64,000 bases of DNA from Boothiomyces macroporosus (taxonomy: Eukaryota > Chytridiomycota > Chytridiomycetes > Rhizophydiales > Terramycetaceae). The position numbers and the translations under genes are program-made. Each line of letters opens with the position of its first letter. Within the stretch, counting starts at the first letter, position 1. Below are positions 1-64,000 of the stretch, piece after piece. The stretch covers positions 1 through 64,000 of the forward strand of contig JADGKB010000008.1 in the NCBI GenBank assembly GCA_027604185.1, given 5' to 3'. The notes under the pieces are model-generated. The model searched no databases, had not been told where the DNA came from, and saw only the letters and a list, made by a program, of their open reading frames with translations.

Positions 1-241
1 AAAATTGAAGTCAATGATTTTGGGTTTTACTTTAACATTTTTGTACTTTAACATTTTTTTACTGTACATTTTTAAATTTGTTCAACTTTGAAACCCCCAG
101 TATCTTTTGATTCCATAGTTCATACTTCCTAGTGTAAGTTTGGTCTAATTTCTATTGTTGGTCTGTCACAGTCTAAAAGAGTTGGTGAGTTTGGGAAAAG
201 AACATTATTCTAAACCAAAAAATACTCAACCAACAAAAATG

Positions 242-312
242 CAACAGCCGGGAATCGAACCGGGGCTCGTCGATGGCAACGACGAATTTTACCACTAATC
301 CACAGGCTGTTG
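242..312 (-). tRNA. tRNA-Gly (GCC), fold imperfect
   Basis: On the minus strand the D arm (GGATTAGTGGTAAAATT), an anticodon stem CGTCG/CGACG with loop TTGCCAT (anticodon GCC) and a TTCGATT T-loop are all present, as in fungal tRNA-Gly. A run of T follows, a likely Pol III terminator. Odd points: the T-stem has one C-C mismatch, and the acceptor pairs only if CAACAGCC is matched to GGCTGTTG, which leaves unusual spacing before the D arm. It could be a divergent functional gene or a decaying copy. Confidence 0.68.
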
Positions 313-460
313 TTCTGTTATAATGAATAATGTTGTACGTATTTATTGATAATAACACGATGCCGTAAGTTTCTAAGGGAGGTTTTTATATACTGAACCA
401 AGGTGCATAATGCATAAGGTTGGGTCAGGTGAGTTAGCACAATAGCATATAACGCCCGTC

Positions 461-533
461 GGTTCCATAGTGTAGTTGGTTATCACACCAGACTTTGAAT
501 CTGGTGACCCGAGTTCGAATCTCGGTGGGACCT
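461..533 (+). tRNA. tRNA-Gln (TTG), copy 1
   Basis: A cloverleaf can be read directly: acceptor GGTTCCA/TGGGACC (one G-T pair), anticodon loop CTTTGAA (anticodon TTG, reading CAA Gln), T-loop TTCGAAT, then TTTTT as a Pol III terminator. No intron. It is identical over its length to the minus-strand copy about 300 bp downstream. Confidence 0.95.
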
Positions 534-829
534 TTTTGATTCAATTGTCTGTTCATGTAAACTCTCTGATACAAATCTAACTGAACTTGTTTTTTGTTCA
601 GTATAAGCTATAAACTCTCTGGTACAAACCTATCAGCCCCCATTACTATTTCATACGGTGTATTTTATAGTAATTTAAGCATTGTAAAGTACTGCAGGTA
701 TCCAAATTTCAAATTCTTCAGTTAGCCCTCTGCATGGGTGTTGGATAACGCGTGCTAAACCAATTAGATTAGGGTACAGTTTCCTTGGTACTACTCTCTA
801 GCTGGGACTTTGGTATATAAAACAAAAAA
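534..829. other. Spacer between inverted tRNA-Gln genes
   Basis: No coding signal seen. It holds a short direct repeat (AAACTCTCTGATACAAAT / AAACTCTCTGGTACAAAC) and a small hairpin, ACTGAAC ... GTTCAGT, near 580-603. Confidence 0.6.
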
Positions 830-902
830 AGGTCCCACCGAGATTCGAACTCGGGTCACCAGATTCAAAGTCTGGTGTGATAACCAACTACACTATGGAA
901 CC
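830..902 (-). tRNA. tRNA-Gln (TTG), copy 2
   Basis: Exact reverse-complement copy of the 461-533 gene, with anticodon TTG and T-loop TTCGAAT, followed on the minus strand by a run of seven T. The two copies converge on the spacer between them, so their transcripts run towards each other. Confidence 0.95.
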
Positions 903-1011
903 GATGAGGCACAGAGTGGTCAGAACGACTACCAAGCCAAATTGCTTGTGATGGAAATACTAAAAAACAGACATGGAAACATGAACCCTGAATTAATTAT
1001 AGCCAATTTAT

Positions 1012-3681
<2,670 letters not shown>

Positions 3682-3883
3682 AGATCAGAATTTAGATTTG
3701 AAAAAAGTTTAATGTCTGGACTTTTGTCTGGACAGACAGCAATTATTATGATTGGCTATTATCTTTTCCTATTTTCGAATTATTTGATGATCCAGGAAAG
3801 GAATTGAAGCAGTTCAGGTTGAATTCGGGTATCAAAAAGAAAGTTTAGATTAACTGGGAAATCCTGCTTTACGAACGTTTTAT

Positions 3884-4502
3884 TTAATCCTCTGAGGCAG
3901 GAACTTCTTCCTCCAAATATTTAATCAACTTTACTCTGATTTCAGTAGTTGGATCTCCTCTTAGAACATCCTGAACAAAAGAGACTTCAGTTTCAATATG
4001 TACCATCTCCAAAGCCCCTCTAATTACACCGCACAGCACATTCGAATACCACAATTCCTGAATCAGTCCATCTGGTAGCTCAACAAATTCCGCCAAAGGG
4101 TTTTCATCCAGAATCAAGGAAAATTCCTTATCGCCAGACCAGTTTGAGACTTGCGGAGTGATTCCGAGGTATATTTTGAATCCAACCTTTATTAATTTCA
4201 GTTACCTTTGCAATTTGGTCTGCTGTTTCTCTGAAATCAACGCATTTTGGGGAAGCTGTTTTCGCCAAGTAATCGTCAACCAGCCGCACCCCGATATTGT
4301 AACCCCTACATTAAATAAAAGTACATTTTCTCCAGTTGTTTGTTCATCAAAGCTGGATCTTCCAAGTCTTTGTAAAGCTGTGCAACCAGTGATCCGTAAG
4401 TCAGAATAAAGAGCTCTGAATCCTTTCATCAGCAATAATTACAATCTTTTCCGTTTTGTTTTTCCAAATTTCGTCTCCACTAAGTTTTGGAATTTTCAAC
4501 AT
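3884..4502 (-). CDS. BET3: TRAPP complex subunit BET3 (TRAPPC3)
   Basis: Core subunit of the TRAPP tethering complexes, which act as exchange factors for Ypt1/Rab1 in ER-to-Golgi traffic. Three introns (20, 19, 19 nt) give about 186 aa, the normal family length. Diagnostic segments are [49 protein letters not shown] and the C-terminal [14 protein letters not shown]...FVQDVLRGD...TEIRVK. Cys at the palmitoylation site of BET3 proteins was not checked. The first ATG (4502) gives [13 protein letters not shown], which fits family N-termini. It is followed by a gap of about 200 bp before MCM3. Confidence 0.93.
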
Positions 4503-4765
4503 TTCAGATGTAAAAGTTTTCCAAATGATTTGAATATTTGATTGATTGCCAGTCTGTCTTGATCTTTTGATTGCCACATAGATTAGACTACTATTGGCGG
4601 TCTGGGAAAGCTATAAAGGACCGCTGGCAGTTGGATACATGACCCAGTTGAAAAAGATAATCCAAACCAACCGCTATTGCGAATAAATACTTTAAATACA
4701 TGGTTAAACTTTTTAAATTTTAAATTCACTTTATCACGCGAATCTTCGCGCTCCATTCACTGTAA

Positions 4766-5739
4766 ATGTCAACTGAACCGCTAAGCCCAGCATTGACAAT
4801 TGTAAACTCAATCCTATGGTCACTATTTGGTCACTATTCACAGCCATTTGATTGGATTGCCCTATATCTGTGGGTTATTAACGATTTTACAATTTCAAAT
4901 AGCGTTATTCGGTCATTAGTTTTAATGCCTGCTTTAAGATTGCTAGGAGTAAAAGGAATTAATTCTAGGATGCGGTTTGGGAAGGTATAGATACCTATGA
5001 CCAGTTATATAATACTACCTCTCCTTTTATGCAATCTGCGTTGCCTTCTCCACTTTGGTATGCCGGTGAACTTGTGGGGGATATGTACCTACCATTAAAA
5101 GCCACGGCAATAGCTGGTGAAGATAGATATTCATTTTTTATTATATGGGGTACCTACTCTCTTTTAGCCCTTGGCAAAATTGGACAAGTGGTGGGTAGGT
5201 TCTATCTTTGGTACAAGTCGCAGTTCAACAATTCGCAAGACACTTTAACATACTATACAAACACCTTAGACATATATATCATGTTTGCCGGAATGATTAA
5301 CGACTATGTGTGCTCGGTGATTCTTTACATTCACGCAAAGAAGCTGTTCCATATCAAACGAAAAGAAATCCTAAAAATCATTAGAACGAATTCTTCTTTT
5401 CGTATTGTAGTGTATACTTTATTCAAAACTGTTGTTGGCATATACTGGGCACTGAATATTTGCGACGCTTTATATACGACGTGTCCATTCTACTTCTTGC
5501 GAGATATTATCATCACATTGGACTACCAAATGTATTACTTTGATTATTTCTTGATTCAGCATTATGGAAAGGATAAAAAGTACAAAGACAGGCCTCTCAC
5601 TGTGGATGTTACAGATAGACGAAATACATCTGATCAATTGATTCAGAAACATTCAAAAAAGAAACTAACGACTGAAAACCTTTTGCGTCTGGAAAAGAAG
5701 CTGGCTGCTCAAAATCCACAAAAGTCAGAAACAGAGTGA
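4766..5739 (+). CDS. Multi-pass membrane protein, tandem paralog 1 of 3
   Basis: Not recognised. One 20-nt intron after the segment LRLLG joins two exons into about 317 aa. The N-terminal 60 residues (LTIVNSILWSLFGHYSQPFDWIALY...) and the rest are rich in hydrophobic and aromatic stretches consistent with about 5-7 membrane segments. The C-terminus is charged (Lys/Glu-rich) and probably cytosolic. Motifs shared with the next two genes are DAVWEGIDTYD, PSPLWYAGEL, YLPLKA, RTNSSFRIV and FYFLRDIIITLDYQ. The nearest general idea is a lipid- or receptor-type membrane protein, but no family motif supports it. It ends with TGA TAA. Confidence 0.75.
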
Positions 5740-6124
5740 TAAACGAATTGGGGTAACGTACTAATTCTCATAGAAGCGAGTTATGATTGGGAACTAAATT
5801 TAATATATTTGATATCCACTGTTCAATGACATTTAATGTCAAATATCATGCATTGTCACTTATTTCCAAAACCAAGTAGTTGAGATGTTTAAATTGAATC
5901 GTAACTGTAAATTTTTGAAAATGAAACCATCACAGAAGATATCCCATTATTCACCTTTCAATTATCCCATTATTCAATATGGAAGACTATTAATGCAACC
6001 ATTGTGGCGCTCGATGAAAGCAGTTATTAGAGTTGATTTTAATGGTATTGTACTTGGATCAAGCCCAATGTTCAAGACATCTGATTGTGGCTTTCTGTAT
6101 GTAACGCGGTGATAAACTTTACGA
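5740..6124. other. Intergenic spacer between paralogs 1 and 2
   Basis: Short open frames occur on both strands (for example 5885-6112), but none resembles the flanking paralogs or shows conserved sequence. I see no gene here; it presumably carries the terminator of paralog 1 and the promoter of paralog 2. Confidence 0.5.
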
Positions 6125-7054
6125 ATGTCAGATAGCACAAGTCCTCCTTTGACAATCATTAACGCAGTATTATGGTCGCTATTTGGGCATTTTTCTCAAT
6201 CTTTTGACTGGCTGGCGGTTTATCTTTGGATGGTGAATGATTTCCAACTAACAAATCCAATTGTTCGATCTTTGGTATTGATGCCTGCTTTTCGTCTCTT
6301 GGGAGTATTTACATGATAATAATAGGACGCTGCGTGGCAAGGTATCAATACATATGATGCAATACATAATACAGACAGTCCATTCATGAAAAGCGCGTTT
6401 CCAGCACCGTTGTGGTATACTGGAGAGCTCATAGGTGATACATATCTACCACTTAAAGCAGTTGTGATTTCAGGAAATCAAAGAACTACAAACACTATAA
6501 TTTGGGGGGCATACTCGTTTTTAGCAGCAGGGAAAATCGGACAAGTGATTGGAAAGAATTACTGCTGGTACATGTCCCGCTATAGCAACTCGCAGCAACT
6601 ACTAACATACATTTCAAATACTCTTGATATTTACGTCTTGTTTGCAGGAATACTTAATGATGTAGTTTGCTCTCTTATCCTGTACTCCAAAGCAAAGGAA
6701 ATATCAAAAATCAAACCACGACAACTACTTAAAACTATCCAAACAAACTCTTCTTTTAGAATTATCGGATACACGCTTTTCAAGATTATTATTGGGATAT
6801 ATTGGGGATTAAACATCTGCGATACAAATTACGATATATGCCCATTCTATTTCCTGAGAGATATCATCATTACGCTTGACTACCAATTATACTACCTCGA
6901 CTATTTCTTAATCCAGCATTATGGAAAAGACAAAAAGAAAGTGTCGGAAGTAAAAGTGACAGAGAAAAATACCAGCGAGCAAGCAAACAAAGCACCAAAT
7001 ACTAAAAAGGTTCCTAGAGTCACTGCCAATAGAACCATCCATTCTGATTCCTGA
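6125..7054 (+). CDS. Multi-pass membrane protein, tandem paralog 2 of 3
   Basis: Second member of the tandem trio. A 21-nt intron at the same place as in its neighbours (after FRLLG, phase 0) gives about 302 aa. It shares LTIINAVLWSLFGHFSQSFDW, PLWYTGELIGDTYLPLKA, TNSSFRIIGYTLFKIIIGIYW and FYFLRDIIITLDYQLYYLDYFLIQHYGKDKK with the others, while the last 40 residues diverge and are Lys/Thr/Asn-rich. Conserved body and variable tail suggest duplication followed by divergence of a cytosolic end. Function unknown. Confidence 0.75.
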
Positions 7055-7199
7055 AATAAATGAATTAAATAAAGAATTCCAATTTATCCGCCTTAACGTG
7101 CATTACCTGGTTTCACAGGGTTTCAGTTGAATCAAGTCTTGTTACACAGACTAAAGATATTTTTGATTTTGGAGCGCGAAAATTAGTACGCGAAATTAT

Positions 7200-8137
7200 A
7201 TGGCAGACACTTCATCTATCGGTCCGGCATTAACCATTATCAATGCAGTCCTATGGTCGCTGTTTGGCCACTTTTCCCAGCCTTTTGATTGGATTGCCTT
7301 GTATCTTTGGATTGTGAACAACTACCAGCTCTCAAATCCAGTGGTGAGGTCTTTAGTGCTCATGCCAACCTTCAGACTATTAGGGGTAACTATGCTTAAA
7401 ACCAGGATGCAGTTTGGGAAGGACTTGACGCTTACGATTCTCTTCATAATACCACTTCAGGGTTTGCCATGATTGCATTGCCGTCTCCACTTTGGTATGC
7501 TGGTGAATTGATGGGAGACATGTATCTGCCATTAAAGGCAAGTACCATTGTAGGTACAGACAAGATATTGAAAATAATTATATGGGGGGTATATAGTCTA
7601 ATTGTTGGAGGAAAGAGTGTCCAAATTGTTGGAAGATACTACTACTGGTATCAATCAAAGTACGACAGCTCTCAGGATAAAGTAGCCTACTTTGTGAATA
7701 CTGTGGATATCTACATCATGTTTGTAGGTATCCTTAATGACCTGGTATGCTCCCTTATCTTGTATTCCAGAGCAAAAGGAATGTTCAATATAAAACGGAA
7801 ACAGATTTTGAAAACCATTCAAACGAATTCGTCTTTCCGGATAGTGGTATACACGATATTCAAAATTGTAATCGGTATTTACTGGGCCATGAACATTTGC
7901 GACGCGACGTATGTCCAGTGTCCATTTTACTTTTTGAGGGATATCATTATAACTCTGGATTACCAATTGTACTATCTTGATTATTTCCTTATTCAATACT
8001 TTGGAAAAGAGAAAACTAAAGGGGTAGCCTTACAAAATGCACCAAAAGTGGAAACTGCAGTAGGTAGCCCTCCAAGGGAAAGTGAATCTGACACAGTAAA
8101 GCGACCTACAGGAAACAAATCCATTGCAGCTGATTAA
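7200..8137 (+). CDS. Multi-pass membrane protein, tandem paralog 3 of 3
   Basis: Third tandem copy, about 305 aa after removal of a 20-nt phase-0 intron after FRLLG. It is closest to paralog 1 in the N-terminal exon (SLFGHFSQPFDWIALYLW) and the middle (LPSPLWYAGELMGDMYLPLKAS). The cysteines near NICDATYVQCPFYFLRDI are conserved in all three copies, a possible disulfide or metal site facing one side of the membrane. Function unknown. It is convergent with the secreted hydrolase gene downstream. Confidence 0.75.
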
Positions 8138-8156
8138 ATAATATATTGTTTAAATA

Positions 8157-8278
8157 ATTTCACTTTATTAATGCAAACAGCTTGCTATTTCACTTTGTAA
8201 ACAACTTGCTATTTCACTTTGTAAACGACTTATTATTCACTTTGTAAACAACTTATTATTCACTTTATTAATGTAAAT
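8157..8278. repeat. Imperfect tandem repeat between convergent genes
   Basis: About five tandem copies of a 22-29 bp unit built on TTCACTTTGTAAACAACTT(G/A)(C/T)TA, between the stop of the third paralog and the stop of the minus-strand hydrolase gene. It overlaps the 3' end of the latter slightly. It may lie in both 3' UTRs. Confidence 0.7.
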
Positions 8279-11144
8279 ACCCTGCTGAAGGATCATACTC
8301 CCAAGTATTGTTCCAAAAACCAGCTGCGAGAATACCTCCAGACCCTTTTGTTGGAGATCCACCAACAGCAGTCCATCCAGAGGACGGATCACCATATTCT
8401 TCACCAACAATCATGAAATCAGGAACTTGAACGCCTGTCTGGAATGGGATGGTCCATAGAGCTCTAAGCAATCCAAGATAGTCAACTCCAGTGACAAACA
8501 AGCATAGCCTGGTTCTTGCTGGGGATGGCGCAAGAAATACAGCTCCTGTACCTGGCTGATCATAAATCCTATCCACTATCTGCAAACCTCCATTGGGTAG
8601 GAATGTGACTATATCAGTATGAAATTACGCAATTTTGATCCACCTCCTTGGGATCTTCTGAGGGTATATACATTATCTCTAGGATCGCCCAGAACAATTA
8701 GATTATATCTTGCAGTTATTCCATCAAGCACATCAACATCTTTTATAATTTGGACCGATCCTCTTCCGTACATGTACCAACTAGTGGAAATATGCTGTGC
8801 CAAATGTGTATACAGTGATAAGTTGGCACTTGGAGATGACGGAATTACAATTCTGAAAGGCTGAGAAAAGATTAAAGATGTGGGGCCATACGTTGTTGGG
8901 TTTCTCTCTCTGCTAATCCACAACAGATCAGCAGCAAGCTAAATTAACAATCATTAGTACCTCCCACTTATCACCAACTTTAAGATATGAAGGACCTGCA
9001 TCATTTGGTGGTGAGTTGAAGTGAGTTCCATCAATGCTCCAAGTATCAATTTCATCTTGTCGGTGATCTCTGACGAAACCAAATCTTCGAACATTTGTAG
9101 TTGTGAGTTTCCAATGGGCTCCTTGTCGATCAACCCTAATTTTCGCAACTCTACAGTTAGCAGCACTTGCCTAAAAGGAACAATTAATTGCAGTATCTTA
9201 ATCCCGCCTCTTGATCCAGTACTCGCCGGATTCAAAGTAGTAATTGTAAATGGATTTGGTAGGCTAGGTAAATGAAGATTAGGATTAAGTAAAGGACTTG
9301 TGTGATCAGCAATGAATGGCTGAACTATTTGATCGTTCAAAACTCCTTCAAACCAGTGTCCCTTTCCAGGATCTTCTACATATCTATTGTTAATCAATTT
9401 GTACTTTGTCGATTGTAGTTCTCTGCTCCATTCATCCACCATTCTAACCAACCTTCGGGTGTGGTACGGAGGGACATTCGTATCATCGCCCCCAACTCGT
9501 GCTAAAAGTGGCAGCCCTCCTAAATTTGCAGTGTACAAATCCAAATCGTTTTCTGAAATGGATGCTTCCATGATACCTCTCATCATTGGATCAGTGTAAC
9601 TATATCCAGTATGTAAAAAGTATGGGGCATATATCTGAATTTTCATGTATCCTGAAGCAGGAACACATGCAAGCACTTTATCTGGATAGTGACTTGCAAA
9701 CCACCAGGCTCCTTGCCCGCCATTACTATGTCCAACCACAACCAATCGGTCTGTATCAGCTCCTTTGAGTTCTTGTGAATGTTTGATGTATCCAGGGGTA
9801 ATCACTAGGGCTTCCAATGTAGCTTCAATGTTTTTGAATGATGGTCTGGTTAAACAAGCGCTTACCCATGCCAGTCAAAGCCCCAGGGAGTTCTTCCTGT
9901 TGGAAATACAACCCACGCATAGTCCTGTTGAACAACGGCATCCAGCCAAAACTGATTCGATACTTCCACTCCAGCACTAGTATAAAATTAGAATTACCCA
10001 TGCAAAGCAACAACAACTGGGCATTTCTTGGCAGTAAATAAGCTGCAGTCATACTTGGGAGTTTTGACATATGCATACTGGATGGCAGAGTCATAGCCAT
10101 CCATTGTGATTTTAAATGCTTCCCCTTCAAGTCTAGTAACTATTTCGAATTTTCCAACTAGGAAATCAACAGTTTTTTTGGAATCAATATCCAGTACTTG
10201 AACTTTGATAGTAAGAGGACCAACAGGTGCTTCAATATTTTTGAATTTGAAAGGAATCGCAAATACCTGCCCAGGAGCCAACTTGATTGTAAACATCTCA
10301 CTTATATCCACATCAACCTTTTCTTGGTTATTGTCTAAAACAATGACACTCAACACTTGCTTCCATCCCTGATCGTATTCGTTTCTCTTGTGGCTATGAA
10401 ATGGCAGTCCTAGGAATCCATTCTTTATAGTTACAGAGGCATAGGGAGATATCCACTTGTTCTGCAACACTTCAGGAAGAATAGCATCGTTGGGATATGC
10501 AATCAAACCCCCATCTACATCCTCCTGAACTTTGGTTATAGTTCCTCTAAACGATATTTTTGGAGGAACAAAGTCACCATGAATCCTGACATCCAAAACG
10601 GAATATACAAATATTGAGTGAATACCTTCTTCCAAATAAACAGCAGAGTCAGATGCATGCGGATAGCTATATACATTTCCTGGATATGCAGTTTCATCAA
10701 TTTTGAATGTAATCGGACCATCAAATGAAAACAAATACGATCCCTCTTCCTCAACCCTAAAAATTGATCTGAAATATATTGCATGCTGATATGCTGCCCA
10801 TCCAAGCGTTTTAGCATTAAATTCCCACCGTACATTATCGAATTCGATTCCCCCGACTGATCCGTCATCCTGCCGCTTTATTGTTCTCCAAGTCGTATAT
10901 CCGCCGTCAACTAATTCCGAAGGATATTTATCAGCGGTTGAATATTTTAGGTTTTCAAAGCCTCCATAAGAAGAGACCAGATCAACTCCCAATTCCCTCG
11001 ACCCATGGGGAAATGGCCCAAGGACTTGCCAGGTATCGGATAATTCAATGTTGGTATTCTTGACCGTTAGTAATGGCTACAGTTAGTATCAAGTACTATT
11101 TGGTATGCAAATATAAATGAAGCGCAAAATGAGATTAGCTTCAT
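8268..11144 (-). CDS. Secreted alpha/beta-hydrolase, prolyl-oligopeptidase (S9)-like
   Basis: Six introns (20, 21, 20, 20, 22, 20 nt) give about 917 aa. The start at 11144 encodes MKLISFCASFIFAY, a signal peptide, joined by an intron to the mature part. Residues about 20-400 form beta-rich repeats. Then come KCPVVVALHGAG (oxyanion strand), WVVFPTGRTPWGFDW, nucleophile elbow GHSNGGQG (Ser), a region RVGGDDTNVPPYHTRRLV (candidate Asp) and GKGHWFEG (candidate His), in the order expected for S9-type peptidases and esterases. The C-terminal 300 residues are another beta-rich domain. One intron (9151-9170) starts with GC instead of GT. Likely extracellular; peptidase versus esterase cannot be settled from sequence alone. 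Confidence 0.85.
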
Positions 11145-11179
11145 GTGACAAACTTAACTTTTTCCATATACACCATTCT

Positions 11180-12102
11180 TTATTTAAAATAAGATCTCAA
11201 CGTATCCGCAACGAGCAAAGTAATCATCGCATGAGGAGCAATTCGGACATAGAAAGTCCAGAATCCTTTGTAGAACGCCATTGGGCCTTCTGCCTGAGCG
11301 ACTTTGATTGCGCAGTCGATAGAACCATTGTATGGTAGTTTGCCGTTTACGTCTGGCTTCATTTTTTGAATTCGAGTTTTTACAAAGTCAAATGGCAGTG
11401 AAAATGCGGAAGCAAAGAACCCAGCAACTGCAGAGGAAGCGAAACTAGTAGCACCATTCTTTCCAAATTGGGACTCCAAAAGGTCTTTGGATTGATCGTA
11501 GGTCGCCAACATACCTATCATCAAATAGACTTACCAACATTGAGAGCCATAGCTCTTGCAACTGTAGGAATACACCCAGACCATAGACCAAGAACACCTT
11601 CTTCTTTGGTGATTCTTACTAATGCATCCAAAACATTGCGATAGTTTCTTCTCTCTTGCAACGGAAGCGAAGAGTCTGCTTGCATTCTGATTAATGCTAG
11701 ATCACAAGGAGTACCAATAATAGATCCCAATCCGCCAGCTACTAATCCAGCAAAAGCCCGTTTAGCAAATGTCAAACTGCCATCTTCAGCTTTCAGTTTG
11801 TTTGAAACAGTCCTAAAGATTCCCATTCGAGCTGTTGTATAGGTAGCTTGGCGCAATAGCCCAGCAGACAACCCTCTATACAAGGAAAAGAAGCCATCCT
11901 GTGCAATCAAGTTGCGCGCAACTACTAGAGGGTTGGTAGTTCCCCCCTTTCCATGGACTTGAATAGACACTTTGATCATGTCAATAGGCTGGATGACAGT
12001 TGTCGCAACCATACCAGCTATGCCGCCATACAAAAATGGCTTTGATCCTTCGTATACTTTTTTAAGAGTGAACAATCTCTTTTCTGTTGTTTCAACTTGC
12101 AT
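11180..12102 (-). CDS. Mitochondrial 2-oxoglutarate/malate-type carrier
   Basis: Member of the mitochondrial carrier family (SLC25): three repeats of two helices carrying PxD/E-x-x-K/R signatures, seen as QPIDMIKVSIQ, TPCDLALIRMQ and LPFDFVKTRIQ. The second repeat with RMQADSSLPLQERRNYRNVLDAL is characteristic of the oxoglutarate/malate carrier (SLC25A11 type), which exchanges 2-oxoglutarate for malate across the inner membrane. One 20-nt intron at the third repeat gives about 300 aa, a normal length. Exact substrate is inferred from subfamily resemblance; dicarboxylate transport is the main alternative. Confidence 0.9.
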
Positions 12103-12894
12103 TTGAAAAGCTAAAATGTCATACGCATACCGCGTGACTATTTATATATTAAATAGTTGCCTTCCGCAATCACTCGTTTGAGCGAATGAGAAAAGGAACC
12201 GCATCAGTAATTAAAGCGTAATGTCTATTATCAACGTTCCACAAGAATCTCTGGTCTGTTGCGATTGTGAAATCGGTAACCTATTTGGCTCAGTATGAAT
12301 AACTACCAAACCACCCTTACCATCACTTATGCTATTTGAAATAGCACATGGTAATGCAATATTTTGTTTTACCGAATAACCATTAATAGTTGAATATAAC
12401 AGCTGGTGAACTCATGTATGACGAGCCAGAGCACTCTGAGGAATCCTGCATAGTCAAATAACTGTGAGCCGAACGATTTATATAGTCCAAATAAATCATT
12501 TCCTACACTACAGGATTGTTTGAACACCCAGGACTGTTAATGATAGCCTATGGCGAATAGCCTGGACTTGATATATTCTTTTGAGCCAACTTTGTGGTAG
12601 AGAGCTGTCAAAGCACCGTTTAAGATAGTTTGAATTTCATTTATAGGATTCTGGTTGCCTGCCAATGCCTATCCCCGATTCAAGAATAGTACTCTCGATG
12701 CCGCATGTTCATCTAGCTTCAAGAATCCCAGTAAGAGATATTGATCAAACCGTACTTTGAGGATCTCCTCTAGCCTGCATTCTCACACCCTTTATTTCCA
12801 GATATATTCAAGCCACTCTTACTGTGCGATTTACAGTAATTTAATCTACAGTACAGCCTTTTGTTGAAAGCGTCATTTTTTTCACAAATCAGAA
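12103..12894. other. Intergenic, divergent promoters of carrier and CDK genes
   Basis: No gene can be supported. A 25-codon ORF starting at 12222 has no recognisable product. The region presumably holds the divergent promoters of the carrier (minus) and PHO85 (plus). Confidence 0.5.
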
Positions 12895-13852
12895 ATGGAC
12901 CGCTATGTTAGACTTGAAAAGCTCGGAGAAGGTACATATGCCACAGTATTCAAGGGACAGTCCAGACTCACCAATCAATTCGTAGCATTAAAGGAGATAC
13001 ATTTAGACCCGGAAGAAGGAGCTCCCTCAACTGCGATTAGGGAAATTTCATTAATGAAAGAACTAAAGCATCAGAATATCGTCTTTTTGCACGATGTTAT
13101 ACACACTGAAAAGACTTTAACTCTTGTTTTCGAATACATGGATCAGGATTTGAAAAAGTTTATGGATTCTCAAGGTGGAGCGTTGCCACCTCCTTTGATT
13201 GAGAATTTCATGTTTCAGCTGTTGAGAGGAATCGCTTTCTGTCATGATAACAGAGTATTGCATAGGTAAGTTGTTGTTGATGATAGGGATTTGAAGCCTC
13301 AAAATTTGGTATTTAAAATATTAACAATAGCTCATCAATTCGCGCTTGGAGCTCAAATTGGCAGATTTTGGATTGGCGAGAGCATTTGGAATACCTGTGA
13401 ATACCTTTTCAAATGAAGTTGTAACTTTGTGGTACAGAGCCCCAGATGTATTATTGGGATCAAGGAACTATTCTACTTCAATTGATTTATGGTCTACTGG
13501 ATGTATCATGGCGGAAATGGCTACTGGAAAACCATTATTCCCTGGTAAAAACAATGAAGATCAGCTACTAAAGATTTTCAAACTGATGGGAACTCCAAGC
13601 GAGCAATCTTGGCCAGGCGTTTCTCAATTGTCAGAATGGAAGCCAAACTTTCCTTACACTCCTCCTCAGGATTTACAGCCAAGATTTCCGATGCTTGGAC
13701 CTGCTGGCTTGGATTTGATGCTGAGAATGTTGCAGTATCAACCGCAAATGCGTATCAGCGCAAGAGATGCATTGATTCATGTTTACTTCCAAGAGCAGTT
13801 GCGACAACAGCAACAACAGCAAATGGCAAACCAACAATATAATTATCAATAA
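12895..13852 (+). CDS. PHO85: Cyclin-dependent kinase, PHO85/CDK5 type
   Basis: Serine/threonine kinase activated by cyclins of the Pcl type, acting in phosphate and nutrient signalling and cell-cycle control. Two introns (21 and 22 nt) give about 304 aa, the family length. Visible: Gly loop [11 protein letters not shown], catalytic Lys in [21 protein letters not shown] (the cyclin-binding helix, with the PHO85/CDK5 continuation), HRDLKPQN, DFG, and the T-loop segment [21 protein letters not shown], which has Ser rather than the Thr phosphorylated in CDK1, again as in PHO85/CDK5. A short Gln-rich tail ends the protein. PHO85 is the best match; a CDK5 name would be equivalent. Confidence 0.93.
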
Positions 13853-13891
13853 GCTGTAAATATTTTTTGATTTTTTTTCTTTTTTTCAAGA

Positions 13892-14492
13892 ATGAGACCT
13901 CTCACTGAAGAAGAAACCAAGGTAATTTCCGCTAATGAAGACCTTCTTTGAAAAGCTAGCCAAGTATATAGGAAGAAACATTACGCTTCTCATAGACAGA
14001 CCGGATGAACCATATTGCTTCAGGTACTTTTCCATAACCCAAGGGTACAAAAAGACAAGGTGTATTATGTCAGCGAAGCAGTTATGAAAAAAGCTACAGC
14101 AGTTAAAAGAAAGGATTTGCTTTCATTAGGTACATGCTTTGGAAAATTCTCAAAAACTGGAAAATTTAGACTTGGAATCACAGCATTAGACTACTTGTCT
14201 CAGTTTGCAAAATACAAGGTGAGTCTAGTTAATATAGGTGTGGATCAAACCCAGTGGTGAGATGTCCTACATGTATGGCAACCATGTATTGAAAGCACAT
14301 TTGGGAAGAATTACAGAAGATACTCCTGAACATCAAGGTGTAGTGATATATACTATGAATGATATTCCTGTTGGGTTTGGCGTAACTGCTAAATCTACTG
14401 CGGATTGCAGGAAGTTGGATCCAACTGCAATCTGTGTCTATCATCAAACTGACATTGGTGAATATTTAAGAGACGAAGATACAATGTTTTAA
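13892..14492 (+). CDS. NIP7: 60S ribosome biogenesis factor NIP7
   Basis: Nucleolar factor with a C-terminal PUA RNA-binding domain, needed for 27S pre-rRNA processing and 60S assembly. The first exon is only ten codons ([10 protein letters not shown]). Three introns (19, 20, 19 nt) then restore [15 protein letters not shown] sequence, [46 protein letters not shown] and the PUA end [14 protein letters not shown]...[17 protein letters not shown]...[12 protein letters not shown]. The result is 180 aa, the normal NIP7 length. It lies 40 bp downstream of PHO85 on the same strand. Confidence 0.96.
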
Positions 14493-14995
14493 TAATATAT
14501 CTAATCAATTGAAACTTGGTCAACTCCAAAAGATATAAAGTGTGCTCTGCATTAATTGTCTGTGAGTGATAGCTCCCCTGTCTGTGACGGTCAAGTCATG
14601 CTTACGCTAGCCAGAATGAAATGCGAACTGAAGCACCTATAATTCCAATACCATTTCGGCAAACGTGCTTTTAAATGCTTAGTGAAACTCAAAATATTCC
14701 AATTTGGCTTCTTAATGGATAAATGTATGGATAATCGCTTTGCGCGGTTTGCCTTTTCTGTTAAATTACGTTATCGGAGCCGTGACAAATTTCAGAAAGA
14801 TCAACTGAAAATCTGCAGCGCTCTGTCCGTTTGCACCATACTTGCGGTATTAGCAAGCCGGAATATATTCCATTTCATTTGACGCTCTATTACATGAATT
14901 TCTAGTGTTGAATTTTGTGCCCTGAGGAATTTCGCACAGCCACAGGTCTCTGGTCTAATTAAAAAAAGTTTGGGAAAACCTTCTCATCCAAAAAA
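14493..14995. other. Intergenic, THI4 promoter region
   Basis: No coding signal supported; an open frame at 14682-14882 has no recognisable product. It contains the upstream region of THI4. I could not identify a thiamine-pyrophosphate riboswitch by eye. Confidence 0.5.
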
Positions 14996-16018
<1,023 letters not shown>

Positions 16019-16065
16019 ATAAATGAATATCATATATTATTTTGCTGTGTAATTCTAGTGCCCTT

Positions 16066-17226
16066 TTAATTGTTTGAAAATAAGTTTGAAATATCTTCAG
16101 ACAAATATTCATTGTAACCAGCCAAATTAACAGATTGCGCGGTCGGTAGGCGGGGAAGGTAGCCAACAGGAATATACCCAGCAGCAGGACACATCTGGCC
16201 AAAATCACCGAACGAATTCGAACGCCGTCTTTGAAAATTGCCATCTTCTTGGAATACGGAATTCTGTACCTTTGAAAGGCTATTCGGACTCGGCAGTGAT
16301 GTATCTGTCTTTGGAGATAAAGGGCTAAGATTCCCCAGAGAATATTCTTGAGCAGGCTCTATTTGAATCGAATTATAGGAAGGAAAGGGTTGAAAACCAC
16401 CAACTGCGTTTAGATTTACCATAGGAACTCCCACTGGGATAAGTGTGGGCAATATTTCATTTGTAATACTTGTTTGAGGTCTAGAGTTTGGCTTGACTGT
16501 ACTAGATTGGATATCAGCTCTGGATTTAGGTTCGCCATATGGTAAAACACAAAGATCTTCACTTGTCAATGTTGCAATGTGGTGTTCATCTTCACCTGGT
16601 CCCACCAATGATACAGTAACAAACAAGTTGAAATCTTGAACAGGGAGGTTTCGGTTTTTGGAAACGGTGCTACGACTGAATTGCAATTTGCTTGCAATCA
16701 ATGTAGTTTTTTGTTCTGCTGAAACATAGAAAGGCCGTACTTTCCGATGCCCATTTGAAGTTTTTTGTAAGACTTCAATTTTGTTGATTCCATTGATATC
16801 GGTGCAAGACACTTCTACTTTGTACAACAAAACTGGGCAATTACTTTGAAAAATAGGCGAAGATGTAGCATTTATGGTAATTCCGAGTTGGAACTGGTTT
16901 CTCTTGTTACACCACCATTGTTTGTCTTTGCACCATATTCCCTTACGAGGTACCACATTAATTTCGAGTTCAATTCTATTTTTAGATCATTCTTACTTTT
17001 TGTTCCTAGCATCAACCAAGCTTGGATCTTTTACACGGTGCTCCTTGAAAAATGACATGACAGGTGCGACTTGGGCCACTGCTTTAATAGGATTTCCATT
17101 ACATAGCCAAAAATATGCCTTTTGGTTGACATGCATTGCCACGCTGTTATCTGAAACAACATACGTGACTTTTTGGCCAAAAAGGTTTGTTGAGTTTGGT
17201 AACGTGACTTGAGCAGTAAAAGAGAA
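16066..17226 (-). CDS. NDT80/PhoG (MYRF)-type transcription factor, 5' end uncertain
   Basis: The central part resembles the Ig-fold DNA-binding domain of NDT80/PhoG/MYRF proteins: KDKQWWCNKRNQFQLGITIN, then RPFYVSAEQKTTLIASKLQFSRSTVSKNR...FNLFVTVSLVG. One 21-nt intron near 16986-17006 joins it to an upstream exon (VTYVVSDNSVAMHVNQKAYFWLCNG). The C-terminal half is Ser/Pro/Asn-rich and low in conserved sequence, like an activation region. The upstream frame stays open to about 17226 without a convincing ATG; the only in-frame ATG is near 17132, so another short exon is likely upstream. Family assignment rests on motif resemblance only. Confidence 0.65.
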
Positions 17227-18325
17227 TCAATGGTGACACTAACGGAGTGAATGTTGTATCACATTGCCGCTGAGTAGGCGGCGAAACAAGTTGCTGTCAA
17301 GTAAATGCAAACTTTTGTTGTAGAATGAGCGCGACTGCTTGGCCTCAATGCGCAACAGGTGGAAGGTTCAATTGATTCAGGTATATCATCAATCAATATT
17401 AATTTAGGATCAATAAAAAATACAAATTTTCACATGTACCATTCAGTTAATGAGAATTAGGACAAAGGCAAGTTGTATTATTCTCTTGAGTGGAAGCAAA
17501 TGATGTCATTGCAATTTAGGTTATTTGCTGGCTCAGAGTACATCTTGGGCACCTAATTGAATTTGTGTTGGGTGGCTCAATCAAGAAGACAAAGAGAAAG
17601 CGAATTAACTGGTTTGTCAATTAGTTTATTTAGTTAGTTCATTGAAATTGGTGATCAGCTGTAAACATAGTGGGTTGAATGTGACCCAAGACGAGCTTCA
17701 AGTACAACTAAATTGATACATGAATCTGGCACGGTAATAGCTTTAATGGTAAGTAGAACCAAGCTTTTTGTAGTTGGTATTCATCTTTCATTAGTGGACG
17801 CATTCTGACTGCAGTTGCCTTCAGAATACATAAAAAACCAGCTGCAGAATCGGTATTCTTAAAGTAGAAGATTGTACATTAGGTGCCCTTTATTTCCACT
17901 GGCAATATTTATTGCACAAAGTGTGAGGATACAATGATCTTTTTGTCGAATGGATTCCTGATTTTGAAGAACACTATATGCCCGATATAACTATCAATTG
18001 TCAAGGAAAAAGATGGAAAGACTATTTTGAATACAGTTTCGCTACTACAATTCACCATTATTCCAGAATAGTTTAAGGGGCAGAATCATGTGACGAGCTG
18101 TCTCAGTCGTTGGTATTCAAACTCGAGTATACCAACATGCTATTTTGAACAATTTTGTCTCCATAAACCAAAGGCTTTTGATCAATACCATTTTGCAATA
18201 AAACAACCTAAAAATCCATTTCCACATATTTTTATGTAGAATTGAGGCTCAGTCCCGGACATTGAACCACGTGTAGAGCTCTGACTAGAATATAAATAAT
18301 CAACCAAACGGCAACTGTTCCTCAA
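17227..18325. other. Intergenic, 1.1 kb
   Basis: No gene seen. On the minus strand an open stretch around 17270-17420 may hold the missing first exon of the NDT80-like gene. A TATA-like TATAAATAA at 18291-18299, about 30 bp before the ATG at 18326, is a plausible core promoter for the next gene. Confidence 0.5.
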
Positions 18326-18814
18326 ATGAAATTTCTCTTGATCTCTACAGTTTTCTGTGCTTCAATTAGTCAAAAGGCCAGTGGGTACAATGTTATCCCT
18401 AAATTTACTCCTGGATGCCTTTGTACTACAACAGACGTCAATTTTCAAGAGACTAGGTACAAGGAAAATATTCCCTATTGCAAAAGAAATGTAGGGACAG
18501 CTGAAAAGCAACGAGTTGCGAATAACTATGGAGTCCCCAAGTCAACTTGGTCAAGCTATGAGTTTGATCATTTCATTCCGCTTGCTATTGGCGGCTCAGA
18601 TGATGATTTCAACTTGTGACCTCAGCCTCTAACTGCTTCAAATTCATTAGCAAAAGATAAAGTAGAAGACCAAGCTTATCAAGGAATGAATGCTGGCACT
18701 CTTACTCAAAGGGAAGCGGTCCAAATGATTCTTGATTGGGTAAATCAAAATCTAGGTCAAAGCTATGACTTGGACACAGTCATGGGCAACGCTTGTTCCG
18801 GACAAAACTCTTGA
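18326..18814 (+). CDS. Secreted HNH-type nuclease-like protein, interrupted by in-frame TGA
   Basis: The frame starts with a signal peptide (MKFLLISTVFCASISQ) and continues to DHFIPLAIGGSDDDFNL, then TGA at 18617-18619, then in the same frame PQPLTASNSLAKDKVEDQ...AVQMILDWVNQNLG to a TGA at 18812. Proteins of this kind, common in bacteria, read DHxIPLxxGGSxxxxNLWPQP, so the TGA sits exactly where Trp is expected. TGG encodes Trp elsewhere in the same gene and TGA ends other genes, so recoding is not general. A recent nonsense mutation, stop-codon readthrough, or an assembly error are all possible. Without readthrough a 97-aa protein lacking the C-terminal third is made. Bacterial origin is plausible but not shown. 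Confidence 0.7.
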
Positions 18815-18840
18815 AATACAAATTACAAATTTACATGCAT

Positions 18841-19044
18841 TTATTTTCTCTTTTTACAAATTCTTCGATTTTTAAAGCTTAAATTAGGCATAACAGTTTT
18901 TACTTCTTTAATTCTCTTTATACAGTCTAGGCAGTACAACCCGGTGCACTGGAGATCACAGCCGTTCAAGCAAAAGTTTGGGAATACCGTTGAGTCATCC
19001 ACAGCAACTGGTGGATTCTGATTTCTAATGTTTAAGATTGGCAT
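18841..19044 (-). CDS. Small Cys-rich protein, unrecognised
   Basis: A 67-aa frame with five Cys in a short span (FCLNGCDLQCTGLYCLDC), followed by a Lys/Arg-rich end. The Cys spacing could bind one zinc ion and is loosely like the short zinc modules of fungal Ecl1-type proteins, but I cannot claim that family. It is convergent with the HNH-like gene. No intron needed. Confidence 0.45.
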   Translation of the reverse strand: MPILNIRNQNPPVAVDDSTVFPNFCLNGCDLQCTGLYCLDCIKRIKEVKTVMPNLSFKNRRICKKRK

Positions 19045-19259
19045 CCTGAAATGTAAAGAAGTTCAAAATTTTCACCTGCTTTTATACTTTGATTCGAGTC
19101 ATTCTGGCCGCTTGTCGCTGTCAATTTTTTTCCTTTTCAAGAGATAGAGTCACTGTTCTAGAGGGCTCTGGAAATGGCATAGAATGCAATGAATCACTAA
19201 ACGCAATTTTATGATTCATCCAAAAGAAATGATTAAGTAATCATAAGTGAATTTCGAAT

Positions 19260-19872
19260 TTATTCTTGAAGTTTATAAGACACCATCGAGTCAATTTTAT
19301 AGTCATTCGTGTTCAAGGACCGGAGTTTAACTATTGTAGGATCCGCGATTAACTTGGCGTCAGAGTCAATCTTGATTAGTAAAAGAATACCCATTCAGAA
19401 GGCACTTGGATATTCTTGTCTGTATAAGCCAGAACCGTAAAAGTCATGTTTTCTGGCAGAATTGGCAAAAACCCGACACTGGCTGTAATCTGGCGAATGA
19501 TTGCGCTTATTTCCGCATGAATTTCCTTTTCCTTTCTTTCTTTGTTTTCTTTTGTAATGCTCAATTCAAACTGCCATCGTTCCCGTACTTGAAGAGTATC
19601 CTTGTCGATTAAAACCAATACCAGTGACCAAATCTGCCGAGTGGCTATCCACGTCTTTACTTGGTTCAGAATTTGTGCCAAATATTTCGATAGCGCTTCA
19701 TCCTGCGAAACAAAGAGGGAGAGATTATACTTTTTGACCATCTTGAAGCCTAGGGTTACGAAATATTACAATCTGGAGAGTAAAGCTCTCGCTGATACAA
19801 AATCGAGTTGATGCTGTATTCAAAAAACTCTACAACAACGTCTGCTTCTCCCACCAGAGAAATGTTTTTCAT
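19260..19872 (-). CDS. MAD2: Spindle assembly checkpoint protein MAD2
   Basis: HORMA-domain protein that, bound to MAD1 at kinetochores, converts to the closed form and with BUBR1/MAD3 inhibits CDC20 until chromosomes attach. Two 20-nt introns give about 190 aa. Conserved features: VEFFEYSINSILYQRELYSPD, MVKKYNLSLFVSQDE, RWQFEL, ISAIIRQITASVGFLP, and the C-terminal safety-belt region ending in IDSMVSYKLQE, corresponding to the VNTMVSYK-like tail of the family. The start ATG at 19872 gives MKNISLVGEADVV, matching the HORMA N-terminus. MAD1 is not in the window. Confidence 0.94.
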
Positions 19873-20039
19873 AATTTTTGGAAAAGAAATTTACCGCCTT
19901 GAAATATATCTCATTATGTATAACTGGTTAGTTATCAACCAATGATATTCGTAAACTAAACCAATTAAATCTATTTAATTAAAACGTTTGTAGTTGTCCG
20001 AAAGCCCAAACTTTTCCCAAAAAAAGATTTCCAAATCTA

Positions 20040-22379
20040 ATGGCAACTCCAGCGATAAATATTGGGATTGATTATTCGCAAGAAAAAGGTAAGCAATGAA
20101 TAATCCAAGGTATGTTCATCCATAATACCAGTCAAAATCAAGGAATTACTAGATAAATATCAACCAACAGAATTCGCTAATTTTGGGGATTTGCTTGCTG
20201 AAGTTGCCCAGCAACGAGTCTCAAAGATTGAAATTGAGCTTGATCAGCTCGCTAATGTACCTATGATTAATGCCAGCTTGCCGATCAGTCGCTCTTGCAA
20301 AATATTGAACAAAATACAAAGAGATACACCAGTCTGTTTTGTCAGGTGGTTGATTCTATGCTCCCAGATCAGTCAGATCAAGTAACTATTCCTAATCAAA
20401 GCCAACAGATGATTCTGATCCGCTTTCTGTATTAATTTACCAGAGAACAAAGAGAAACCAAGAAGATGGAAACGGTCCTACTTCATTCCCTCCAGAACTA
20501 GTTCGCAAATAGTATTTATTATTAACAATAGCAATTTGACTTTTGTACCAAGAAGCGCGATGAAGATGGTATCTGTTAGACAAGTAAAGGGAGAGATGGT
20601 CGGAAAGATGGTCAAGATTAAAGGTATGGTTACTAGGGTTAGCAACGTAAAACCATTGTGTGTAGTATCTGCTTACTCTTGTGATTCTTGCGGACATGAA
20701 GTATTCCAAGATGTATACCTATTTTAAATTAGATTACAAACGCTTCTTGGACCCCAATCTCTGTATGTCCTTCTCCACAATGTCAAACAAACAATACAAA
20801 AGGAAGATTATACTTGCAAACTAGAGGATGCAAATTTGTAAAGTTCCAGGAAATGAAATTACAAGAATTAACAGATCAAGTACCAATGGGACATATCCCT
20901 CGCTCGATGACTGTATATCTTACTCAAGAACAAACTAGAACTGTTAATCCTGGTGAAATTGTTGTTATTAGTGGTGTAATCCTTCCCATTCCATTCACTG
21001 GTTACAAAGCCATTAGAGCTGGTTTAATCACAGATACTTATTTGGAAGCCCATCATGTACTTCAAATGAAAACACAATATGCTGACATGACCTTGACATC
21101 TGAAATTAGAGATCAAATTCAAGAAATTGTTCAGCAACCTGGTATTTATGATAGGTTAGCTAATTCTATTGCTCCTGAAATTTATGGACATGAAGATGTC
21201 AAGAAAGCATTGTTGTTGATGCTTGTTGGTGGAACTACAAAAGAAACTGCAGATGGAATGAAAGTCAGAGGTGACTTGAACATTTGTTTAATGGGTGACC
21301 CTGGTGTTGCTAAATCTCAATTATTAAAGCATATTTGCAAGATTGCTCCTAGAGCAGTCTATACTACTGGTAGAGGTTCATCTGGTGTTGGTCTCACTGC
21401 TTCAGTCACTAGAGATCCAGTAACTGATGAAATGGTTCTAGAAGGTGGGGCTTTGGTGTTGGCAGATAATGGAATTGCTTGTATTGATGAATTTGACAAG
21501 ATGGACGAAACTGATCGAACTGCTATTCATGAAGTGATGGAACAACAGACTATTAGTATTAGCAAAGCTGGTATCACTACTACTTTGAATGCTCGAACTT
21601 GTATCCTAGCTGCCGCTAATCCAAAATACGGAAGATATAATCCAAGAATGAAGCCAACTGATAATATCAATCTCCCAGCTGCACTCCTATCTCGTTTCGA
21701 TTTACTTTTCCTGCTACTAGACAAACCTTCTATTGAATCTGACTTGAAATTGGCCCAGCATGTAACATTTGTCCATCGTTGTTTGAAGCATCCAGTTAAT
21801 GAAGATTTGTCGGCACTAGAACCAAATTTGATAAAGTATTCGATTTTAACTGTAGGCACTATATTTCATTATCAAGATCCTATCAACCTACCCTACCTGC
21901 TAGCACAGCAGATTATATCGTTAACGCCTATGTACATTTACGAGAAAGAGCCGATGAAACTCAAGATTTCCAATACACCTGTGCAAGAACCTTGTTATCT
22001 GTAATCCGTCTTGCATCTGCATTGGTACCTATTACTAATCTAGGCGCGTCTAAGATTTGCTAATGAAATTACAATTAATGATGTCGATGAAGCATTAAGA
22101 TTGATTCAAGTTTCAAAGGCTTCCCTCACTAACAAACCAACCTTCAAAAGAGATCCAACTAGTGCAATCTTTTCCATTATCAAGGAAATGTGTACTCGCT
22201 CCAATGGCCAACTGCAACCTACAATCAATTTGGGTGATGTTCGTGAAAGAATTTTGTCAAAAGGATATACCGAGTCTGATTTGGTCAAGTGTATTGAAAC
22301 TTATACCGATGATGATGTATGGATGGTTAGTGGACAAGATTCTAGTATGTTGAGATGGTTAGGTATCCAGGATGAATAA
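20040..22379 (+). CDS. MCM7: MCM7 subunit of the MCM2-7 replicative helicase
   Basis: Second MCM2-7 subunit in the window, about 725 aa after splicing. Visible: N-terminal MCM7-type sequence ([17 protein letters not shown]), zinc finger CDSCG...[21 protein letters not shown], Walker [28 protein letters not shown], Walker [39 protein letters not shown] and a C-terminal winged helix. Introns are 19-22 nt. The first gap, at 20089-20131, is 43 nt and reads as two complete introns end to end (20089-20109 and 20110-20131) with no exon between them. Every other gap is a single short intron. Confidence 0.96.
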
Positions 22380-22436
22380 TAAAACCATAATTACATCAAT
22401 TTTATTGTTGAAATCGATCAATACAAGCTACTAGCG

Positions 22437-23429
22437 TCATCCCTCTGTATCTTTAGGCAAATTTCCAATCTGCTTCTTTGGTTTACCATAATACCCCTTG
22501 TAAGCCAGATCCTTGTCAGAGTACTGGCTTTTCCAAGTACCTCTGAATTGATGCTCGACTATGCAAGTAGGATTAAACACATTGCAGTCAACACCAGTCC
22601 ATTCCTTTCCAAGAATACAGATGGTTTCGTGCTTCCATTTACATTGAACTACCCCTTTAGGAAACATTTTCAGATTGTGCCAAGACAAGCCGTCTATCAC
22701 TGGTGTATCTAGGTAATCACATACATTGTCATTTACAAAATCAGTAATGATACCACTTCCTGCAATCTCTTGGACATCATAATAGCCAATGCGACCTTCT
22801 CTAGAATCTGTACCTTCAATTTCCCTTACTATTTTGTCAACCAGCACTCTCATAAACTCTGACTTTTTGATTCTGGTAAACATGGCCCATGTTTGCAATT
22901 GCCCTTTTCGAACTGGTGGTAATTCTTCAATCGAATAGCGTTCATGCTCTATTCCAAACATTACATCACAGTCTTTGGTTTTTTCATGATTATTAAGGTA
23001 TGATGGGTACTCTACATGGGGAATTACATCCAAATCTACACTTGCACCACCATAGTAGTACAATGCAACTGTTTTCAGGAAATCTGCCTGGACTACAGGA
23101 TACAATGACAGCTTTTTTAATGCCCTAACCTGTCGCGCTGCCATTATGGTTGTAATTAACGGGTGACTTGAGTTGATCAGATTGATCGAGGCATTGGAAA
23201 GAGTCGCTTCCTTCCATAGATCAATATTATCCAGTTGGTAATCCGTTTTGTTGCCCATGAACATGAACGAAACTTGATATCGCTTCATCTGCTGACTTTT
23301 AACAAGCACATCATTTTGGTAAGCTTTCCGACTGGAATACCAGAGATATAGAATCCAAAGGCTTGCAAAAACCAGAATCCTTTCAAGTATCCGTTTGAAC
23401 CGAATTGCAAAAAAAATCAAAATTATCAT
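22437..23429 (-). CDS. Type II membrane glycosyltransferase, GT32 (OCH1-like)
   Basis: Intronless, 330 aa. A single N-terminal membrane anchor (FKRILERILVFASLWILYLWY) places the catalytic domain in the Golgi lumen. QADFLKTVALYYYGGASVDLDV contains the DxD nucleotide-sugar/metal motif in the setting typical of the GT32 (Gly_transf_sug) family that includes OCH1 mannosyltransferases. Downstream, QTWAMFTRIKKSEF and ITDFVNDN fit the same fold. Four or more Cys in the last 100 residues may form disulfides. The donor sugar is not determined; alpha-mannosyl transfer is the usual fungal role. Confidence 0.85.
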   Translation of the reverse strand: MIILIFFAIRFKRILERILVFASLWILYLWYSSRKAYQNDVLVKSQQMKRYQVSFMFMGNKTDYQLDNIDLWKEATLSNASINLINSSHPLITTIMAARQVRALKKLSLYPVVQADFLKTVALYYYGGASVDLDVIPHVEYPSYLNNHEKTKDCDVMFGIEHERYSIEELPPVRKGQLQTWAMFTRIKKSEFMRVLVDKIVREIEGTDSREGRIGYYDVQEIAGSGIITDFVNDNVCDYLDTPVIDGLSWHNLKMFPKGVVQCKWKHETICILGKEWTGVDCNVFNPTCIVEHQFRGTWKSQYSDKDLAYKGYYGKPKKQIGNLPKDTEG

Positions 23430-23432
23430 ATA

Positions 23433-23729
23433 TTACTTTTCTCGTTTTGCAGCTTTTGACTGCGAATAAAACAATACAATCAGATATCTCCCTTGTAAAT
23501 TGAATCCGGATAAATGCTCCTGTGCCTGCTTGGCGTCGTAGAGATCTTCATAGACCACAAACGCAGTTCCTCTGGTATCGTTCGCATTCCCCAGCCTAAT
23601 TTGCCTGATTGCACCGTACTTTCCAAATAAATCATACATCTCTTCACTAGATATTTTATATGGGAGATTCCTGACAAACAGCGCTCTATTTACATCTGGT
23701 GGTAATTTCCCTTTAGCAGCAAATGCCAT
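23433..23729 (-). CDS. SF3b subunit p14/SF3B6 (branch-site contacting RRM protein)
   Basis: RRM protein of the U2 snRNP SF3b complex that crosslinks to the branch-point adenosine. 98 aa, intronless: [39 protein letters not shown] (RNP2), [18 protein letters not shown] (RNP1, with Tyr/Phe at the aromatic positions), [17 protein letters not shown]. The protein ends at [10 protein letters not shown], shorter than the roughly 125-aa human p14, lacking the tail after the RRM. Its stop is 3 bp from the GT32 start codon. It is relevant that the splicing machinery of this genome handles 18-22 nt introns. Confidence 0.93.
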
Positions 23730-23768
23730 GATTTTAAAACTTTTGCAAAAAATGATCCCACGATTTTA

Positions 23769-26700
23769 TTATGCAATGACAGCAACGGATCGCTTGATGA
23801 TATCATATGCTTGTGGATGATTGATCTTCAAATCGAATAGCACACGCTGTCGCAGAGAATTAGTGTAAACCGGAATGGAAACATCCCCATTACTAGTACT
23901 GGAACTCCAGTAAATGAACAGGGAGCCAAGACTGAATTGATTAACTTCTTCTTTGAGTTGCAGCTTTCCATTTACCAAGTCTGCTCCTTCCATTTTCAAG
24001 TTAATAATCTCAAATGCAGCACAGTCAGGTTTCTTTTCAAATCCACAGTTAAGGTGCAAGTTTTCCAACGAAATTCCAGATACTTTGGACGTGTATTGTC
24101 TAGTAGCAGTCAAGAATGCTCTAGGATCAAATAAGCCTCCGATCCAAATTTTAAAGTCTATTGGGTTGCCTGCTTTTGCTATTTCAATTGATTGTTTAAA
24201 TTTCAAGCTCACTTCATTCAAGAATCCTTGCAAAGACTTGAAGGGCGAATCGTATGTTAGCCAATGAGTTGGTATGGAGCCTATGGTTAATGCTTGTTAC
24301 TTTTTCCAATATGATGCAACAACTCTCGCGTATAGTTTGTGTGATGTGATTTACCGTTCAATACTTGCAACAATAATTCCAAATCACTTGAAATTGTTTG
24401 GTGCAGTTTCTTTGCAGAATTGAATTCGTTTCTGAAATATCTAGACACTGAATCTTTTACATCTGATCTAAATGTACCAATAACGTTTGGAATCAATTCC
24501 AGCCATCCTACAATCTTACTCTTTAACGTTGTTCTCCATTGCATATCTTCTTTGTTTGCGAAAGAGTTTTCCAAAATACCATCCAAAGTTCGTAGTTTAT
24601 GTAATACTTCTTGAGTCTTCTTTTGCTTTAACAACAAATCCGCGTCTTGAGACAGTCCTATCCAATTAGGTGGTTGAGTTTCTTGCAAAGTGCTTACCCA
24701 GTTCATAAATTCGTTAATCTTAACTCCGTCAGGTGTGACCAGGATTGCTTCTCCGTTCAAACCTTCAACTAGCTTGAAGTCAGTATTGAAGATATTAGGG
24801 TGCATGAATTGATCTAAAAGCGTCTCTAGCATTTTCTGATCCACACTTCTATCAATCTTTCCGCCGTATACGTTCTGAGAAAGCAATTTTCGCAATGCTT
24901 CCCACGGAATAGTTTCAGGTGCAATGTTTGATCTTCCATTACTAGCAAAAGCAAACCATGTATCTAGTATCTTTACTGCAATGTCGAAATCCGAGTCATT
25001 GAAATCATAATTCTTTGTCCACCCAATTGGCAAGTATCTGGTTCTTTCCAAAATAACCGCATGTACCCATGATAACATAAAGAGCGCCCGTTGTTTTTCC
25101 ACAGGCCCTTGAAGGTGCTTTTGAGAAATTGAGCCTAAAGAGTCTCTGATACAAGAACGAACACCTGCTGGAGGTTCAAAGATCATAATATTGGAAGATC
25201 TTAAAAGATTAACCGATATTCCAGGATGAACTTCGCACGTAATGAATAATTTGAACTGCGGCGCCTGGTTTAGAACAACTTTCTTTTCCAAAGTACCAAG
25301 CCAGTGTAGTGACAGATGGGCATTTCGTACCAACACCCAAGAGCCTTGCTTGATAGCCTGAGCAATAGCACTATCAGCGCTTTGTACACTTTCCGCTGAA
25401 CCCATCGCTACGGAAATCAGATGCTTTCCTTCAGTAGAAGCAAGTGCTTCTACTTTGTGACTAACATCATAACCCTTGTAATTGAACAAAATGGTTGGCT
25501 TGATTCGATCTCCCTTGTGAGGTTTCTCTTCCAGTAATGTTGAGAGTTTTTTGTCACTATTATCCAGAGTAAACGAATTGTCAAAGATAGATTTTAGGAA
25601 CACATTCACACTTTCGGCAAATCTGTCAGGACGCAAACAGTGGGTCATCAATAACCTTTGGAATGGATTACAGAGACCTAATGTTAAACAATCATTACCA
25701 AAGGCCGTGGAAGATAACACCGAGAGCATATCAATCTCTGGAGATTTTTCACCAAGCAAGTTCATCCAAATATCAATGTTTTGAATGATATCCCCAGGTA
25801 ATTTATCAAATACAGAAATATTTGACAATTGATCAATCCTTGTGGCAAGTTTGTGTCCAATTAGCTTTTCAACTTCTGTGTCGTACTTTGAGTGGACAAG
25901 GTCATGCCCAGTGGTTAAATATTCCCATTCATCGTTCTTTATGCCGTTTTCACTCTTTATGCGAGAAATTAAAAGCGCAAATACAGGCAAATCTTCTTGT
26001 CGTAAAGCAAACGACACATATTCATACACATTTGCAAAGATTTTCCTCTCTAGAGTATCCAGTCTATCTTTCGGAATAGATGCAGAGTTTAGAATACCAT
26101 CAACAATTTCAAAGAAGAATTCCAAAGAAAATTCGTAGAAAAACTGCAAATTGTGCAGTTGATCGATACAGAAAAACAAGGAAGAGCATTTCTGGGCCAA
26201 TGGTTTGTACAAAGAAGTCACTGCATCTACATCTAGTAGGACCTGGGATGTTTGAGATACTTTTTCGAGGATTTCAGAAGCCTCCTTCTTTAAGTTTTCC
26301 AAAGAGTTCATTACCACATCGTCATCCAAAATATTGCTTTTGGATTCATTAAGAGAGGCCAGCAACTCCTTTTCCAGAACATGCAAACGCAGTTGAAATT
26401 CACCTTGAGCTTTTAACAAATCTTTTCTTTTCTTTTCGATATCCGGTCTTGCAGATTTCAAAAACTTGTCTAGACATTGAACTGTGAGGCTGCCTGGGGT
26501 GACTGTGAAGTTGACAAACGTTACACGGCTACAAATATCTGGGATAAATTTGATTGATGGATTCTTTGTCACCAAGAACAGCATAAATGTAGATGAAAAA
26601 TCAATTTCCTTCTTGCCAAGTTTGCATAAATTCCTTCCACCACTTTTCCAAATTTGTTTGTTCAAAATTGGATTTAATATTGGGTCATAATCTTCAGCAT

Positions 26701-29700
26701 CTTGTATAATAATAGGACTTCCAAATCTTAGAGCGCTTTCCAAGTTCTTTAGGAATGATACATCCCTGAAACTGGTAATCAGGATATTTTTGGTCTTGTA
26801 CAAGGATTTCAAGAATGCAAGTGCCTGGTTTGATGGGTCAATAATCAACGGGTATCGCTGACTTCTTTCTAGTATAACAGCATTTTCCATGCACAGATCA
26901 TCTGCAGGCAAAGAATTAACCACCCAATTATTCCTTTGCTCTGCAGTGCTAAGATACGCGTATATAGACAGTTGCTCATTATATTTGATACCTGATTCGT
27001 CCAATTTCGATTTCCAAGAAGCAATCAGCTGGAAGCGCAAAGTTTGATCAAAGTAACCGGCATAAGATAGGAAGGCGGCAGCTATTAAACTATCGCCAAT
27101 TAGCGTTTCCATTTGCAATCCAAACGTCTCCCTTGATTCTGTCCATCTTTCTCGTTCTGATGACAAGTTTTCAACGACGCTGAGAGATCTGCCGACTCTT
27201 TCCTTGACACCTTCCATTTCCTTTTTCAGATTGTGAACTTCACTGATCAATACAGCGTATTCATCTTTGTACAGGTTGATGCTATTTTCCAATTTTGCAA
27301 TCAAATTTTCCATTTCAAGAGCCTTTGCTTTTGTTTCATTTGCGCTTTCTTCCAACTGTTGCACTTCTGCTCGCAAAGGTTCCACCTTTTCTAGAATAGA
27401 GGCAAAGCTAACCTGAGCAATTACCCACTGTACCAATGGCCCACATGCTTTGCTAGCCCTGTTGACCGTTTCAAAATTGAAATTAGGGTCGTTCAAATAG
27501 TTGGATGCGATTTCATCTCTGATTTTCTGAGGCAACTTTGATGTATCATAACTGACAATGCTAGAGATAAAGTCATCTTTTCTAAGGACAGCTATCACAC
27601 TTTTCCATGAATCAACCTTATTTCCGAGTAAAATACAGACAGCCTCCATCGTCATTTTCACGACAGCCGGTGGGTTTTGCATTGAACGGACTTCAGTCAA
27701 ATGCTGTTTCTTGATGTTACTGACACTTTGCTGAGCTTCAATAACTGCAGGTTCTGCCTTTTCCAAATCTGCTACGACAATCTTCTTTCTTTCCGCAATT
27801 TGCAAATTCTTGGCTTCCAACGACTTTTGAATTTCCACAGAGGCTGCTCGATTATTTTCAGCTTCTTGTTGATCTTCAACCATCTTCTTTAGCTTTTCAT
27901 TTGCTTGGGCAGTCTTAATCTCTAATTCCTTTTTCTTTTCCTCCAAGCTGGCACCAAGTTCTCCAACTTTTACCAATGTCTCGCGCAAACGTTCCAACCC
28001 AACAATTAAATGCCTTTGACGATCTTCCAATTGAGAACGCTTTTCCTGATAGATTTTGCAGAAATTGGTCACAAAATCTATATATTGCCGCGGGGTCAGG
28101 AAAATGTGAGTTTTTTGTTTTTTCACGCTTAGGGTGTGATTAACTTGTTTCGAACAATGGTGAACAAAAATGCAGGCATCAAGCAAAACACTTCGAAGAG
28201 TAAATGGCTTTACGATTCCAGCATAGAAGGGTTGGAAATTGCCAGGACATGTAAAGTTTTGATCCAAATCAATAAGCTCTGTAAATTCATTGGCAACTTG
28301 ATAAAATGCTTGGGAATTCCAATCACCCATCCAGTCCAACACACATCTATTGAACAACGCTGGTGAAGTTGTGGCTTTGTTTGATAAGTCCCCTTCAGGA
28401 GGATTCATAGTAAATATAACGTGAAGGTTCTTTGCCACTTGCTTGGTAAACCAAGCATACAGTTCATCGTGATTGTCAATTGCTAATCCCTCGCGAATAG
28501 AAACTTCTTTGCAAGCAGTCATTAGTGATGTGAACTCATCCCCTTCGAAAAGACCTGGGATTTCAGCATTAGCGAGAAGAGTGTTGATTCTTTCCAAAAA
28601 TGAAGAGTCCATAACATTTGCCTCGTCAATGATAAAGCAGATTTTTTCTCCTTTGCATCCAGATCTCTTTAGAACAGCCCTTAAATCATCATCAAAATCA
28701 GTAATAGAATATTTGCTGTGCATTGCCGGCTGGAAAACAGAAATTCCATTCATCCATGCGACAAATCTTGTCAACGTCGATTTCCCGCTTCCAGATATAC
28801 CAATCAAAAGCAAATGGCCCTGAACCTGATGGAATACCCTGTCAATTCGTAATATATGCTCCAATGCATTGTCAAAAAGAACTAATTGCACATCTACCTC
28901 TTCTTCATAGAATACCTGGAGCCTAGCTTTGATGTAGTCCGAAAGGGCCGACGACTCTGTTGATTCATAGTCTTTGGAGATAAAGTTTGAGAATAAAATT
29001 GGTTTTGCAAGAGCAACAGCAATGTCAACACCTGGGAAATTTTGAACTGCGGTTCTCTGCATCAAATCATCCGACCAGTCTTTTTCAGATTCATCCACCA
29101 GTCTATCTTGGAATAACCTAATTCCCTCGTGTGCCCATATTCTTACTAATTCTTCAATTGAGATGAATTCCAATGATTTAATGATTTCGTAAATTCCACG
29201 TATCCATCGGGTTAATTCACGGGGTGAGAAAATATAATGGGAGTGAGTATCAGCAGTAAACTGCAACTTTGAGTTGGAGTAAAACTCGACCATCGCATTT
29301 GTTAGTGCTTCGGCATATCCCCGTAAAGCAGGATGCGCTTTTAAGGCAGCTCTTGTAAAGGTAGAGTAGATTGTGATGAGCGAGCTTTGTTCTGGGTATC
29401 CAACAAATACTACAGGACAATGACGCAAAAATCGATTAGAAAGGACAACTCTACCAGGATCTGTAGGAGGGTTACATGCCCCAATGACTTGCACTCGTTC
29501 AATAGTGACCCAGACTCTGTCCGATCTCCAGAAGCCCTTCTGTTCAATCATTTGCCTGATTAACGAAATTGCTTTTTGTGTTCCGTATTTATCTTTCTTT
29601 GGAAGGTTGATTTCATCACAAAATAGTACCAGCCAACGGCCAGGATTTTTTGGTATGAATACTTCACCGTTTGCGGATTTCTTATATTGTCCATTTACCT

Positions 29701-32700
29701 CCAAAGTTCGGATAATAGTTTCGCAATTCGTTTCACTTGAAAAGTTGATTGGAATTACATCAATTTCCGGCAATTTCCTTAAAGAGGAAAGCAAAGTCAT
29801 TGTCTAAAGTTACATGTAATTTACTTTTCCAGATCCTGGTGGACCGCACAAAATAACTGATTTATGCTCTGATAGCCAGGAGTATAGAATTTTTTCGTGA
29901 CGAAGTGTATCTAATGTTGGAACAACTATATCTTGTCGTGTGATATTTTGTCGATCAATTTCAATCACAGGAACCATAGATTTCCATGAAACATACTCTG
30001 GGGATTGGATTTCAATGTCATAGTCAAACACTGAAAACCCGTCAGTTCCAATATGCACGCTTCCTGATCTGTTCAAAAATTCCGCAAGTTTAGATCTTTC
30101 AGTGTCATTGACGTCACCACCAAAACTCCAACCTAAATGTAAATAAAAGGATTTCAAGATATATCCTTCCAATTGTTCTGGTAGCAAAGGAAAGTCGAGA
30201 TGGGTAGAATCGTATTCTAGCACAGACTTGATGGTCGAATTCAGCAACGAAAAGAGGTTTTGCATTCCTCTTATAACTGTAAACTCCATAACGTGGGATA
30301 GAGTTTGAGCGAATTCAATAGACAGTTCCAATATCGACCCAGGAGCAAAGAGGGGTTTCAAAAGTTCAACGATTTGTCTTTGTGATAATGATATTTCAGA
30401 AAATTTCAATTTGGATAGATCTATATCAGGTGTCTCTGGAAGTTCATCCACAGGCACATGCTCAAGTGTTTTCAAGTAACGGTTTGAAAGCATGTTAACT
30501 GTAATCATTGATTCAGGGAACCACACCATTCCACATCTACTGACTGTAGCAGGGGTCGCTTGATCTAAATCCTGCACTTCAAACATAATTCTAACATTTG
30601 GAGGAAGAGGCAGACGTTCTCCATTAGGAAGTGTCAACATCTTGTTGTCATCCAAAACAGAATTTAGATTTTCAACCCATTCTGGATCTACATCTCCATC
30701 AAATACAATCCAGTATCGTTTGGCACTTTCACCGCGATCATCAGCCAATACTTTTCGAATAATTTTGGTGAAAATACCATCTGTCCATTCTCTTGTTGTT
30801 GAATCCATCCAGCCGTAAAGCTTATCTTTTGAAATGGCTTTTGGGTCTATAATGTAGTGATGTGTCTCCTTTCCTTCAATCTTTTCGAGAGCTTTTAACA
30901 GTGTTTTCCAAGCTGCTGATTTGCCAGTGCCTGATTTACCAACAACCATGACACCATGGTTGATTTCTTGAATGCTATGCAATTGTAACACCTTTTCTAG
31001 CCAATATTCGTCTGGAACCAACATCAACTGCTTGCAGCATTCTTTCAACTCTAGACTTAACCTGGTAGCACTAATTTCGTTAATTTGTGCTTTGGAAAAG
31101 ATATCTCGAAGTAGCCTACAGTTAGTTCAAGTTTACGTTTCAGCGAGGGCAGCATCTTCTTTTATAAGTTTGGGGAAAACTGTATCCTTGATGCTTTGAA
31201 CCAGTACTTCCTCTTCAACCACATTGACCTCTTTCGAGTTTCTGTTGTTCCTTTGGATTCTACCAGCACTTACTAGGACACTTTTAAGAGCACGAAGACC
31301 GAAATCGTAGTGTTGCTGATCAGACAATTGTTCACTGCAAATCTCAAAGAATGGGATGGCCTTTGACGCAAGACTTTCAGCTTCAACAAACCCTTGAGAA
31401 AAGAGCATCACTTGAGCAATTAATAGTCTGTCGGGCACTGTCATTGAAATACCTCGGAAAAGAGAAGTAAGGTTATCAGGTAGAGAAGACCTTCCAGCAT
31501 ACCCAGGATTCATGGTGATAAACACTCCTGTGGATTGATTTACCTGCAAAGTTTTGCCAACCAATTCAATCTCCCTTGAAGTTTTTAATCCCACTTGAAT
31601 AGACTGAATTTGTTGGGATACAGCAGATAGTATTTTCTCTTCAAGACGATTGAATTCATCAAAACATCCCCACACTCCAACTTTACATAAACCGATAAAT
31701 ATTCTTCCCATTGACTGGAAATCAAAGTTTTCGTCACAGCAGAATACTAGACACTGCCGACCAAGTTGTGCAGCCATAGCCTTTACACTTTCAGTCTATG
31801 TTAAATTTGGAGTATACCTTTCCGGTACCAGCTGGACCAAATGGTGACCCACCAAGCTTGTTATCCAACGCTTGCGCTAAAGTCAAATAACATCGGTCAG
31901 TTAAAGGTGTTTGAACCAGTCTATCATACACTCCCAAGTAATCGAATCCATAGGTAAATGCTGCACTTGCAATTCGAACTTCAACTTTAGATTCCATCCA
32001 ATAGAATCTCATATTTGACAACCACGCGAAATCGGTCAAGCTGGATACATTACATTGTATGAGTGATCTGGTTACATCTCTTTGATGTACCATTTCGGTG
32101 ATTAATGATTCGCACTTTTTCCTATTTATAAAATTCAAGTCCATAACTACAAACTGTGCAAGCAATGCAATGACATCAGCAATTTGATCTAGCAATTCTT
32201 TAAGCTTTCCAGATTTGATCGCCAACTCTGTACTTTCAGTCCATTTACATTGCGAAGCTAAAATAAGGATTTGTGCAGGGTATCGATCAATCCATTTTTC
32301 CAACTCTTCCAAGTTCATTTTTCTATGGCTCTTCATAGATGATTCAAAAGATGAATATAATGCCTTTCTGGTTTCGTCTTCGATTTTGGTCAACCATTCG
32401 TAGACTCGGCAATTTGCTCTATTCACTGGATTTGCAAAGTTGATTATTTCTGCTTCTGGAGATGCAACACCAATGATGTTTTGGGTATCTTCATCAGTCA
32501 AAACTCTTGAAATTGCAGGGAAGATTTTTTTCAAATGAGGTTGAATACGATCCAAATCTTTCGAGTTGCCAAGTATTTCCAACAAATCTTCATCGGCAAC
32601 AAAGTAAAATCGAGAGAAATTTGAACGTTCTCGCTCCAAGTAGTCTCCCAAAGATCTTTGAATTCCTGACAATAATTCTCCTAACCTAGCCATACTCTGT

Positions 32701-35700
32701 TGGATATTTGGAATCAGAATCACTTCCATAATGAGAGGAGACTTGTAGACTTTTCTCATCATTGTCATGAATTCCGCATCGATCGAAACGAATCTGTTAC
32801 TTTCCAAAGGCAAGATTTGTTTAATTTCTTGATTTCCAGAAAAGATACCTTGAATATACACCCATTGTCGTTGAACATTGATCCACAAATCCAACAATGT
32901 CAAAATTTTAGAAAGGTTGTCTTCGAGTAGCATTGCTTCATCTTTAAATGCCTTGTAGTGAACAGAGTTTTTCATTGCCCCTAAAGCGGCTAAATGATCT
33001 TGACATTTGGTAAAAAGTTCATCCCATCCTTTTACCAACCGACATTTGTTTTGGAAGTTGGTAAATTCTAGTGAGTATTGAGACCAAACAGCCTTGATTT
33101 GTTTCAAGTACTCTTCTAATGCCATTTCGCCCTGAGCCAAACTAATTATTTCTTCTACTTGCTTTTCCTTCTTTTCAAAGTTAACTTGCCATAGTGTGCC
33201 CACTTTTAAAGAATTCGTTTTTTCAATTGATAAAATAGAGTTGATTCTCAACCAATGTCGTTCTCGCAATGATTCCGATTTGAGTGGGAGCATACGCAAG
33301 TGTTTGGATAGAAGCCCATTAATCTTTTGCTGCATAGACTGGAAGGCTAAATATTGCCGCAATTGATTTGGCATGGATTTCATATTTTCGAGAATCTTTT
33401 CAATCATACCTTTGACTTGCCAGCATTCTTCGCTAAACCAAGATACTTCCTGGATTGACAAAACTTGGTTCCAGACCAATTCGAGGTTTTCCCAAACTTT
33501 TTTCAGGTCGAAATGCTCTGCAATCGCAGGAGCAAGACTCGAGCTTGTAAAGGCCTTGATTTCTAAAGCTTTTTTGGCCTTTGATAAAATTTCAAAAGTC
33601 TTGTTTGTCGAGGTAAACTTTTGTTCGAATTCTTTCAAAGTTTTTAGCGCTGCTGAAGGATCTTGATCCCCCAAAGGTTTTAAATTGTTCCAGTCTTCAA
33701 GTAGCGTAGCTATTTGATCATTGGTTGTTTGATCTTCTTGGATAATCTTTTCCTTCAATGGCTCGATTTGATCTTGAATCAACCTAGTCTTGCGTTCCAG
33801 AATTTCCTTGAATGCAGAATGCTCACCATTAATCTGATCATAATACAGCCAATCTGGAGGGAACTTGTATCGTTGGCGTTCCAAAATCCGCTGTCCGCTG
33901 TAAAACTGCTTCATTTTTTGATCAAAACTGGCAGATTCATTGCTCAATTCTTGAATTAGCAAGAGGAAACTAACCAAGTCATGAGTAGTAGCATAAGCCA
34001 AATTCTTTTCCAATGATTCTCTATAATTTTTCAACTCTGCATAGAATTGTTGCATTTTTTGGCCAAGAATTGAAGAGAATTTGTTGATCAAATCTCTTTG
34101 CCACGTATCGTACTGTACGTTAACCTTTTGTTGGACATTTCCGTAATCAACAATTAAACCTTTGAATTCTTGACGAGTTTCAGAAGTATCAAAAGTGGAT
34201 CGAACTCTTTTGACATCCAACAATGTATTTGACCATTTATCCAAATTGTCACTGAGGGTATCAAACACTGTTTGTGGTTCCAAATCCCATAAAGACTGGT
34301 ATTGAAGCCATTTGTCAACGTAGAGAGAAAGGTCGTTGTATAGAGAGTCGATATGTTCAAATGCTTTCACTAGGTCTTTTGGGTCAAGTTTTGAAACGAG
34401 ATTAAAGGTTTTTTGAGTCTGCTTTTCGAATGAAAAAATCTTGATTCTTGGCAATAGCGTTACAACTGATAAGACAGATTGGAATTTTCTGGTCCACATT
34501 GCTTTTGCACTTTCCAAAGGAGGATTCAAGTAAATTGTTTGGTTTCGCATTTGGATAGTGTACACCAACTGTTCTTCAAATTCAATATTGCCCAAATTCC
34601 AATTTTTGACTGCTTGGGATAATCTATTCAACAATACCGCCTCAATTTTGGAATCTAACCCAACTACCCATTCATTTAAATTGCTGAAACTTTCAAATGC
34701 CAGTAAATCAACATTCTTTTGGATCTTGTCCACGATTACAGATAATACCAGTTGATCATACTTGCAATCTTCCAATTCCAATATTAAAGAGTCGATTTCA
34801 TTGGTTTTAGTCAGTGCAAGGTTAATCTTGTCCTGGAATTGAAATACAGCTGTAGAGAATTCAGTTACGAATTGTACATATCTACCCTGGTTATTTTGTT
34901 CATAAGTATTGATAAAGTAATCCCATTGTAGTTGGATACCTTTTTGAATCAGAGTTTGTACTTTGAGGTGATATTCCCCAACCAAAATTCCAACTTTTTC
35001 AACGCTAATCAAACATTTTTGATAAATACGCAAGGATTCATTCAACGATACAGCAAATGGATATACCTTTTTGCTGTCTAGCGCTACATTTTGGATTTGA
35101 ATTGGAACACTGTAGCCCATATTCATCAGATTTCTTACTTCTTTGAAAACCGAAATGCTCTTGGAGTCAAAGTTGATTCCCAGTTCCAAACGGTTTAATA
35201 ACCTGTTTTTGGTGATAGTGAATATTCTCCCTCCAATGAATGCTCGGTTCATCTCTTCTTTCAACCAGCTATTAAACAACGGAGTAGTATCCAATTGTTT
35301 TAGGAAAGCCATTTGTTCGTTATAAAGCTTTTGACCTTCTTGATACTGTTCCCAGCCTTTTCCAAGAATATACTCTACCTTTTTCATCAACTCATTCAGC
35401 TGCCTTTCAATCATCTTGATCCACATTAAATGCCCTGAAAGTGATGGCAAGTCTCTAATCCTGGTTAACTGTGCATCTTGACTATTTTCATATCTCTTCA
35501 TGAACTTGACATGCAATTCTTTTAAATCATCTTTAACTTTTTCAATGAGTTGACTCTGGTATTCATGGATAGCTCCTCTAATTTTTGGTCTTACAAATAG
35601 AGCATTGAATTTTGAAAAGATTCGAAACATATCGTTTGCAGTTTTACAGGTTCCAAGCAAATCTTTAAGATTTGAGATGATCAAAGATTCTACTTGTGCA

Positions 35701-37087
35701 ATACTTGAATTGTAGTTTTGTTGAGCAAATTGCCAACTTATAGTTCCTTGATCAGACAAATCAAGGATATCGATTTGCTTGATGTGATCAAGTGCTTTTA
35801 AAACCAATTCGGTGGAATCGGATATCCCTAAATCATGCTTTTCACTGGAGATTTTTTTCAAAGTAGTTGATAATTGATCATGCTGAATTCTGAAATTGGC
35901 AATGAAATCCAAACGCTCTTCCAACATTTGATGGTATGATTCCACTTTGACGGGAATAAGTTTTTCAACTCTCTTTCGAATTACTTCTCTATAATTAGAA
36001 CTACTAACCTTCCAATAGAATAAAACTCTTTAATGTATTCTTCCCAAGTATCGAAAATAGTCTTGCATTCATCAATAGTATGTTTGAATTCGTGGATATC
36101 CAAGAACATCAAATTCTTTTGTTTTAAAACAAGCAATAGTTGATTGTTTAAATCTCTTGATAGCGCTTCTAAAAGTAATAGAGTTTTTTGTATAGGATAA
36201 GGCGCAAGTTTAATTTTCTTGTTTAAATGGCTGAATATTGCAATAATAGATTCATTAATCTTTTGCAAGTCGGTAGATGATAGCAGTTCATTGATTGGAA
36301 ATTCCTTGAACAAGATGTTGTATTTGGAGACTTTTTCCGTGGCTTCCTTGATTCCAGTGTCCGCAATAAACCTGGTATTAGTAATTCTTACCCAACAGTC
36401 GCGTGGAATCTCTTTGCTTGTTTCAGGATTTCCAATGTAAGCAATACTTTTTCATCATTGAGTTGCGAATCAATCATATTCAGATGCTTTTCCATTTGAA
36501 TCCAGAATTCAATTTCATTTCTCGTATTTTCAATAATTTCATTTTCCAATAGAGTAACTTTATGGATTTCATTTATCCAAATCTTTACATCTTTTTGGAT
36601 TGCGTTCAAAAATGAAGAATCTTGCAGCAAGTGAGCAAACGGTGTCTTTTGCTCTGCCAATTCAACGATAATTGGGTTGAATTTGAGTTGAATTTCCGGG
36701 ATATTCACAGTCTGCTGAAGCTGGGCAAGAGATAATTCCAATTCTGCCAATTTCTTTATCGTTTGTTTATCCTTGTCTACATTAGAAACAAGAACCTTGA
36801 ACGTAATAGGGTGTAATTGCATAGTGCAGGTAAGAATACAATTCCTTTTCGTTTGGCAGGTTGAGAAACAAGAATTCGTTTCTTGGATCGTTTTCCAACT
36901 CCTTCTTTTTGATAAAGACGACAGAATCTGGCATTGGTTTCAAAGACGTTTGTGAATTCGTAGTATAGATGGCTTTGATTGATTGATCGTTGAGAAATTC
37001 CATCAGAATTCCTTGATCAATTGGATTGAATAATTTGAAATATTGGTGGTAGATTTCAAAATCCATTTTGTGAAAAAAGTAGTGCAC
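23769..37087 (-). CDS. DYN1: Cytoplasmic dynein-1 heavy chain
   Basis: Minus-end microtubule motor for nuclear migration, spindle positioning and cargo transport. Seven introns (19-22 nt) leave about 4,390 aa, near the usual 4,100-4,650. N-terminal tail to about residue 1,740, then AAA1 P-loop GPAGTGKTESVKA, AAA2 [14 protein letters not shown]3 GPPGSGKTM, AAA4 [19 protein letters not shown], the antiparallel coiled-coil stalk near 27200-28100, AAA5-AAA6 and a C-terminal domain. [14 protein letters not shown]...[43 protein letters not shown] and [22 protein letters not shown] identify dynein-1, not an axonemal or IFT dynein. The first ATG (37087) or one seven codons on (MDFEIYHQ) may be the start. 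Confidence 0.96.
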
Positions 37088-37136
37088 AAGAATTTACTTT
37101 TAGTTTAAACACCTAATGCTTGCGTAATCAATATAG

Positions 37137-37235
37137 CAGAGTGGTTTCAACTATACCTTGATAGAGTTATTCAACTATACCTTGATGGAATTGCTTCAAA
37201 TGTTCTTTGATAGAGTTATTCAAATACTGTAGCCA
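37137..37235. repeat. Short imperfect repeats upstream of the dynein gene
   Basis: Copies of CTTTGATAGAGTTATTCAA and CAACTATACCTTGATAGAG alternate over about 100 bp between the dynein start and the stop of the next minus-strand gene. No product; simple local duplications. Confidence 0.6.
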
Positions 37236-37270
37236 TTGACTGTAGCCAAATGATTATTGAATTACATTTA

Positions 37271-37585
37271 TTAAATATCTTTTTTGATTTCCATGTCTAC
37301 ATCAACTTTAGATTTAAGCAACCCAAAAGCAGGTCCAACCCACACCCCACAATTACACTGATCTCCCGACAAATTAAAACTCCCAAGCTTTGAATTGCAA
37401 TGCGGACAGTTAATTTTACCTTGAATTTCACTAGTTTCGTATTCACGCAAGAAAATAGTTTGACAGTCGTTTATAGCTTGTGACCGTTTACGGTAATTGA
37501 ATGATTCCTGGCCGATTCCCTTTTCATGCTTGATTTCATTTGTTCTTGGAGTTATTGGTTTTCTACAGTTTTTACACTTTATCAT
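37271..37585 (-). CDS. Stand-alone YVH1/DUSP12-type zinc-binding domain protein
   Basis: 104 aa starting MIKCKNCRKPI. It matches the C-terminal zinc domain of YVH1/DUSP12: CKNCRKPI...ESFNYRKRSQAINDCQTIFL, then INCPHCNSKLGSFNLSGDQCNCGVWVGPAFGLLKSKVD, with paired Cys for two zinc ions. In YVH1 this domain follows a dual-specificity phosphatase domain, which is absent here: upstream sequence has no open frame with an HCxxxxxR motif. In yeast the zinc domain alone supports YVH1's role in 60S maturation (release of Mrt4), so a phosphatase-free version is reasonable. RNF180-type proteins carry a related domain and are an alternative origin. Confidence 0.8.
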   Translation of the reverse strand: MIKCKNCRKPITPRTNEIKHEKGIGQESFNYRKRSQAINDCQTIFLREYETSEIQGKINCPHCNSKLGSFNLSGDQCNCGVWVGPAFGLLKSKVDVDMEIKKDI

Positions 37586-37873
37586 GAAAAAAAAAGAATT
37601 CAAGAAATGAATGTTATTTTTAATTTCGATTGGGGAAAAAGAAACGGTTGGGCACAGAACGGTCCGCAAATAATTAATTTCTAAAATTCTTTGTTCAGCA
37701 GCTGATCTTTTGAGCCAAGATCACGATAGGCTCAATATAACCCAAAAAGCATGAAAAAATGTAATGATGTAATGCTTGACAACCTGTTTGATTGAGATAG
37801 TGTACTCGATGATGTAATTGACACCTTCAAGTAGTAATCATGATGCAATAATTCGATTTGATTATTGATGTAA

Positions 37874-38716
37874 TCAAGATAATATATTAGATAATGACAT
37901 AATAGACGATGAGCTTTTTGAAGTGGCGATTTCAGCCAAGTACATCAGAGACTCTTTCTTTTGGACTTCTAACGGAGACATTTTAGGCGAAGGGAGATAG
38001 TCGTGTTTTATCAATCTCGCTGGTTCTTCCTTTACCATCTCCGGAGATAGTGGGGAATACGTTGCGGCATGGCACAGTTGCTGTAAGGGAGGAAGTTTAC
38101 CATCATTCATGACCTGCATTTTAATTGGTGGTAAAACTAGGGAATCAGTATAGAAAGAGTCGCTTCTAGCCATATGTGCTCGCTTCCTTCTTCTAATGAT
38201 TGGTGTTTTCATTTCTTTCGGTCTATGAGAACCATGCAGCTTATAGTATAAACCACAAGCATTGCAGATGCTATTGCCTTCCAAATCTCTTCTCCATAGT
38301 GGAGTATCAGTAGTGTTACAGTTATAGCACTTGTTGGAAGGAGTAGACTGTCTCTCTGGCTGTACGGTAGGATGGCTCCAGTGGAACTGGAAGCTTCTCT
38401 CTTGCGGCTCAGAGTAGTCTTTGCGAAGGTATTTAGGTCTTTTCTGTTGATTGGATTTAAGATACAATCCTGAAATTAGCAAGAAATTACCACAAGCATT
38501 GCATACTACTTCACCCAAGTTATTACGTCTCCACAGAGGAGTAGAAGTTGTTCCGCAACCAGTGCATTTTCTAACTTTGTTTGACATTTTAACTGCGGTA
38601 GGAAATGTTGTCTTTTTATCATCATCTAAGGACCCCGACCAAATTATAATTTCCATTTTCGGTTGGTTCGAGAGGCGCAATCGAGTGAAACGATTCAAAG
38701 ATTGCGATCTGTCCAA
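37874..38716 (-). CDS. GATA transcription factor with two zinc fingers
   Basis: Two GATA fingers, each C-x2-C-x17-C-x2-C: CTGCGTTSTPLWRRN...CNACGLYLKSNQQKRPKYLRKD and CYNCNTTDTPLWRRD...CNACGLYYKLHGSHRPKEMKT followed by a basic RRRKR tail. The first finger is complete only after removing a 21-nt intron within CNACG|LYLK. That intron has no in-frame stop, so a retained form would add seven residues inside the finger. There is no Cys-rich spacer between fingers, unlike the iron-sensing SRE1/Fep1 group. The true start may be MSNKVRKC (38587) rather than the upstream ATG at 38716. Target genes unknown. Confidence 0.88.
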   Translation of the reverse strand: MDRSQSLNRFTRLRLSNQPKMEIIIWSGSLDDDKKTTFPTAVKMSNKVRKCTGCGTTSTPLWRRNNLGEVVCNACGNFLLISGLYLKSNQQKRPKYLRKDYSEPQERSFQFHWSHPTVQPERQSTPSNKCYNCNTTDTPLWRRDLEGNSICNACGLYYKLHGSHRPKEMKTPIIRRRKRAHMARSDSFYTDSLVLPPIKMQVMNDGKLPPLQQLCHAATYSPLSPEMVKEEPARLIKHDYLPSPKMSPLEVQKKESLMYLAEIATSKSSSSIMSLSNILS

Positions 38717-39534
38717 TCAAATCGATACCTTCTCCGCAGCCACTCCTGCAATGAAATTGGGCTCCTCGATGGTGTTTTAAAAAAGTGTCAAGCCATAAAA
38801 TTTAATTAGAGGTATTGATCAAAAGCAATACTATCCATCTTTTCCCTACGCAAACTGATGGATCAGACGGCAATTATTGATTGAACATTGATCTTGTGAT
38901 GGGTCTCGGGTTTCGCTTGTGGATCAATCTGGTTGATTGATTATTGATTCTTAGGTGGCAGTGCCAAGCCCACTTTATCCACATTTTAACCACCATTTCA
39001 TAATTTAATAGGACAACTTCATTAATACGCACCTATTTAACGGATGCTATCAACTTTGCTGATGGCTATACCAACAACAATTCGAAAATATTTCTGCCGC
39101 CCTCCGTTTGGCACTTCCGATTTGGAAACTCAAAAGAGATGGTTACACACAGAGCTGTTCACATGGACAACTCACTAAATTAAACATGTATGCAAGCAGG
39201 GCAATAATGTTATAAACGACATATTTCCGTTGGATTTTTAATTCCTTGATCTTGGGCACAATGGCTACCTTCAGCTTCATTATGATGAAATCAGTCTGGG
39301 TGGCAGTGAGTGTGACAAACCAGGTCCCTGAATTAACATATCAGGCTAAATCAAGGCTTTTCATCTTTCGATTCCACTGTTAATTTGCTTGGATTTAAAA
39401 GCATAAAGCCTACATTTTGGGCAGACAGGGATCCTGTTTACATCATATGATGGTTAGACTACATGAGCATCGATTTACAAGTGGTGTAGATAATCGAAAT
39501 TTCAATGTTCATTCCCCGTCCGACGGCCCCGTTA
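38717..39534. other. Intergenic, 0.8 kb
   Basis: AT-rich, no coding sequence supported on either strand. It includes the GATA gene's upstream region. Confidence 0.5.
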
Positions 39535-39738
39535 TCATATGAGAAAGTCGTTTGTAAAAGTACTGATTTGATCAAATCGAAAAAGTGATGATTGGTGGGA
39601 ATAGTCAATGAGCGCTAGAATCTTGGCACTAGTTTTTAGGCAGCGTTGGTTGGAATACAGCAGAATGACCGCTCTTGGAACAGTTGGTAGTGCAATCTCA
39701 AGCTGACGACGAATGAAATCAGGTACCTTCACTCTCAT
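39535..39738 (-). CDS. Small hypothetical protein
   Basis: 67 aa, start ATG at 39738, 33 bp downstream of the RAD51 stop on the same strand. It contains VPDFIRRQLEIALPTVPRAVILLYSN and ends FTNDFLI, with no Cys cluster or membrane segment. I do not recognise it; no intron is evident. It could also be an exon of a larger unannotated gene. Confidence 0.35.
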   Translation of the reverse strand: MRVKVPDFIRRQLEIALPTVPRAVILLYSNQRCLKTSAKILALIDYSHQSSLFRFDQISTFTNDFLI

Positions 39739-39770
39739 TGTAATAATTTTACATTGAAAATCAATTTTAT

Positions 39771-40929
<1,159 letters not shown>

Positions 40930-41261
40930 TTGAGATTTTAAGATTTCGGACAAAAATTTCGAGTCATTGAAAGTCTGGTCATGCGGACATCTTTCATTGA
41001 CAATTAATCTTGGAGATTAACCAAAGAGAATTCAAGTTAATTCTGACCATTGCGTTTATTTGACCAATCGTTCGCACGGGAATTCCAACAGTAGAAACAA
41101 TTGGAAGAGGTAATCTGTTAACAATCCCGGCTATTTGTCCTTCTTTCCACAATGAAATTATACGTTAAAACACCACATAGACAGAAATGCACCTTTCAAA
41201 GGTCATATTTTTATCTTTCAAGGACGGTAAACGTGGATAAAATCATTGCTCAACTACAGGT
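40930..41261. other. Intergenic, RAD51 promoter region
   Basis: No gene seen. It holds the RAD51 upstream region and the 3' end of the next minus-strand gene. Confidence 0.5.
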
Positions 41262-41789
41262 TTATTTAATAGTCCATCGTTTCAACTCTTTAAACTGATG
41301 CCGATTAACCAAATCCGTGCTTTTGACTACATTATACACCGCCAGCTCCCATCCTTGGTTTGGAAACAACCTCCAAGCAGAACTAGCAACCTCCAACAAT
41401 TCCACCAACTCTTCTTCACTAAAATCTGTGGATTCGATCCCATGATTCAAATACGCTAGTGATATATGGTCCATATTTTTTATCCTTATTTCTGGGACTA
41501 ATTGTTTTAGAATTCCAAATTGCTCTCCTTTAAATATAGCAGGAATTATTATACTCTTTGTTGTCTTTAGTGGGGATTGAAATGTAGGCTTACGTAATCC
41601 ATCCACAAATTTATCCACTTGATCGATTACTTGCTGAATAATTATTTCTGTTGTTTCAAAGAACCCAGTTACTGATATATGTGGTGGATATTGGTGTGCT
41701 TCATTGATAAAGTTTTGAGTTGATTGGAAGTAGTCTAAGCAGTATTGTTTTAGTATTCCTGTTGGTTCTAGATATAAAATATATGGCAT
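41262..41789 (-). CDS. 2H-phosphoesterase-like protein
   Basis: Start at MPYILYLEPTG gives about 175 aa. Two His-x-Ser/Thr motifs lie about 90 residues apart, YPPHISVTGFF and MDHISLAYL, the signature of the 2H-phosphoesterase (LigT/CPD) fold that acts on cyclic or 2',5'-linked phosphates. The surrounding pattern (YILYLEP...AHQYPPHISVTGFF) is like fungal uncharacterised members. The frame stays open upstream to 41858 with no ATG, so the MPY start is chosen. Substrate unknown. Confidence 0.65.
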   Translation of the reverse strand: MPYILYLEPTGILKQYCLDYFQSTQNFINEAHQYPPHISVTGFFETTEIIIQQVIDQVDKFVDGLRKPTFQSPLKTTKSIIIPAIFKGEQFGILKQLVPEIRIKNMDHISLAYLNHGIESTDFSEEELVELLEVASSAWRLFPNQGWELAVYNVVKSTDLVNRHQFKELKRWTIK

Positions 41790-42147
41790 GTCTTGTAAAC
41801 TTTTTTTGAAACTTTGAATTGCAAAGGTGAGGCTGAAATGGGCTGGAGGGGCTTCCAACGTCCACCTAAAAATTTAAAATTGGGATTGATGCCTTGGACC
41901 ACCTCTTGAATATGAATTATTGGAGTAGTTACATCTGAATGAAGGTATGTTGATTGTTTGGATCTGAAGCAAGCTCTGGTACTACAGATGAATTTGAACA
42001 ACGGATCCAATCTGTTCAAGGTAATGCTGACTGTTTTCTGGTCTGTTAATATCAATTCAGTCACCATTTATAATGCATCGGTTAGAAAAACTTTCAGGCT
42101 ACGAGCTTTCGATGACAGATATTATATCCTAGTAGCAATTAACACAA
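41790..42147. other. Unresolved stretch with a minus-strand ORF
   Basis: A minus-strand frame (42067 down to 41768, starting MVTELILTDQKTVSITLNR) overlaps the 2H gene in another frame. A possible 22-nt intron (GTGACTG...TTAACAG) follows its first ATG. I cannot recognise a product or settle whether it is coding. Confidence 0.3.
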
Positions 42148-44564
42148 TTAATGATATATTACACGTGTAAAATTAAAGACTCGTATAGCTCCACAGTAAT
42201 CCATTCCAAACTGGCTAGGGTCTGGATTAAGCGCGTAGTGAGGGATAATGGATCGATGCCCATTTTGCGGTGTTCTAGGAAGAATTCTATAAATCACAAA
42301 GACAATAATTGGAACTAGTGTTGCTGCACAGTCTAATCCGGCAGCGACAATATAGTTATACTTGTCATACCAGCCACGGTAATGTTTTCTAAGATAGTAC
42401 TGAGTTCCAATAGTAATCAAAGTGGTAATGAATATCGCATTAGCATGTCCACTAACTACCAATCCAACTGACTGAAAGATAATTGGCCAGTTGATATAAT
42501 GAAACCCTGCTCTTGGCAAAGCTTTTGCAAGCATAAAAGTTATGATTGGCAATAAAAGCCCAGCTAAAAAGAACCAAAACAAAAACGAGTAGTTTGTGTT
42601 TGGATCATTGAAAAACCTTTGAGGAGAGATGGCTCCAAAGATTTCAGAGTCTGAATTCAATATTTCTGGAAGTCTTGCTGACCATTGAGTAGAAGTTGAA
42701 TTGAAATGGGTTGCTTTCCATACCAAATCATTTCGACGAGTAGCATAGTCAAAGTTCAAGTAATTCACTATAATTAGAAATTACATACTTGTTGAGCCAG
42801 CAATAATCCCATAAAACTGCATAAAAAATATAACCCTAGGTGGTATCTTCATGTAGGTGCCAAATTTCAAATGAACCAAGTATACCAACCCTTGATTCAA
42901 TATCGACGTGCAAATCACTTTGAAAGTTGCATTTGCTAATGGATATCCAGGCATCAAGTATCCCATTATCAGTTCGGATATCGTGCCAAGATCGATAGAT
43001 TGATTGGAAATCGCACGCAGTATACCAATCGGTAAAATAAATATAGTAGAGAGTATAGTTGCAAGAGGAATCACCCAAAATTGCCCTTGCATCTGGAAGC
43101 CTTCGGTGCTTTCTTGCGTGACTACAAACAAAAGTATAGACGCAATAGCCAATATAAACACGTACCAGATACAAGGTACAGATTTGTAAGATTGCATTAG
43201 TCTGGTGTGCACATCCTTTTCCGCCATTTCTTTTCTGCTAGAGTTGAATATTTGAAAAGACTTTTTTGAATAATTGATCAAGTAGTAGGATACAGTTGAT
43301 GTAAAAGCAGCAAAAGCACACCCATAACACAATGCCCAGTGAGGAGATATCCACATTGTTGGAACATTCTTATCCAATGGAAGACTGTCGTTTACCAAAT
43401 ACTTTTTGATATTGTAAAACGTTCCATTCTCGTAAAATGTGCCTGCTGAATAGATTTTAAAGTTTTTGGCATTCATGAAATTAGAGTAGAAAACTATTGG
43501 AGTAATGACCCAAGAGAATAAATAGTTGGCAAATAATACATTAAGTTGGGACCATACTGGGGTAACTAGTGGCTGCAGGGAAGAGATAGGAGTCCAATCA
43601 AATGCAAGACTGAATATTCCACCACCACTAATGGATCCTAGTTGTCCTATTGGATTTAATTGCAAATGAGCTCCTGTTTTTACAGGATTCAATGCACCGG
43701 AAGCTGAATTAATTTGAAATTACCTCCTCCATGTGCTAGGCAAAGGATGGATACAGATTGTAGTAATGGCGCAAACATGTGCGGGAAAAACTCGTATACA
43801 AATCCAACTCCAAAAACTAAAAGAAACGCTTTCATCCTTAACTTTGATATACCCCGATCATGTATGCTGTGAAAGGTATTGATAAAGTTGATTGGGACCA
43901 AATTTTCAGGATACCAAAGCTCTGCAGGCATGACTAGAAACTTTGTAAAAAATCCTGCAATCGCAACGCCAATGGTTTGTAAAGATAAGAGAAACAGTAT
44001 GCTTGTACAGTCTCCTATTTTTATCCCGCTATCTATATTTTGAAATGTATTTTGATTGCCATAATACAGGCGCTGAAGAGTTAATAGAGAGATCCCGTCG
44101 ATATTGTAAGCGGCCAGGGTTGATACTGTTATTAGCCCGTGCTCCTTGTAATTGAACTTTCCAGGATTCAGTATTCCTTTTGGTAAATATTCCATCAGCA
44201 ACCCAAGCGGATACGATAGGATAATAAAAGATATTGCATTTATCATTGCTCTATTAAGTCTGAATAGATAGAATTGTGAGCTGTAGGAATTGAAAGCAAT
44301 CAAAAGCGTAGTGATAAAAAGTACCCTGATGGTGAAGACTGGTACCTTGGTGTCAGTGATCGGTATGGTTACTGCCACTTCTGGTATAATAGAGTTTTGT
44401 GGAATGTCTGACACTGGTGAGCTGGAAGCAGTCCCTTTTGAAGAGTAAGTCTCCAGTCCATAAAACGAATTTAGAGTATTTGGACTTGCTACACCGGAAT
44501 TGATTTCGGAAACATGTTCGCCGATTGTTGGTATGGTTAAATTCAACGCTGGCTTCTCTGTCAT
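42148..44564 (-). CDS. OPT-family oligopeptide transporter
   Basis: Proton-coupled transporter of the OPT family for small peptides or related substrates, probably at the plasma membrane. Two introns (20 and 21 nt) give about 791 aa. A Ser/Thr-rich cytosolic N-terminus is followed by about 12-14 hydrophobic segments. Family landmarks are NPGKFNYKEHGLITV (the OPT NPGPFxxKEH motif, with Lys replacing Pro), PAELWYPENL, HGGGASGALNPVK-like joined sequence, FDWTPIS and PIGILRAISNQSIDLGTISELIMGYLMPGYPLANATFK. The last ends near FGMDYCGAIRVF. Peptide versus iron-siderophore or glutathione substrate cannot be told. Confidence 0.92.
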
Positions 44565-44928
44565 TTATTTTTTTTAAATTAGGATGCGCTGTCCCAAAAC
44601 GTTTGTGCGTTGCCTATTCAGGAAATCGCCGAAATCAAAAAACTCTTGTGGTTCACTTGGTCCATGAAAGGGAAACTGAAGGCAATATGGAAACAACTGT
44701 TGGACCCAAAAGTACTTGAGAAATTGAGATATGCTTTCATTCCAGGATTGGCAGCATTTTAAATATGAAATCACAGCGAAGCAGGAAATGCAGATACCGC
44801 TCTCCAAAGTTATACTTTGCATACTCTGTAATCTTGGCATAACAAGGATTTACGCTTTTCTCGTTTGATCAAGTTTCAAGTTTAAAAATTTCATTTTCGG
44901 AAAGTTGAAAGTAAATGGTGGTATATTG
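44565..44928. other. Intergenic
   Basis: An 88-codon minus-strand frame (44574-44840) has no recognisable product. No gene supported. Confidence 0.4.
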
Positions 44929-45279
44929 TCATTTTAACATGGTGGCTAGCAGAACGTCAGGCGATACCGCTCTAACTTCTTGATATCTCTTTTGAAAGTC
45001 AAATCCTTGCGATTCCAACTCTAGTATTTCGTGGATGGTCAGCGTTTCAATATTCAAAGCAATCTTGAGCATTGCGTATTGTAGGAAGACAGGAAGATGA
45101 CCAAATTTCTAATGTTAGGCTTGTTCTACTTTGTTTGGATCATACTGGTTTAGCATTTTTTGCAAATCGGCACAAAGTTTTTCATAGTTTTTCATATTTA
45201 TCCTTGGTCTGTGTTTTTTTCTAGAAACCCGAGTGCAGCTCTTATTTCCAGCCATAACGAAGGTTGCTGGAGGATCCAT
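44929..45279 (-). CDS. Small helical protein, paralog of the 53.3 kb gene
   Basis: Two exons joined by a 21-nt intron (after NQYDPNK) encode 109 aa, starting MDPPATFVMAG, with a basic segment SRKKHRPRIN followed by helices. The C-terminal part QYAMLKIALNIETLTIHEILELESQGFDFQKRYQEV aligns with EYLLLKITLGLEKKSIHDLLQMEKDGFDFKKLLQE in the small gene at 53259-53420. I do not recognise the family. The conserved GFDFxKxxQE end suggests a small helical hairpin for protein binding. The open frame only appears once the intron is removed. Confidence 0.6.
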
Positions 45280-45817
45280 ACTGTTCTTTAGAGAATTGCG
45301 GAAAATTATAACCAAGTTTTATCTCCAGATCTTTGTTTTTCTTGTCTATTTGGAACATTTTTTTCTCGCGGAAAAATATTCGAATATAATGGAACAAGAT
45401 TTGGTTTTATGATCATGGTTTATATTCGTTACGCAAAACATGCAACTATTTTGCAAAGAAATCATATTCTCTTGGCATCGCTCAATACCAATGTCAATCG
45501 GACTGAGCCAAAGACAAGAAATTAATGGATCAATTTTAGTAAAAAAAGGACAAAGTCATGTTGTATCCTCAAAATCAAGATTTGGATTAACTGTTTAATT
45601 CGTAGACTCGATTTTAATCAGTCGTCATTAAGCCTTACCAACGTGAACATCCAATGCATCTCGTATTGTCTGCTTGAATTACACGTAGAATCGACCCCAA
45701 ATGTGCATTTCTATAAATGTCTGCGATTAGTTTTACTTTGGTTGGTTTCACGCTGTTTCAGTGCTTTTTTGACACTTTGCCACTCCAGCTTGTTGGGCGA
45801 AGTTTGCAAAAAAGCTC
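45280..45817. other. Intergenic, promoter region of the kinase-GTPase gene
   Basis: Divergent upstream region between the small helical protein (minus) and the fusion gene (plus). A frame at 45643-45858 runs into the fusion gene in another phase; no product recognised. Confidence 0.5.
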
Positions 45818-48594
45818 ATGGAAAAATCAAATTCGCTGCTGGCCAACATTGCACTTAGCATCAACAAAAGATTAGCAGGTAGGGGCGGCTGCGGACAAGT
45901 ATATTATGCGATTTATTCGGGAAGAGAAGCAGTAGCAAAAGTAGCAACGCAAACAAAGCATGAGGATATTATATTAAGAGAATACAAGATGATGAAGGAG
46001 CTGGCTTCCGAATATACCGTAGCTGCGATTGTGTTCTTGCATGGCGCATCAATTACATTGCCGGAAGAGGAAGATAGAGTCCCAATTCCGAGATCCTGCT
46101 TATTCATGGAGTGGATGAATTGGGGTAAGCTATTCCTAATTCAGGTACACTGGGACAGTATATTGTCAAGGAAAGCAAACTGGATGCAATGGAATCAGAA
46201 TTCATCAAAAAGCGAAATGTAATTCTGCAACAGAGAGCTCCGATTATGTTGATGGCATGTAAAGGAATTGAATATATTCACAGAAAAGGATATGTGCACT
46301 TGGACATCAAAGCGGAAAACGTCTTGTTGGATTATCACAATAATAAATTGCAGGCAAAGATTGCCGATTTCGGGTCAGTGCTCAAGGAAGGTTCCATTAC
46401 TGGTGTATTTCAAACGCCTGGATACGTGCCTCCAGAATCAAAGAAATCAAACTCTGTAAGATCAATTCTAACTTAGAAAACAAACAAATATGATATCTAT
46501 GCCTTTGGATGTATGTTAATTCACATTGTCATGCTGGAAAACTTTCCGTTCGTGTGGAATGGAACACCAAAGACATATGAAGGGAAAGAGGATTTCTTGA
46601 AGGAGCATCTAACTGATAAAAGCTTGCTCCAGCTTATATTGAAATGCATCGCGCCGGAGCCGTACAATCGCCCATCCATTTTGACTGTTGTTGATTTGGT
46701 TTCCAAGCTGAATGAAAACTCTTTCAAATTAGCAAAACCAGGAGAAGCTCCCTTACAAAAGAAGAATATTGCGGCTGGTTACTTGTTTTTTAATGTAGCT
46801 TTTAGCACAATGTCAATTGTAAATGAAATATCAGAGATGACTCAGGATACTGGTGCTGGATATTTATTCAAGGAATTGGGAATTTCTAAATCGAAATGCT
46901 CTTGGAATCAATTTTGGGAAAAATACAGTGCGAATTTCTTGAAAGATTCCAAGTACATTAATCAAGAGCGATTTAGAATAGAATTTGGCATCAACAGAAA
47001 CTACGTATCCATCGATAACATCAATAATACCCTATTCAAAGCTTTGCCAATTAAGCAAGAAATTGGAGATGAGCAAGTATGGATAGATCAAATCTTGGAT
47101 ATTTTAAACCAGACGCATGCAAAGTGTAAGCAGAAGAACGTTTATGTTTCAAAGATGGAGCATGGCACTTTCAATCTGGCGCCGGAGCTTAAAAACAATC
47201 TGAATAGCAATATGGTTTTTAAATTCGGCTCTCCTCAGAAACCTAAAGCAGCGATCGAAAAAGTGTTGCACTCAGAACAAAAGGTGGCAAACTTGATTAT
47301 TCTCGGTGCAAATCAAACGGGGAAATCGTCCTTAATTGGTAGTTTGATGAATGGGTAGGCGATTATTGACAATAGCGATGATGCAAAAGCTGCTACTAAA
47401 AACCTTGTTACTGGCCAAGCAGTCAAATCCACAATGGAACAGGCTTGGGTTTCTGGTGAAGATAGAATTGCTACTTGGGAATTCAAAACTGAAAAGTATT
47501 CAGTGGCCATTAATGATACACCTGGTCATAATGGCTTCTTGAGAAACTTGGTCACTGGAGCTTCAATCGTAACAAATTCTTGATCTTAGGCCGACTTTGC
47601 CCTGATTTTACTATCCCCAAACTTGGATCAATTTGAATTGGAAGACCATCCTGGCAGCGAAACTAGGAAACAGCTTTTGCTCGCAAAACATTTAGGAATC
47701 AATCGCTTGATTATAGTTGTCAACAAAATGGATGACAGCAATTACTCAGAAACGGTTTTCACTGATATTCAAATGAAATTTAAGAATATCTTGTCAATTA
47801 TTGGATATTTCCCTCAGTCTTGTCCTTTTGTACCAGTTTCGGGATTATCTGGAGAGAACGTGCTACAACCCTCTTTAAAAATGCCATGGTACAAAGGTTG
47901 GAAAGCTGATACATTCTATGAGCCATCGCATGGGATTTCCCTTACAGATGCAGTGAACTCTGTTGAAATAGTTTCTGATGATAACAAGCCTTTGCGTTTG
48001 CCTGTACAAAAAGTAGTTTCTGATGCAGCAGGCACGACGATCTTTGGAAGAATCATGTATGGGACGTTGACAACTGGTATGAAGATCAAAATCAATCCTG
48101 GCTCAATAATCACTGAAGTCGAATCTATTCACTCTAATGACGGTGCTCCATACACTACCGTGAACAAATATCACCAAGGGTTCATTAGAGTTCGTCTGCC
48201 ACTAATTAACGTCAACATCACAACGAAAATGGTGATCTCCAACCCAAAGAGAGGACCTGCAGTAGATATTTCTTCCTTTATCGCTATTTTAACTATATTG
48301 CCTATTCCAGGAAAGTTGGTGTCTAAAACCGCCTTGCAAATGCTAACTTCGACGATGAATAACTATTGTCAAATTACCAGACTGATTCAAAAGCTAGATC
48401 CGCATACAGGAAAGGTACTGCAAGAGCGTCCTAGATACCTTGTTCATGACGATGTAGCGGTGGTAGAATTGGTCAATTTACAAACAGTTTGTTTAGATAC
48501 CTTTACAGAGTTTCCAGAACTGGGAAGATTTACACTTCAGCAGGATGGAAGGGCGGTGGCAATCGGTGTTATCACATCAATCAGAAGAGCATAA
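45818..48594 (+). CDS. Protein kinase fused to an EF-1alpha-like translational GTPase
   Basis: Four introns (46125-46144, 46456-46476, 47355-47375, 47569-47589) join five exons into one 897-aa frame. Residues 15-285, protein kinase: Gly loop GRGGCGQV (21-28), Lys41 in AVAKVA, catalytic loop HLDIKAEN (154-161), DFG (177-179), KYDIYAFG (210-217), NRPS (270-273). Residues 287-470, helical linker of unknown fold. Residues 475-897, EF-1alpha-like GTPase: P-loop GANQTGKSS, IATWEFKTEKYSVAINDTPGH (G3, with the catalytic His), VNKMD (608-611), VSGLSGE, PWYKGW, then beta-barrel domains 2 and 3 ending FTEFPELGRFTLQQDGRAVAIGVI. The switch I RGIT segment is missing. N-terminally extended EF-1alpha relatives (eRF3, HBS1) exist, but I know of none with a kinase. 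Role unknown; a link between signalling and translation or mRNA surveillance is inference. Confidence 0.88.
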
Positions 48595-48636
48595 TAGATA
48601 AACTTAATCTGTCCAACAATTCTTTTTATTCTAAAT

Positions 48637-49972
48637 CTACGCTTCAACTTGAGCAACTTCAGGGACTTTGACTTCTTCAATCGTAATGTCTTCTTTATGT
48701 CTTCTATTTTCATTCTTGAAAAATATTGACGTTACAGCTGCAATTCCTGCACCAATAACTAATAGCAGCACTCCATATTTCAAATTGCCGTCGAACGATA
48801 GAGCATTTGACACAAATAAAAAGAATATCCCACCAGCATTTCCACCAAGAAGCAAAAACCCAGCAGAGGTTCCTTCATCTATTGGAAAAGTAACTTCTAC
48901 CCCAAGTTCCAACACCATTGGAACAATTGGGAATCCTCCTAACCCAAACAGAGTGGAGCCGATATACCAAAGGTAGAGATTATTTGGCTGGCAACCAATA
49001 AAACAAAATACTGCGCCTACGGTAGTTACAAAGCAACAGACCCTCAAGACTATCGCATGATTTTTAGAGTAGTCCAAGTACGGACCAATAACAGCGGCTG
49101 ATACGATACCAACCACGACAGTGACCACACCTAAATTACCAGCATCTGATTCAGAGTATCCAAATGGAGTGACATAGTTTGAAATCAATGTAATGTAAGC
49201 ATTGAACATGCCAAGCATAGCTGTAATAATTACAAACAGATACACGAACTGTCTGGTAGAAAAGAGTTGCTTCAAACCTTCTTTGAAAGTAATTGGGACA
49301 ATATCAGCTGAATGCGATGGTGGTGTTTTTGGTTTATCCTCCACCCAGAAAGCAGGAATCACAGGAATAAATGAAATGCCAAGAATAATCAAGTTCTAGA
49401 TTAAAAATAGTTACATAGTACAAAAAGGTATTTGGATCAGAGTCTGAAATAATCCCAGGCCCTAAAGCCAATGCAATAATTGACCCAAGAGTCTGTGCAA
49501 GCGACATTACTGAATTGGCCATTGTTCTTTCATTTGGCCCGAACCATAGAGCGCAAACCTTGGTTGGAGCTACTGTCAATTAAAGAGTACCATCCAGCAA
49601 GAAAGGCTGTCCAGATCCAGATAACACTTGTCCAATAAAACAAAAGACATATTTAGTAATCCCTCCAGTGAAATCTCCAACAACTCGAACCACAGATCCA
49701 AGAAAAGTCAAAAAGACACCTACAAATATCGACGTTCTGGTTCCTTTGGTATCCAGTACCCAGCTAGACACCGGACTGATTAGTACAAACAGAATAAAGT
49801 ATATAATTGATAAAAAGTTGATTGCGAATGAGGATACTTGGTAGTACTTTTCAGAGGATGGAGTGATGGAGCCAAAGGATGACCATTGAGTAGCGTTGGC
49901 GATATTGGCCATAGCCACGACAAAGGCTATAAAGAATCGCTTGCGGTATAATACAAACTGTTGGTCAATCAT
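48637..49972 (-). CDS. FLVCR-like (SLC49) major facilitator transporter
   Basis: Two very short introns, 18 nt (49573-49590) and 19 nt, give about 432 aa with 12 predicted hydrophobic segments. It resembles the FLVCR branch of the major facilitators: ANIANATQWSSFGSI at the first helix, WVLDTKGTRTSIFVG, GQVLSGSGQPFLLDVAPTKVCALWFGPNERTMANSV (the typical WFGPxER motif), then a cytosolic loop with Pro/Lys and GLGGFPIVPMVLELGVEVTFPIDEGTSAGF. FLVCR proteins move choline, ethanolamine or heme in animals; the substrate in this organism is not known. An acidic C-terminal tail follows the last helix. Confidence 0.88.
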
Positions 49973-50152
49973 TTGGGAAAAAGTTTGAATAACAAAGCCA
50001 CTAATGGATCATGGCACACTTGTGTAACGGCACATGAGCAAAACGCCTGATGGTCTTGCAAGGATTATTTACATTGGAATGATGTAGCAGTGCAGGCAGT
50101 CAGACAGCTGGCTCTAAAAACAATCCATTCAAAACAGAAAAAAGATTTATTC

Positions 50153-52149
50153 TTACTTTAAAGATTTGGAAAGAGCCATCAAAGTACCAACAAATGTCAA
50201 AATCATCTTTGGCTTGACTTCAATGATATCTTCTGGCAAGACGAAAATGGTTGCTCCCAATTTACGAGCAATAGAGATGGCGTATTTAGCATTTAGCTTG
50301 GCCAATTCATCTGAAAATTAGTAATTTTTACCTGTTTCGCCTTTGGATACGAGTTCATAGTTGACAATACCTGGCTTGATTGCGTTCAACAAGTCAAGGA
50401 AGAACACGGCGTTCTTTAGCGATGGGTCTTTGAAGTTAGCCATGGTAGAATGCTTGCCATTGTTCTTTACTGCTTGGTTGGCCCAGTTGATCATATCATT
50501 ATCTGTGATTTCCACTCCACCGTGGGATAAAGATTTCAATGTTTGAATGATATGTTCTCTCATCAATTGCCACACCAAAGCCAAAGTAAGCTTCTTGTTT
50601 CCATCAACAATATCTGAACCACCAATTCCAACTAGCGAAAACTTTAATGCCTTTCCGAGAACAGTAACATAGTTGCAGTTTTCTACCTTTTTGAATTTTG
50701 AAGCAATTGGCGCTGGTTTGTTTACTTTTTTCCAGTCAACAAATTCAGGCTTGACCTTGTCAATAGCTTGCAACAAGATTAAACCGTCAGTTAAATCATC
50801 AAACAGGTTGTTGACGAATGGATCTACACCGAGAGAATTGAGCCATAATGCGAATGCTCTAGCTTCACGGTCACCTTCAGAGTCAAACAATGCACTATCC
50901 AAACCAGCCATTTCAGCGTCAGTCAATTTTTCAAGACCAGGATGAGTATTGAACAAATGAGCAACAAACGCAAAGTTCAATTTTTGGTTTCCTTCTACCA
51001 ATGTTTTTGGGGAAAGATACTTTCTGCACCCAATTTTATCTGCATTCTGGAGAATTTGTTCTGCTCTTTGCATCAAATCGCTGGTTTGCAAAGGTGCTTT
51101 GGAGCATTGAGCTGGAGCCAATTGGTTCAACAAAATAGTATAGTTTTCACCGTCTTTAACGTCAGACCCAAAGTTCTTTACAACGCGCTTATGACCAGCT
51201 TTTCCAAGATGGTAATTAAACCATCTCAACAAAATCTGTTCTACAGGTAACTTTAAAAAGTCTTCGAGGTTTTCGCCATTCAGCAACAATCTAAACAATT
51301 CAGGATGAACTTTGATATCGATATTGGCTTGCAAACCAATTTTAATAATTTGCCAGATTAAACCCAAGATCAAGTGCTCTCTTCCTTCAATCAAATCATT
51401 GGCACCGATGTTTACTACTGAGCAGCCAATGGCTTTTGCACTATTGACTACGACATTGTTGTTTTCAGTCATTTGGAAAGCATTTAGTTTCTTGTTGACG
51501 TTCAATACACGTTCATCAATAGTTCCTGGAACAGAGTCATTGATAAGCTTTGCCAATAACAAACCATCTACATTAAAAGTAACTACCTTTGCATTCAGAA
51601 AAGATTTGCATTGATTTTGGATCGATTGGTAATCTAGAAGATAATAATTTATCGGAACCAAGTTGTTGGTTAATATGAATAGTAAATGATTCTTTTTCAT
51701 CTTCATTGATAGTGTGAGTAGTGTTTTCCATGTGGCCGTGTAATACAATCTTTTTGTCGTCTCTTTGGCCAACATAAGGAGCTCCCTTTTCTTTACGCAC
51801 ATCAGAAACTGCGGTCAAGAAACCTTCAAAAGTAACAAGTCCCGAATCATTTGTTAGAGATAATTGCGCGATTTTAGCAATTACGGCTTGAGCACTTTCT
51901 CCAGCTTTTGTAGCAATAGCAGAGAGTTCGGTAGGATGGATACGATCTAGTAATAAAATATCAGGCACCTGACTTGTCTTTATCAGAAGCTACGAATTGC
52001 TGGTGGAAAGCAGCAATTTCCGAGGCAGTAAAGTAAGGATATTTTGAAGCTAAACTAACTGTGTTGATTCCCATATTGTTTTTGTAATTTTGATCCGATT
52101 CAAAAGTTTCCAAAGGTTTCGATAAAGAGACAGGAATTGAAGTTGGCAA
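50153..52149 (-). CDS. SAC6: Fimbrin/plastin, actin-bundling protein
   Basis: Actin-filament bundling protein of patches and cables. Introns of 22, 19 and 21 nt. From the ATG near 52074 ([20 protein letters not shown], matching the start of yeast SAC6) the product is about 619 aa. An EF-hand-like region about 100 residues long is followed by four calponin-homology domains, seen in pairs: [24 protein letters not shown] entry, [129 protein letters not shown]. The frame stays open upstream of this ATG to 52149 and beyond, so the gene at 52213-52863 may be its N-terminus. Confidence 0.94.
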
Positions 52150-52212
52150 ATTAGCGTGTTGTCTATTTATTAGAAACCCGTGACTTTTAATCCACGTTGC
52201 GCGGATTGCTAC

Positions 52213-52863
52213 TTACATTACAGGTTTTGTTACAGATACTCTAGTAGGGATAGTTTCATGGTGAGTAACAGCAGGATTATTCACCGGTGGTTGATATGGT
52301 GCTGGTTTTGGAACAGGGGAAGGGTGAGTGAATGAAGGAGTGTTATTTTGCAGGATCGGAGTTGTTCTTTGTAATTCTGCGACAACTGGAGTCATTTTCT
52401 GCATATTATTTAGTTTTCCAGTCTGGCTTGTTCGTTCTTGCTGATAGTTGGTTTGACCAACACTGGACTGTAAGAGTGGTGAATTTGAGACACTCGTTCG
52501 TTCTTGCTGATAGTTGTTTTGGTTTACTCCGGATTGCAAGAACGGCGAATTAGTTACACTACTCCTTTCTTGATAATTGTTTTGATTTACTCCGGATTGC
52601 AAGAATGGCGAATTGGTAACACTACTTCTTTGCTGATAGTTGTTTGGGTTCACTCCGGATTGCAAGAATGGTGAATTGGTAACACTAGTTCGTTCTTGAT
52701 TGTTTGAAGCAGTTGAGGGTCGCTTTACTTGCAATGCTTCACTAGGGGTAGTATCCCCAACAGGAGTATCATCGGTTTCCCAATCATCCTCGTCCATAGA
52801 GTTCCCTAGTGTCTTTACTTGCTTTCCTAACGGCGCTTGGTTAAAGTCTCTGAATCCCGACAT
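52213..52863 (-). CDS. Repeat-rich acidic protein or N-terminal extension of fimbrin
   Basis: About 216 codons ending GTA ATG TAA just before fimbrin. It starts MSGFRDFNQAPLGKQVKTLGNSMDEDDWETDDTP; DEDDWETD is an acidic-Trp motif like the Arp2/3-binding A motifs of cortactin (DDWETDPD) and WASP. Then come four to five copies of a 21-residue repeat (ERTSVTNSPFLQSGVNQNNYQ). If the TAA is spliced out by an intron of 33 or 54 nt starting at its GTAAG, the frame continues through [15 protein letters not shown] into fimbrin, giving about 864 aa. As the gap is in frame with only this one stop, fusion is plausible. Both lengths exceed the genome's usual 18-22 nt, so a separate short gene remains possible. 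Confidence 0.65.
   Translation of the reverse strand: MSGFRDFNQAPLGKQVKTLGNSMDEDDWETDDTPVGDTTPSEALQVKRPSTASNNQERTSVTNSPFLQSGVNPNNYQQRSSVTNSPFLQSGVNQNNYQERSSVTNSPFLQSGVNQNNYQQERTSVSNSPLLQSSVGQTNYQQERTSQTGKLNNMQKMTPVVAELQRTTPILQNNTPSFTHPSPVPKPAPYQPPVNNPAVTHHETIPTRVSVTKPVM
52430..52710 (-). repeat. Coding 63-bp tandem repeat
   Basis: Four to five tandem copies of about 63 bp in the acidic protein gene encode a Ser/Asn/Gln-rich unit with core TNSPFLQSGVNQNNYQ. Copies 1-3 are nearly identical, the last ones diverged, as expected of slippage or unequal exchange. Confidence 0.85.
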
Positions 52864-53258
52864 TTTTTGTTGTGATCTCTTAAACTTGGAGCTTTATATT
52901 TCGTGGCTTGACCCCTCTTTGAAACCTTTTGATCGGCAAAATCAACACCTAATTGTTTAGTCGGTCTAGAGTCTTGCTTCTGATGCACAAGAGCTTTAGA
53001 GGTGGATAAATTACTTTGGCAAACGGATAAATACGTTACTATTGAGTAATTAAGACTCTTGGTAAATAAGACTCTTGTAATCAGACTGGATACTTTAGAC
53101 TCTTGGTTAATTAGACTGGATAAATAAGACTCTTGGTAATAGAAATAAACTGCTGTAATTTACTCGAAGATAATTAGGATAGAAAAAGTTGTAATCCAGC
53201 ACTATAAAAAAGTATAGTTCTATTGATCACTTTTTAAAGTTATTAAGATTATATTAAG
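52864..53258. other. Intergenic with short direct repeats
   Basis: Copies of TAAGACTCTTGGTAA and AGACTGGATA are scattered over 53045-53145. No gene seen apart from the small one that follows at 53259. Confidence 0.5.
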
Positions 53259-53420
53259 TTAATTGAGTTTCTCCTGTAATAATTTCTTGAAATCAAAACC
53301 ATCTTTTTCCATCTGCAGCAGATCATGTATACTCTTCTTTTCTAATCCAAGTGTTATTTTTAATAGCAAATACTCCATATTCTGTTTAAATATCTTGTTA
53401 GTGAAACTTACTTGGTCCAT
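53259..53420 (-). CDS. 47-aa helical protein, paralog of the 45 kb small protein
   Basis: ATG GAC CAA is followed by an 18-nt GT-AG intron (53394-53411), then a frame encoding IFKQNMEYLLLKITLGLEKKSIHDLLQMEKDGFDFKKLLQEKLN and TAA. It is too short and split to appear as an open frame. It is supported by clear similarity of 35 residues to the C-terminus of the 44929-45279 gene (shared LKI-L--E---IH-LL--E--GFDF-K--QE), by a well-formed intron with CTAAC before AAG, and by stop placement. Function unknown. The 18-nt intron is among the shortest in the window. Confidence 0.55.
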   Translation of the reverse strand: MDQVSFTNKIFKQNMEYLLLKITLGLEKKSIHDLLQMEKDGFDFKKLLQEKLN

Positions 53421-53694
53421 TTGAGATCTAAACGCGAAAATGGAAAGTCAACAAACCGCCAAATTTGAAAAAAGGGAGATCGGAAATTATTCCGATTTGG
53501 AATTGCATTGATTTTATTGGCTACTTTTTCAATTTAAATAACAAAAAACTACTTATCCATCTTGATCTTAAAATAATTTTTGATAAATCTTTTACTTTTC
53601 ATCTTTCTTTGATACAGGCACTAAAGATAAAGCGATATAAAGGACAATGTATTTTGAATAGTAGAAAAAAGTTTTCCAAAAAAAATAAATTCAA

Positions 53695-54144
53695 ATGGGA
53701 AAATCAAAGAATCCAAAGAGAAATAGAGAAAAGCCACTAGAGCATGAGGATATGCCCCGCAAGTACAGACAGATAATGAACCTAGAAAAACACAAAATCA
53801 AAAAACAAGAAAAACAAGAGCAACAATCATTACCAGAGTCTGTAAACCAGGCTCAATTCAAACAGACCAAAAAGTACAAGAAAAGAAAAGAATATTTGAA
53901 TAGCAAGAAAAAGAAAGAAACTACAAGTGAAATTAAAGAAAAAAAAGATAATATAACGTTTGGAGAGACTGTTAAAGAACCACCTAAAATTACTAAATTG
54001 CCAAAAAAGAAAAAGGAGCTTTCGTTGTTGGATAAAAGCAGGCTTCAGAAACAGAGAGAATTTGCTATTCAGGAATACAGGAAATTGAAGACTAGGGAAA
54101 GAATGCAAAAAGAAAGAAAGAAATTAAACTTGTCTCTAAAGTAA
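53695..54144 (+). CDS. Basic coiled-coil protein, possible CCDC137-like nucleolar protein
   Basis: 149 aa, strongly basic (Lys-rich), with predicted helices. MPRKYRQIMNLEKHKIKKQEK and RLQKQREFAIQEYRKLKTRERMQKERKK recall the CCDC137-type arrangement of an IPxKxxxIM segment and a C-terminal REFxxQEYRxLK helix found in nucleolar proteins of animals and fungi. Low complexity weakens this; a ribosome biogenesis role is inference. Intronless. The start ATG at 53695 begins MGKSKNPKRNREK, a likely nucleolar targeting signal. Confidence 0.6.
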   Translation: MGKSKNPKRNREKPLEHEDMPRKYRQIMNLEKHKIKKQEKQEQQSLPESVNQAQFKQTKKYKKRKEYLNSKKKKETTSEIKEKKDNITFGETVKEPPKITKLPKKKKELSLLDKSRLQKQREFAIQEYRKLKTRERMQKERKKLNLSLK

Positions 54145-54167
54145 AAACCTTATTTATACTTTGAAAA

Positions 54168-54275
54168 GTGTATTCTTTAAACTCTTGTCAAGCAATCTTT
54201 AAAACCTTGCAAGTAGTCTTATCAAGTAATCTTTAAAACCTTATCAAGAATCTTTTAAACCTTAAGTAATCTCTG
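54168..54275. repeat. Short AT-rich direct repeats
   Basis: Several copies of AAGTAATCTTTAAAACCTTA variants in the spacer between the basic protein and the chloride-channel gene. No product. Confidence 0.55.
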
Positions 54276-54383
54276 TTTTAAGGTTAATGCTGACTCCTTG
54301 ATCCAATATTAAAGAGTGACTATAACAATCTTGGACTTGAACCAATGACTTTGCTCCACTGACTTTGAAATTTTACACCCAAA

Positions 54384-56540
54384 ATGACTAATCTCAGCAT
54401 AAACACAAACGTACCCAATTATCCCAGTTTCAAAAGCTCAAAACGACGGATTATCTACAACGACTTTTCAACAATCGATTGGACACTAGATAGCCAAAAA
54501 GAAAGGGAGCGACAACAAGAAATTAAAAAGCTCACTGGGTACTCTGGATTCATATCTCAGCTATTTGAAATGTGTCAGGAATCATTTATTATTATACTTG
54601 TTGGTTGCATTACAGGCTTGTTTGCTGGATTCATTGACATCACGGAAGGCTGGCTTAGTAATATGCGAGAAGGATACTGCAGAGAAGGCTTTTACCTGAA
54701 CAAACAGTTTTGTTGCTGGTTAGAATCCGATTGTACAGACTGGGTGGAATACAACGACTCTTCTTTTCTCGGAACGATATTTGGATTTCTTGTTTATTGT
54801 ATATTGGGATTGTTGTTTGCTGTCGTTGCTGCTATCCTTGTAAAAGAGTATGCAAAGTATGCTGCTGGATCAGGGATTCCAGAAGTAAAGACTATTCTCG
54901 GTGGATTTATTATACATCGATTCCTAGGGTTTAGGACTCTAATTGTAAAGTGTTTGGGATTAGTGCTATCTGTTGCATCTGGATTATCTGTTGGAAAAGA
55001 AGGACCTTCTGTTCACTTGGCCTGTTGCATTGCAAATATTACTAGCAGACTAGTACCAAAATATAAAGGAAATCAAGCTAATAGAAGAGAGCTTATGAGT
55101 GCTGCTTGTGCTGCTGGTGTAAGCGTTGCGTTTGGCGCTCCAATAGGTTACTATTGTTAATTACAGGCGGTGTGTTGTTTTCACTCGAAGAAGTATCTTA
55201 TTACTTTCCTCACAAGACAATGTGGAAGTCATTCTTCATGGCAATGATTGCGGCTATTACTCTACAAATTATTAATCCATTTAGGACTCATAAACTGGTG
55301 TTATTTCAAGTAGAGTTGAATAGAGATTGGTTTGGGTTTGAATTACCTATTTTTATACTATTGGGTGTATTAGGAGGGCTTTACGGAGTGCTATTTATCA
55401 AAATGAATCTCAAAGTGATCAAATACAGAAGAACTAGCTGGATATCCAATCATCCTATTGCCGAAGTTGCATGTATAGCTTTGGTAACTGCTATTATATC
55501 CTACCAATTCAATTTCTTATCTGGTGGTACTGCGGAACTAGTTGCCAATTTATTTAGAGAGTGTAAAGAGATTGAAGGGGATTTTCATGGCTTGTGTAGT
55601 AATAGCTATGCTCAAAATATTTTCTTGCTGCTTCTGGTAGCTGTGCTGAAAGCAGTATTTACTATATTCACTTTTGGTATCAAAGTACCAGGTATTCTTA
55701 ATTAATTCTAGCTGGGATATTTATACCTTCCATGGCAGTCGGAGCTACTGTAGGTAGAGCAATTGGAATGGTTATTCAGGCTATTTATGACGCATTCCCC
55801 AACTTTTGGGTATTCGCCAGTTGTCCTGGTGGAGAATGTGTAACACCTGGTACTTATGCAATCATAGGGGCAGCAGCAGCACTTGGAGGAGTTACAAGAA
55901 TGACGGTGTCTCTGGTTGTCATAATGTAATCCAATTTAATGTTAGGTTTGAGCTGACTGGGGCTCTATCTTATGTATTGCCTATTATGATGACTGTAGTA
56001 ATTGCTAAATGGATTGGAGATACATATGGAGGAGAGAGTATATATGATGCCCTGATACATTTAAACGGATACCCGTTCCTTAGCAGTGAACTGAAGAGAG
56101 GAAAGGCTGCTACCGCTGCTGATTTGATGACGAGTGTTGAAGACTTGGTATGTATACAATCCGAAGGCCAGACTATACAGTCACTAGATACCATATACCG
56201 CGAAAATAGATATAAAGGATTCCCTGTTGTTACTGCTGATAACTTGATTATCGGATATTTTGGTAGAGCAGAACTCCTAAGTTCCATACAAACTTTTACC
56301 CAAGCTACTCAGACACAATCAAACGCAATCCACTTTCAGCCAAGTTTCAGCTTATTTGATGATTCAATAGACTTTCAGAGTTGGATGGACACTACCCCAA
56401 TGATGGTACATCCTCAAATGATGCAGGAAACGGTCCAAGAACTGTTCATTAAAATGGGGCTTCGATACGTACTGGTTGCTAGAAACGGAGTTCTCAAAGG
56501 TATTATAACTAAAAAAGATTTGCTGAGGCATTTCAATTAA
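54384..56540 (+). CDS. CLC-family chloride channel/transporter (GEF1/CLC-3 type)
   Basis: Three 20-nt introns give about 698 aa. Membrane domain landmarks: [15 protein letters not shown] (selectivity GSGIPE), [13 protein letters not shown] (gating Glu), [37 protein letters not shown] sequence and a final VMFELTG. Two C-terminal CBS domains follow, ending [16 protein letters not shown]. The sequence matches the endosomal/vacuolar CLC-3/GEF1 group of Cl-/H+ exchangers. KVPAGIF and the gating Glu suggest exchange rather than channel, though the proton-Glu position was not checked. In yeast this protein acidifies vesicles and affects copper and iron loading. Confidence 0.95.
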
Positions 56541-56846
56541 TATATTATATTTAAATGTGTTTTTTACCCTTGGAAACTCGAATGGTCCCACAAATGTTCA
56601 AGTTTCTGGATTTTCACTTCAATTAGAAATATTCCACCAAATGCGAATAACGATGAATTTGGTTTTAGTTCCGTATTCCGCTTCATACCATGGTTATTAT
56701 ATTGTTTGTTGTAACTTTACCTTTCGAATCTAGTCTGACGGAATTGACACCCGTCAGGCTAAGCCGCGCGCCAAGGGAACAGATAAGATACAATAGCTCA
56801 TAGAAACGATGGGCAAAATGCTAATCAATAAACCATTAAAGCTTTA
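56541..56846. other. Intergenic, convergent 3' ends
   Basis: Region between the convergent chloride-channel and zinc-finger genes. No gene seen. Confidence 0.5.
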
Positions 56847-57440
56847 TTAACATAATAAATCACTAATTTTGCTACCGACCACTCTTACCGGTTGTACTTC
56901 TGGTACACTTGGTATAACTTCTTTCTTTACTTCTTGCTCTATAGAATCGATTGGAACAGCATCTTTACAACCATTGCAGAGGTATTTGGCAATAATGTTT
57001 GGATGTTTGAACCATTTCAGAGATTTCTTGTTTCCACAGTTGGAGCAGTCATGGTTTGGAATAAACCTTACGCCAGCAGATTTGAGCTTTCTTCTACGAC
57101 GATAGCACTTTTGGCAGATATGGCCATTCTTTACAAACGAGTCCACGCACCAGTGGCCAGAAGTGTGTGTATCTAGACAGTCTCCGCAGATTCGTTCGTA
57201 CCACACACCATTCTGCAAGACGTCGTACTTTTTCTTTATCTTTTTATCGTCCTTGTCTTCATCTTGAGAAGAGTCGGAAGGCGGGGAAGGTAGCGAGTAG
57301 CCTTGGTTCTGCAGCTGGGATTTTAAATCATCGATAGTAGCTTTTAGAGCTTGTATTTCAAGCTTTTGATCATGTAGAATCCTATTTGAGGTTTCTTGTT
57401 CAGAAAGGAGGAGGAAATATTTTGTCTTGTATTCTTCCAT
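56847..57440 (-). CDS. Coiled-coil and double zinc-finger protein A
   Basis: 197 aa, intronless. An N-terminal coiled coil (MEEYKTKYFLLLSEQETSNR...LKSQLQ) is followed by an acidic Ser/Asp linker and two Cys modules: CGDCLDTHTSGHWCVDSFVKNGHICQKCYRRRRK and CSNCGNKKSLKWFKHPNIIAKYLCNGC, degenerate GATA-like fingers. It ends KISDLLC. The paralog at 58913-59629 has the same order. A nuclear DNA- or RNA-binding role is plausible. The second module's W-x-HP and C-x2-C spacing differ from classic GATA factors, so the family name is open. Confidence 0.75.
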   Translation of the reverse strand: MEEYKTKYFLLLSEQETSNRILHDQKLEIQALKATIDDLKSQLQNQGYSLPSPPSDSSQDEDKDDKKIKKKYDVLQNGVWYERICGDCLDTHTSGHWCVDSFVKNGHICQKCYRRRRKLKSAGVRFIPNHDCSNCGNKKSLKWFKHPNIIAKYLCNGCKDAVPIDSIEQEVKKEVIPSVPEVQPVRVVGSKISDLLC

Positions 57441-58912
57441 TTTGGTGTAAAATATTTTGGCGAATCCGCAACTTAAATACCCTTTTTGCCTGTGCCAATT
57501 TTAGCTGGACGAGCCGAGAAAAAGCCGGCCAGCCCAAGGCATATTTGTGGAAATAGTAATTTTGTTGCTGCTATATCCAGTGGGTTACAATCCCCTCGAT
57601 CGCAGCTCTTGTTTCCACTTGGGATCATGATTGCTCGTGTCTTTTTCGTGACAATATCTGCGAAAAACGATTTTGGCAGGCATGATGCCACCGGATTAAG
57701 GCTTCAGGAAGAGAGTATAGAAATGTGCCCTGAATGCCATAAAGCCCCGTAAATTCACAACCATTGGAATTTTGAATATTAAATTCACATATATCCAATA
57801 ATTATCAGCAATTACGATCTCTCTGTGCTTCAGAATAAATTTGCATTTGCGCAAAATGTCCTCATTTTTTGTGGACCCTTTCCCTGTTTCACTTTCGGCA
57901 AGTGTCGGATGGTTGGGTCCCAGAATAGAAGCAGCTCAAAATAGAACTCAATCAAAACTATACTCGCAAGGTTTAATTGGTAGTGCGCTCCTAATTTTTT
58001 TGAAAAAGTATGTCTGTGGTCTGGCGGGTTTTTTTCCAATTACAAACGCGAGCAATGATATGGGCACATGACATATTTCTCATTGTTTATGCGTGAATTT
58101 CACGGTAGGATTTATGGACATTTGAAAACAACATATCTCTAGCGTTACTCCCATTTCTATTCAGTTTTTTCTACTTGGTTCCATATAGGGGAAAAATTAT
58201 CAGGGTATAGGCCTAAAAATGGGGGGTAACGGCAATTCCGCCACAAATTCATATGGTCTCTGAGCTATATTAAGTAACTAATGCTCTGGATAGGCTCATT
58301 GTTCCAAACAGCTTGAAACGCTTTATAAATCACATGAATTTGATTAAGATGACGGCTAACCTCTAAAACATCGTTCTTTTGACAGTGTTCAAACTATCCC
58401 ATCACGCAATGAGAGCAGGTGATTGCGCAACATCCATAGGCAGTTTGTAGGGCTCTGTTGAATGGCAGTTGAAACTTTCTGGTATTACAGCCTGGTTAAC
58501 AAGTTTTTAATACCAACCTGATATCACCGTTCGAATATGGTGACGATTGGATCTTGTTTAATAGCAATAAAGTGTCTCGCTGCATTTACAATCAATCGAA
58601 TCTAGGATGTTTGAATACAACTAAAGCAATGTACCCAACAATCCGAGCTCAGTGCTCAAATGAACCGCTTACACTTTCAAACTTCAAAATCATAAATTCA
58701 ACTGAAAGAGATTTGATTACACGTCTATGGAGGGAGCATATAGAGTGCGCTATATAATTATACCCACCGTGTTTAGGTAATCAGGTTCTAATCATTCTTG
58801 TATGAATTCCTAACTCGCGAGAACCCAACTCGAATTGAAGTTTCTTTGGATTAAACTTTCATAATCTGTGCTATAGACAAACTATACCTGGGAATAATCA
58901 CACGATACTATA
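57441..58912. other. Intergenic, 1.5 kb
   Basis: The first 250 bp are less AT-rich and carry open frames on both strands (57473-57691 minus and 57486-57752 plus), and another pair lies at 57830-58071. None has recognisable sequence and the opposing frames cannot all be coding. I see no supported gene. Confidence 0.45.
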
Positions 58913-59629
58913 TTAACAAACCAAATCTCTTATTTTAGATCCTTGAAATGTCGACTCACTGGAACTGGTCGACACTGGCGACTTTGTTACAATATCATAT
59001 GTAATTTGTAATTGCTTATTACAACCTTTACAATGATACAAACCACCTATACTAGGATGTTTATACCACAATGAAGACTCTCTAGATTTGCAATGGTTAC
59101 ATTCATGGGTAGGTCTGAATACTTGGCCAGAATCTAGCACCTTTTTCCGTCTTCGGTAGCATTTTTGACAGATATGGCCATTCTTTACAAAGACATCCAT
59201 ACACCTGAATTAAACTGAAGCTTACCAGTGCCCAGAGGTATAATTTGCAAAACAGTCACCACATTGACGTGGCACGGTTCTGCCATTCGTAAGTGTGTCA
59301 AACTTTTGCTTGGAGAGGGCTGGTGTTGATCGATTCGTTCTTGGACGTTGTTGATCACTATTACCAGACCTTTGGGTGCCATTCGAATCTGTATCGCTAT
59401 CTGAAGTGTCTTTTGATGGGGTGGGATATCTACTTGTAAAAGCAAATTCTGGTTTGTTCACAGATTGATTGTAAGTCGGCAGGAATTGGACCAGCCGTCT
59501 TTCTTTTTGGTAAATCAAGTGCCTTAGATGGGCAATCTCCATCTCTTGATTTTTAAGGTGGCGATGTAATGCTAGTTGCTCTTCAAGAACCATCAGATAT
59601 TTAGATTTGTACTGCTCAAGGTTTTCCAT
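58913..59629 (-). CDS. Coiled-coil and double zinc-finger protein B
   Basis: Paralog of protein A, about 231 aa. Coiled coil MENLEQYKSKYLMVLEEQLAL, then a Ser/Thr/Asn-rich linker, then CGDCFANYTSGHWCMDVFVKNGHICQKCYRRRKK and CNHCKSRESSLWYKHPSIGGLYHCKGC, ending KIRDLVC. A 21-nt intron interrupts TSGHW|C, a site where paralog A has continuous coding sequence. The two are 1.5 kb apart on the same strand, so they are probably a tandem duplication with one intron gained or lost since. Confidence 0.75.
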
Positions 59630-60601
59630 ACTGGTGAGAAAATCTCTTTCAATTTATAGAAGCGGCCACCACCTGTTTGTGTAATTAGCTTTTGTGCTTG
59701 TGTGATTAGAAAACCACAAGAATAGTTGCACAGGATTAAATGTGATACGCCCCCGAATTCAATCTGGTTGAAAGTTGATTCGATAAACTGTTCTCGTAAG
59801 TGTTTTATTTCAAGGTGCTCGTGAAAAGTATCCGTTTGGCTGTGCTTTACAAGCTTTGGCGTTTTGACAAAAGTTCATGTAGGGTTCGTAACTAAATCCC
59901 TAAGCGAAAAAGGTCTTTTAGGAACAATCAACTTATATAATCGTAAAACTCCAAGTGCTATTTATTCCTTTGCAGCCAGATGGGACAATTCATCGTAGAG
60001 TACTATTTGCAAAATTACAAGTGGGATATCCCAGAACATCAGATGCTGGATTCAAGAGGTCAATGCTACCAGGTGTGACAAGGTGAACCTCAAACAGTAA
60101 CTACAGCATAACCATACTTGTTTATACAAAGTTATATTTCCTTTAGAAATTGTAGTTGGGTTCTTTCTCGAAAGTGCACAAAACCTTGTACGCTTGTACC
60201 ACAAACTTGAGAATCTTAGGTTCCAAGGAAATTGGTTTTTGAAATTAAATCTTTCAGACCTAGTGCATTGCTATAGTAATAAAAGTTGGATTCTCCAGTA
60301 TTTTATCGTTCTTGGAGTTGTTTCACTCGCGTGTTGCGGTTCTAAAGGTATCACAAGGTCAGTAGCACAAACTAGTTTGACAAGATTGGTGTGCCGAAGA
60401 TCTCGAGTACAATCAAAAGTAAAGAATATGAATTGAGGCTCCTGAATTTTTAATTAGTACACTAGCGTAATTAGGATCATTCTAGAGTAATATAAGCCAT
60501 GGCTGTAAAGCGCCAAAGGCAATCACGAATATCTAGGTTTCAAACCGATATAGGGGTTACTTTAATATTTATTTTCTCGTCTAAAATATTTTTTTTTGAA
60601 A
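59630..60601. other. Intergenic, 1 kb
   Basis: A plus-strand open frame at 60194-60436 has no recognisable product. No gene supported. It holds the divergent promoters of zinc-finger protein B (minus) and DPH7 (plus). Confidence 0.45.
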
Positions 60602-61608
60602 ATGACTGAAACGATATTACATTCCTTGGACACTGTGTATAGCGCCGATTCGGTGGAATTCTGTCCTATTCCAGACTATCAGCAGTACTGTGCAATAGGG
60701 ACATACCAGGTGCTGGAGCAGGAAAAGGAAAAAGAAACCAACAGAACTGGTAAATTCATGATACACCAGACTGATGACGAGTTTACCAATGTATTCAGTC
60801 AAAACACCAGCGCAATTCTGGATATGAAATGGTCTTTTCAGTTGATTGGAGGTAAGCCGTGTCTGGCAATTGTAACTGCTACTGGCGACACAGTATTATA
60901 TCAGTTGGACCAGGACGGGAAAGCATTAGAATATCAGAGCTTGAATAATAGAAAGAATGTTTTGAATCTAGCAGTAGATTGGAAAAATCGTTTCGGCGGA
61001 GATACTGGTTTAGCCGTTAGCCAAAGTGATGGAAATATTTCATTATTGTCCAGTACACCTTCAGGATTAGTTGAACTTGAAGAGTGGAATGCACATGATT
61101 TGGAAGCCTGGACAGTAGGATTCAACTATCACGACACTAGTGTTTTGTATACTGGAGGGGATGACTGCATGTTTAAAATATGGGATATTCGAGATTTAAA
61201 CTCTCCATCACTAGTGAATAAAAAGCACTCTGCCGGAGTAACTACTGTGGCATGCCATCCTAGCAAAAACTTGATTTTAACCGGCTCTTACGATGACCAT
61301 ATCCGTGTTTGGGACCCCAGATCAATGTATACACCTGTAAGCACTATTCATACTGGAGGTGGTGTGTGGAGATTACGATTTGACCCCAATGATCACACTA
61401 GAATATTGGCTGCTTGTATGTATAACGGATTTCATATTTATTCCATGGATGGTAATATCTTTCTAATGCAGAATCATTCAATATGTCATTGATTCACCAA
61501 ATGGACCAAGGCTCAATCGCCTATGGGGCTGATTGGTCCTATGATTCGAAAAAACTCATTGGAACCTGTTCATTTTACAACCATTTATTCAAGTTATGGA
61601 AAATATAA
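60602..61608 (+). CDS. DPH7: Diphthine methylesterase DPH7 (RRT2/WDR85)
   Basis: WD-repeat hydrolase that removes the methyl group from diphthine methyl ester on eEF2, the step before final amidation to diphthamide. One 20-nt intron near the 3' end (after YSMDG) gives about 328 aa. WD repeats are visible: LDMKWSFQLIGGKPCLAIVTATGDTVLYQL, LYTGGDDCMFKIWDIRD, HSAGVTTVACHPSKNLILTGSYDDHIRVWDPR, GGGVWRLRFDPNDHTRILAACMYNGFHIY, AYGADWSYDSKKLIGTCSFYNHLFKLW. The combination TGGDDC, GSYDDHIRVWDPR and GGVWRLRF is specific to DPH7. It starts MTETILHSLDTVYSADSVEF, as in the family. Confidence 0.93.
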
Positions 61609-61612
61609 TCCA

Positions 61613-63067
61613 TCAGAGGGTTTTTGGTTGCACTGACTGTTTTGTTTGATTAACAGATCCAGAACTTAGGATACTGGAAGTTGCAAATACTGATTTTTTC
61701 CTTGCTGAATCGTTCTTTTCATTCTTGCCGCCATCTTCGTGTCCCTTCATTGCCAAATTCTTTTTGGTAATCTTTTTGAGCATATGGAACATTACAAGAA
61801 TGTTATGCGAGTGGATAAAGTATACAAACATAAAGAAGCCATTCATGTCCATCATGTGTCTTTCATTTCCCAACCATTCAGTGTAGTCCTGAACGTACCC
61901 CAAGAACACAGCAAAGGCAGCATTAGAAATTTGCAGCGTAATAACCGGTAATATTGCCCAGTCCTTTGCACTCATTTTCCTGTTTTTATGCGACATTGCA
62001 TTCAAGATTTTGATCAAGATCAGTACAGGAGTAATGTTGTCATAAACCACGGTAAATAGCTCCCAATAAGTTTGAAATTGAAAGGCGGTAGCATACATGT
62101 AACTGTACAAGTCTTGATTGTAAATCGCAATAATTTGAAACGTGTAATAGTACGAGTTCAGACCCAAATTCAAGCAAATAATCATGATGTACATTGCGTA
62201 CCGATATAGCTCGACACGAATTTGCAATAAATTCAAAAGAATGGTGGTTGAGATCAAGCTGGAACCCAATGATGCGGGAATAAGGGCTAGTACAGAGCAA
62301 AAGACATAGTAAACGTACGAATTCGTAAATAGGGTATAGTTGTAGGCGAACCACATGTCAGTTTTAATCAGCCAGAGAATTTGACAGATGGTTGAGTACA
62401 AATCTTCATCATTTGGTTTTCTATAGTAGCCATAAGAATAATAGACGGTAGTAATAGCAAACCCTAGGGTAGCAATAATAAAGCCCAATAACGCCAAGAT
62501 ATCCAACAAGGATCTGTTGTCTGGGAGCAGCAAGTAAGATGGGGTAAAAGTAGTCCAAATGAACTCCTGGTCGCCAGTCAAAACAGTGTAGCTAATCGAG
62601 ACATTTCCGATAATCGAATTGCTGATATTGGAACCAGTGTAGAAGTTAGCCAGGTTTACACAATTTGAATCAGAGTACACATTGACACCTTTGTCATTGC
62701 AGATTACACCATTTACACAAGCGTCTTGCAGGTAGTACATGTACATGGATCCATTGAGAGCAACTGTATCCAAACTTGTAAGCAAGCAGTACTTATGGCC
62801 AGTGGCAAGTTTTGGCACATAAGCCTGGGAATCTGCATCCATATAACTAAAAGTGAAGCTATTGTAAACTGTCAATGCAGTGTCCAACGAAGAGATACAG
62901 CAGCCAATGTTCCTATCAAATGGGTCAGAGCCACAGACCCCGATGGTAAAATCATCGAGAATGTTTGTGTACAGTTGCGTAGGCTGGGTTTCATTGAAAA
63001 CTGTAATTGAAACGGGTACATCTGAACAAGTAAATGTATTAAACACTGAAGAAATCACGATTGCCAT
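61613..63067 (-). CDS. Orphan membrane protein with Cys-rich N-terminal domain
   Basis: 484 aa, intronless, 5 bp from the DPH7 stop on the opposite strand. It begins with a hydrophobic start MAIVISSVFNTFTC and about 180 residues rich in Asn, Ser and Cys with several N-glycosylation sequons, probably outside the cell or in the lumen. Then about six membrane segments follow (LLDILALLGFIIATLGFAITTVYY, YVFCSVLALIPASLG..., YIMIICLNLGL, ITPVLILIKIL, LPVITLQISNAAFAVFLG, FFMFVYFIHSHNILVMF), ending in a basic Lys/Ser tail. It may be a receptor-like protein. I do not recognise the family. It differs from the 4.8-8.1 kb trio. Confidence 0.7.
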   Translation of the reverse strand: MAIVISSVFNTFTCSDVPVSITVFNETQPTQLYTNILDDFTIGVCGSDPFDRNIGCCISSLDTALTVYNSFTFSYMDADSQAYVPKLATGHKYCLLTSLDTVALNGSMYMYYLQDACVNGVICNDKGVNVYSDSNCVNLANFYTGSNISNSIIGNVSISYTVLTGDQEFIWTTFTPSYLLLPDNRSLLDILALLGFIIATLGFAITTVYYSYGYYRKPNDEDLYSTICQILWLIKTDMWFAYNYTLFTNSYVYYVFCSVLALIPASLGSSLISTTILLNLLQIRVELYRYAMYIMIICLNLGLNSYYYTFQIIAIYNQDLYSYMYATAFQFQTYWELFTVVYDNITPVLILIKILNAMSHKNRKMSAKDWAILPVITLQISNAAFAVFLGYVQDYTEWLGNERHMMDMNGFFMFVYFIHSHNILVMFHMLKKITKKNLAMKGHEDGGKNEKNDSARKKSVFATSSILSSGSVNQTKQSVQPKTL

Positions 63068-63106
63068 TAAAAAAGGATTTTTGAAATTATGACGCGTACA
63101 AGAATT

Positions 63107-64000
63107 TCAATAAAAATTTCGTGTTATTATTATTGAGGATGGATCGATAAATCTTTTTTCTTCAATATCAATCTTTGATGTGTCAATGCATACATTGCCA
63201 TCTTTCCAATAATCGAGAAGATTGCACGCCGACAACACCAATAAAATATCGCCTTGATTTATGCTTGTTAGTACACTGAGCTCGCCCAGAGTAAAGGTAG
63301 TAGATGGATTCTGCTTTAGTATAGATAGAATAACCGTCTTCCAATACGACAGGTAGCCTTTGAAGCCTAAATCAGACAGTGGCCGTTCTGGTCCGCCAAC
63401 AACTTTTTTCAATTTACAAAGTTCATAACTGAATTCAATCAATAATCTTCCATATTTCTTGTTCTGGTATGGAGGCAAAATTAAAATACAAGACAGATTA
63501 TAACCTTCAACCGAATACTTTTCTAAATTAGAAACTTGTACCTTTAGAGAAATATCCAACAAGATTATCATCTTCAAACAGAACGTAGAACAAGAACGGA
63601 TCCAAGTCATAGAATATGGTTTTATGGTCTAGAAACAGCTTTGTCATTAAACAGAGGTTCTGGCAATACAGTTTCGTTCGTTTTCCATCCAAAGCGATTA
63701 TTTTCAGATTATCTTTTTGATAAACAATATTTTGTGGAAGTCTAAAAGTACAGTTGCGTTCGTGCGATGTGTAATAATTGTTGTATTTCAGACAGTGCTT
63801 ACACAGGTATATGGAATTTGTTTGTGAGGGGAGCGGCGAGTAGTACCATGTAGATATCTTGTACCCTTGGAAATATAAATATTCAATGTTGCGGACCTGG
63901 TTTTCGTCTGATTTATCCTCTTCTGCGGGCTCTAATATTAGTGCAGGTAACCCAAGTATACTAATTTCTCACTGCCGATCCATGTATCCTCTCTTTTATC
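63107..64000 (-). CDS. ESA1: MYST-family histone acetyltransferase ESA1/KAT5, 5' end beyond window
   Basis: Catalytic subunit of the NuA4 type, acetylating histone H4. It enters at the window edge with the end of a chromo-barrel region (REDTWIGSEKLVYLEP), after which a 20-nt intron is removed. Then IEYLYFQGYKISTWYYSPLP, zinc finger CKHCLKYNNYYTSHERNC, KLYCQNLCLMTKLFLDHKTIFYDLDPFLFYVLFEDD, the acetyl-CoA loop SCILILPPYQNKKYGRLLIEFSY, GGPERPLSDLG and the C-terminal helices to ITRNFY. A 19-nt intron lies just before the acetyl-CoA region (YFSK|EKYSVEGYN). The catalytic Cys and Glu segments of MYST enzymes match. The N-terminal third is outside the window. Confidence 0.95.

Follow-up and report, generated by a model that had tools for sequence, protein, structure and literature searches.

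A conserved protein kinase joined to a degenerate eEF1A-like body in chytrids of the Terramycetaceae

The elongation factor eEF1A, which brings amino acids to the ribosome, is among the most constrained and most abundant proteins of eukaryotes, and to our knowledge fusion partners of it are very rare. A locus of Boothiomyces macroporosus, a member of the Terramycetaceae (Rhizophydiales), which are a small family of soil chytrids, located in a window of 64,000 nucleotides (contig JADGKB010000008.1, positions 1 to 64,000), raises the question of whether a protein kinase and an EF-1alpha-like protein are encoded there as one polypeptide and, if so, from which factor the C-terminal part descends, what it still retains and what it may contribute to a kinase. 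The comparisons reported here indicate that the fusion is real and that it is one gene; its product has the appearance of a signalling protein of a kind not described before, made from translation machinery.

A preliminary description of the locus had proposed five exons, four introns and a protein of 897 amino acids, and splicing of 45818-46124, 46145-46455, 46477-47354, 47376-47568 and 47590-48594 does yield an open frame of this length. Alignment with the nearest database proteins revealed a further in-frame GT-AG intron of 21 nt, missed in that description, at 46778-46798 within the third of these exons: the seven residues which it would encode are missing in three orthologous proteins. 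The corrected gene, 45818-48594, has six exons and five introns and encodes 890 amino acids (Table 1), and its product aligns with P0001 of Boothiomyces JEL0838 over the full length, colinearly and without gaps. Because of this intron, the end of the kinase and the P-loop do not strictly share the exon 46477-47354, as had been stated, but the point which that exon was meant to carry holds: the link between the kinase and the eEF1A-like body is independent of splicing, since the frame of the linker is open with or without the intron. The chance of finding 292 stop-free codons, given the base composition of that stretch, is about 2e-10. Introns of 20-21 nt with GT-AG borders had moreover been ascribed to every other gene; in the one other gene checked, the HBS1 gene of the host, a 21-nt intron was found. 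That intron lies within the stretch coding for the HBS1 P-loop (L029, 1484-1504), is accompanied by further 20-nt candidates and is a good marker of the very short introns of this genome. On chytrid intron length, nothing was found in the open PMC literature.

Table 1. Features of the fusion gene, in positions of the window
Feature	Position	Strand	Remark
Exon 1, start codon and kinase N-lobe (glycine loop GRGGCGQV, K41, E55)	45818..46124	+	Start Met aligned in P0001-P0003
Intron 1, 20 nt, GT-AG	46125..46144	+	
Exon 2, catalytic loop HLDIKAEN (D156, K158, N161), DFG (177-179), PPE	46145..46455	+	
Intron 2, 21 nt, GT-AG	46456..46476	+	
Exon 3, kinase C-lobe	46477..46777	+	
Intron 3, 21 nt, in frame	46778..46798	+	Its seven residues absent from three orthologues
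Exon 4, accessory domain, linker and P-loop	46799..47354	+	
Accessory domain, residues 312-425, predicted helical, weakly EF-hand-like	46813..47154	+	Common to Globomyces kinases P0241 and P0242
P-loop GANQTGKS, residues 476-483; GKS kept, HVD of GHVDxGKS lost	47305..47328	+	
Intron 4, 21 nt	47355..47375	+	
Exon 5, G domain; ten-residue switch I/G2 deletion at about 47463/47464 (between residues 521 and 522)	47376..47568	+	
Intron 5, 21 nt	47569..47589	+	
Exon 6, remaining G domain (NKMD), eEF1A domains 2 and 3, stop codon	47590..48594	+	
12-residue opisthokont-specific eEF1A insertion, residues 659-670	47896..47931	+	

The earlier proposal of a single protein composed of a kinase and an EF-1alpha-like part is upheld by orthologues with the same order, which were found in Boothiomyces JEL0838 (P0001) and JEL0866 (P0002) and in Terramyces JEL0728 (P0003), so that the whole order, with a recognisable linker, is conserved across two genera and four genomes. 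The segment 290-897 of the 897-aa model was compared with 5.8 billion proteins; scoring covered the 7998 candidates with most words in common, and 153 matches were obtained. Among the best 120 of these, kinase and elongation-factor Pfam domains occur together only in the three best, which are 97% (JEL0838), 88% (JEL0866) and 83% (JEL0728) identical over the searched residues and are followed by HBS1 proteins at about 28% identity. For the linker, the identities to the three relatives are 100%, 83% and 69%, the last value referring to Terramyces, with 36 of 41 residues aligned. Compared with Terramyces P0003, the kinase is 93% identical, the accessory domain 82% and the G domain 89%, and the values for domains 2 and 3 are 90% and 97%; the canonical eEF1As of the same two species (Boothiomyces vs Terramyces) differ at 7 of 458 residues.

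The fusion is thus already deposited for three relatives, under no other name than 'translation elongation factor EF-1 alpha' or 'Elongation factor 1-alpha 1', and gene names of this kind alone conceal the kinase. Around the P-loop, the public model P0002 lacks 16 residues of the G domain and P0003 lacks 22; P0003 also has seven extra residues, possibly a retained intron. These defects look like annotation errors. A more radical error, by which gene prediction merged two genes or the assembly joined unrelated sequence, is highly improbable as an account of the fusion. Merges of a kinase with eEF1A do occur as likely artefacts of annotation, but here the frame through the linker is uninterrupted under either splicing, and three further deposited proteins share the order and a recognisable linker. 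A chimera in particular is very unlikely, because these proteins come from three other isolates. The likely artefact in question, P0170 of Leucocoprinus birnbaumii (697 aa), had been considered as an independent fusion and was rejected: a partial kinase domain precedes a canonical eEF1A with its native start, and annotation has probably joined two genes in this entry.

A search for orthologues of the eEF1A part that lack the fusion scored the 8000 candidates with most words in common and covered proteins of up to about 770 aa. None was present among the best 120 of 2835 matches, whose identity to the query is 31-36% and most of which are either unnamed or annotated as elongation factor 1-alpha. 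Furthermore, no paper on this protein was found by title or abstract start in the open PMC literature, which does not include most subscription papers.

Three parts make up the protein: residues 12-290 form the kinase, residues 312-425 a helical accessory domain and residues 467-890 an eEF1A-like body of three domains. In the 897-aa model, Pfam places Pkinase at 18-278 (E 9.6e-31), GTP_EFTU at 475-655 (2.3e-22) and GTP-eEF1A_C at 793-892 (4.2e-20), with GTP_EFTU_D2 below the cut-off, in agreement with the kinase domain at the N-terminus and the EF-1alpha-type domains at the C-terminus of one frame that had first been noticed. The glycine loop, the VAIK lysine K41, the alphaC glutamate E55, D156, K158, N161 and DFG are all present, and the HRD motif reads HLD (non-RD). 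The catalytic residues examined are thus kept, and the protein is an enzyme which probably phosphorylates other proteins. Its best sequence matches among PDB kinases are CERK1, PKR, BRI1, SOBIR1, CTR1 and IRAK4, and a TKL/RLK-like kinase would be the best reading of its family.

The nearest kinase relatives found are three Globomyces proteins, all without an eEF1A part, two of which have the accessory domain. These two, P0241 and P0242 of Globomyces pollinis-pini, share 36% and 34% identity with 90% and 92% of the kinase-plus-accessory query, and Pfam scans found no eEF1A part in either. In the host genome, P0242 has 14 matches, of which three belong to the fusion gene and 11 are confined to the kinase range; the exon 46477-47354 matches itself only, with no paralogue in the genome. 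The fold of the accessory domain is at best EF-hand-like (Cbl/STAT type) by prediction, and Foldseek returned no match for it at E 0.001. Within residues 1-235 of P0241, ahead of the kinase, two hydrophobic regions are visible as judged by eye, one at the N-terminus and the other at about 175-198. With this extracellular-looking N-terminus and a probable transmembrane stretch, P0241 looks like a single-pass membrane receptor kinase in a chytrid.

For the descent of the eEF1A-like body, the nearest candidates are eEF1A itself and the factors which share its architecture. HBS1, eRF3 and Ski7 all consist of an eEF1A-type body with an N-terminal extension, as does the fusion, and we know of no kinase among those extensions. 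By sequence, the C-terminal part scores 235 bits against eEF1A in the PDB, 155 against HBS1 and 150 against eRF3. It also carries the 12-residue opisthokont insertion, after WYK and at the position it has in eEF1A; in the alignment this insertion is absent from four HBS1-type rows (P0004, P0005, P0021 and P0024) and from the excavate eEF1A P0225. The N-terminal domain of HBS1, PF08938, is absent among the Pfam matches of the fusion at E up to 1, and is listed for most of the HBS1-like-named matches of the search with residues 290-897. The opisthokont-specific eEF1A insertion is called well known in PMC3699394. Since the insertion is carried, the C-terminal part most likely derives from eEF1A, as a duplicated opisthokont eEF1A paralogue and not an HBS1.

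The phylogeny of the GTPase against EF-1alpha, HBS1 and eRF3 which had been suggested as a check was run without an eRF3 row. In one tree the fusion falls outside the HBS1 clade (support 98/93) on a very long branch; in a second tree, where long branches joined, HBS1 stands beside the divergent Spizellomyces EF-1alpha. The fused branch reaches about six changes per column, and this length prevented a finer placement. The AU test rejected neither the grouping of the fusion with HBS1 (p 0.418) nor those with Terramycetaceae eEF1A (0.639), fungal eEF1A (0.121) or Spizellomyces (0.183). As exact phylogenetic placement failed, the insertion was used as the evidence of descent instead.

The canonical eEF1A of the host is intact on contig C16, identical over 458 residues to P0124 (Boothiomyces macroporosus). 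It resembles the eEF1A-like body in its three domains, in the insertion and in 34% identity over residues 5-441 of 458; it has no kinase or accessory domain and, unlike the fusion, retains switch I, the HVD of the P-loop, HTAH and EMHH. In the fusion and its three orthologues (4/4) switch I (RGITID) is lost through a deletion of the ten residues AERERGITID. The P-loop GANQTGKS keeps GxxxxGKS, with H15, V16 and D17 of the eEF1A motif GHVDxGKS changed, while DTPGH, NKMD and SGL persist, so that the nucleotide-binding motifs G1 (GKS), G3 and G4 are kept. HTAH is changed at three positions (H362S, A364M and H365N, with T363 kept) and EMHH at all four (E291H, M292S, H293N and H294D); we take both to be signatures tied to the binding of aminoacyl-tRNA in eEF1A. 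As a yardstick, 103 eEF1As of 440-480 residues that contain GITID were taken from the best 120 matches of the search for unfused orthologues, with Spizellomyces left out; five switch I positions are therefore invariant by the selection itself. At least 97% of these sequences agree at 218 positions. The fusion keeps 92 of them, namely 54 of the 122 that belong to domain 1, 20 of the 46 of domain 2 and 18 of the 50 of domain 3, and the 126 that are changed or deleted are spread over all three domains. No eEF1A partner surface is shown to be specifically kept by this 218-position comparison. Judging from these motifs, it is possible that the body binds a nucleotide and unlikely that it carries out ordinary GTP switching and tRNA delivery. 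The term EF-1alpha-like GTPase, used initially, is apt for the three-domain body of EF-1alpha type, and its second half is probably an overstatement now that switch I proves to be lost.

The same motifs bear on whether the C-terminal part could be a working translational GTPase of HBS1- or Ski7-like rescue or decay, to which the kinase would be attached as a regulatory extension at the N-terminus. The three-domain body, the retention of G1 (GKS), G3 and G4, the position of the kinase, which is that of the extensions of HBS1 and eRF3, and the AU result for a grouping with HBS1 would all suit such a role. It is nevertheless quite improbable, given that RGITID is deleted in all four sequences, that the host genome has a separate HBS1 gene and that insertion and PDB scores favour eEF1A over HBS1. 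On Ski7 as a pseudo-GTPase, nothing was found in the open PMC literature.

The reading to which we incline, tentatively, is that of a signalling kinase specific to the Terramycetaceae, in which a degenerate eEF1A would serve as a sensor or docking module. The eEF1A-like part would have given up tRNA delivery and the function of a GTP-hydrolysing switch, and would have been retained for its binding surfaces, directed at the GTPase centre or stalk of the ribosome, eEF1B, actin or another eEF1A partner, or perhaps for a fixed nucleotide-bound shape. It might then dock or regulate the kinase, whose output would track the state of translation or the partner, following the logic by which a HisRS-like domain regulates the kinase in GCN2. 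In favour of this reading we count the domain order in four genomes, the identities to Terramyces P0003 in the kinase and in domains 2 and 3, the catalytic residues of the kinase, the opisthokont insertion, the PDB scores, the switch I deletion, the 92 invariant positions kept and the Globomyces kinases, which have the accessory domain without eEF1A; the intact canonical copy on C16 and the yeast precedent for control of a kinase by eEF1A, described below, are counted with them. Against it stand the 126 of 218 invariant positions changed or deleted, the public models P0002 and P0003, in which part or all of the P-loop is missing, and the failure of the AU test to reject HBS1 or other placements. 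The membrane-receptor look of P0241, moreover, points to general signalling rather than to translation.

Alternatively, the eEF1A-like part may be a mere structural tail, or a module for dimerisation or solubility, with no tie to translation, on an ordinary TKL-like kinase responding to an unrelated ligand. The loss of switch I, HTAH and EMHH as functional eEF1A signatures and the plain or membrane-type kinases of Globomyces agree with this, and it is a serious competitor because no partner surface of eEF1A is shown to be specifically kept. Yet none of the three domains has been lost, domains 2 and 3 are so similar across genera (90% and 97%) as to indicate strong constraint, and GKS, DTPGH, NKMD and SGL persist, which leaves it somewhat doubtful.

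Within the signalling-kinase reading, a more specific and rather unlikely version would have the switch-I-less body occupy the ternary-complex or the eEF1B/stalk site and convert the state of the ribosome or of elongation into phosphorylation. By analogy, this might mean that the principle of GCN2 was invented twice, the second time from another translation factor, a suggestion that we regard with equal reserve. GCN2 is a kinase regulated by a HisRS-related domain (PMC4335047), and yeast eEF1A binds the Gcn2 C-terminus and is proposed to hold Gcn2 latent (PMC7140605); since these patterns are published, a sensor function is plausible. The fusion differs from GCN2 in that neither an RWD nor a HisRS-like domain is among its Pfam matches. 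If confirmed, a remodelled eEF1A copy on a kinase would provide a natural case in which the surfaces of a translation factor are separated from tRNA delivery, and would allow a direct test of whether scaffolds derived from translation repeatedly become kinase sensors, as in GCN2.

Other remodelled or fused factors offer partial parallels. For the divergent EF-1alpha of dual-EF species, Spizellomyces among them, the authors predict that part of its functions is retained, with EFL co-occurring as the more expressed factor (PMC3699394). The host of the fusion has a canonical eEF1A instead, and Spizellomyces P0169 differs from the fusion in retaining a switch I (RGTTID) and in lacking a kinase. 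That EFL had taken over and left eEF1A as a relic was considered as a cause and rejected here, given the canonical copy on C16. In Thecamonas, an 'apparent eEF1B-kinase protein fusion' is mentioned (PMC3938643); going by that description only, it likewise unites a kinase with a factor of the elongation cycle, but the factor is eEF1B, not eEF1A, and the lineage is another.

The eEF1A query gave ten matches in the host genome, including the canonical copy, the fusion gene, HBS1 (three pieces) and an EF-Tu-like gene on C34 (two pieces), with weak matches on C68 (26%), C149 and C87. None of these ten loci or pieces, all obtained with eEF1A as the query, looked like another canonical copy or clearly like an EFL. 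No eRF3 stood out with PF00009, eEF1A and HBS1 queries, which may be due to a gap in the assembly, to introns that split the gene or to an oversight. Two loci with an eEF1B exchange domain were found (G000:C29:63798-64055 and G000:C67:79017-79271), and a locus on contig C4 which combines RWD and kinase domains may be GCN2. Finally, the window itself holds two tRNA-Gln (TTG) genes close together and in opposite orientation, at 461-533 (+) and 830-902 (-).
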